Positions 1 to 40,894 of a DNA stretch of 40,894 bases are shown piece after piece. The position numbers and the translations under genes were made by a program. The DNA is from Actinomycetes bacterium (lineage in GTDB: Bacteria > Actinomycetota > Acidimicrobiia > IMCC26256 > PALSA-610). Below the pieces are notes generated by a model that had not been told where the DNA came from, did no database searches, and saw only the letters and a program-made list of their open reading frames with translations. The stretch lies in contig JAODBI010000200.1 of NCBI GenBank assembly GCA_025463875.1, positions 1 to 40,894 on the forward strand, in the 5' to 3' direction. Each line of letters begins with the position of its first letter. Position 1 is the first letter of the stretch.

Positions 1-808
1 TCGGGATGTCGTGCCCGAGCGGATCCTGCTCGACCGAGAGCGAGCCCGACTTTCCGGCGAGCAGCGAGTTGTACTCCGACTCGATTCCGGCGGCACCCGA
101 GCCGTCGAAGTGCACCTGGCCCAGGACTGACGCGGCAACCGATCCCGCGGGGTAGCTGCGCGCCGACTCCGGCATGAATCCGATGCCCGGGAGTTTCATG
201 GCCTGCACCATCGTCGCGACGCTGTCGTCGACGGTGTGCGCGAGATAGACGAAACGGCGTGGGCTCTTCGCGGTGCCCTTCGCCGACAGCGCGCGCTCGA
301 GTTTCTTGCTGTCCACATTGAGGACCGGCGCGAGCTTGGCGGCCTCGGCGACCGGATCGGTGACCAGGGTGGGGTCGGCGTAGACGGTCGTCCGTTCGAT
401 CGACATCGCGAGGTCGCGACCGTTGCGGTCGAAGACGCTGCCCCGCTGCGCGGTCAACGGAATGGTGTGCTGCGCGAGATCTACCGAGAGCTGCTTGTAC
501 TTGCCGCCGCTGGCGAGCTGCAGTTGTCCGATGCGTGCGCCGAGGGCGCCGAAGCCGAGCAACAACAGCGCGCTGCAGACGCCCAACCGGCGCGTCGGTC
601 GCGCCGCCCGTACGGCGGGCCGGGCGACGGGTGCCGGCCGGGGCTTGGGTCGCACGAGAGGTCGCGGCCCGGGCCGGGGCGTCGCCACGCGCGTTTGCCG
701 CGGCGGCCGGCGCCGACTCGGATCCGGGCGCCCACTCCCGTCCCGACCGTTCACGTCGCGACCGTTCGGGCCGCGACCGTTCCCGTCACGGTTGCGGGGC
801 AAGGGCAT
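1..808 (-). CDS. ftsI: Penicillin-binding protein FtsI/PBP2-type, N-terminal part (cut by window edge)
   Basis: This is the septal peptidoglycan transpeptidase, which cross-links peptidoglycan at the division site; only the first 269 codons are in the window. Reading the minus strand from the ATG at 808 gives a long cytoplasmic Arg/Pro-rich tail, a membrane segment at about residues 75-92, then the start of the extracytoplasmic PBP dimer domain with the family motif RGSVFDRNGR and a downstream AHTVDD stretch. The transpeptidase domain with the SxxK serine lies beyond position 1. The start overlaps the end of ftsL by 23 nt, so translation is probably coupled. No clear Shine-Dalgarno sequence is visible. 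The first 30 residues are unusual, with repeated NGRD/NGRG units. Family assignment is secure from the motifs and from the rsmH-ftsL-ftsI order; FtsI rather than another class B PBP follows from context. Confidence 0.9.
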   Translation of the reverse strand, partial: MPLPRNRDGNGRGPNGRDVNGRDGSGRPDPSRRRPPRQTRVATPRPGPRPLVRPKPRPAPVARPAVRAARPTRRLGVCSALLLLGFGALGARIGQLQLASGGKYKQLSVDLAQHTIPLTAQRGSVFDRNGRDLAMSIERTTVYADPTLVTDPVAEAAKLAPVLNVDSKKLERALSAKGTAKSPRRFVYLAHTVDDSVATMVQAMKLPGIGFMPESARSYPAGSVAASVLGQVHFDGSGAAGIESEYNSLLAGKSGSLSVEQDPLGHDIP

Positions 809-1271
809 GCTTGGTGTCGAGATAGTTCTTCGCGGTCGACGTCTGCGGTCCCTGGCCGGGCGGACCCGACGCGGGATGCGCAGTCGCGACCCGAAGGGGC
901 ACCATCGTGCCGCCGGGGACCATGCCGAGCTTCGTCGCGGCCTGGATCACCGTCTCGGCCGACGACAGCCGGGCAGTCAGCTCGCGCAGGCGCGAATACC
1001 GCAACTGCTCGTTCGTCCGCTCCTTCGTCAGCCGTTCCATCGTGAACGCCGACTGCGCCGCGAACACGTGGAATGAGACGAGCGTGAAGAGCGATGCGAC
1101 TGTGACGAGTGCAGCCGCCCACATGATGAGCCGCGCTCGCAGTCGACGGCGCGCGACCTCGGGCGCAATTGTCAGTCGCGCGCGCGCGCCGTCCCCGCGG
1201 TCGGGGTTCTGCCCCGGACGCGGCGCTGCGTTCGGGACGGGTTGCTTCCGCGGGGACGGTTGGGCGCTCAT
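786..1271 (-). CDS. ftsL: FtsL-like cell-division membrane protein
   Basis: A 161-residue bitopic protein between rsmH and ftsI, the place of ftsL in actinobacterial division clusters. FtsL forms a divisome subcomplex with FtsB/FtsQ that activates FtsW/FtsI. Visible architecture: basic, proline-rich cytoplasmic tail (about 1-47), one membrane helix (about 48-70), then a short heptad-like helix with RLTKERTNEQLRYSRLREL and a Pro/Thr-rich end. FtsL is poorly conserved, so the call depends on topology and position. The ATG at 1271 is preferred over the in-frame ATG at 1289 because TGAGG sits 6 nt upstream of it and overlaps the rsmH stop codon, giving stop/restart coupling. Confidence 0.85.
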   Translation of the reverse strand: MSAQPSPRKQPVPNAAPRPGQNPDRGDGARARLTIAPEVARRRLRARLIMWAAALVTVASLFTLVSFHVFAAQSAFTMERLTKERTNEQLRYSRLRELTARLSSAETVIQAATKLGMVPGGTMVPLRVATAHPASGPPGQGPQTSTAKNYLDTKHALAPQP

Positions 1272-1278
1272 TGCAACC

Positions 1279-2274
1279 TCAGGCGACATCGTCGGGGAAG
1301 TCGGGGTTCGGGAGGTCGGTGAGGTCGACGTCGGGCAAACGCTCCACAGCTCGCAGCCGCGCGCTCTCGGCCCGCGGGTTGGCGGCGACCTCGGCGGCGG
1401 ACGGACGGAGCGGCCTGCGGGTCAGTACGCGAGCCAGACCGTGCGGCTTCCGCGGACGGACCGGCAACTTGGCGGGCACATCGCGATCGGCGTCGTCGCC
1501 GGCCCAACGCCCGAAGGTCTCCTTGACCATGCGGTCCTCCAGCGAGTGGTACGCCAGGACCAGGACCCGACCACGCGGCCCGATGACATGCACCGACTCG
1601 TCGAGTCCGTCGGCGAGATTCGGCAGCTCGCGGTTGACTTCCATGCGGATCGCCTGGAACGTGCGCCGGGCGGGATGCGGACCGCGGCGACGGGTCGCGG
1701 CCGGGATGGCGTCGCGCACGATCTCCGCGAGCTCGCGTGTGGTGCGTACAGGCCGCGCACCGACGATCGCGTGCGCGATCCGGCGCGCGAAACGTTCCTC
1801 GCCGTACTGCGAGATCACCGCCGCGAGCTCCGATTCCTCGTATTCGTTCACGACGTGCGTCGCGGTGAGCAATTGCTTCGAATCCATACGCATGTCGAGC
1901 GGCGCGTCGAAGCGATACGAGAAGCCACGCTCGGGTCGATCGAGCTGCGCGCTGCTCACTCCGAGATCCATGAGGATGCCCATCGCCAGTTCTCCTTCGC
2001 CGTGCTCCTCGACCATGCGGCCGAGCTGCTCGAATCCCCCGTGCACCACCTTCGCCCGATCGCCGAAGCGAGCGAGTCGTGACCGGGCGGCCTCCACGGC
2101 GTCGACGTCACGGTCGAGGCCGAGCACGTGCACGTCGGGTCGCGCGTCCAACAACACGGCCGAGTGGCCACCGCCACCAACCGTGCAGTCGACGATCATC
2201 CCGCCGGGCATCGCCGAGAGGAGCTCCACCACCTCCCGGGCCATCACCGGGAGATGCGAGAACTCCTCCACCAC
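1279..2274 (-). CDS. rsmH: 16S rRNA (cytosine(1402)-N4)-methyltransferase RsmH (MraW)
   Basis: Transfers a methyl group from S-adenosylmethionine to N4 of C1402 in the 16S rRNA decoding centre. The 331-residue product has the usual family length. It shows the opening HLPVMAREVVELL, the SAM-binding motif VDCTVGGGGHSAVLL at about 28-42, and the RsmH signatures MDLGVSSAQLD, ERGFSY, and YHSLEDRMVK near the C-terminus. The start is GTG at 2274, with GAGGAG a few bases upstream. It is preceded by a 247-nt gap that contains a large stem-loop (2321-2434), which may regulate it. It is the second gene of the division operon after mraZ, and its stop codon overlaps the ftsL ribosome binding site. Confidence 0.97.
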   Translation of the reverse strand: MVEEFSHLPVMAREVVELLSAMPGGMIVDCTVGGGGHSAVLLDARPDVHVLGLDRDVDAVEAARSRLARFGDRAKVVHGGFEQLGRMVEEHGEGELAMGILMDLGVSSAQLDRPERGFSYRFDAPLDMRMDSKQLLTATHVVNEYEESELAAVISQYGEERFARRIAHAIVGARPVRTTRELAEIVRDAIPAATRRRGPHPARRTFQAIRMEVNRELPNLADGLDESVHVIGPRGRVLVLAYHSLEDRMVKETFGRWAGDDADRDVPAKLPVRPRKPHGLARVLTRRPLRPSAAEVAANPRAESARLRAVERLPDVDLTDLPNPDFPDDVA

Positions 2275-2320
2275 CGTTTTCTCCTCGCCGCTTTCGCCGG
2301 AACCGCGTCGCCGCCGATCA

Positions 2321-2434
2321 CGTCTTCAGCTCCCCGGTCGACAGGCACCGCCCGGGATGTCTCCCCGAGTCGGCTACGGCTGAAAGCGGGCGGAGTAGGG
2401 GCCAACAACCGCGCCGGCCGGGGAGCTGAAGACG
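2321..2434 (-). promoter_or_regulatory. Structured RNA leader upstream of rsmH (candidate mraW-type RNA motif)
   Basis: The 247 nt between mraZ and rsmH are non-coding and hold a perfect 17-bp inverted repeat: CGTCTTCAGCTCCCCGG at 2321-2337 and its complement at 2418-2434. Nested inside are CCGCCCG (2348-2354) and CGGGCGG (2387-2393), and a small CCGA/TCGG hairpin. No U-tract follows on the minus strand, so a simple intrinsic terminator is unlikely. A conserved cis-regulatory RNA called the mraW motif is known upstream of actinobacterial mraW operons; position and scale fit. I cannot confirm the consensus by eye, so the family name is a hypothesis while the stem itself is directly visible. 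Confidence 0.55.
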
Positions 2435-2521
2435 AGGCCGGAAGCCGGGCACCGTCGTGTTGTCAAGAGTGCCGAGTTCGGAAGTACGCGGGCTCGGCAC
2501 AGAGTGCGTTGCAGTCAGAGC

Positions 2522-2947
2522 TCAGAGGAAGTCGTTGATTCCTTCGCCTTCGACGATCGATGCGATACCGGCGGCGTCGCGTTCGGCGAACATCGCCGCG
2601 TCCCAGATCTCGATGTGATCGAAGCTGCCCGAGACGATCACCTCACGGTCGAGGTGCGCGTACTCCCGCAGGTGTTGCGGGACCGCGACCCGGCCCTGCT
2701 TGTCCGGGGTGATCTCGACCGCGCCGGCGAAGAAGGTGCGAGCCGCCTGGCGCTCGCGCGATCCGCGTTCGCGTGCTTCGCGCAGCTTGCGGGCCACCCG
2801 GTCGAACTCGGGGACGGGATAGACGGCGAGGCACCCGTCCAGAGCTCTTGCCATCACCGCACCCCCCTCGAGCTGTTCGCGGAACCGGACCGGGAGGATG
2901 ACCCGACCCTTGGCGTCGAGGGAGTGCTGAAACTCCCCCAGGAACAT
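2522..2947 (-). CDS. mraZ: Transcriptional regulator MraZ
   Basis: A 141-residue DNA-binding protein of the AbrB-like fold, first gene of the division and cell-wall cluster. In E. coli MraZ represses its own operon by binding closely spaced 10-bp repeats in the promoter. The protein shows the two tandem family motifs: FQHSLDAKGRVILPVRFRE near the N-terminus, and the second copy with EITPDKQGRVAVPQHLREYA at about residues 77-96. Length matches the family. The start is ATG at 2947, and GGGGTGA stands about 8 nt upstream. The upstream region carries a promoter and periodic GTGG(A/C) repeats that look like its own operator (3023-3080). Confidence 0.97.
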   Translation of the reverse strand: MFLGEFQHSLDAKGRVILPVRFREQLEGGAVMARALDGCLAVYPVPEFDRVARKLREARERGSRERQAARTFFAGAVEITPDKQGRVAVPQHLREYAHLDREVIVSGSFDHIEIWDAAMFAERDAAGIASIVEGEGINDFL

Positions 2948-3022
2948 TGCCGATCACCCCTGTGTGTCATTTCGTCGGTACTGCGTTCAGTACTGCGCCC
3001 GTTTGCACGTCGTCGGGAAGGA

Positions 3023-3080
3023 TTCACTCCCCTTCCCTCCACTGGCCGCCACCTTATGACACAATCCTCCACTACGTCAA
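3023..3080 (-). promoter_or_regulatory. mraZ operon promoter with three 10-bp-spaced repeats (candidate MraZ operator)
   Basis: On the minus strand TTGACG (3080-3075) and TAAGGT (3056-3051) are separated by 18 nt, a good housekeeping promoter. Starting inside the -10 box and running downstream are GTGGC (3052-3048), GTGGA (3042-3038) and GGGGA (3032-3028), one helical turn apart. MraZ is known to bind direct repeats of a TGGG-type core spaced by 5 nt, so this is a likely autoregulatory operator covering the transcription start. The same 204-nt gap must also drive the divergent coiled-coil gene at 3152. Confidence 0.6.
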
Positions 3081-3151
3081 CACTCTCCTCCCCCGGCACC
3101 CTCTTGAACGCACAACCACCACACGACCCACATGTCCGTTGGAGGCTTTAA

Positions 3152-6100
3152 ATGGCGATCCGCTTCGGCTGGACCCGACCTCAGGCCCGTCCCAAACCGT
3201 CCGATGATGAGGCCGTGGAGGAGGTGTCGTCCGCGCCCGCCGAGCACGACGTGCAAGCGGCACCCGATGCGATGGGTCCCGCAGGCACGCCGGTCGAAGT
3301 GGCGAACGAGAACGCGGAGGCCAGCAGCTTGGAAACCCACACCACGCCGGGAGAGCTCTCCGGAGCGGGTACATCCGAGGCACATGCCCCGGCCGCGCCG
3401 ACCTCCGACGCACCGCCCTCAGAGACAACGCCTTCGGACGCACCGACTTCGGACGGACCGACTTCGGACGCGCACGATCGCGGTACAGAGAGCGACGACG
3501 CTTCTCCTACCGACGCTTCTCCTACCGACGACACGCCTACCGAAGACACGCCTACCGAAGACGCGCTCGCCGACAACACCGCGACCGACAACACTCTTAC
3601 CGACGACTCACCTGCGTTCGACACAGGTAGGGACGACACATCAACCGCAGTCGCCGCGGGCGACCCCATCTCGGAGTCCGGCACCGTGACACCGCCGTCA
3701 CCGGAAATGATCGAAGCGATCTGGAGCATCCACGAACGCGTGCTCGAAGCCGAGCGCCGGACGCATCGCATCATCGGCGCCGCCGCGGCGCGCCGCGTGC
3801 ACCAACAGACGCTGCTCGAGGAAGTCGACGCGTTGCGCGCACTCGGCTTCGATCGATTCGCGGAGTTCGCCGCGGCCCACGGCGTTCAGCTCGCAGCCGG
3901 CGAAACTCCTCCGGCGCCGGCCGACGACGAGCCGGAGACGGCGGGCGAGACGATCGGCCGCATCCGCGTGCTGCTGAGCGAGCTCGGTATCGAACCCGGC
4001 GTCGATCCTCTGCAAGCCGCGAAAGAGTTCCTCGACGTCGTGGAGAGTCCGGACGCCGCGCCGGCAGAACTCGAACTGTTGCAAGAGAGCGCGGGTGAAC
4101 CCGAGCCCGTCGGCGCGAATGGCGACGAATGGGTTACGGCACCCGTTGCCGAGATACCCGTTGCCGAGATACCAGTCGCCGAGGTACCCGTCGCCGAGGT
4201 ACCGGTTGTCGAGGTACCCGTTGCCGAGGTTCCGGTCGCGGAGACGCCCGTCCTTCCGGTCCCGGATGCCGCGGCGGCGGCAGGCGGGTTTGTTGAATCG
4301 TCGGGCGGCGCCCCGTTCGACGAGCAGGGTCTCGAGCTCGCGCTCGCCCGCGCCGAGCGCTGGCATGCCGAGCTGGAGCAGGTGCGTATCGAGCTGCAGA
4401 CAGCTACCGATGCGAACCAGGTCGCCGAGCACGACAGCGACGAAGCGCGCCGCGAGCTCTCCCGCCTACGGGGCGACCTCGAGCTCGCTCGCGAGGCGGC
4501 ACGCGTCGCCGAGGCCGAGATCGCGCAACGGACCTCGGAGCGCGACGACGCCGGAGCACGGTGCAGTGATCTGGAGACTCAGCTCGCCGAGCTCCGCGAC
4601 GAGTCGGACGCGACGCGTTCGGGCGTCGAGCTCCGTCAGCAAGAGCGGGCCGAGATCGAGGCCCGCCTGAACTCGGCGCAGCAACAGATCGACGAGCTCG
4701 AAACCCGTCTCGCCGAAGCCGACGCCACACGTTCCGGTGTCGACGCCGAGCTCGATGCCGCCCGCAACCGCGCCGTCGAGCTGGAAGCGACCCGCGACCA
4801 GCTCGCGGGACGCATCTCCGAGCTCGAGGCGGCCCTTGCACAACACGCGACGACAGGTGCGGAGCACGAAGCCCGGATCGAAGAGCTGCGGGTGCGCGTC
4901 GCGGAGGTCGAGTCGACACTCGCCGAGCGCGAGTCGACTCTTCAGGCGAACGAGCAGTCGCTTTCGGCGACGAGCGCCCGTGCGGATGAGCTCCAAGCCG
5001 CACTCGGCGACCGCGAGACAACCCTCCGTCAGCGCGACGACGAACTGTCGACCACCACGGCGCGGCTCCGGGAGCTCGAATCCGCCGTTGCGGAACACGG
5101 GAGCACGGTCGGCGAGCAGGAGACGAATCTCGCCGCGGCGAGCGCGCGGGTGAGCGAGCTCGAGTCGACACTCGCCACGCATGAATCCGCGCTGCAGGAG
5201 CACGAACAGAACCTGACCGCGGCGACCACGCGCGTCCGGGAGCTCGAGACCTCCCTGGCCAATCGTGAAACCGAGCTGCGCGAGCGCGACGCGAACCTCG
5301 CGGCCGCAACCGCACGCGCGCTCGAGCTCGGGCGCGCCGTCGAGGCCGGCACCTCGCACGCCGACACGGTCCGCGAAGATCTCGCGGCCGCGCAGGCGCG
5401 CGCCGACGATCTCGAGAACCGGCTCGCGCATCAGGAATCCGAGTGGGAGCGCCTCGGCCACGACCGCCAGGGCGTGCTGCACGAGCTCGAGCAGACGCAT
5501 GCACGTGTCGCGGAGCTCGACGCGACCCTCACCGAGGCTCACAGCGCCCGCGACGACTTCCGATCCGAGATGCAGACCGCCCAGGCGCGAGTCGGCGAGT
5601 TGGAGCAACGGTCGAACGAGCAACAGGCCGAGATCTCCAGCCTGTCCGAAGCGATCGGTGCGACCCGCGCCGAGCTCGATGCAAGCCGCGCCTACGTGGG
5701 CTCACTCGAATCGGAGCTCGAGCACCTGCGTCGGGAGCTCCGAACCGCCGAAGTCGACCGAGACGATGCCCGCCGCGCACAACAGATCGCAATCGAGGAG
5801 CGCGACGCGGCGATTGCGCACCGCGACGGGACGTCCCGCGAGCGCGACGAAATCGCCCGCCAGCGCGACGCGGCCTTCGTCGAGCGCGACAGAGCCGCCG
5901 GCGAACGCGACACCGCGCGGCAGGAGCGCACGGCGGCCCTCGCTGCCCGCGACGACATCTCCGTGGCTCACGACGAAGCCCAACGCACGCTCGCCGATCG
6001 GACCGCGGAGCGCGACGACGCGCGCACGACGCTGCAGCAGCGAACGTCCGAGCGCGACGAAGCACTCGAAGCAGTCTCGGAACACGCACGCCGGCGTGAC

Positions 6101-7657
6101 GAGACGAACGTGCTCCTCGGACAAGCCGACACCGAGATCGCGAGGATGGAAGCCCTCGTAGTCGCGCACGAGACCGAGCGGGGCGAGTCACTCGTCGAGC
6201 TCGAAACCGCCCGGGTTCGGGTCGCCGAGCTCGACGCTGCACTCGAAGCCCAGGTCGCCGACCGCGATGAGGCGATCACGCTGCTACAGCGCGCCCAGTC
6301 GGAGATCGCCCGCCTGGAAGCCGTGCTCGCCGGCCGGTCCGCCGACCGGGAAGAGGCGATTGCGGAGCTGGCTCAGGCCCGTGTCGAGACCGAGCGACTC
6401 GAGGCTGCCGTTGCGGCGCAGATCGCAGAGCGGGCCGAAGATCGCGACGACGCGATCGCGCAGCTCGAGGACGCGACGACCGCCATCACCGGACTCGAGA
6501 CCGTCTACGCCCAGGAGGTGGCCGCGCACCAGAGCGCGCGGAGCCACCTCGACGAGGCCCGGGCGCGGGTTGCCGCCCTCGAAGCGGCCGTCTCGGATCT
6601 CGCAACTGCACGCGACGAAGCGCGCGACGGCCTCGACAAAGCCAACGGGGAGATCGCCCGGCTCGAAGCGTTCGCGCACGGCACGACGGCCGAGCGCGAC
6701 GAGCTGCGCGACGCGGGGGCCTCGGCCACCGCCCGCGCCGACCGCCTCGCCGAGCAGCTCGAGGGAACCCGGGGCACGCTCGACGCGATGGCCGCGCACG
6801 CCGAGGAGCTCGAGCTCGAGCTGGCCCGGGCCGAAGCCGCGATGCCGTCGAGCGAGGCGCGTCTCGAAGCGGAAACGATCATCGCCCAGGCCCAGGCCGA
6901 CGCGGACGATCTTCGCCAGCAGGCGATGCGCGAGGCGGAGACGATCCGGCGTGACGCGCTCACCACCGCCGAAGGCATCCGTGAGATCGCACAAGAAGAC
7001 GCCCGGGAGCTGCGGAACCGCGCGTCCGACGTCGCGGTCGGCGACTCGGAACGGGCCGACCTCGTCTCGGACCTGGTCGAGCGCATGGCGAAGCTCGATC
7101 GCCGGCTCACCAAGCAGCGGAAGCGCATCGAACGCGCCGCCGATCGAATCGAACGCGGTGAACGCGCCGAGTACGCGGGCATGGAAGCCGACGAGATCCT
7201 GGAGCGCGCCGAGAAGAAGGCCGCGCGTCAACGCGAGTCCGCGGAGAAGTACGCACGCGCGCAGCGTGGCGAGGCGGACGAGTACGTCAGCGATGTACGC
7301 GCCCGGGCAACCGAGACGGCCGCCGAGTTGCGTACGGCCGCCGAGCGGGACGCGACCAAGCAGCGCGAGGACGCGCTCGCCGCAGCCGCGCAACTACGCG
7401 AGGACGCCGAACGGGACGCCACGAACCAGCGGGCGGCCGCGCAACGCGATGCAGCCCGCATCGTCGAGGCCGCCGAGCAGGAAGCGGCGAAGCAACGTGA
7501 GGCCGCCGAACGCGATGCGGCACAGCAGCGCCGGCTCGCCGAACGTGAAGCCGCGGAGATCCGCGACAAGGCCCGGATCGAACGCCAACGGGCACGCGAC
7601 GAGCTCGCCGTACTGCTCGAGCGGCTCGCCGGTCCGAACCCCGCCGACGAGGGCTGA
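3152..7657 (+). CDS. Very large coiled-coil protein divergent from the division cluster (cytoskeleton/polarity-like)
   Basis: A 1501-residue protein with a strong start (GGAGG 6 nt before the ATG). Regions seen: residues 1-180, acidic and low-complexity with repeated TPSDAPTSD and SPTDASPTDD/TPTED units; about 184-250, a conserved-looking helical domain (SIHERVLEAERRTHRI); about 330-367, a pentapeptide array PVAE(I/V); about 390-1240, almost unbroken heptads rich in A, R, E, L with repeated ELE, RERD and ERDD blocks; about 1240-1490, charged helix with repeated AERDA(T/A)KQRE units reminiscent of DivIVA and ATPase b-subunit tails; end GPNPADEG. There is no signal peptide or membrane helix, so it is cytoplasmic. 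Scy and FilP of Streptomyces are precedents for long coiled-coil proteins acting with DivIVA in polar growth; shared function is inference. I recognise no exact orthologue. Confidence 0.9.
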   Translation: MAIRFGWTRPQARPKPSDDEAVEEVSSAPAEHDVQAAPDAMGPAGTPVEVANENAEASSLETHTTPGELSGAGTSEAHAPAAPTSDAPPSETTPSDAPTSDGPTSDAHDRGTESDDASPTDASPTDDTPTEDTPTEDALADNTATDNTLTDDSPAFDTGRDDTSTAVAAGDPISESGTVTPPSPEMIEAIWSIHERVLEAERRTHRIIGAAAARRVHQQTLLEEVDALRALGFDRFAEFAAAHGVQLAAGETPPAPADDEPETAGETIGRIRVLLSELGIEPGVDPLQAAKEFLDVVESPDAAPAELELLQESAGEPEPVGANGDEWVTAPVAEIPVAEIPVAEVPVAEVPVVEVPVAEVPVAETPVLPVPDAAAAAGGFVESSGGAPFDEQGLELALARAERWHAELEQVRIELQTATDANQVAEHDSDEARRELSRLRGDLELAREAARVAEAEIAQRTSERDDAGARCSDLETQLAELRDESDATRSGVELRQQERAEIEARLNSAQQQIDELETRLAEADATRSGVDAELDAARNRAVELEATRDQLAGRISELEAALAQHATTGAEHEARIEELRVRVAEVESTLAERESTLQANEQSLSATSARADELQAALGDRETTLRQRDDELSTTTARLRELESAVAEHGSTVGEQETNLAAASARVSELESTLATHESALQEHEQNLTAATTRVRELETSLANRETELRERDANLAAATARALELGRAVEAGTSHADTVREDLAAAQARADDLENRLAHQESEWERLGHDRQGVLHELEQTHARVAELDATLTEAHSARDDFRSEMQTAQARVGELEQRSNEQQAEISSLSEAIGATRAELDASRAYVGSLESELEHLRRELRTAEVDRDDARRAQQIAIEERDAAIAHRDGTSRERDEIARQRDAAFVERDRAAGERDTARQERTAALAARDDISVAHDEAQRTLADRTAERDDARTTLQQRTSERDEALEAVSEHARRRDETNVLLGQADTEIARMEALVVAHETERGESLVELETARVRVAELDAALEAQVADRDEAITLLQRAQSEIARLEAVLAGRSADREEAIAELAQARVETERLEAAVAAQIAERAEDRDDAIAQLEDATTAITGLETVYAQEVAAHQSARSHLDEARARVAALEAAVSDLATARDEARDGLDKANGEIARLEAFAHGTTAERDELRDAGASATARADRLAEQLEGTRGTLDAMAAHAEELELELARAEAAMPSSEARLEAETIIAQAQADADDLRQQAMREAETIRRDALTTAEGIREIAQEDARELRNRASDVAVGDSERADLVSDLVERMAKLDRRLTKQRKRIERAADRIERGERAEYAGMEADEILERAEKKAARQRESAEKYARAQRGEADEYVSDVRARATETAAELRTAAERDATKQREDALAAAAQLREDAERDATNQRAAAQRDAARIVEAAEQEAAKQREAAERDAAQQRRLAEREAAEIRDKARIERQRARDELAVLLERLAGPNPADEG

Positions 7658-7731
7658 TCGAGTCCCGACCCGACCAGCCGGTTCGGTCAGCGCGGTTCGG
7701 TCAGGAGGGCCGGCTCGATCAGTCGGATCGG
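7658..7731. repeat. Short direct repeats between convergent genes
   Basis: The spacer between the coiled-coil gene and the HNH gene holds three imperfect copies of GGTTCGGTCAG-like sequence (two GGTTCGGTCAG and one GGATCGGTCAG, about 7680-7735). They could be a weak bidirectional terminator remnant or simple slippage repeats. I see no strong hairpin with a U-tract. Confidence 0.35.
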
Positions 7732-8241
7732 TCAGGCGGAGACGGCCTCGGCTGGGCCGAGGTACTTGTGCCACACCGGATCGATCGGCCCCGCGGACGC
7801 GATCAGCGACGTCGTCGCGTGCGGCGCGACCGGCGGACGCCGCAACACCATTCCGCACTCGTGCGGTAGCCGGGCTTCCTTGCGGGCGTTGCATGCCCGG
7901 CACGAGGCGACGACGTTCTCCCACGTGTGGGGCCCACCGCGCGAACGGGGCAGCACGTGGTCGAGGTTCTCGGCCGTGATCCCGCAGTACTGGCAGCGGT
8001 GACCGTCCCGGGCGAACACGGCCCGCCGCGACAGTGGCGCCGTAGCGCGGAACGGGACGCGGACGAAATGCACGAGCCGGATGACGGTGGGTACCGGGAC
8101 GTTGCGGCGCTCGGAGTGGAACTCGGCACCGTTGCGGTGGACGATCTCGGCCTTCTCCTTCAGCACCAGCACGACCGCGCGCCGCGACGACACGACGCAG
8201 AGCGGCTCGAAGCTGGCGTTGAGTAGTAGCGCCCGGGCCAC
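7732..8241 (-). CDS. HNH endonuclease
   Basis: A 169-residue single-domain nuclease of the group common in actinobacterial chromosomes. An N-terminal alpha/beta region opens ALLLNASFEPLCVV and is followed by a complete HNH core: CQYC (83-86) and CRAC (114-117) as the zinc-binding knuckles, DH at 94-95 as the catalytic part, and N109. The frame is open much further upstream, but the GTG at 8241 is chosen because GGAGGTGAT precedes it and the family begins at this point. Substrate is unknown; such stand-alone HNH proteins are not tied to a restriction methylase here. A possible -10 TACGCT lies near 8265-8270. Confidence 0.85.
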   Translation of the reverse strand: MARALLLNASFEPLCVVSSRRAVVLVLKEKAEIVHRNGAEFHSERRNVPVPTVIRLVHFVRVPFRATAPLSRRAVFARDGHRCQYCGITAENLDHVLPRSRGGPHTWENVVASCRACNARKEARLPHECGMVLRRPPVAPHATTSLIASAGPIDPVWHKYLGPAEAVSA

Positions 8242-8311
8242 GGATGAATCACCTCCCCGTGCGCCGAGAGCGTAGCTTTTCCACCGCGGTCGCCGTTTCT
8301 CCTGATCGCTC

Positions 8312-8352
8312 GCGGCTTTTCTACGGGTCGGCCGCGGCTTTTCTATGGGTCG
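8312..8352. repeat. 19-bp tandem direct repeat upstream of the HNH gene
   Basis: Two copies of GCGGCTTTTCTACGGGTCG (8312-8330 and 8334-8352), identical except for one C/T, with a 22-bp period. A partial third relative (GTAGCTTTTCCACCG) lies at about 8271-8285. The region is non-coding, 70-110 nt upstream of the HNH start. It might bind a regulator or be slippage; no known family is recognised. Confidence 0.5.
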
Positions 8353-8387
8353 CTCGCGCTCCGCCGCCTTCGCCTCGGACGGTCGCG

Positions 8388-8696
8388 TCACCCGGCGCCT
8401 TCGGTCGGCTCCGCTGTCGCTCGCCGGCTCGCGCGGCACCATTCGAGGTAGCGGACGACGTCCGCGGCGCGGGGCATCGCGGCGGAGCCGTACGCGGTCT
8501 CGAGCCGGAACCGCACGTAGTCGCGGTCGGGTCGCGGAAGGAACGGCGGGTGTGCCCACCACCGAGCGGGAACGGCTCGGCGGAACTGGCGGAGTGCGGT
8601 AAACCAGAGGTGCGGTTTGGCCAACACGGCCGAAACGGTCGGGAACCAAAAGGCCGCGCCGTGCGTCATGCCTGGGTCGCCGCGGGTGGGGCCCAT
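8388..8696 (-). CDS. Small conserved actinobacterial protein of unknown function
   Basis: A protein of about 102 residues. Its core runs from SAVLAKPHLWFTALRQF through PARWWAHPPFLPRPDRDY, VRFRLETAYG and VVRYLEWCR, a pattern I recognise from unnamed short actinobacterial proteins. It is basic and aromatic-rich, with no signal peptide or clear membrane helix. The ATG at 8696 is preceded by TACCGT with a 7-nt gap, fitting a leaderless transcript; an in-frame ATG at 8669 is the alternative. It faces away from moxR, so the two may share the promoter region 8697-8791. No function can be stated. Confidence 0.7.
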   Translation of the reverse strand: MGPTRGDPGMTHGAAFWFPTVSAVLAKPHLWFTALRQFRRAVPARWWAHPPFLPRPDRDYVRFRLETAYGSAAMPRAADVVRYLEWCRASRRATAEPTEGAG

Positions 8697-8791
8697 TCCG
8701 GGCACGGTAGCGTGGCGACGGTGGCCGGCGTCTCCCGGGGACGGCGACGGCACGCCGTGGCCCAGGCCGCCCCCGACGGAGGTCGACAACG

Positions 8792-9763
8792 GTGCAAGCC
8801 GCGCCCCGCCCTGAGCAGTCCTTCAAAGACTTGTTCGACACTCTCGCTGCGCAAATCGAGCGCGTGTTGCGAGGCAAACGGCGCGCCGTGCACCTGTCGC
8901 TCGTGTGTCTGTTCTCCGAGGGACACCTGCTGATCGAAGACGTACCAGGTGTCGGCAAGACGTCGCTCGCGAAGGCGATCGCCCGCTCGACCGGCGGCTC
9001 GTGGCGCCGGGTGCAGTTCACGCCCGACCTCCTGCCGTCCGACATCACCGGCGTCTCGGTCTGGGATCGCGCCCGGGGCGACTTCGAGTTCCGGCCCGGC
9101 GGCGTGTTCGCCAACGTCGTCCTCGCCGACGAGATCAACCGTGCATCGCCGAAGACGCAGTCGGCGCTGCTCGAGTCGATGGAAGAACGACAGGTCAGTG
9201 TCGACGCGCAGACCTACAAGCTGCCGCGTCCATTCATGGTGATCGCGACCCAGAACCCGGTCGAGCTCGAAGGCACCTATCCCCTGCCCGAGGCCCAGCT
9301 CGACCGGTTCTTGTTGCGCCTGCGCATCGGCTATCCCGACCGCGACGCGGAGATCGCGATCCTCGACGCGGAGGGAACCGAGACGATCGAGCCCGAGGAG
9401 CTCGAACCGGTCACCGATCCCGAGACCGTGGGCGCGTGGATCCACGAGCTCGGACGCATTCACGTCTCAGCCGAGCTGCAGGGCTACATCGTCGATCTCG
9501 TGGAAGCGACGCGCCATCACCGCGACCTCATGCTCGGTGTGAGTCCGCGCGGCGCACTCGCGTTGCAGCGGGCGGCGCGCGCGCTGGCGGCGAGCATCGG
9601 TCGCGCGTACGTCGTCGCCGACGACGTGAAAGTGCTGGCGCCGGCCGTCCTCGAGCACCGGCTCCTCCTGTCGTCGGAGGCGATGATGCGGGGAGTCAAT
9701 CCATCCGATGTCCTGTCGGCGATCCTCGACACGGTCGCCGTTCCTCCGACGCGCGCCGGCTGA
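8792..9763 (+). CDS. MoxR family AAA+ ATPase
   Basis: A 323-residue AAA+ ATPase of the MoxR family, chaperone-like proteins that act with von Willebrand or DUF58 proteins in assembling or activating other proteins. Visible: Walker A in VPGVGKTS (about 51-58), Walker B in VVLADEINRA, sensor region in VIATQNPVELEGTYPLPEAQLDRF, and the lid with SPRGALALQRAARALA. Length is normal. The start is GTG at 8792, with GGAGG about 10 nt upstream. It leads a three-gene operon with the DUF58 protein (12-nt gap) and the transglutaminase, a grouping widely seen in bacteria. Confidence 0.95.
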   Translation: MQAAPRPEQSFKDLFDTLAAQIERVLRGKRRAVHLSLVCLFSEGHLLIEDVPGVGKTSLAKAIARSTGGSWRRVQFTPDLLPSDITGVSVWDRARGDFEFRPGGVFANVVLADEINRASPKTQSALLESMEERQVSVDAQTYKLPRPFMVIATQNPVELEGTYPLPEAQLDRFLLRLRIGYPDRDAEIAILDAEGTETIEPEELEPVTDPETVGAWIHELGRIHVSAELQGYIVDLVEATRHHRDLMLGVSPRGALALQRAARALAASIGRAYVVADDVKVLAPAVLEHRLLLSSEAMMRGVNPSDVLSAILDTVAVPPTRAG

Positions 9764-9775
9764 GTCTCGACCCGG

Positions 9776-10963
9776 ATGCTGACCCGTCGCGGATGGTCGT
9801 TCGTCGGGGCCGCGGTCGGCCTCTTCGTCGGGGCCCGGCTGCTCGGCCTCGTGCAGCTCGCAGTGCTCTCCGTCTCCACCGTATTGCTCCTGGTGGGGGC
9901 GTACCTGTGGGTACGCGCGAAGAGCCCGGCGTTCGAGGCGCACCGCACACTCAAGGAATTACTGCAGGTGGGCGTCGAAGGTCGCGTCGACCTGACCGTG
10001 AGCGCGACCCGGCGGAGCCCCACTGTCGCGGTTGCCGACGCTTTCGACCACGGGCGACGAGCCGCACGCTTCCTGCTCGCCCCACTCGGGGAAGGCGAAG
10101 AAGCACGGGCCGCCTACCGCTTCCCCACCGACCGCCGTGGTCGTTTCGAGATCGGACCGCTGCGCGCGACGCTCACCGATCCGTTCGGGCTCGTCTCGTC
10201 GAGCCGGCGCGTGCTCGGGACAGAACAGGTGATCGTCTACCCGCAGGTGCACGAGATCGTGCCACCGCCCGACGTCGGCGGTCTCGACCTCGACCGTGAC
10301 CATCCCGCGGTCAAGGCCCGGGTCGAGTCGAGCGGCGACTTCATGACGTTGCGCGAGTACGCGCCGGGCGACGACCTGCGTCACGTGCACTGGCGTTCGA
10401 CGGCGCGCCGTGGGCATCTGATGATGCGCCAGAACGAGACGCGTCGCCGTGCGCCGGTGCTGTTGATGCTCGACGTCCGTCCCGCCACGCACGACCGCGC
10501 GTCGTTCGAGCGCGCGGTCGAAGCCGTCGCATCCATCGCGACCGCTCTCGATCGCGCCGGTCGGCCGTTCGAGGTCGCGTGGAGCACGGGGATGGCCGTG
10601 GGCGCGCCCGGGCGCCGCCATCTCGCGCACATCATGGACGAGCTCGCCATCGTCGAGCCGCACGGCGCCGATCGACTGCTCATCGCGTCGACCCGACGCC
10701 GTTCGAGCGCGCTCATCGCCGTCACCGGTCGCCTGCTCGCACCGGACGCGGCGAGTCTCGGCATGCTCGTGCGCGACGGCGGCCTGCTCGTCACGGTTCC
10801 CAGTGCAGCCGAGTCCGGTCCCGTCGCGCCGCGCGCCCGCCGCTTCCGATCCCTCGTCGTCCCTTACGACGAACGTCCATTCGCCCACTCCTGGAACGAG
10901 GCGGTGCTGCGTTGGCAGCGCACCGGCAGTCTTCCTACGTCATCGTCACCCGCGCCCTCCTGA
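9776..10963 (+). CDS. DUF58 domain membrane protein
   Basis: A 395-residue protein with two closely spaced N-terminal membrane helices (about 8-45), a beta-rich extracytoplasmic or intermediate region, and the DUF58 signature LREYAPGDDLRHVHWRSTAR (about residues 193-212). A von Willebrand-like segment follows (VLLMLDVRPATHD). DUF58 proteins are the usual partner of MoxR ATPases; their molecular task is not established, though roles in envelope assembly are suspected. The ATG is at 9776. The C-terminal end overlaps the proposed start of the transglutaminase gene by 52 nt. Confidence 0.92.
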   Translation: MLTRRGWSFVGAAVGLFVGARLLGLVQLAVLSVSTVLLLVGAYLWVRAKSPAFEAHRTLKELLQVGVEGRVDLTVSATRRSPTVAVADAFDHGRRAARFLLAPLGEGEEARAAYRFPTDRRGRFEIGPLRATLTDPFGLVSSSRRVLGTEQVIVYPQVHEIVPPPDVGGLDLDRDHPAVKARVESSGDFMTLREYAPGDDLRHVHWRSTARRGHLMMRQNETRRRAPVLLMLDVRPATHDRASFERAVEAVASIATALDRAGRPFEVAWSTGMAVGAPGRRHLAHIMDELAIVEPHGADRLLIASTRRRSSALIAVTGRLLAPDAASLGMLVRDGGLLVTVPSAAESGPVAPRARRFRSLVVPYDERPFAHSWNEAVLRWQRTGSLPTSSSPAPS

Positions 10964-13203
10964 CCGGCGGCGCGACGCTCGCGCTCGCCCGCGTCTACTC
11001 CGGTGCGTCATGGGTCGCGCCCTTGCTGCTTGCGGCGGCATTGCCGGCACTGATCCTCACCCTGGGCGAACGGCGGCGCTGGAACCCCTTCGTAACCATC
11101 GGCGGAACGCTCGTGGTCGGTGCGTGGTTGGCGATCCTCGTCGATGATCCGTCGGAGACCATTGCCGGATTACCGACCGCGAGTGCGCTTGCAACCCTCG
11201 GGCACGATCTCTCGAACGCTCCCCACGTACTCAGGTCGGCGGTCGTGCCTGTCGATCCGGTCGGCGCGGCTCTGACCCTCGCCGTTGTCGCGACCTTCGT
11301 CGCGGCGCTCGCGACCGAGCTCATCGCCCGGCGTCTCGAAGCACCGATCGGTGCGATCGGACCGAGCATCGCGCTCTACGTCGCGATGTGCGCGCTCGGG
11401 TCCGGGCGCTGGGAACCGACGACCGCCGTGTACGCGATCGTCGTCGTCGAATACCTCGTCGCGCTGCAACACACCGAGTTGGAAACGCGCCGTACGTGGT
11501 TCCAGAGCACACACAATCGGCGGTCCCAGTTGGTCGCGGGCGGGGCACTCGCGGGGGCGCTTGCAGTCGCGGTCGCCGTCACGATCGGACCCGGCGTTCC
11601 GGGCGCGCGCGGCGGCGCGTGGATCAAGTACCGCGGCGCCGGCGAAGGTCACGGATCCAGCATTCTCAACGTCACCTCACCGCTCGTGTCGGTCGGCGCC
11701 AAGTTGAACGGGCGCGACAACACGACCGAGGTCTTCACCGTCGAGACCAACCAGGAGTCGGGCGACTACTGGCGCGTCATCGCGCTCGACCAGTTCAAGG
11801 ACGACGGCTGGGGACTCGCTTCGGACCAACGTCCGGCGTCGCGGCTGCCCGGCGCAACACGCGGACCCGGCACGGAGGTCTTCACGCAGACCTTCCAGCT
11901 GTCCGCCATCGATGCCCATTGGCTGCCGGCCGCGTACCGCCCGATCCGCATCGACCTTCCGGGATCGCAGGTGCTGCCCGGCTCGACCTCGCTCTTCCTC
12001 GAACAGGCACTGACCGGCATCACGTACCGGGTCCAGTCGGAGATCTCGAACCCCGACAAGACCATCCTCGAATCGGTGACCTTCGACGATCTCCGGACGA
12101 TGACCGACGACGTGCAGCTCCCGCCGAACTTCTCCGGCAATGCCCGCGAGCTCGCTCACACGGTCACCGCGCGCGCGGTGACGCCGTATGACAAAGCGCT
12201 CGCGCTGATGCAGTTCTTCCAGTCGGATCCGTTCATCTACGACCAGAGCGTCGATCTCGGCGCGAACGCCCACGCTCTCGACCAGTTCCTCTTCAAGACG
12301 CACCGCGGCTTCTGCGAGCAGTACTCGGCGGCCTTCGCCGAACTGGCCCGTTCCGTCGGGCTTCCGACGCGCGTGGCGGTCGGGTACCAACGGGGCACGC
12401 TCGGCGCCGACGGCCGCTGGCACGTCGCGGAGAAGGACGCGCACGCGTGGCCCGAAGTGTGGCTCGGACCGACGGTCGGTTGGTACCGCTTCGAACCGAC
12501 GCCCGGCCGCCTCGATCCCGTGACCGGCCTCGGCACGGCGCCCCGAGGACCGGCCGCGCCGACCACCACGACACCTACCACGACCGCGGGACCGACGACG
12601 CCGACAACCGCGAGTGGTACAGCGACTTCAATTCCACCCCTGGGCATCCAGACGATCCAGCCGCCCCCACCCAAGTCGTCGTCGAACACGCGCGGGCACG
12701 TCGTGACCGTGATCCTGGTCGTGATCGCGAGCGCGCTGCTCGCGTCGCTCGCGTTCGTCGCGTTCCTCGCGTACTCGGCCTGGTTGCGCACGCGCCGCCG
12801 GCGGCGCGATCCCGACGATCGACGGCGCGTGCTCGGCGCGTGGACGGAAGCGCTCGAGCGGCTCGCGGCCGCGGGCATCATTCGCCGGCCCGCGACGACG
12901 TCACTCGAGTTCGCGCTGCGACAGGCGCCGGCGCTCGGCGCGGGCGCGGCGGGTCCGCCACTCATGGATCTCGCACGCCTGCATACCGCCGCGATGTACT
13001 CCCCCGATCCGCCGACGCCCGACGATGCCGATACGGCGTGGACGGAGGTCGATGCGATCGCCACCGCGCTGCGAGCAACGGTGCCGCGGACGCGGCGCTT
13101 GCGGGCCCGCTGGTGGTCAGCCGCGCGGCGGACGAAACCCACCTCCGCCGACGATGCCGACTCCGACGACTCGGAGGAAGACGACCTCAGCCCTCAGCGG
13201 TGA
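10912..13203 (+). CDS. TgpA-type membrane transglutaminase-like protein
   Basis: A large integral membrane protein with an N-terminal block of hydrophobic helices (about residues 15-230, DUF3488-like), an extracytoplasmic transglutaminase-like domain, a Thr/Pro-rich linker, a final membrane helix (about 600-630) and a cytoplasmic tail of the DUF4129 kind. The catalytic Cys lies in GFCEQYSAAFAELARSVG (C468) and the His in DAHAWPEV (H511); the third position is in RFEPTPG. The start is uncertain: TTG at 10912 is the first plausible codon that keeps the first helix, and there is no ATG or GTG nearby. The open frame continues upstream inside the DUF58 gene but that part is shadow sequence. It overlaps the DUF58 gene by 52 nt, implying coupling. 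Likely substrate is a cell-surface protein or peptide. Confidence 0.9.
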   Translation: MAAHRQSSYVIVTRALLTGGATLALARVYSGASWVAPLLLAAALPALILTLGERRRWNPFVTIGGTLVVGAWLAILVDDPSETIAGLPTASALATLGHDLSNAPHVLRSAVVPVDPVGAALTLAVVATFVAALATELIARRLEAPIGAIGPSIALYVAMCALGSGRWEPTTAVYAIVVVEYLVALQHTELETRRTWFQSTHNRRSQLVAGGALAGALAVAVAVTIGPGVPGARGGAWIKYRGAGEGHGSSILNVTSPLVSVGAKLNGRDNTTEVFTVETNQESGDYWRVIALDQFKDDGWGLASDQRPASRLPGATRGPGTEVFTQTFQLSAIDAHWLPAAYRPIRIDLPGSQVLPGSTSLFLEQALTGITYRVQSEISNPDKTILESVTFDDLRTMTDDVQLPPNFSGNARELAHTVTARAVTPYDKALALMQFFQSDPFIYDQSVDLGANAHALDQFLFKTHRGFCEQYSAAFAELARSVGLPTRVAVGYQRGTLGADGRWHVAEKDAHAWPEVWLGPTVGWYRFEPTPGRLDPVTGLGTAPRGPAAPTTTTPTTTAGPTTPTTASGTATSIPPLGIQTIQPPPPKSSSNTRGHVVTVILVVIASALLASLAFVAFLAYSAWLRTRRRRRDPDDRRRVLGAWTEALERLAAAGIIRRPATTSLEFALRQAPALGAGAAGPPLMDLARLHTAAMYSPDPPTPDDADTAWTEVDAIATALRATVPRTRRLRARWWSAARRTKPTSADDADSDDSEEDDLSPQR

Positions 13204-13609
13204 GGCGTTCGACGAACGCGGCCCGTTCGAGGCTGAACGCGCGCACATCGGCATCGACCTCGGCCGCGACCTGGTCGACCGCGACGAACAACGCGAGCTG
13301 TCCGGCCCGGAGCGCGTCGAGGATCTGGCCGTCGTCATGGCATGCCCACACGTGGCGGCCGTCGGTGATGAGCCGCAGGCTCGAGAGGTCGTGACCGGCG
13401 TCTCGTACCGCGTCGAGCGCGACGCGGACGCGCGCGGAGGGAAGCCCGGCGTCGAGCATCGACCGCACGATCCGCAGTGCAACCAGGTCCCGAAAGCCGT
13501 AGCCGCCCCGGGCGGAGCTGGGAGTGACCAGACCGGAGCGCGACCAATACCTCAGTTGCGCAACCGTGCAGTTCGAGAGTCGGGCCGCCTGAGTTGCGGT
13601 GAAGCCCAC
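13187..13609 (-). CDS. MerR-like DNA-binding regulator
   Basis: A protein of about 140 residues. It opens with a winged helix-turn-helix of MerR type (FTATQAARLSNCTVAQLRYWSR, then GLVTP and GGYGFRDLVALRIV), followed by a helical effector part without the cysteines of metal-sensing MerR proteins. The GTG at 13609 puts the helix-turn-helix at the N-terminus as in the family; the frame is open upstream to 13750, but that region is coded by the DUF3040 gene in another frame. It starts 10 nt after the DUF3040 stop, so the two are probably co-transcribed. Its 3' end overlaps the convergent transglutaminase gene by 17 nt. Target genes unknown. Confidence 0.75.
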   Translation of the reverse strand: MGFTATQAARLSNCTVAQLRYWSRSGLVTPSSARGGYGFRDLVALRIVRSMLDAGLPSARVRVALDAVRDAGHDLSSLRLITDGRHVWACHDDGQILDALRAGQLALFVAVDQVAAEVDADVRAFSLERAAFVERLTAEG

Positions 13610-13619
13610 CGTCGGCGCG

Positions 13620-14000
13620 TCAGGAGTCGTCGCGCCGGAAACGATCGCGCCACTGTTTGCCGCGGTCGCCGAACATTCCGCGCAACCCACCCTGGGCGCG
13701 CAGCCCACCGGTGAGTGTTTCGAGTCCGGCGCGGCCGAGCTTGCGCACATGGCGTTCGATCACCAAGGAGCAGCCCAACATGACCGCGAACCCGATCGCG
13801 CCGACCCACACATGGGACGCGAACGTGAACACCAGCAGCACGAGTCCGCCCAGGAGCCCGAGGGCCGCCCAACGGATCATGCGCGCCGAATGGCGGTACA
13901 GCGTCGTGCGCGAAACGCGTTCGCCGAGCGCGGGATCGGTCGCATTGAGCTGCGCTTCGATCTCGCGGAGGATCTTCTGCTCTTCGTCCGAGAGCGGCAT
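13620..14000 (-). CDS. DUF3040 family membrane protein
   Basis: A 126-residue actinobacterial protein. The DUF3040 hallmark MPLSDEEQKILREIEAQL opens it, followed by two membrane helices (about 46-85) and a basic C-terminus ending in RDRFRRDDS. Function is unknown. DUF3040 genes are often found near dinB and the division cluster in actinobacteria, as here. The start ATG at 14000 matches the family beginning; an ATG three codons earlier is possible. The stop is 10 nt before the regulator start. Confidence 0.9.
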   Translation of the reverse strand: MPLSDEEQKILREIEAQLNATDPALGERVSRTTLYRHSARMIRWAALGLLGGLVLLVFTFASHVWVGAIGFAVMLGCSLVIERHVRKLGRAGLETLTGGLRAQGGLRGMFGDRGKQWRDRFRRDDS

Positions 14001-14070
14001 GCCACCCATTCTCGCGCAGCCGGCCAGGGCCAACAACGCGCGGACCGCCCGGACGGGCCTCCGGGCGGAG

Positions 14071-15141
14071 TCAGTTGACCGATTTGGGCGTCCCGCCGTC
14101 GGCAGCCGACCGGTAAATCGCGTCGACCAGGCGATGTGCCGCGAGCGCGTCGCCGGCGCGCGGATGGCCGATGGTCGTGGGGTCCGCCGATCCCTGCGCT
14201 CGCAGTTGCACCAGGGAGTCGAGGAACGACTTCGACGGCTCGGCGTACTGCGCCAGCGCTTTGGCGTAGACCGCCGGGAGCGTGAACCGCTCGCTCCAGG
14301 CCGGCGCCTCGGCCTCGACGAGCAGCTCGCCGTCGTCGGTGAGGACGTGGACCGGCCCGAGGTAGTCGTCGTCGGTCCAGAGCATCGCCTTCTCGCAGAA
14401 CACTTCGAGTCGCCGGCTGGACTCGCGGCTGAGCACTTGGTGCCAGACACTCGTGAGCTGGGCAATCGAGCCGTCGGCATAGGTGAAGGTGGCCGCTGCG
14501 GTGTCCTCGATGCCCGGGTATCCGAATCGGGACGCGGTACGCGCCGAGACCTCGACGGGGTCGCCGAGTGTCCACCGGACGACGTCGACGTCGTGGATCG
14601 AGTGCTCGATCACCGTCCCGCCTCCGGCGTGGGCGACGTCGCCCCGCCACGTCGATCCATACAGCCCCTGGACCGGAAAATACTGGTCGTCTCGCATCAC
14701 CGCCGCGAGCGCCGGCCCGTATGCAGCCGAAGCCACGGTGGTCGCGATGTTCCGGAACACGGGAGCCCAGCGCAGGACGAGACCGACCTGATGGGGAACG
14801 CGCTCCAGCGCGGCACCGACGCGGACGGCTGTCGCCAGATCCGGCGCCAACGGCTTCTCGCAAAAGATCGCCAGTCCCCGGTCGGCGGCCGCTTCCACCG
14901 CCGCGAGGTGGGCCGCCGTCCATGTGCACACCCAGACCACGTCGACCTCGTCGAGCAGCGCCTCGAGGCTCTGCTTCGGCTCGCCCCCCTGGTGGCGCGC
15001 CACCTTGGCGGCACGGGCCGGATCGTCGTCGAACGTCGCCGTCAGACGGCCGTCGATCAGGGCGGCGTCGGCCAGCTGTTGCAACGCGACGGCGTGCACC
15101 GTCCCGATGTGCCCGCAGCCGACGAGCCCGATCCGCATCAT
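14071..15141 (-). CDS. Gfo/Idh/MocA family NAD(P)-dependent oxidoreductase
   Basis: A 356-residue dehydrogenase of the family that oxidises sugars, inositols and related polyols. It has an N-terminal Rossmann fold (RIGLVGCGHIGTVHAVAL), the conserved FCEKPLAPDLATAVRV block (about 94-109) with the EKP lysine, and GGGTVIEHSIHDVDVVRWTLG with the HDVD motif used in substrate binding. Substrate cannot be read from sequence. The start ATG at 15141 shares four bases (ATGA) with the dinB stop codon, and GAGGTGAGGGG lies upstream, so it is translated with dinB. The pairing with a DNA polymerase looks like operon convenience rather than shared function. Confidence 0.9.
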   Translation of the reverse strand: MMRIGLVGCGHIGTVHAVALQQLADAALIDGRLTATFDDDPARAAKVARHQGGEPKQSLEALLDEVDVVWVCTWTAAHLAAVEAAADRGLAIFCEKPLAPDLATAVRVGAALERVPHQVGLVLRWAPVFRNIATTVASAAYGPALAAVMRDDQYFPVQGLYGSTWRGDVAHAGGGTVIEHSIHDVDVVRWTLGDPVEVSARTASRFGYPGIEDTAAATFTYADGSIAQLTSVWHQVLSRESSRRLEVFCEKAMLWTDDDYLGPVHVLTDDGELLVEAEAPAWSERFTLPAVYAKALAQYAEPSKSFLDSLVQLRAQGSADPTTIGHPRAGDALAAHRLVDAIYRSAADGGTPKSVN

Positions 15142-16388
15142 CTCGTGCCCCTCACCTCTCGGCCCGGCATCTGGTCGTCCGGCGCCGGCCTCTTGGGTTC
15201 GACGAGCGTCGCGGGCCCCACCGATCGGGTCCCGAACCGGTCGCGCACCTCGTCGACCGCGCGCTCCACCGCGGCGCGCCGTTCGGTGCGCTGTTGACGA
15301 TCGCTCTCGCCGACGCCTGAGAGGTCGAACGTGCTCTGCACCGCGGCGACCGAGTCGAGCTGGGCCAGGGAGACGCCGAGCAACCGCACTCCGCGGCCGA
15401 CGTCGAACTCGGCGAGCAGGGCGCGTGCCACGTCGAGCACGACGGTGCTGACGTCGGTCGGCTCGGGCAGCGTGCGGGCGCGCGTGCGCGTCTCGAAGTC
15501 GCCGAACCGGATCTTGATGTTGACCGTCCGGGCGGTGAGTCCGGCGCTGCGAAGACGGGCGCACGCGCGGTCGGCCAGCCGGACGAGCTCGCGGTCACAC
15601 GCGGTCGGAGTGCGCAGGTCGGTACCGAACGTCTCCTCGGCGCCGATCGACTTCGCGTCGCGCTCCGGCACGACCGCGCGGCCGTCGTCGTTGCGAGCGA
15701 GCGCGTGCAGGTGCTGCCCGAGACTAGATCCGAGTGTGCGCACGAGCGATTGCTCGTCGACGGCGGCGACGTCACCGATGGAACGCAATCCCATGCGCTC
15801 GAGCTTCGTCAGCGTGGCCGGACCGACACCCCACAGCCTCGACACGGGCAACGGAGCCAGGAACTGCCGCTCGGTACCGGGTTCGATCATCAGCACGCCG
15901 TCGGGCTTGGCGAGATCGCTCGCGAGCTTGGCGAGAAATTTCGTCGACGCACCGCCCACCGAGAGACAGAGCCCGACTTCGTCGAGCACGCGGCGGCGGA
16001 TCGTCGCCGCGATCTCGGCGGGATCGCCGAGCATCCGGCGCGCGCCGGCCACGTCGACGAACGCTTCGTCGATCGACAACTGCTCGACGAGCGGTGAGAT
16101 CGAGGCGAGCACCGCCATGACCTCGTGGCTCTTCTCCACGTAGCGCGCCATGCGCGGGGAAAGGAACTCCGCCTGCGGACATGCCTTGCGCGCCCGGGCC
16201 ATCGGCATCGCCGATCTCACACCGAACACGCGTGCTTCATAGCTCGCGGTGCTCACCACCCCGCGATTGCCGAGCCCACCGACGACGACGGGCTTGCCCC
16301 GCAGACCGGGGTCGTCGAGCTGCTCGACCGACGCGAAGAACGCATCGAGATCGACGTGCAGGATCGTCGCGTCGTCACGCATCGTCAC
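15138..16388 (-). CDS. dinB: DNA polymerase IV (Y-family, DinB)
   Basis: A 416-residue error-prone translesion polymerase. Motifs: HVDLDAFFASVEQ (catalytic Asp13), the YEAR steric block and nucleotide-binding area (about 50-53), SIDEAFVDV (D107, E108), the helix-hairpin-helix region LWGVGPATLTKLERMG, and a little-finger domain (GAEETFGTDL onwards). All key acidic residues are present, so it is probably active. The C-terminal tail (KRPAPDDQMPG) lacks a clear QL(S/D)LF clamp-binding motif, although a Gln-containing segment LAQLDSV occurs earlier. The start is GTG at 16388 with an alternative ATG two codons later. I see no LexA box directly upstream. Confidence 0.95.
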   Translation of the reverse strand: MTMRDDATILHVDLDAFFASVEQLDDPGLRGKPVVVGGLGNRGVVSTASYEARVFGVRSAMPMARARKACPQAEFLSPRMARYVEKSHEVMAVLASISPLVEQLSIDEAFVDVAGARRMLGDPAEIAATIRRRVLDEVGLCLSVGGASTKFLAKLASDLAKPDGVLMIEPGTERQFLAPLPVSRLWGVGPATLTKLERMGLRSIGDVAAVDEQSLVRTLGSSLGQHLHALARNDDGRAVVPERDAKSIGAEETFGTDLRTPTACDRELVRLADRACARLRSAGLTARTVNIKIRFGDFETRTRARTLPEPTDVSTVVLDVARALLAEFDVGRGVRLLGVSLAQLDSVAAVQSTFDLSGVGESDRQQRTERRAAVERAVDEVRDRFGTRSVGPATLVEPKRPAPDDQMPGREVRGTR

Positions 16389-16441
16389 GACGCGGTCTTC
16401 GATGACAGGGCCCTCATGTCACGACCGGCGGGATCGAGACT

Positions 16442-16942
16442 TCACGGGCCGGCCCGCACGACGCGCATGTCGTCGCGGGTCGTACCGAAGACGTCGTAGC
16501 GGAAGTCGACGCCGATTCCCGGCTCCCACCGATCGCGCAGCCACGCCGACAGAGGCTCGCCCACCCACGGCGCGCACGACGCGAGCAGCGCCGCGCATTC
16601 GGTGGCCGGCACGAACGTCGCCTCGACGACGATGCCGTCCGGGTCGTCGATGACGACGTCGCCCTCGAACGCGACCGCGAGATGCACCTCGCAGCGCATG
16701 CGCCAACCCATGTCGGGGGCGTGCGCACGCACTTCGTAGAGCGGACCGCTCCACTCGCGCACGTGCAGGCCGGTCTCTTCTTGCACCTCACGGGTGAGGC
16801 CGGCGAGCAGGTCGGCGTCGTCGGCGTCGATCACGCCGCCCGGCGTGCTCCAGTCCTCGACTCCGCCGCGCCGAACGTTGCGCACGAGCAGCACGCCGGC
16901 GGTCGTCTCGAGCAATCCTCCGGCGACGGTCCACTCGCGCAC
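16442..16942 (-). CDS. Nudix hydrolase
   Basis: A 166-residue Nudix-fold protein, which would hydrolyse a nucleoside diphosphate linked to another moiety. The Nudix box is present as TPGGVIDADDADLLAGLTRE followed by VQEETGL. The REVQEETG half is canonical, but the loop between the glycines and REV is one residue longer than usual and lacks the first Glu, which may change metal binding or substrate. The GTG at 16942 is the chosen start; no convincing ribosome binding site is visible and the frame is open upstream. It lies 53 nt upstream of dinB on the same strand and could clean up damaged nucleotides, which is only inference. Confidence 0.82.
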   Translation of the reverse strand: MREWTVAGGLLETTAGVLLVRNVRRGGVEDWSTPGGVIDADDADLLAGLTREVQEETGLHVREWSGPLYEVRAHAPDMGWRMRCEVHLAVAFEGDVVIDDPDGIVVEATFVPATECAALLASCAPWVGEPLSAWLRDRWEPGIGVDFRYDVFGTTRDDMRVVRAGP

Positions 16943-16996
16943 GGGCGACAGTCTCGCGCTTCCCTCGCCTTCGAAGCGCGCCGGTACGATCGCCCG

Positions 16997-17335
16997 GTGG
17001 CCGCCGAGATCACCCCGGAACACCCGAACCTGCCCCGGCGGGGCGCGCTCGGAACCATGTTCGTGGCCATCGCGCTGTCGGGCTCCCTCGGCGGCTTGAT
17101 CGGGTACAGCCTGGTCGCCACGACGTGCCCCGACACGCCGACCCGAGCCGAGCAGCTCCTGCAACAGATCCGCGGCTTCCAGGTGCACGTGCCGTCGTGC
17201 GCGTGGAAGGAGTTCGGCGGCGCGCTCGTCGGAACCATCCTCGCCGCCCTCGGTGCGGCGACGATCGCCGTGCTGGTGCTCCGCGCCCAATACGAATGGC
17301 GCGGCCACGCACCCAAGCGCATCTCTCGGAGCTAG
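16997..17335 (+). CDS. Small two-helix membrane protein
   Basis: A 112-residue protein not recognised by family. It has a short hydrophilic N-terminus, a membrane helix at about 20-44 (FVAIALSGSLGGLIGYSL), an extracytoplasmic loop containing two Cys (TTCPDTP and VPSCAW) that could form a disulfide, a second helix at about 75-97, and a basic tail (RISRS). The GTG at 16997 is preceded by TACGAT at 16985-16990, leaving 6 nt, a typical leaderless arrangement. It is divergent from the Nudix gene (55-nt gap). The open frame continues upstream but shows no family features there. Confidence 0.65.
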   Translation: MAAEITPEHPNLPRRGALGTMFVAIALSGSLGGLIGYSLVATTCPDTPTRAEQLLQQIRGFQVHVPSCAWKEFGGALVGTILAALGAATIAVLVLRAQYEWRGHAPKRISRS

Positions 17336-17358
17336 CCGCCTCGGCCCGAGGCCCGGGC

Positions 17359-18078
17359 TCAGGCGAGCGCGATCCGGCGGAACGCCTCGGCGTACTGCAC
17401 CCCCGCGACCCGACCCGCGTCGATCGCGCTCTCGCGCAGGAAGTCGCGGAACCAGTCGCCGGTCTCGACCAGCTGACTAGCGTGGCAGAACAAGGCTTCG
17501 ATCTTGCGTTCGAGGGTCGCACCGACGTCGACCCACACGTTGGGCTCGAACGTCCCCGAGAGGTAGAGGGCATGCACCTGATGCGTGCCCAGCCCCTCCG
17601 CCGCCAACTCCGGGAAGTAGTGCGGATTGCCGGCTGCCGGGGCCACGGCGTCCAGCGTCGCCCACCCCGTGACACGATGATCGCGATGGTTGACGTACGC
17701 GTCGCCGAAGAACACTGCGGTCGGATCCGGACAGCACACCGCGTCGGGCTTCACCGAGCGGATCAGGCGCACCAACTCGCGGCGCAGCGCGTGGTCGTCG
17801 GCGATCGCGCCGTCGGGATGGTCGAGATGGTGGTGCTCGGCGATACCGAGCACGCGTGCCGCGGCCGCGGTTTCCTCGACGCGCAGCTTCGTCAGCGCCT
17901 CGAGGTCGGCCCCGGGATCGCTCGTACCCTTGTCGCCACGTGTCGTGACGACGACGTGCACCTCGGCACCCGCGTCGGACCAACGCGCCAGCGTTCCGCC
18001 CGCGGAGATCTCCGGGTCGTCGGGATGAGCGTAGATCGCGAGGACGCGCGCCGGCGTGTCGTCGTGGAGCGTGGTCAT
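17359..18078 (-). CDS. PIG-L (LmbE-like) zinc deacetylase
   Basis: A 239-residue deacetylase of the PIG-L family, which removes N-acetyl groups from GlcNAc-linked molecules; actinobacterial members include MshB and Mca of mycothiol metabolism. The zinc site is visible: AHPDDPE near residues 17-23 and NHRDHR at about 130-135. The rest matches the family ([21 protein letters not shown]). It could be an MshB-type or mycothiol conjugate amidase-type enzyme, but motifs alone do not decide. It is the last gene of a four-gene operon and its ATG overlaps the aldolase stop codon as ATGA. Confidence 0.9.
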
Positions 18079-19088
18079 GCCGCGGCCCGGATCTCGTCGA
18101 ACACGCCGATCGCGCGCGCAATGCCATCGTCGTCGACGTCTTTGTGCGTGACGAGGCGCACCGTGCGCGGGTCGATGGTCCCCGCGAGCACTCCCCCGTG
18201 TTGCAGCCGTCCGACGAAGTCGGCCGGGAGCGCACGCAGCTCGGCGCAGACGATGTTCGTGCGCACCGCGTCGGGGTCGACGCTTCCCGGCCAGCGCTCG
18301 GCCAGGGCATCAGCCAGACGACGGGCCCGCACGTGATCGTCGGCGAGCCGGTCGACCATCGTCTCCAGCGCGACGACACCCGCGGCCGCGATCACTCCCG
18401 CCTGGCGCATGGCCCCGCCCCAACGGTGGCGGTGCTCGTGCGCCTCGGCGATCACCGCCGCCGGTCCGCACAGCAGCGATCCGACCGGCGCACCCAGCCC
18501 CTTCGACAGACAGAACATCACGGTGTCGACCGATGCGACGAGCTCGCGCGGCGCGGTGCCGAGCGCGACGGCTGCGTTCCAGATGCGCGCGCCGTCGACG
18601 TGCACCGGTAGACCGCCGGCCCGCGCGATGTCGCAGAGCGTTGCCATCTCGCTCGCGCCGATCGGCGCGCCCGACAGCGCCATATAGGTGTTCTCGATCA
18701 CAACCAGCGCCGGTTGCGGAAGATGGTGTGCGACACCTTCGATCGCAGTGCGGATCCCGTCCGGAAGATCCCAGAGCGGATGCATCTGCACGCCGGCGTT
18801 GACGGGAGCGGCGGCGGCCTCGTGGCGGTAGACGTGGGCCCGGTCGGGACACAGCACTTCGGTGCCCGCCTGCGCGAGCACGCGCATCGCGAGCTGGTTC
18901 GCCATCGTTCCCGACGGCACGTAGAGCGCCGACTCCTTGCCGAGCAGCGATGCCGCGAGCGACTGCAGCCGGTTGACTGTGGGGTCTTCGCCGTAGACGT
19001 CGTCGCCCACCTCGGCGTCGGCCATCGCGCGCCGCATCTCGGGCGTGGGGATGGTGACCGTGTCGGAGCGGAGGTCGATCCCGTTCAC
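18075..19088 (-). CDS. ltaE: Low-specificity L-threonine aldolase
   Basis: A PLP enzyme of fold type I that splits L-threonine or L-allo-threonine into glycine and acetaldehyde. The 337-residue product begins [19 protein letters not shown], typical for the family. It contains [11 protein letters not shown], the [15 protein letters not shown] segment, and [15 protein letters not shown], in which the Lys forms the Schiff base with PLP. The GTG at 19088 overlaps the thioesterase stop (GTGA); the frame is open upstream but that is shadow sequence. Tight overlaps on both sides show it is part of the pfkA-tesB-ltaE-PIG-L operon. Confidence 0.93.
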
Positions 19089-20005
19089 GGCTCCTGCCAA
19101 CCCGGCTTCACCGGGCGGATGAGCCCTTCTTGGATCACAGTGACGGCGAGTGCTCCGTCGCGCCGGAAGATGAACCCCTCCGCGAGACCGCGCGCCCCCT
19201 GCGCCGAGGGGCTCTTCTGGTGATAGAGCAGCCAGTCGTCGGCACGGAGCGGACGGTGGAACCACATGGCGTGGTCGAGGCTCGCGATCATGAACCGGTC
19301 GTCGTCCCACGAATGCGCGTGCGACATCACCGCAGTGTCGAGCAACGTGAGGTCGGACGCGTACGCGACGATGCACGCGTGGAGTAGCGGATCGTCGGGC
19401 AGCTTGCCGTCGGCGCGGAACCACACGAGCTGCTCGGGTTCGCGCGGACTGGGATCGGGGTCGAGCCACCGCGGCAACCGTGACGAGCGGGTGTCGATAG
19501 GCCGGTCGCGCCCGATCCATTCGACGAACGCAGGCGGGAACCGATCGGTGTACGGCTCGAGTCGTTCGCGCATCGTCGGCAACGTCTCGGGATCCGGGGC
19601 GTCCGGCATCGGGTATTGGTGCTCGGGTCCCGGCTCGTCGATGTGGAACGACGCCGAGAGGTTGAAGATCGCACGGCCGTGCTGGATCGCGACGACGCGC
19701 CGCGTCGTGAAGCTGTGACCGTCGCGGATGCGGTCGACGTCGTAGACGATCGGAATCCGGGGATCACCCGGGCGCAGGAAGTACGCGTGCAGCGAGTGGA
19801 CATGGCGATCGGAGTCGACCGTACGGCCCGCGGCGACGAGCGCCTGACCCGCAACCTGGCCGCCGAACACGCGTTGGCGATCCTCGTCCGGGCTCACCCC
19901 GCGGAACAGGTTCGCCTCGAGCTGCTCCAGCTCCAGCAGGTCGATCAGATCGTCGAGTGCGCTGCCCATGACCGCGGCGATGCTACCGGCGCCCTCGCCG
20001 CTCAT
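19085..20005 (-). CDS. tesB: Acyl-CoA thioesterase II (TesB-like)
   Basis: A double hot-dog thioesterase hydrolysing acyl-CoA to free acid and CoA. The 306-residue frame shows the family start [45 protein letters not shown], and in the second half [12 protein letters not shown] with the catalytic Asp, and ARGLAEG. The ATG at 20005 lies 6 nt after the pfkA stop; an ATG at 19969 ([14 protein letters not shown] follows) fits the usual family beginning better and is a real alternative. Co-translation with ltaE is likely because the stop overlaps the next start. Confidence 0.92.
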
Positions 20006-20011
20006 CCCCGC

Positions 20012-21040
20012 TCAGCCGAAGAAGACGCTCGCAGTCTCGAAGAGGCGGCCGTCGACCGTCTTCAGTCTTTCGACGCCCTCCTCGATGGGGATGCGCACGA
20101 TCTCGGTTCCGTGCAGTGCCACCATCTTCCCGTAGTCGCCTTCGTGGGCGGCGTCGATCGCCTCGACTCCGAAACGGGTCGCGATCACCCGGTCGTACGC
20201 GCTCGGGCTCCCGCCGCGCAGCACGTGTCCGAGCGCCGTCATGCGCGCCTCGTAGCCCGTGCGGCGTTCGATCTCGTCGGCCAGCCGTTGGCCGATGCCG
20301 CCGAGCCGGACATGACCGAAGTCATCGACCTCTCCCGCCTGCACTTCCATCGTGCCTTCCTTGGGCGTCGCACCCTCCGCTGCGACGACGATCGAGAAGC
20401 TCGCCCCTTGTTGGTGGCGGTGCTTGAGCCGATCGCAGATCTCGTCGATGTCGAACGGCTCCTCGGGAATCAGGATGATGTCGGCGCCGCCCGCCATCCC
20501 CGAGTACGTCGCGATCCAACCCGCATGACGACCCATCACCTCGACGACCATCACGCGGTCGTGACTCTCGGCGGTGGTGTGCAGACGATCGATCGCGTCG
20601 GTCGCGATCTGCACCGCGGTGTGGAAGCCGAACGTGAAGTCGGTCCCCGAGAGATCGTTGTCGATCGTCTTCGGCACGCCGACGATGCGCACGCCGTCGC
20701 CCTCGAGCTTCAACGCGACGCCGAGCGTGTCCTCACCGCCGATCGCAATGAGCGCGTCGATGCGATCGCGAGCCAACGTCGCGAGAACCTTCCGAGGTCC
20801 GTCGTCGGTCTTGTATGGGTTCGTGCGCGACGTGCCGAGGATGGTGCCGCCCCGGGGAAGGAGCCCCCGTACGGTCCACAGCGACAAGTCCATCGACTGG
20901 CCCTCCATCGGACCCCGCCAACCGTGGCGATAGCCGACGATCGTGTGGCCGAACTCGCCCACGCCCTTTCGGACCACCGCCCGGATCACGGCGTTCAATC
21001 CCGGGCAATCGCCACCACCGGTCAGCATTCCGATGCGCAT
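20012..21040 (-). CDS. pfkA: 6-phosphofructokinase, predicted pyrophosphate-dependent type
   Basis: Phosphorylates fructose-6-P to fructose-1,6-bisphosphate. The 342-residue protein starts MRIGMLTGGGDCPGLNAVIR and has the catalytic TIDND (125-129), MGRHAGWIA and EGATPKEG. Residues that choose the phosphoryl donor are Asp104 (in GGEDT) and Lys124 (in VPKTIDND). In known PFKs Gly104/Gly124 go with ATP, while Asp104/Lys124 go with PPi, so this enzyme is predicted to use pyrophosphate and to act reversibly. The ATG at 21040 has GAGGAGG 6 nt upstream. It is the first gene of a four-gene operon and is divergent from the PH-like protein/glpK pair. Confidence 0.95.
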   Translation of the reverse strand: MRIGMLTGGGDCPGLNAVIRAVVRKGVGEFGHTIVGYRHGWRGPMEGQSMDLSLWTVRGLLPRGGTILGTSRTNPYKTDDGPRKVLATLARDRIDALIAIGGEDTLGVALKLEGDGVRIVGVPKTIDNDLSGTDFTFGFHTAVQIATDAIDRLHTTAESHDRVMVVEVMGRHAGWIATYSGMAGGADIILIPEEPFDIDEICDRLKHRHQQGASFSIVVAAEGATPKEGTMEVQAGEVDDFGHVRLGGIGQRLADEIERRTGYEARMTALGHVLRGGSPSAYDRVIATRFGVEAIDAAHEGDYGKMVALHGTEIVRIPIEEGVERLKTVDGRLFETASVFFG

Positions 21041-21099
21041 CGTGCCTCCTCTGCTTTGCTCTATCCTGCCGCGAGTCCGCGTCCCGGGCGTCACTTTCG

Positions 21100-21732
21100 A
21101 TGGACCAACACACACCGGATTTGCCCACGCCCGATGCGACCCCGCCGGATGCACCCCCGCCCGATGCACCCCCGCCCGATGCACCCCCGCCCGATACAGG
21201 CGCCGCCGGCGAGGTGCCGACCGATCCGGACGTCGAATCCCCGCCCCACCCGATCGCCGGCCCTGACTCCGTGACCGATCCGTCCGAGATGCCGGCGTCG
21301 ACCGCCACCCGTCGTGAGCACGAGTCTGAGGATGAGCGTGAGGAGCGGCGCGAGGAACGCATCGGCGCCCGGCTGCAACGACTGGTCGGCGACGAACGGG
21401 TTCTCGCGTGGACCCAGGGCTGGGTGTCGCGTGAGGTGCGACTGCACCGTCTCCTCGCAGCGCGCACGCTCGACTTCGCGGTCGTGACCGATCGTTCGCT
21501 CAGACTGTTCTCGACCGGATTCTTCACCCGCCGTCCGCGGCGGCGCGTGTACAACTCGCGTTTCGAACGGATCTTCGTCGCCGACGACGCCGTGGCCCGC
21601 CGGCGCCGACGCCGACGCCTGCGCATCACCTCGCGGGATGCGAAACCGCTCTGGCTCGAGCTGGACGGGTCCGATCGAGCCGGCGCGTTCGCGGCCGAGC
21701 TGACGACGCGCGCGAAGACATCGCAACCGTGA
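21100..21732 (+). CDS. Hypothetical protein with PPPDA repeats and a PH-like C-terminal domain
   Basis: A 210-residue cytoplasmic protein. The first 60 residues are low-complexity with PPDAP units repeated almost perfectly at the DNA level (15-bp unit GATGCACCCCCGCCC, about 21148-21195). Next is a charged helix (about 72-90), then a basic beta-rich domain with DERVLAWTQGWVSRE and VTDRSLRLFSTGFFTRRP, which resembles bacterial PH-like or short membrane-associated domains. The start ATG at 21100 lacks a good ribosome binding site; TATCCT at 21062-21067 may be its -10. Its stop overlaps the glpK GTG, so the two are co-translated. Function unknown. Confidence 0.75.
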   Translation: MDQHTPDLPTPDATPPDAPPPDAPPPDAPPPDTGAAGEVPTDPDVESPPHPIAGPDSVTDPSEMPASTATRREHESEDEREERREERIGARLQRLVGDERVLAWTQGWVSREVRLHRLLAARTLDFAVVTDRSLRLFSTGFFTRRPRRRVYNSRFERIFVADDAVARRRRRRRLRITSRDAKPLWLELDGSDRAGAFAAELTTRAKTSQP

Positions 21733-23222
21733 GTTGCATCGTTGCGATCGATGCCGGCACGACGGGCGTGCGCGCCTTCGCCGTCGGCGACGACAGCCGG
21801 CCCCGCGCGCGCTCGTACCGCGAGTTCCCGCAACATTTCCCGCGACCGGGTTGGGTCGAGCATGACGCCGACGACATCTGGCGGGCGACGGTCGAGACGC
21901 TGGCCGAGGTCGCGGGTCAACTCGACGACATGGGCGAGACGATCGCGGCCATCGGCATCACGAACCAACGCGAGACGGTCGTGGTGTGGGATCGTCGCAC
22001 CGGCGCGCCGCGCGCCCGCGCCATCGTGTGGCAGGACCGCCGGACGGCGGAGCGGTGCGACGAGCTGCGCGCTGCAGGCCACGAACCCATGATCCGCCGC
22101 GCGACCGGACTCGTCCTCGACCCATACTTCTCGGGCTCCAAGCTGTCGTGGTTGCTGCACACGGGGGGCGTTACCGTCGACGACGATCTCCGGTTCGGCA
22201 CCGTCGACTCGTGGTTGCTCTGGAAGCTGACCGGCGGCCCCGACGGTGGCGTCCACGCAACCGATCCGTCGAACGCCAGCCGGACGATGTTGTACGACAT
22301 CGGATCGGCCGACTGGTCGGACGAGCTGTGTTCCCTGTTCGAGATCCCGCGCGCGATCCTCCCCGAGGTCAGGCCGTCGAGCGGACGGTTCGGTGTCACC
22401 GTGGCCGAGCACGCGGCCGGACTGCGTGTGCCCGTGAGCGGCATCGCCGGCGACCAGCAGTCTGCGCTCTTCGGCCACGCGTGCGTCGCGCCGGGTATGA
22501 CGAAGAACACGTACGGAACCGGATCGTTCGTGCTCACGAACATCGGTGAGACGCTTCCGGAACCGGTCGACGGGCTCCTCACCACGATCGCGTGGTCGCT
22601 CGGCGCCGGACCGGTCACCTACGCCATGGAAGGCGCGATCTTCGTCACCGGGGCCGCGGTGCAATGGCTCCGCGACGGCTTGGGGGTCATCGGCGAAGCG
22701 GCGGAGATCGGACCGCTCGCCGCGACGGTGCCCGACGCGGGTGGCGTGTTCGTCGTACCCGCGTTCACCGGTCTCGGCTCGCCGTGGTGGGATCCGTATG
22801 CGCGCGGCACGATCGTCGGCATCACGCGCGGCACCACACGCGGTCATCTCGCGCGGGCCGTCGTCGAAGCGATGGCCTTCCAGACCGCGGACGTGATCGA
22901 CGCGATCACACGCGCGAGCGGGACGGCGCCGCCCGAACTGCGCGTCGACGGCGGCGCGGCCGTGATGGACCTCCTCTGCCAGTTCCAGGCCGACCTGCTC
23001 GGCGTCACCGTGCGGAGGGCCGCGATCCAGGAGACGACCGCGCTCGGCGCCGCGTTCCTGGCGGGACTCGGCGAGCACGTGTGGGACTCGCCCGCCGAGG
23101 TGAACGCGAGATGGTCCGCCGACGCCTCGTTCACACCGACGATGACCGAAGCCGAGCGCACGACCCGTGAATCGGCTTGGCATCGAGCCGTCGAGCGATC
23201 GCGCGACTGGTCACACGACTGA
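21729..23222 (+). CDS. glpK: Glycerol kinase
   Basis: Phosphorylates glycerol with ATP to sn-glycerol-3-phosphate. The 497-residue FGGY kinase shows DAGTTGVRAF in the first phosphate-binding loop, FPRPGWVEHDADDIW, NQRETVVVWD, AIVWQDRRT, MTKNTYGTGSF and VVPAFTGLGSPWWDP, the set that marks glycerol kinases within the family. Length is standard. The GTG start overlaps the upstream stop (GTGA). No facilitator or glpD is visible beside it; the convergent PlsC gene downstream handles acylated glycerol phosphate, so this part may serve lipid precursor supply as well as glycerol use. Confidence 0.95.
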   Translation: MSCIVAIDAGTTGVRAFAVGDDSRPRARSYREFPQHFPRPGWVEHDADDIWRATVETLAEVAGQLDDMGETIAAIGITNQRETVVVWDRRTGAPRARAIVWQDRRTAERCDELRAAGHEPMIRRATGLVLDPYFSGSKLSWLLHTGGVTVDDDLRFGTVDSWLLWKLTGGPDGGVHATDPSNASRTMLYDIGSADWSDELCSLFEIPRAILPEVRPSSGRFGVTVAEHAAGLRVPVSGIAGDQQSALFGHACVAPGMTKNTYGTGSFVLTNIGETLPEPVDGLLTTIAWSLGAGPVTYAMEGAIFVTGAAVQWLRDGLGVIGEAAEIGPLAATVPDAGGVFVVPAFTGLGSPWWDPYARGTIVGITRGTTRGHLARAVVEAMAFQTADVIDAITRASGTAPPELRVDGGAAVMDLLCQFQADLLGVTVRRAAIQETTALGAAFLAGLGEHVWDSPAEVNARWSADASFTPTMTEAERTTRESAWHRAVERSRDWSHD

Positions 23223-23241
23223 GGCGAACCGCCCGGCGAAT

Positions 23242-23985
23242 CTACGAGACGGCGGTCACCGGTCGGCGGGCGTCCGCGAAGCTCGCGACGCGTGCGGTCT
23301 CGGTGGGAATGTCCTCGGCCTGTTTGGTGGCATAGGTGTCGACGTACTCGTAGCCCGACAGCTCGCGGATCTCGTACATCACCTCGTCGGTGAGCTCGCG
23401 CAACGCCATGCGATCGTGTTCGCGCCCCGCGTACCGAGCCGGGTCGATGGCCTCGCCGAACCGGATCGTCACGGGCCGGAACAGCTTCGGCATGCGGGAG
23501 TCGACCGGCTGAACCTCGTCGCTGCCGATCATCCCGATCGGCACGATCGGCACGTTGCAGCGCAGGGCGAGACGCGCGATCCCGGTGTGCCCGCGGTGCA
23601 GCAAGCCGTCGCGGGTACGCGTGCCCTCTGGATAGATGGCGAACACCTTCCCCGCGCGCAGCACCTCGGTCGCGGACGTGAGCGCACGTTCGCTCGCGCT
23701 GCCGCCTTCGCGGCGAATCGGGATCTGGCCGCAGCTCTTGAAGAACCACGCCGTCTTCGCGTCGTCGAAGTACTCCGCCTTCGCGACGAACGTCACCCGG
23801 CGCCGGACGACCAGAGGGATGAAGAAGGAATCGAGGAACGAGCGGTGGTTGCAGGCGAGGATCACCGCGCCGTGCTTCGGCACATGCTCTCGGCCCTCGA
23901 CGCGGATGCGCACGAAGATCCGGATGAACGGAGTCAGGAGACCCTTCACGATCCAGTACAAGCCCCGACAGCGTACGCCGCGCAC
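23242..23985 (-). CDS. plsC: 1-acyl-sn-glycerol-3-phosphate acyltransferase (PlsC family)
   Basis: Adds an acyl chain to lysophosphatidic acid to make phosphatidic acid at the inner face of the membrane. The 247-residue protein has the HX4D catalytic motif in CNHRSFLDSFF, the glycerophosphate-binding FVAKAEYF and IYPEGTRTRDG motifs, and VPIVPIGMIG. An N-terminal hydrophobic stretch (YWIVKGLLTPFIRIFV) likely anchors it. The start is ATG at 23985. Actinobacteria carry several PlsC paralogues, so the exact acyl acceptor is not certain. It converges with glpK. Confidence 0.92.
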   Translation of the reverse strand: MRGVRCRGLYWIVKGLLTPFIRIFVRIRVEGREHVPKHGAVILACNHRSFLDSFFIPLVVRRRVTFVAKAEYFDDAKTAWFFKSCGQIPIRREGGSASERALTSATEVLRAGKVFAIYPEGTRTRDGLLHRGHTGIARLALRCNVPIVPIGMIGSDEVQPVDSRMPKLFRPVTIRFGEAIDPARYAGREHDRMALRELTDEVMYEIRELSGYEYVDTYATKQAEDIPTETARVASFADARRPVTAVS

Positions 23986-24027
23986 GCGCCCCGGCGGGAG
24001 GGATCCAACGGCCCCGGACGGGAGGGG

Positions 24028-24207
24028 TCAGGCGGCGACGGGCTCCGCAACGGGCGCCGGCAGCTCGAGCCGGCCGGCCAGCGCGTCGACGATCGCCATC
24101 GTCCGCGCCACCTCGTCGTGCTCGCGGCGGGCGTTGTCGATTGCACGACCCGTCCCGATCTCGTGCATCAGGTCCAAGTGCATGAGGCTGAGCAAGAACC
24201 GCCGCAT
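24028..24207 (-). CDS. 59-residue protein of unknown function, divergent from a TetR regulator
   Basis: A short gene with one of the best ribosome binding sites in the window (AAGGAGGACTCG before the ATG at 24207). The product begins MRRFLLSLMHLDLMHEIG, a basic then hydrophobic, Met/Leu-rich helix, continues with a charged helix (NARREHDEVARTMAIVDAL) and ends Pro/Ala/Glu-rich. It has no cysteine and only a marginal membrane helix. It is divergent from the TetR gene across a repeat-rich control region, so TetR may regulate it. I do not recognise the family. Confidence 0.65.
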   Translation of the reverse strand: MRRFLLSLMHLDLMHEIGTGRAIDNARREHDEVARTMAIVDALAGRLELPAPVAEPVAA

Positions 24208-24223
24208 CGAGTCCTCCTTCGAC

Positions 24224-24375
24224 GTCAACATTCTCGATTGGCGACATGGCGCGGCGGTTCCCGGGGTGTCACAGGCACGCGAACAGGAGTTGACCTTCTG
24301 ATGACACCCGCCGCGCCCGCCGTGGCACCGCCCGCCGGAGAATGTTGACCGTGCGGTCAAGTCCGGCACTACGCT
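24224..24375. promoter_or_regulatory. Divergent control region with TetR-type operator and two inverted repeat pairs
   Basis: Directly visible: a 16-bp palindrome TTGACCGTGCGGTCAA at 24345-24360 whose left half can serve as the -35 of tetR; TACGCT at 24370-24375 as the -10, 6 nt before the tetR ATG; GTCAACATTCTC at 24224-24235 and its exact complement at 24338-24349; and GGGTGTCA (24264-24271) with TGACACCC (24302-24309). TetR proteins usually bind such palindromes and repress their own and the divergent promoter. The binding is inference. Confidence 0.6.
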
Positions 24376-24381
24376 CGCCCG

Positions 24382-24966
24382 ATGCGGCGCAAGCTCACTC
24401 CCCGGGGTCGGGAACGCCGCGACCAGCTCATGGAATGCGGTGCCCGCCTGTTCGCCGAGCGGGGCTACCACCCCACTTCGGTGGCCGACGTCGTCGCCGC
24501 GCTCGGGGTCGGCAAGGGCGTCTTCTACTGGTATTTCGCCTCGAAGGAAGAGCTGCTGACCGAGCTCTTGAAGGCGTCGAACCACGACCTACGCAAGCGC
24601 CAACAGCAGGCGATCGGCGAGGAAGCCGACCCGGTCCGGCGTATCGAGCTCGGCATCCGCGCGTCGCTCGGTTGGTTCGCCGAGCACCGCGAGTACTTCG
24701 CGATCATCCAGTTCGCGGCGACCGACGAGACGTTCGCGCCCGTCCTCGCCCGGAACCGCGAGATCGCGATCGCCGACACGATCCGTCACCTGAAGGACGG
24801 CATCGTCGACGGCCGGATCGCCGATCGGGACCCGGCGCTGCTCGCGCACGCCATCCACGGCGTCGTCGCCGAGCTGACCCGCCATTCCCTCGTCGAAGGC
24901 AACCTCCCCCTCGACGAGGTCGCCGACCTGTGCGTCGCGTTCTGTCTCGAGGGCCTCGCCGGCTGA
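24382..24966 (+). CDS. TetR family transcriptional regulator
   Basis: A 194-residue repressor. The N-terminal helix-turn-helix is canonical: LFAERGYHPTSVADVVAALG, then KGVFYWYFASKEELL (about residues 24-60). The C-terminal helical ligand domain (FAEHREYFAIIQFAATDE) is of the general TetR_C type found in fatty-acid or stress regulators such as FadR/AcrR relatives; the ligand is unknown. The ATG at 24382 directly follows a -10 box (TACGCT, 6-nt gap), so the mRNA is probably leaderless. Probable targets are itself and the divergent 59-residue gene, through the palindrome at 24345. Confidence 0.92.
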   Translation: MRRKLTPRGRERRDQLMECGARLFAERGYHPTSVADVVAALGVGKGVFYWYFASKEELLTELLKASNHDLRKRQQQAIGEEADPVRRIELGIRASLGWFAEHREYFAIIQFAATDETFAPVLARNREIAIADTIRHLKDGIVDGRIADRDPALLAHAIHGVVAELTRHSLVEGNLPLDEVADLCVAFCLEGLAG

Positions 24967-24998
24967 TCGACTGACGGCTGACCGACCAACGACCCGGG

Positions 24999-26174
24999 TC
25001 AGCCGAGCTTGGTCAGGCCCTTGCGGATCTGGCGCATCGCCTGTTGGATCCGCTTCTCGTTCTCGACGAGCGCGAACCGCACGTAGCCCTCGCCGCCCGG
25101 ACCGAAACCGTTGCCGGGCGAGAGCGCGACCTTCGCCTCTTGCACGCACATCGTGGTGAACTCGATGCTCGACATCTCGGCGTACGGCTCGGGGATCGGC
25201 GCCCAGACGAACATCGTTCCCTTCGGGCGTTCGATGTGCCAGCCGAGCCGGTCGAGACCGTCGATCAACGCGTCGCGGCGGCCCTTGTAGATCGCGTTCA
25301 CTTCCTTGGGGAAGTCGGGCGCCTCGTTCATCGCAACGGTCGCCGCGATCTGGATGGGTTGGAACGATCCGTAGTCGAGATACGACTTGAGCTTGGCCAG
25401 GGCGGCGACGATCTCGGCGTTGCCGACGAGGAACCCCATCCGCCAGCCCGCCATCGAGAACGACTTCGTCAACGTGTACAGCTCGACCGCGACTTCTCTG
25501 GCGCCGGGAACCTGGAGGATCGACGGCGGTTCGTAGCCGTCGAAGCCGAGGTCGGCGTACGCGAAGTCGTGCACGACGATGATGCCGCGTTCACGCGCGA
25601 AATCGACGAGACGCGTCATGAAGTCGAGGTCGACGCATGCGGTCGTGGGGTTGTGCGGGAACGACGTGACGATCACGCGCGGTCGGGGCCACGCCTGTTC
25701 GTACGCGCTGTGCATGTTCTCGAAGAAGTTCTGATCGGGGCCCATGCGGACGTAGTGCACGCCGGCGCCCGCGAGGATCGGTCCCCAGATGTGGATCGGG
25801 TACGACGGCGACGGCACGAGCGCGGTGTCGCCCGGACCGACGAGCGCGAGCATGAGGTGCGAGAATCCCTCCTTCGCACCGATCGTCGAGCAGACCTCGG
25901 TCTCGAAGTCGAGCGTCACGCCGAACTTGCGCTCGTACAGCGAGGCGACGGCTTCGCGCAGCTTGGGGATGCCCTTGCTCGTCGAGTAGCGATGGTTCCG
26001 CGGATTGCGAACCGCTTCGATGAGCTTCTCGACCGCGACGTCGGGTGACGGCAGATCGGGGTTGCCGAACGCGAGGTCGACGACGTCTTCGCCTGCTCGC
26101 CGGAGTTGCATCTTCAGCGCATCGATCTGCGCAAACGCGTACGGCGGTAAAGCGTTGATGCGTCGAAACTCCAT
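24999..26174 (-). CDS. Class I/II PLP aminotransferase (AlaC/AlaT-like, probable alanine transaminase)
   Basis: A 391-residue fold type I aminotransferase. The N-terminus [19 protein letters not shown] and the segment [15 protein letters not shown] are typical of the AlaC group (glutamate-pyruvate transaminases). SFPHNPTT gives the Asn of the PLP site, [15 protein letters not shown] the Asp/Tyr pair, and [15 protein letters not shown] the Schiff-base Lys. The start ATG at 26174 follows TACCGT after 8 nt; an earlier TTG is possible. The frame is open to 26417 but that part overlaps the promoter area of the HAD gene. LL-diaminopimelate aminotransferases are related, so substrate is probable rather than certain. 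Confidence 0.9.
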
Positions 26175-26304
26175 GAATAGCAACGGTACCAGCCGGGTCC
26201 GGCCCGGTTGATGGTTTTGACCGACGCGTTTCGTCGAGAGTTCGGTGCGGGTGAGGACGGCATTGATGGGTTCCATCGACGAGTCGGCAGCTAGCTTTCC
26301 GGCC

Positions 26305-27024
26305 GTGCCCCGACCGCTTCCCGCCCCTCCCAAAGCCGTGCTTCTGGACGTCGGCGGGGTGTTCCTGGTGCCCACACACGACCGCATCATGGGAGCGTTC
26401 GCGCGGGCCGGCTTCACGCCGTCGGTCGGGATACTGGATCGCGCGCACTACGCGGGCGCGCTGACCTTTCCGTTCACCGCCGACGAGACGATCGATTGGG
26501 CCACCCGCTGGCGCGCGTATCTCGACGGCTACATGACGGAGTGCGGTACTCCGGACGAGATGCGCGAGGACGTCCACCAACACCTCGACAGTGAGTTCGC
26601 CGACGCGGCGTTGTGGTTGCGCGAGTTCCCGGGATCCCGCGACGGTCTACGCGAGCTGGCCGAGACGGGCGTGCGACTCGGCATCATCTCGAACGCCGAC
26701 GGCCTGATCGGCGCCCGCCTGGCGCAGGCCGAGATCCTGCAAGTCGGTCCGGGCCTCGGAGTGGACGTCGAGTGTGTGATCGACTCCGGTGCGGTCGGCG
26801 TGATGAAGCCCGATCCCCGCATCTTCCGGCTCGCGCTCGATGCGATGGGGATCACTGCCGCCGACGCGTGGTACGTCGGCGACATGCCGGGCATCGACGT
26901 CATCGGCGCGCGCGCCGCGGGGTTGCATCCCGTCTTGATGGATCCGTACGAACTCCATCTCGACGCCGATTACGACCGGATCGGCTCCCTGTCGGAACTG
27001 GCGAAGATCGTCGGCTCGAAGTAG
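26305..27024 (+). CDS. HAD superfamily hydrolase (subfamily IA)
   Basis: A Rossmannoid phosphatase-type protein of about 239 residues. Motif I is [11 protein letters not shown], in which Asp is the nucleophile and the usual second Asp is Gly, as in several IA members. A helical cap follows. Motif II lies in IISNADG, motif III Lys in [13 protein letters not shown], and motif IV in [17 protein letters not shown]. Substrate cannot be assigned. The GTG at 26305 is preferred because TAGCTT stands 7 nt upstream (leaderless pattern) and the domain begins right after it; in-frame ATG at 26266 and GTG at 26245 are alternatives. Confidence 0.88.
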
Positions 27025-27036
27025 CTCGCAGCTGCG

Positions 27037-27741
27037 TCAGGGCTCCCGCGCCGTCGCGATCGCGCCGAGCATCCGCGCGAGATCGCCGGGACGGCTCAGG
27101 AAGGGCGAGTGGCTCGCGTGTATCTCGCGGACGTTGTCGGTGCGCGCCGAACACGAGCGTTGAAGCCCGACCGGGAGCGCGCGATCGTCGGTGCACACGA
27201 TGTACGTCGACGGCTTCTCACGCCACGCGACGTTCCGGGTTACACCGAGCATCGCAGCCATCGACATCGGACGCAGTTGCGCGCACGCGGCGTCCGCGAC
27301 GTCGCTCGCGCAGTCGTGGAAGAAGAACTCGACGGCGCGCCCGGGATCGACACTGACAGCGTCTCCGTCGAACCTCATCGCATTGCCGAGCTCGCTCGTG
27401 GCACCGCCTGTGAGCCCGTTCTGGGCGACGCTCTCGCCCGCGTCGAGCGCGAATGCGGTGAGGTACACAAGTCGTTCCACCTTGGGGTGCGTGCCGGCGT
27501 CCGTGATCACGGCTCCGCCGTAGGAGTGTCCGACGAGCACGACGGTCCCGTCGACGGCATCGAGCGCCCGCCGCAGGTTGTCGCCGTCGGCTGCGAGATC
27601 TGATCCCGGCACCGCTACCGACGGGTTGTCGACGGCCGCGGTGGAGAATCCCTCGTCGTGGAGCGCATTCCGTACCGCGTTCCAGCACCAGCTTCCGTGC
27701 CACGCGCCGTGCACGAGCATGATCGTCGGCCGGTCGCCCAT
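27037..27741 (-). CDS. Alpha/beta hydrolase
   Basis: A 234-residue esterase-like protein of the group with PTIMLVHGAWHGSWCWNAV at the N-terminus (oxyanion-hole HG) and the nucleophile elbow GHSYGGAVIT (Ser at about 93). The catalytic His is probably in HASHSPFLSRP near the end and the acid in CTDDRALP. This subgroup resembles plant methyl-esterase and salicylate-binding-like hydrolases; substrate unknown. It converges with the HAD gene (12-nt gap) and precedes ackA on the same strand with a 27-nt gap, so it is downstream of neither in an obvious functional operon. Confidence 0.9.
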   Translation of the reverse strand: MGDRPTIMLVHGAWHGSWCWNAVRNALHDEGFSTAAVDNPSVAVPGSDLAADGDNLRRALDAVDGTVVLVGHSYGGAVITDAGTHPKVERLVYLTAFALDAGESVAQNGLTGGATSELGNAMRFDGDAVSVDPGRAVEFFFHDCASDVADAACAQLRPMSMAAMLGVTRNVAWREKPSTYIVCTDDRALPVGLQRSCSARTDNVREIHASHSPFLSRPGDLARMLGAIATAREP

Positions 27742-27768
27742 GGCGGCATCATGACCGATCGCTCCGGG

Positions 27769-28833
27769 CTAGGCCAAGAGTGCACGAACCTCGCGCGCGA
27801 TCTCGAGGTCTTCGCGCGCGGTCACCACGAAAGTCCGCACGCCCGATCCGGGCGCGCTGATCTCTCCGTCGCGTGTGGTTGATTCGTTGGCGGCGATATC
27901 GACGGGCAAGCGGGCGGCGGCGCGCACCGACGGTGCGTGCTCCCCTACCCCACCCGTGAACACGCAGACGTCGACGGTTTCGAGCGCGGCGCTCATCGCG
28001 CCGATCTCCCGGCGGAGGCGGTGCGTGTAGACGTCGAACGCGAGCGCGGCCGCGCTATCACCTCCGGCCTTTCGCTCGATCACCTCACGCATGTCGGCCG
28101 TGCCCGCGAGCCCGACGAGGCCGCTCCGGGTCTCGAGGCTTTCCCCGACCTCCGACGCGGTGAGTCCCGCCTCCTGCAAGAGCCAGAGCACGAGGCCCGG
28201 GTCGATCGATCCGGCGCGGGTCGCCATCACGAGTCCCTCGAGGGGCGTGAACCCCATCGTCGTGTCGACCGATCGACCGCGGTCGATCGCGCACAGCGAC
28301 GCGCCCGCACCGAGGTGGCAGGTGACGATGTGCAGTTCCGCGAGTTCTCCCCCCGCGAGTTCGGTTGCCCGGCGGGCCGCGTATGCATGGGAGAGTCCGT
28401 GGAAACCGAAACGCCGCAGTGGCCAGCGGGCGCGCCAGGCTGCGGGGAGTGCGTACGTGCTCGCGGCGGCCGGGATCGTCGCGTGAAACGCGGTGTCGAA
28501 GCAGGCGACCTGCATCGCGCCGGGCAACGCACGTCTCGCGGCCTCGATCGCGGCGATCGCACGGGGTTCATGCAGTGGCGCCAGCGGCGTGAGCTCGCGC
28601 AGGCCGCCGAGGACGGCATCGTCGACGACGACAGGTCGGGTGAACGTCGTGCCGCCGTGCACGACCCGGTGCCCGACGGTGTCGATCGTGCCCGTCCGGG
28701 TCGCGAGCTCACCGATGGGCGCGTCGTCGCCGCTCCACTCGGAGATGTCGTCGTGCGCGAGAACATTGTCGGACGAATCGAGGACCGACAGCTTGAGCGA
28801 GCTCGAACCGGCGTTGACCACCAGCAGCGTCAC
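27769..28833 (-). CDS. ackA: Acetate kinase (short form)
   Basis: Converts acetyl phosphate and ADP to acetate and ATP. The protein begins [18 protein letters not shown] (catalytic Asn), then has [19 protein letters not shown] (catalytic Asp), [25 protein letters not shown] and [13 protein letters not shown] (active-site Glu). At 354 residues it is shorter than the usual 390-400, and the phosphate-binding HLGNGAS motif reads HLGAGAS. The GTG at 28833 overlaps the phosphoketolase stop (GTGA); the upstream open frame is shadow. Translation is coupled to xfp, so the pair makes acetate and ATP from pentose or hexose phosphates. Confidence 0.95.
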
Positions 28834-31208
28834 GAATTGCCGGTCCACTTCCAGTCGCGCACTTCGGGGAGATCCTCGCCCATGGCGCGCGTATAGAGCT
28901 GATGCCGCGTGCGCTCGTCGACCATGTGCTGGCGGACGTGCGCGGCACGCGGCGCGAGACCCGGCACCCGGTCGATGACGTCCATCACGAGGTGGAAACG
29001 ATCCATGTCGTTGCGCACGAGCATGTCGAAGGGCGTCGTGACGGTTCCCTCTTCCTTGTAGCCACGCACGTGGAGGTGCTCGGCCCCGGCGCGTCGGTAC
29101 GCAAGCCGGTGAATCAGCCACGGATAGCCGTGATACGCGAAGATCACCGGCTTGTCGACCGTGAACAACGTGTCGTAGTCGTGGTCCGAGAGGCCGTGTG
29201 GATGCTCGGTGTCCGGCTGCAACCGCATGAGGTCGACGACGTTCACGACCCGGACCTTGAGATCGGGAAGGTGCTGGCGCAGGAGCGTCACCGCCGCGAG
29301 TGTCTCCATCGTGGGCACGTCACCCGCGCACGCCATCACCACGTCGGGCTCGGCGCCTTCGTCGTTGGAAGCCCAGTCCCAGATGCCGATGCCGCGCGTG
29401 CAATGCAGGATCGCGTCGTCCATGGAGAGCCACGCGGGTTCGGGTTGCTTGCCCGCGACGATGACGTTCACGTACTCACGACTGCGAAGGCAGTGATCGA
29501 CCGTCGACAGCAACGTGTTCGCGTCGGGCGGCAGATACACGCGCACCACTTCGGCCTTCTTGTTGACGACGACGTCGATGAAGCCCGGATCCTGGTGGGT
29601 GAAGCCGTTGTGATCCTGACGCCACACGTGTGAGGTGAGGAGATAGTTCAACGACGGGATCGGACGCCGCCACGGCAACCCGCGTGCGACCTTCAACCAC
29701 TTCGCGTGCTGATTGAACATCGAGTCGATGATGTGCGCGAAGGCCTCGTAGCACGAGAAGAAGCCGTGGCGACCGGTCAGGAGATACCCCTCCAGCCAGC
29801 CCTCGCACGTCGTCTCACTCAGGTATTCCATGACGCGGCCGTCGGGAGCGAGCGCGACATCGACGTCGAGTCGTTCTGCTTCCCACGTCTTGGCGGTCAC
29901 CTCGTAGACCGCCTCGAGCCGGTTCGATTCGGTCTCGTCCGGACCGAACATGCGGAAGTCGCGGGTCTCGGCGTTCAGGCGGAAGACCTCCCGCAGATAC
30001 GCGCCCAGGACGCGTGTCGACTCGGCCAGTTCGGCTCCCGGCACGGTCACCACCACCGCGTGGTCGTGCATGTCGGGGAGCCGCAGATCTCGGGTCAGCA
30101 GCCCGCCGTTGGCGTGCGGGTTCGATCCCATGCGCCGGTCGCCCGTCGGCAACCAGTCGACGATCTCCGCACGCGGCCGTCCGCGCTCGTCGAACAACTC
30201 CTCGATCCGATAGGAACGCATCCAGGTCTCGAGCTGCGCGAGGTGCTCCGGATTCTCCCGCACGCGCGAAAGCGGCACCTGGTGCGCCCGCCAGGTGTTT
30301 TCGACCGGGAGACCGTCGACGAACTTCGGACCCGTCCAGCCCTTCGGCGTCCGCAACACGATCATCGGCCAGCGCGGACGAGAGCGATCGCCCTCGTCGC
30401 GCGCGCGTCGTTGGATGGCTCGGATCTCACCCAGCACGTGCTCGAGGGTCGCGGCCAGCTCCTGGTGCACACGCGCCGGGTCGTCGCCGGACACCATGAA
30501 GGGCTCCCAGCCGCAACCGTTGAGCATGTCGGTCAGCTCGGTCTCGGGGATGCGCGCCAGCACGGTCGGGTTCGCGATCTTGTATCCGTTGAGGTGCAGG
30601 ATCGGGAGCACTGCGCCGTCGCCGACCGGGTCGAGGAACTTGTTCGAGTGCCAACTCGTCGCGAGCGGGCCCGTCTCCGCTTCGCCGTCGCCGACGACAC
30701 ACGCAACGACCAGATCGGGATTGTCGAACGCGGCACCGAAGGCATGCCCGATCGAGTAGCCGAGCTCCCCACCTTCGTGGATGGAACCCGGCGTTTCGGG
30801 AGCGACGTGGCTCGGCACGCCACCCGGGAACGAGAACTGGCGAAACAACCGTTCCATGCCCTCGGCGTCGCGCGTGATCGCGGGATAGGTCTCGGTGTAG
30901 CTGCCCTCCAGCCACGTGTTCGCGAGGATCGCCGGTCCGCCGTGTCCGGGCCCGATCACGTACATCATGTTCAGGTGGTCGCGCGCGATGAGCCGGCTGC
31001 AGTGCGCGTAGACGAGGTTGAGACCCGGACTCGTTCCCCAGTGCCCGAGGAGCCGCGGCTTCACGTCGGTCACGGCGAGTGGTCGCTCGAGCAGCGCGTT
31101 GCCGAGGAGATAGATCTGGCCGACCGTCAGGTAGTTCGCGGCGCGCCAGTATGCGTCGACGCGGTTCAGTTCCTCGTCCGACAGCGGCGACCCTTCGATC
31201 CGACGCAT
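28830..31208 (-). CDS. xfp: Xylulose-5-phosphate/fructose-6-phosphate phosphoketolase
   Basis: A thiamine-diphosphate enzyme that cleaves xylulose-5-P (and often fructose-6-P) with inorganic phosphate to acetyl-P plus glyceraldehyde-3-P or erythrose-4-P. The 792-residue product shows the family blocks [48 protein letters not shown], the ThDP motif [30 protein letters not shown], and [19 protein letters not shown]. The ATG at 31208 is favoured over the TTG at 31238; TAGACA lies 7 nt before it, and the N-terminus [19 protein letters not shown] is standard. It forms an operon with ackA. No transketolase is visible in the window. Confidence 0.96.
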
Positions 31209-31336
31209 CGACGCCTGTCTACCCGAGAACGGCGGCAAACAGCCCGACTTCGGGACGGACCGCCCGATTTGTCACAGCCCGGTCACACCGGGGTAACGCG
31301 TGCACTGCGATCCTTCCACTCAGGAGGCATTTGCCC

Positions 31337-31495
31337 ATGACTGATCACGAGAGACTGCTCGTCGAGCTGGTGAGCAACACCGACGACGCGCCCGACGGCC
31401 CGTTCACGACGTCGGCGGTTGTCGCGATGCTCTATGAGATCGGCTACGAGCAACGCCGGGCAACACAGAACCTCTTAGAGCGCGTCTCCGCCTGA
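31337..31495 (+). CDS. 52-residue acidic protein of unknown function
   Basis: A short gene with a clear ribosome binding site (AGGAGG at 31322-31327) before the ATG at 31337. The product is soluble and acidic: MTDHERLLVELVSNTDD, then DGPFTTSAVVAMLYEIGY and QRRATQNLLERVSA, probably two or three helices. It is divergent from xfp (128-nt gap) and ends one base before the convergent membrane-protein stop. The direct repeat GTCACA...GTCACA lies upstream at about 31270-31290. Family not recognised. Confidence 0.6.
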   Translation: MTDHERLLVELVSNTDDAPDGPFTTSAVVAMLYEIGYEQRRATQNLLERVSA

Positions 31496-31496
31496 G

Positions 31497-32942
31497 TTAG
31501 CCGGCGAGGCGGAAGATGATGACGTCGGAGCGGACTCGGGCGACGGGTCGGTAGCCGGCGGCGGCCATGATCTGGCGCCAGCGCACGCCCTGATTCGCAG
31601 CTCCCTTGCCGAAGACGATGACGCGGACGGCGTGGCTGTTGATCGCCTGCTTCATGCCCGCCGTCGAGAGCATGTGATATTCGGCGGCGCGTGCGGGTGA
31701 CAGATGCGTGTTCGACAGAACGAACGGCGCGAAGTCGCTCTCGAGCCCCGGGAACTGGCGAACGTGCGACTCGTAGATGAATCCGGGCCAGAAGGACAAC
31801 ACGACCTCGTCCCGGTGCGCGACACGATCGACGGCACGGGCGACGGCCCGCGCGTCCGAGATCCGTAGCTCCGTCGAGTCCGCGGACGTGACGACGTGAA
31901 ACGACCACGCGGCCGGGACGACGAGGATCAGCGCGGCGATCGCCAAGAATCGCTGCTCGCGCACCCGAGCCGAAATGTCGAGCAGCTGGACGAGCTCGAT
32001 CGTCGCCACGGCGAGGAACGGGATGAGTGTGACGAAGTATTGCGCGTAGCTGGGCGTCGGCAGGAGGTTCGTGATCCCGAGCGTCGCCGCGATCGCCACC
32101 GACAACGGGAGTCGCTGCCGGCGACGGACGCACACCACGATCAGCGTTACACCGAGGACGACGAGCAGCAGGAAGTGCGGTTCGACGAGCACTCGACCGA
32201 CGGTGCGTGTCTTCCCGAAGACGTTCGACGGGATTGACGCGTGACTCCGAGTCGTCTGGGCGCGCAGCGTGTCGTTGACGAACCGCCCCGGTCCGATGAC
32301 GAACAACCAGATCGACGGTACGAGCCCTACAGCGAGCCCGACGAGAAACCGCCACGCGTCGCGACGCGCGTATACCAGGAACACGATGACGACCGAGCCG
32401 AACAGCAGCCGCACGTCGACTGCCAGCCCGGCGAAGAGTCCGGCGACGAACCATGCTTTGGCCGAGCGAGACTGCGCCCAGACGTACGCAGTGAACAGCA
32501 ACAACGTTGACAGCGCGTAGGTCTTGATCGTCGGGAACCACTGGAAGCCCAACGGTGTGGTGGCGAACAAGAGCACCGCGATCAACGCGAGTCGCCGCGA
32601 CGACCACCGCCGCAACACGTGCCAATAGATCACGCAGCCGAGCGCGACCGTGAGCACGACGGAAAGGCTGCGTAGGACGTACCAGGACTCGCCGATGATC
32701 CTCTCCCACGTTCCGTAGACGTACGGAAGGAGCGGAGCCTGGAGGAACCAGAAGTCGACGTAGGGCGTCTTTCCGTGCGCGACCAATTTGGCGGCGAGCG
32801 CGTAGAAGCCCTCGTCTCCGTCCAGGGGACGGAGCGCAGCCACGGGCACCATGACGGCCGCCACGATGACGGCCGGAACCAGGACCGCGAAAACGAGCGA
32901 CGGGCGCGGGTGACGCGTCGAAGTACCGGATATTTGTGTCAT
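31497..32942 (-). CDS. Polytopic membrane glycosyltransferase-like protein (GT-C/ArnT-PMT type)
   Basis: A protein of about 481 residues with roughly 10-12 hydrophobic helices and a hydrophilic C-terminal domain. After the first helix comes RPLDGDEGFYALAAKLVAHG, the acidic first loop typical of GT-C enzymes that use polyprenyl-phosphate sugars; FWFLQAPLLPYVYG and TPLGFQWFPTIKTYALS follow. The soluble end (VLSFWPGFIYESH, VRVIVFGKG) lies outside or inside depending on helix count. Acceptor and sugar are unknown. The ATG at 32942 is chosen; an upstream in-frame start at 33011 would add 23 residues. It is divergent from the secreted phosphoesterase. Confidence 0.8.
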   Translation of the reverse strand: MTQISGTSTRHPRPSLVFAVLVPAVIVAAVMVPVAALRPLDGDEGFYALAAKLVAHGKTPYVDFWFLQAPLLPYVYGTWERIIGESWYVLRSLSVVLTVALGCVIYWHVLRRWSSRRLALIAVLLFATTPLGFQWFPTIKTYALSTLLLFTAYVWAQSRSAKAWFVAGLFAGLAVDVRLLFGSVVIVFLVYARRDAWRFLVGLAVGLVPSIWLFVIGPGRFVNDTLRAQTTRSHASIPSNVFGKTRTVGRVLVEPHFLLLVVLGVTLIVVCVRRRQRLPLSVAIAATLGITNLLPTPSYAQYFVTLIPFLAVATIELVQLLDISARVREQRFLAIAALILVVPAAWSFHVVTSADSTELRISDARAVARAVDRVAHRDEVVLSFWPGFIYESHVRQFPGLESDFAPFVLSNTHLSPARAAEYHMLSTAGMKQAINSHAVRVIVFGKGAANQGVRWRQIMAAAGYRPVARVRSDVIIFRLAG

Positions 32943-33055
32943 CTCGCCCGCAGTGCCTTCGTCACGCAGTACGACGCGCGATCGTTCGTAATTCCGCCCA
33001 CAGACAAGCATCTTTCCAGAGCCATTGCGGCGGTGCGCTCACAGTCCACTCTCGC

Positions 33056-33084
33056 TTGACGCACAAGGACCCGAGAGCTAGAAG
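33056..33084 (+). promoter_or_regulatory. Promoter of the secreted phosphoesterase gene (leaderless type)
   Basis: TTGACG at 33056-33061, a 17-nt spacer, and TAGAAG at 33079-33084, followed by only 6 nt before the ATG at 33091. No Shine-Dalgarno sequence fits between them, so the transcript should begin at or next to the start codon. Confidence 0.6.
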
Positions 33085-33090
33085 TTTGCC

Positions 33091-34386
33091 ATGACGACAA
33101 TCTTGACGAACCGGCGCAGGCACCTGGTGGGCGTACTCGCCCTGGCCACGATGGCATCGACGTGGGGTACGGCCGTCGCCACGTCGTCGTCGGCGGGTGC
33201 CGTGGCGGCACCGACCGGTGTCGCGAAGATCAATCACGTCGTGGTGATGATGCAGGAGAACCGGTCCTTCGATTCGTACTTCGCCCGGCTGCACTATCAG
33301 GGCCAACCGGCGTCGACGATCGAGCCGCTGGGAGGCAATCCCAATCCGAATGGCGGCGCGCCGATCCACCCGTTCCTGAAGACGACGCTGTGCGAGGTTG
33401 CCGACCTGAACCACTCCTGGAACGGCACGCATCAGGAATGGAGTGGCGGGACCATGCAAGGGTTCACCGCCGCGAACGTCGACCCGGCCGACCCCACCGG
33501 TAGCCGCACGATGGGCTACTACGCCAAAGGACAGCTGCCTTTCTACAACCAGATCGCGAACGACTTCTCGATCGCCGACCACTACTTCGCGTCGACCCTG
33601 ACCCAGACGTTCCCGAACCGCTTCTATCTCGTGGCGGGCACGTCCTTCGGCCACATCCGCAACGACCTGCCGCCGACGGGCGGCTTCACTCAGCCGACCG
33701 TATTTCGTGAGCTCGACGCCGCGCACGTGAGCTGGAAGGTCTACACCGCCAGCGGATTCTCCGAGAACGTGCTCTTTGCCGATGTGCAACAACACTCGGC
33801 CAACCTCCTGCCCCTCTCGCAGTACTTCACCGACGCCACCAACGGCACGCTGCCCCAGGTGTCGTTCGTCGATTCCAATCCGTTCGGCAAGGTGAACGTC
33901 GAGAGCGACGAGCACCCGCCGGCGAACGTGCAAGTCGGCGAGAAGTTCGTGCACGACATCGCCCAGGCACTCGTCAACAGCCCGAACTGGTCGTCATCGG
34001 CGATGTTCCTCACCTACGACGAGCACGGCGGTTTCTACGATCACGTTGCACCGCCCGCCGCCCCGATCCCGGACAACATTCCGCCGATGCTGCAGCCGGG
34101 CGACACACCCGCCGCGTTCGACCGGTACGGCATCCGGGTGCCGACGATCGTCATCTCGCCCTACGCCAAGAAGCACTTTGTGTCGCACACGGTCTACGAC
34201 CACACGTCCATTCTGCGATTCATCGAAACCCGTTTCGGGCTGCCGTCGCTCACGAATCGCGACGCGCACGCCGACCCCATGCTCGGCATGTTCGACTTCA
34301 GTGCCATCCAGCGAGCACATCCGATACTCGCCAACGCACCCGTCGACCCCACCGGCGTCAACAAGTGCTCGGCGATGCATCCGTAG
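33091..34386 (+). CDS. Secreted phosphoesterase (phospholipase C/acid phosphatase family)
   Basis: A 431-residue exported hydrolase. The signal region (TNRRRHLVGVLALATMA) has consecutive arginines and may be Tat-dependent, cleaved near residue 38. The catalytic start of the family is MMQENRSFDSYF (about 53-64). Further motifs are DLNHSWNGTHQEWSGG, IADHYFASTLTQTFPNR, SDEHPPANVQVGE and LTYDEHGGFYDHVAPP, all characteristic of the phosphatidylcholine-hydrolysing PLC and AcpA group. It lacks the extra C-terminal domains of long PLCs, so it is nearer the compact acid phosphatase or phosphoesterase forms. It may release phosphate from lipids or other organophosphates outside the cell; substrate not determinable. 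Confidence 0.92.
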   Translation: MTTILTNRRRHLVGVLALATMASTWGTAVATSSSAGAVAAPTGVAKINHVVVMMQENRSFDSYFARLHYQGQPASTIEPLGGNPNPNGGAPIHPFLKTTLCEVADLNHSWNGTHQEWSGGTMQGFTAANVDPADPTGSRTMGYYAKGQLPFYNQIANDFSIADHYFASTLTQTFPNRFYLVAGTSFGHIRNDLPPTGGFTQPTVFRELDAAHVSWKVYTASGFSENVLFADVQQHSANLLPLSQYFTDATNGTLPQVSFVDSNPFGKVNVESDEHPPANVQVGEKFVHDIAQALVNSPNWSSSAMFLTYDEHGGFYDHVAPPAAPIPDNIPPMLQPGDTPAAFDRYGIRVPTIVISPYAKKHFVSHTVYDHTSILRFIETRFGLPSLTNRDAHADPMLGMFDFSAIQRAHPILANAPVDPTGVNKCSAMHP

Positions 34387-34431
34387 CAAGCCGCCGGCCG
34401 GGAACCACCGCCGGCTCCTCTCGACGTTCAA

Positions 34432-34458
34432 ACCGACGGGTCTCCGGGGCCCGTCGGT
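34432..34458. terminator. Hairpin after the phosphoesterase gene
   Basis: ACCGACGGG (34432-34440) pairs perfectly with CCCGTCGGT (34450-34458) around a 9-nt loop, 46 nt after the phosphoesterase stop and 38 nt beyond the stop of the convergent small membrane peptide gene. It could end transcription from both sides. There is no U-tract, as is common in GC-rich actinobacteria, so function is not proven. Confidence 0.5.
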
Positions 34459-34495
34459 CGCGTGCTCCACGGCGACTTGCGCGCCGCTATGAGGA

Positions 34496-34570
34496 TCAGG
34501 CGCGCCTGGCCAAGTAGATGATGAGCACGACGATGAGGATGACGACGAGCGTTCCCACCCCGATGTACAT
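34496..34570 (-). CDS. 24-residue single-helix membrane peptide
   Basis: Start ATG at 34570 with AAAGGGA 5 nt upstream. The peptide begins MYIGVGTLVVILIVV and ends LIIYLARRA: almost entirely Val, Ile and Leu, with a positive end, so it would insert as one helix with its C-terminus inside. Tiny hydrophobic proteins of this shape are common but often missed in actinobacterial genomes. The coding assignment is supported by the ribosome binding site, the clean helix and the flanking hairpins. Function is unknown. Confidence 0.55.
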   Translation of the reverse strand: MYIGVGTLVVILIVVLIIYLARRA

Positions 34571-34944
34571 GGCAGTCCCTTTCGTCGGTATGGCTGCACG
34601 AACGCAGTGGGTCAATTCCTCGAGACGCCCCGGCGGGGCCACCGACCGGGGCGTCTCCGAGTGACGGAAGGTCGAACGGCGGGGAGGTCCGCCTTCCACG
34701 CAAGCCATCCGTGGCCGCGCTCGTTCAGTACCCACCGCGCGTCGGCTCATGCCGGCGCGAGCGAAGGTCGCGGCAACCTTTACCGTTCGCTAACCGTCGG
34801 GAGGCGGAGCCGGTCTCGCGGCACTGGGCAGTGGGGTGGACCGCGAGACCGGTCCAACAATCAGTGAACGTTCGAACGCGTGCTGAGGAAACGGGTCATG
34901 CACCGTTTGTTTCGCAAGACGTCGACGACGCTCGCGAGGTGGCG
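34571..34944. other. Intergenic region with two perfect 12-bp hairpins
   Basis: No convincing gene. Hairpin 1 pairs GAGACGCCCCGG (34622-34633) with CCGGGGCGTCTC (34646-34657) around a 12-nt loop. Hairpin 2 pairs CCGGTCTCGCGG (34810-34821) with CCGCGAGACCGG (34841-34852) around a 19-nt loop. Hairpin 1 lies upstream of the 24-residue peptide gene on its strand; hairpin 2 lies about 90 nt beyond the end of the membrane protein gene that stops at 34945, and could terminate that operon. The remaining sequence shows nothing else clear. Confidence 0.5.
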
Positions 34945-35784
34945 CTAGCCGCGACCGACGTCGGCGGCGGCGGCACGGCCGTCGCTCTGCATGTTGCTCT
35001 TGTCGTTGTTCTGTTGGTTGCTCGTGGGCCCTGCGGTGGCTTCGGGGTTGGTCTTGGCGTTTCCGCTTTCGCCGGCTGACTGTTCACCGTTGCTCTTGTC
35101 CTCGGCCGACCCTTTGACCTCGGACTTCCTGGCGCCGTGCTCGGCTCCGTTCGCCGCGCTGTCGTCGGCAGCGTTCCCGTCGTTGTCCCCGGTGCCGTTC
35201 CCGGCATCGACCGTTTCCTTCGGCCACGAGGGAGCAGCCGGTTCCGACCACGACGCGTTCGCTTGCGGCGTATGCACCTGCAGGGCGGCGCTCGAACCAA
35301 GCGACTGCCCGGCCGCGGATCCGGGGCCGGCCGGCGAGCTCATCTTCGCGGTTGCGTTTCGCCGGACCGGCTCGGTCAGTGTCGCGACCGTCCGGGACGG
35401 GGCGGGGCGGGGCATACCGGTACGCGGCGGCAGCGGCGGGCGCGGGCGCTCGGGGGCATCCGGCAGAGGGATACCGACAAGACGCGTCGCCCGACTGAGC
35501 CAGTGCTGAGCCGTTGCAGGCAGAGCGCCGGCGGCCGCGAAGCCGCTCGTCAGACTCAACGCGACGGCGACCACGCATGTCGCAACGACGTTCGGCGCCC
35601 GGTGCTTCGGTCGAGGATCACCGGGTTCGGGGGCGAGCTCCCAATCGAACTCGAGCGACATCGCCTCGAGATGCCGGGCTGCGAGCTCGTCGTCGACGGG
35701 CAGGAGCAGCTCCCGACGCAGCGCTACCGCGACTCGCTCGGCGTCGCGCCCACGGCCCGGATCGGACGAGCGGAGGAACGTCAT
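34945..35784 (-). CDS. Single-pass membrane protein co-translated with an ECF sigma factor (possible anti-sigma factor)
   Basis: A 279-residue protein. The N-terminal cytoplasmic domain (about 1-62) carries VAVALRRELLLPVDDELAARHLEAM, which resembles helices of short anti-sigma domains but lacks the HxxxCxxC zinc motif. One membrane helix lies at about 66-88 (NVVATCVVAVALSLTSGFAA). The long outer part is Pro/Arg-rich and then Asn/Gly/Asp/Ser-rich low complexity (about 180-279), so it is probably unstructured and extracytoplasmic. The ATG at 35784 overlaps the sigma factor stop (ATGA). Position and topology suggest an anti-sigma factor; sequence alone does not prove it. Confidence 0.75.
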   Translation of the reverse strand: MTFLRSSDPGRGRDAERVAVALRRELLLPVDDELAARHLEAMSLEFDWELAPEPGDPRPKHRAPNVVATCVVAVALSLTSGFAAAGALPATAQHWLSRATRLVGIPLPDAPERPRPPLPPRTGMPRPAPSRTVATLTEPVRRNATAKMSSPAGPGSAAGQSLGSSAALQVHTPQANASWSEPAAPSWPKETVDAGNGTGDNDGNAADDSAANGAEHGARKSEVKGSAEDKSNGEQSAGESGNAKTNPEATAGPTSNQQNNDKSNMQSDGRAAAADVGRG

Positions 35785-36350
35785 GAGACCGTCTCGCCAT
35801 CGACGAGTCGGACGAGCGCGGCAAGAGCACGCCGATGCAACGTCTTCACGGCCCCCTGCGATTTGTTCAACACCGCCGCCGTGTCAGCCACCGAGAGACC
35901 GGCCACGGATCTCAGTAGGACTGCGTCACGCTGATCCGGAGTCAGGCGCGCGAGCGCGCGCACGGCGGGCGCGGCATCCAGCCGCCCGATCACACGGTCA
36001 TAAGTATCGTCTTCGAGGATGTCGACTCCGGGCGTGAAGGAGGCACCGATCGTCCGGTGCGCGTCCTTCCGCAGGACATCGATGAGTCGATGGTGCGCGA
36101 TCGTGAACACCCATCGGCGAAACGCGGTCTCGTCGCCCTCGAAGCCGGCGAGACCACGGATCACGGCCAGAAATACGTCGCCGGCCAGGTCCTCGGCGTC
36201 GCATGCGCCGGCGCCGCGCAGGTACCCGAGCACACCCGGCGAGAGGTCGGCGTAGAGCTCGCCGATGGCATCCGCGTCACCGCATCGGGCGCGGCCGATG
36301 CGGGTGTCACCGATTCCCGAGAGGAGCGCTGGGTGTTCCCGGCCGAGCAT
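35781..36350 (-). CDS. ECF-type RNA polymerase sigma factor
   Basis: A 189-residue sigma-70 family protein. Region 2 includes DAEDLAGDVFLAVIRGL and RRWVFTIAHHRLIDVLRK, the core-binding and -10-recognition helices; region 4 includes LARLTPDQRDAVLLRSVAGL and NKSQGAVKTLHRRALAAL, the -35-recognition helix-turn-helix. The ATG at 36350 fits the domain start; the frame is open to 36650 but the extra part is Arg/Ser-rich shadow. The overlapping downstream membrane protein is probably its partner. Possible targets include its own promoter and the secreted protein genes at 37-41 kb, which is inference. Confidence 0.92.
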   Translation of the reverse strand: MLGREHPALLSGIGDTRIGRARCGDADAIGELYADLSPGVLGYLRGAGACDAEDLAGDVFLAVIRGLAGFEGDETAFRRWVFTIAHHRLIDVLRKDAHRTIGASFTPGVDILEDDTYDRVIGRLDAAPAVRALARLTPDQRDAVLLRSVAGLSVADTAAVLNKSQGAVKTLHRRALAALVRLVDGETVS

Positions 36351-36857
36351 CACCGCGGGAATCCCAGACCTTGATCGATCAGACAACCCTGCGCATCCAT
36401 GCGCGCGTACCCCACGTCTGTCCGTCCCCCTCGATCGCGGAGTGCAAAGTCCCAACCCGGCCGCCCGGCCGTGGTGGGCCGCAGTCGACGAATCTCTCTG
36501 CATCCCTCGGCTGCACGACGCGCATCCGTTCACAGTTTGCGCATCGATCTTTGCCATTGTCCAAGCGCCGCGCCGGCGGGCTGCCCGATTTGGTGCACCG
36601 TGAACCGTCGGACCGTTTCCGACCGCGCCAGCCTCCTTCAGTGCGCGCATGAACCGGTTCGCCGTGGGTACGGCACGAGCGCGGGCCCGTGTGGGTTCGC
36701 ACGGACGGCTGGGCCGCTCGCCCGCGAGTCGACCGCCGACCTCGGGACGCCCCGGCCTCGGGCATGAGCCGGGGCGTTCCCGCGCGCCGGCTGCTCCGCG
36801 TTGCTCTCATGCCGCTGCCAACAGACTCCCTGTCTACGGATGACGTGTGCGACCTGT
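36351..36857. other. Intergenic region upstream of the sigma factor, with one hairpin
   Basis: No gene is supported. A hairpin pairs GGGACGCCCCGGC (36744-36756) with GCCGGGGCGTTCCC (36768-36781), with one bulged base; its core is the same as the hairpin at 34622-34657. CTGTCTACGG occurs twice (36831-36840 and 36854-36863). TGATCGATCA, a 10-bp palindrome at about 36373-36382, lies just upstream of the sigma gene and could be part of its control. The minus-strand promoter for the sigma gene must lie here, but I cannot pick it with confidence. Confidence 0.4.
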
Positions 36858-36956
36858 CTACGGCGTCGTCGCGCCGTTGATCCCCCAGTTGAAATAGATG
36901 TGCGTGTGGAGCCCCGACTGCAAGCTCAGGGAGTGCGTGAGGTCCACGAAATGCAT
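36858..36956 (-). pseudogene. 32-codon coding-like fragment just after a secreted protein gene
   Basis: After the TGA of the gene ending at 37005, the same frame stays open for 48 codons to a TAG at 36858. The last 32 codons, from an ATG at 36956, begin MHFVDLTHSLSLQSG and end FNWGINGATTP; 30 of 32 have G or C in third position, as in real genes here. The 16 codons between are not biased. It looks like the end of a decayed gene or a tiny ORF; no good ribosome binding site is seen and the family is not recognised. Confidence 0.35.
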
Positions 36957-37004
36957 ACACCGAAAGGTGCCTCGCGCGTCAGCCGGTCGGAGACGAGTTC
37001 GCGC

Positions 37005-38171
37005 TCAGCAGGGCGCAGCGGACGTTCTGAACGTCCCATTGCTCGAGAACCATCCGTTGGCACCGAGGCTCGGCGACGAGTGGTAGAACCAGCTGAAGAA
37101 GGCCAGCTCCTGCAGGTGGTACTTCTTGCCATTGAGCGTGTCGGTGATCCCCGTGCCGGTCAAGGGGTCGCCGACCTCCAGGTTGAACTGGCAGCCCGCA
37201 ACCTGACCGATGTTGCCCCACGGCTTCGTCGGGTTGGTGCCGATGGGATCGTTCATCCACTCACCGACCTCGTGCGCCAGGATCGACGTGTCGGCGATAC
37301 TCCCGAAGTCGCCGGTGTTGTCGTACATCGACACGCCGTAGGTCTGCAGCTGGCTCGCGTTTGGGATCGCGTTGTGGTAGCCGAGCACACAGCAGTTACT
37401 GGTACTGCCGATGTACTCGACGACATTGCCGAGCAGGAAGAGCGGGAACGTCGTCGTGGCCGCGGATCCGAGTGTGGCGGTGATGTAGTGCTGGATCTGA
37501 CCGTCGAGGTAGTTGATCTCCACCGCCCCGAGCTTGCGGTTGCCGCACACCGTCGTGCTCTCGGCCGCGTCGGCGGTAGGGACGTGCAGCACGAGGGCCG
37601 CGTGCGTCTTGAGTGCCAGCTTCACGTGGTAACCGGGGTTGATGCCGTTCGGCTTCGTCTGGCGGTAGAACTCGCCCCGTTGAAAGGCGTCGATGTACTG
37701 ACCCGTGCCCACGCTTGTAGGGCCGAACTTCCAGGGCTGGGCAACGAAGATGGGCGAGTTCCGGGCTCGGGTCAGCGCGCTCTGCGAATCGCACGAGTCG
37801 ATCACCGCCGGGTTCCACGTGTCGCCGTTCGAGAATTTGATGACGACCGGTATCAGCGTGGTACTGACCGTGGTGCTCGGCTGGGTCTGGGCAACGAACG
37901 GGTTCTTGCCAACCATCGAGTAGCGGAACGTCGAAGTGCCGTCGCGCACGGAGGCCGTGAACATCGGGATCGACGCGCTCGCGGCCGCCTGCGCGTTGAG
38001 CGATGCGGCCTGGCCCGAGGTTCGCGTCGGTGTCCAGTCGAGACGGACATGCTTCACCGTGATCTTGCCGATGCGCGCCGGCCCGGCGAGCGCCGGGCGA
38101 GCCGCGAACGGGATGCCCGCGACCGCACTCACGAGCATCGCAACTGTGGTGGCCTTCAAGAATCGTGACAC
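37005..38171 (-). CDS. Secreted protein with an HEVGE motif (possible metallopeptidase-like)
   Basis: A 388-residue exported protein with signal peptide 1-29 (LVSAVAGIPFAARPALA before the cut). The mature part is beta-rich. ILAHEVGEWMNDP (H300, E301, E304) resembles the HExxE-like sites of secreted proteins of the HEIAE(A/T)xTDP kind, where His and Glu may bind zinc. It has several Cys (VIDSCD, NCCVLG, AGCQF, final APC) that could form disulfides in an exported protein. The end NGTFRTSAAPC appears natural. The start ATG at 38171 has only a weak ribosome binding site (GAGG 13-14 nt upstream). Catalytic activity is not established. It lies 50 nt downstream of another secreted protein gene on the same strand. 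Confidence 0.8.
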   Translation of the reverse strand: MSRFLKATTVAMLVSAVAGIPFAARPALAGPARIGKITVKHVRLDWTPTRTSGQAASLNAQAAASASIPMFTASVRDGTSTFRYSMVGKNPFVAQTQPSTTVSTTLIPVVIKFSNGDTWNPAVIDSCDSQSALTRARNSPIFVAQPWKFGPTSVGTGQYIDAFQRGEFYRQTKPNGINPGYHVKLALKTHAALVLHVPTADAAESTTVCGNRKLGAVEINYLDGQIQHYITATLGSAATTTFPLFLLGNVVEYIGSTSNCCVLGYHNAIPNASQLQTYGVSMYDNTGDFGSIADTSILAHEVGEWMNDPIGTNPTKPWGNIGQVAGCQFNLEVGDPLTGTGITDTLNGKKYHLQELAFFSWFYHSSPSLGANGWFSSNGTFRTSAAPC

Positions 38172-38221
38172 AAGCGCCTCATTGGAAGAAGTGTCGGCAT
38201 GATTGTTTGAGGTCCTGGTGT

Positions 38222-39538
38222 CTAGTGGCCCCAGGTGGCGGTGGCGGCGTGAAGGGCATTCCCGTAGGTGCGTCCGGACGAACGACGGACCGTCCGGGTG
38301 CTGCTACTGGTTGCTGCCGCCAAGTTGGACGTACTCGCGGTACTGCGTGTCAGATCCACCACGGTCGTTTTGCCGACCTGCGTGCACGCGACGTCGCCGC
38401 ATGCGAGCGCCTTGGTGAACGCCGCCGCTTGGCCCGGGGCAAACGGGCTCGTGTTCGGGGGCAGGACCAGTCCGGTCCACGGGTGCAGTAGGCCGTTGCA
38501 GATCGGCGCGGGCACGCCAAGCGTGTCGAAGTGTCCGACCGCCACCTTGTCACCCACGATCTCGATGAGAGTTCCAAAGACATGGAGACTCCTCGCATGG
38601 GTGCAGCTGTAGGTGCCGGTGAGATGCGCCACTCCGTGCGGGTCGATGAGAGTGTGCTCGTGGACATTCAGGGCGATGCTCGGAGCATCGTCGATGTGGA
38701 GCCTCAGCGTGCCGCCGCCACCACCAAAGGCGTCGAAGACCATGATGTAGTACGTGGTCCCCGGCGTCAGATTGGCGGAGACGAAGAATAGACCGCATGA
38801 CACAGTCGTCAACGCACCAGGTGTGCCTTTGGCGATGAGGACACCCGCGAAGTAGTCGCTCGCGGAAGCGTCGACGAAGATGTTGTGGTGGTTCGGTCCG
38901 GGCCTGAACCTGTACCAAACGCTGTTTCCCGTTGCCGGTGCACCGCAGCTTGCGTTCGCCTGGGTGTCGACGGCGTCGGTCGTGGCGGTCGTCGTGTCGA
39001 GCGTGGCGCGGAACGGAAACGCGGAGACAGCGACGGCGTGGTCGATCTTGTCGTTGGGCGGCACAGGTGCGGGACCGTGGATCGAGATGTGCAGCGTGCC
39101 GCCGGAACCGGAATCGTCGAACACCAAGATGTAATACGTCTTGCCCGAGGCGGTGGCCGCCCTGGCGGTAACCGGACCGCACGACTGGGTCGTCAGCGCG
39201 CCCGGAGCACCCGTCGCGATGATGACCCCGGTGGAGTACGTGCTCCCGCTCGTGTCGACCCCGAGAACCGTGTCACTAGGGCCGGCGGTGAACTTGTACC
39301 ACACGCTGTTGTTCGTTGCGGGGGCACCGCAAGTCTGGTTGACCTGCGCGTCGTTTGCATCGGTTGTCGCGCCCGTTGTGTCGACCGTCCGCACGAACGG
39401 CAACGCGGACACGACGGTCGCGCCGCCAATCTTGTCGTTGGGAGGTGCAACCGCCGCCGACGCAGTGCCGACGAAGCCACCGAGCCCCAACGCGACCGCG
39501 ACACACGCGAACATCGCGAGCACCCGCTTTGGCGACAT
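38222..39538 (-). CDS. Secreted protein with two tandem PPNDKI-type beta domains
   Basis: A 438-residue exported protein: signal peptide about 1-29 (FVGTASAAVA), then two homologous domains starting PPNDKIGGATVVSALPF (about 32) and PPNDKIDHAVAVSAFPF (about 161). Each contains a DTT.ATTDA stretch, a CGAPAT.NSVWY segment, and a TYYI(L/M)VFD strand, resembling PPC-like beta-sandwich domains of secreted bacterial proteins. A third region (about 285-380, LNVHEHTLIDPHGVAHLTG to CNGLLHP) with paired Cys and a Ser/Thr-rich tail completes it. The ATG at 39538 has GGGGGGA 6 nt upstream. Probably a surface-binding or matrix protein; no enzyme motif is visible. Confidence 0.82.
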   Translation of the reverse strand: MSPKRVLAMFACVAVALGLGGFVGTASAAVAPPNDKIGGATVVSALPFVRTVDTTGATTDANDAQVNQTCGAPATNNSVWYKFTAGPSDTVLGVDTSGSTYSTGVIIATGAPGALTTQSCGPVTARAATASGKTYYILVFDDSGSGGTLHISIHGPAPVPPNDKIDHAVAVSAFPFRATLDTTTATTDAVDTQANASCGAPATGNSVWYRFRPGPNHHNIFVDASASDYFAGVLIAKGTPGALTTVSCGLFFVSANLTPGTTYYIMVFDAFGGGGGTLRLHIDDAPSIALNVHEHTLIDPHGVAHLTGTYSCTHARSLHVFGTLIEIVGDKVAVGHFDTLGVPAPICNGLLHPWTGLVLPPNTSPFAPGQAAAFTKALACGDVACTQVGKTTVVDLTRSTASTSNLAAATSSSTRTVRRSSGRTYGNALHAATATWGH

Positions 39539-39841
39539 ACCAATCCCCCCGGATAATCGGCTCCCCTGAACCAGAGCCCGCTCCGCATGACGGATGACGA
39601 GGCCTGTCCGAGCATGTCACTCGGCAACTCTCTCTGCAAGGGAGGTGCGGCTCACCGCGATTCGATCCACGCAAACAACGGCGCGAGCTCGCGCCCGCAC
39701 GCGGTGGGAGTCCGCGCGAAGGCCTGCCGAAAGCGATCGGAAAGTAACGCACAGTGCCTTCCGCGCGCTCCAGGATGGGCGGCACGGCGCGCGGCCCGCA
39801 TTCACACGACGCTCGTATCGGTGCGACGTACGCGCTCAGTT
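39539..39841. other. Intergenic region between secreted protein gene and truncated gene
   Basis: No supported gene. It contains the promoter area of the minus-strand gene at 39538 (a TTATCC-like box at about 39550-39556) and a perfect 16-bp palindrome GGCGCGAGCTCGCGCC at 39680-39695 of unknown role. Any lost C-terminal part of the truncated gene at 39842-40284 is not recognisable here in any frame. Confidence 0.4.
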
Positions 39842-40284
39842 TCATACGCGCGATGCACGCACGCTTGGCGGGTTCGCGGTGACCGAACCAGTCACAGTCG
39901 CCGAGAGCTGACCGAAGACGTTCACTTTCGCGGCTGTCCCGGTGCCCGCGTCGTGGATTGCGGTGTTGAGGTTGTTCTTGGCGTCGACCTTCGCCTGGTT
40001 GACGCCGCCGGGTCGGTAATGGCCACGTTCGTGAACGACAACGCCCACGCCCCGACCGGGAACGGCAATAACGCCGCGAACGTGACGATGATGATGGTGA
40101 GTTGGCCACCGCTGAACGGTCCCAATCCTCTGCCTTCGCGCCGATGCCGTTCCCCGGCACCGGCCTCGCAGGAGAGTTCGGTCGATCGCGTCTGATCGAC
40201 TCCTTCGGTGCGGCATTTCGGCCGTCCTTCCCGCGGCCGAGCCGCGTCAAGCGGATTGCTCCCAACGGGCGCGCTCCAGTGCAT
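39842..40284 (-). pseudogene. Frameshifted and truncated single-pass exported protein
   Basis: Two minus-strand frames carry one protein. The first (40284-40012) has LGPFSGGQLTIIIVTFAALL and FPVGAWALSFTNVAITDP, a membrane anchor followed by a conserved motif; the second (40009-39842) continues GGVNQAKVDAKNNLNTAIHD, AGTGTAAKVNVFGQLSATVT and ends in SVRASRV. Joined at DP-GGVNQ they match a family of actinobacterial surface proteins in which this sequence is continuous. One base is missing between 40011 and 40004, in the GC-run CCGGCGGC. The family normally goes on for 100 or more residues, so the 3' part is lost too. A sequencing error could explain the shift but not the truncation. The start is uncertain. 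Confidence 0.65.
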
Positions 40285-40362
40285 CGCTAGGCAACGCTTC
40301 TCGAATCAAGCTGTACCGCGACCAATTCCTCCGATGGCGAGTTTTCATTGCGTGGCGGGCGG

Positions 40363-40857
40363 TCAGCCTTGACAGAGGAGCCGACCGGTGAGCTGGCCGC
40401 CGCCCGCACCGTCCGGGGCGTAGCTGCCGGTGCTGGTGCCGGTTCCGGTCAGCCGCCGTAGGTCATCGGTGCCGAGCGCCGGGATGACCCATCTGCCCTG
40501 CGCCGTTCCGGATGGTTCGATGGTCTCGTGGGTGAAGACGGTGAAGGTGCCGGTACCACAACCCTCGACGGCGCCTTCGAACAGTTCGCTGATGTCGACG
40601 GTCACCGTGCCCGAAGGAGCCACGAGGAATCGGTAGACATAGTGGGAGGTGCCTAACCATCCGCCGGCGTAGGTGGCAGCGCCTTCGGCGGTTCCGTGAC
40701 AGGTCGACGGCGCCGATGCGAGAACGCAGCGGAAGCTGGTGATGGTGTCGGGCCCTCCGGTGTAGGTGGCGGCGAGAGCAATGTGCCGGGGGGTCGCCGC
40801 GCTGGCAGCGGACGCAGGGGTCAACATCACCGCGACAATGATGGCCGTCGCCAACAT
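40363..40857 (-). CDS. Short secreted protein of unknown function (N-terminus may lie beyond the window)
   Basis: A protein of 164 residues or more. The hydrophobic signal region (MLATAIIVAVMLTPASA, cut near ASA-ASA) is followed by a beta-rich, Gly/Thr-rich domain with three or four Cys (FRCVLASAPSTC, EGCGTGTF, final LLCQG), suggesting disulfides. The ATG at 40857 leaves no positive charge before the hydrophobic core; the frame stays open to 40894 and adds Arg residues (RTAIRNAG), so the true start is probably upstream and outside the window. Family not recognised. It belongs to the group of exported proteins at the right end. Confidence 0.7.
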   Translation of the reverse strand: MLATAIIVAVMLTPASAASAATPRHIALAATYTGGPDTITSFRCVLASAPSTCHGTAEGAATYAGGWLGTSHYVYRFLVAPSGTVTVDISELFEGAVEGCGTGTFTVFTHETIEPSGTAQGRWVIPALGTDDLRRLTGTGTSTGSYAPDGAGGGQLTGRLLCQG

Positions 40858-40894
40858 CAGCGCGCCGGCGTTTCTGATCGCCGTCCGACAAGAC

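Follow-up and report, generated by a model that had tools for sequence, protein, structure and literature searches.

What is the role of a giant coiled-coil protein whose gene lies beside mraZ and faces the division genes? The window analysed here, a stretch of 40,894 nucleotides from a soil bacterium whose genome assembly is 88% complete in 403 contigs, carries such a gene (termed CC in the following) at positions 3152 to 7657 of the plus strand. A preliminary description had taken the protein for a new scaffold coupled to septum or pole construction. Closeness to mraZ alone is, however, weak evidence for a division role. We propose another reading, to which we give an even chance: CC may serve as a scaffold for placing or regulating a type IV pilus motor, comparable to the cyanobacterial protein HmpF, and was relocated beside mraZ in one clade. 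Since relatives of CC elsewhere adjoin type IV pilus motor genes, a pilus-motor scaffold moved beside the division genes appears likelier than a new division protein.

The open reading frame encodes 1501 residues and has a coding-type codon composition over its full length, with a GC content by codon position of 0.80/0.51/0.81. Orthologues are present in two further species of the genus (genomes G001 and G002), and dN/dS between the species amounts to about 0.17–0.45 in the conserved parts. Both conserved ends of the protein are under purifying selection (dN 0.15–0.27 versus dS 0.5–1.1). To the left, across an intergenic space of 204 nucleotides (2948–3151), lie the divergent genes mraZ (2522–2947, minus strand; PF02381, 1e-32), rsmH (1e-104), ftsL and ftsI, where the FtsL-like frame and the FtsI N-terminus (808–2) were both identified by position and sequence appearance only. 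To the right a convergent gene with an HNH endonuclease domain match (7735–8304, minus strand) is followed by MoxR, DUF58 and TgpA genes. The reading frame and its divergent arrangement with the division genes are thus as initially described. The conserved block in the intergenic region is an mraZ promoter-like TTGACG...CATAAG with MraZ-type GTGG repeats in a 10-nucleotide period (3029–3080, minus strand), and the same block also precedes mraZ in relatives that have no CC gene; for CC itself, scanning with a consensus gave no sigma-70 promoter. We also note that many relatives possess more of these GTGG repeats in the mraZ promoter than the window does. A tRNA-Arg (CCT) reported by ARAGORN on the antisense strand inside the CC gene (5872–5957) is probably spurious and due to repetitive coding sequence, because Rfam finds no tRNA there.

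The protein begins with a low-complexity acidic head (residues 1–173; 3152–3670, plus strand as are all following segments), whose length varies strongly between species and which is largely absent in G002. Residues 1–185 contain 40 Asp and Glu compared to 6 Lys and Arg. A small domain of three helices follows at about residues 184–248 (3701–3895), which we name LGF and which defines the family, independently of any gene neighbour. It is recognized from the alignment, from class-wide profile matches and from the AlphaFold2 prediction, where pLDDT is above 90 over most of the helices. Its signature consists of a histidine, an arginine, L..E..AL, and then GF-x-(S/T/R)-(Y/F)-x-x-(F/Y). A fold search revealed no solved relative of the domain (best E 0.29). 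Family members show an LGF domain followed by coiled coil, and this is the arrangement of the window protein.

Downstream of the LGF domain a second short helical motif, GETIGRIRVLLSELGIEPGVDPLQAAKEFLDVVES (3944–4048), is nearly identical within the genus. The order after the domain is this short motif GIEPGVDPLQAAKEFL, seven PVAE(I/V/T) pentapeptide units (residues 331–365; 4142–4246), a heptad coiled-coil rod (residues 395–1215; 4334–6796) and a hendecad tail. The hydrophobic periodicity of the rod is 3.50 with a normalised power of 65.6, and only one proline occurs in about 830 residues; this coiled-coil signal far exceeds chance. The tail (6845–7636) combines an alanine-core hendecad coil (residues 1232–1495, period 3.67, power 14–16) with a conserved basic segment, and species of the genus share about 73% identity in it. 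The highest hydropathy over 19 residues is 1.4, and no membrane segment was found. The acidic head, the PVAE array and the non-membrane character given in the preliminary description are therefore borne out, whereas its label of a DivIVA-like tail has to be replaced, as the tail is an alanine-core hendecad coil without a DivIVA domain. Matches to Tropomyosin, CENP-F, SMC, Rad50 and PspA models in Pfam and NCBIfam stayed below the cut-offs and were set aside as coiled-coil resemblance. The window protein has 1501 residues, that of G001 at least about 1468 and that of G002 about 950; elsewhere homologues have 721 (G007), about 1000 (G021) and at most 430 residues (G047). These large differences, which amount to about 500 residues within one genus, come from the rod and the head.

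The placement beside mraZ is derived and is conserved within a small clade. Three species of the genus have the CC gene at this site, as does one other genus of the same family (G006). G002 holds a complete copy on contig C145. In G001 contig C141 carries the first part next to mraZ, and C96 carries the last part with HNH-MoxR-DUF58-TgpA after it, so the gene occupies the same site as in the window. Across 20 further genomes of the order, less than 520 nucleotides separate mraZ from the HNH gene, and no coiled-coil gene lies between them. As HNH directly follows mraZ in these 20 relatives, the CC gene is a lineage-specific insertion, found only in the window's genus and G006, rather than an ancient component of the division cluster. 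The reading frames of CC, PilB' (see below) and mraZ are all broken in G006; because all three are affected alike, assembly errors are the probable cause. Scanning the collection with a genus-only alignment returned two public MAGs, palsa_610 and BP_122. A match in G052 was dropped, since it runs antisense to a cytochrome P450 gene.

A hint towards function arises from homologues outside the genus. A profile of the LGF domain identifies ten homologues in the order, and seven of them are immediate neighbours of ATPase genes of type IV pili. In G006, G007, G020 and G021 the adjoining downstream gene, on the same strand, encodes a second, separate ATPase of the pilus-extension type with MshEN-T2SSE architecture, termed PilB' here. 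The gap between both genes is 65–68 nucleotides in G007 and G020, and essentially none in G021; in G020, PilB' is itself followed by pilT-pilC-pilB. A shorter LGF-coil homologue adjoins pilB2-pilC in the remaining three (G023, G034, G047). These pilus-adjacent cases span four families of the order. The relatives in G007, G020, G021, G023, G034 and G047 are all away from mraZ. Six of the ten homologues thus have no link to it, which is what the preliminary description itself had named as refuting its reading. G006 unites both situations: the CC gene lies beside mraZ, and PilB' still follows it.

PilB' forms a separate clade, sister to the type IV pilus PilB (support 98/92 in one tree and 0.999 in another), and its Walker A motif is intact in the sequences of complete members. 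We located it at G006:C1:2555014-2556856, G007:C30:24070-25782, G020:C33:1763-3424, G021:C1:430210-431808 and G001:C2:51237-52901. In the window's genus the CC gene is followed by the HNH gene instead of a PilB-class ATPase gene, and PilB' is encoded at another locus (a fragment on G000:C295, a complete gene on G001:C2, and G002:C46/C437); the genome of the window protein is among those that encode it. As the two genes are apart there, a shared role in this genus rests on their co-occurrence. Counted by genus, PilB' accompanies the long form of CC in 5 of 5 cases compared to 1 of 27 genera without it (Fisher p 3e-5), where one must keep in mind that poor assemblies could hide PilB' fragments and that genera and genomes are not fully independent. 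The ATPase is patchy in the order, with nine genomes and 6 of the 32 genera carrying it; the genomes are mostly metagenome assemblies, several of them fragmentary, and independent cases are few. In G040 and G044, PilB' stands beside type IV pilus genes without an LGF-coil gene. Separately, the MshEN domain matched short open frames (215 residues) at G000:C276:12653-12910 and G003:C191:10580-10837, where the matched stretch contains one TGA.

Taking gene neighbourhood, co-occurrence and the likeness to HmpF together, we infer a contact of CC with PilB', a particular cell location and an effect on pili. CC would be a cytosolic coiled-coil scaffold, and the genomic partner conserved in its family is a type IV pilus motor gene. 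The N-terminal LGF domain and the C-terminal hendecad tail could serve as contact ends, with the heptad rod as a spacer of variable length between them. In this way the protein may place or regulate an ATPase of the PilB class near the membrane or the pole, with PilB' as the most likely candidate, and in the clade of the window's genus and G006 its gene would have been inserted between mraZ and the HNH gene. HmpF is a coiled-coil-rich cyanobacterial protein needed for twitching and found with PilB (PMC7002697). CC is likewise soluble, rich in coiled coil and linked to the PilB class of pilus ATPases; the link is experimental for HmpF, whereas for CC it is one of gene neighbourhood, and we claim no sequence relation. 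SgmX of Myxococcus, a TPR-domain protein reported to stimulate pilus formation at the pole (PMC7519303), is a further accessory protein of pili and belongs to another sequence family. Type IV pili have barely been described in Acidimicrobiia, and a search of an open-access library returned no paper treating them together with coiled coils. A coiled-coil family travelling with a second ATPase of the pilus would offer an entry point for studying how these bacteria place or switch its motors.

The adjacency to mraZ, kept in all three species tested, could nevertheless mean a new role after the move. One such scenario, recruitment of the inserted protein to septum or pole construction in the manner of Scy and FilP, we regard as rather unlikely. 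Besides the divergent position kept in the genus and G006, it can draw on the tail, an alanine-core hendecad coil that reaches 27 bits with the Scy model (NCBIfam NF041483) where six shuffled tails give no score; yet the curated cut-off is 1040 bits, the match is confined to the tail, and we read the similarity as a shared type of hendecad coil, which does not make CC a member. An extended coil of this type is present in the C-terminal tail only, which is insufficient to place CC with Scy and FilP, although the very long rod is a further likeness to them. An RGYDxxEVD motif at the N-terminus, preceding a dimeric coiled coil, is common to DivIVA, FilP and Scy (PMC9858780), and a motif search did not find it in CC; the main rod of CC is a heptad coil, its N-terminal domain is unrelated and its gene neighbours are others. 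With DivIVA/Wag31 it has in common the coiled coil and a gene near the division cluster, but PF05103 gives no match to CC in Pfam scans and separate DivIVA-domain proteins are encoded elsewhere in the same genome. Together with the 20 relatives that lack the gene at this site, the pilus genes beside its homologues and an intergenic block that belongs to mraZ whether or not CC is present, this argues against a coupling to septum or pole; of the initial proposal the coiled-coil scaffold is supported, and its division-specific part is not. A combined version seems improbable to us: a scaffold family built on the LGF domain, which also forms the mid-coil part of a degenerate SMC-like protein, would serve the second type IV pilus motor, and in one clade it would have come under the divergent promoter region of mraZ, setting pilus placement together with cell division. 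It is also doubtful that a structural coiled-coil gene simply landed in a permissive intergenic gap without any tie to mraZ or pilus genes. The loose length of rod and head within one genus would suit such an origin, but the purifying selection on both ends would not, and the neighbours of the distant homologues are not random, given the seven in ten beside pilus motor genes. Regarding DivIVA, G000 contains a second, large DivIVA-domain protein (G000:C28:12543-12902; open frame of 671 residues) besides the ordinary one, and similar second copies occur in most genomes checked.

The pilus-motor reading also has to be weighed against a relation of the LGF domain to chromosome organisation. The domain occurs in mid-coil position in SMC-like proteins of roughly 700–1025 residues across the class, which have a degenerate head with no Walker A seen and a Walker-B-like end. 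The homology between the LGF domains of both families holds in both directions: the profile-profile comparison yields E 7e-12, and a profile from SMC-like members alone matches the window protein at 2e-8. The model of one SMC-like protein resembles Rad50 (E 2e-8) and MukB. If the shared domain reflected a common DNA-organising function, CC would be a DNA-related protein. We consider this quite improbable, as CC lacks the head domains and ATPase motifs of SMC/Rad50 proteins (their models match the coil only, far below cut-offs, no ATPase family matched, and Walker A and B were not found) and has no DNA-related neighbours in common. The SMC-like genes lie at scattered sites, none of those examined adjoins pil genes, and no SMC-like LGF protein was detected in the window's genus. 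Weak LGF matches in G033 and G039 were dropped for want of a matching gene call.

The case thereby exposes a small helical domain common to the CC family and a Rad50-like family that is undescribed. Five SMC-like members were scanned and had no Pfam or NCBIfam match except one weak coil resemblance. The family is spread across Acidimicrobiia (L198, L199, L203, L204, L205, L209, L211, L212, L213, L231 and others), and some of its members carry a C-terminal zinc-binding segment.
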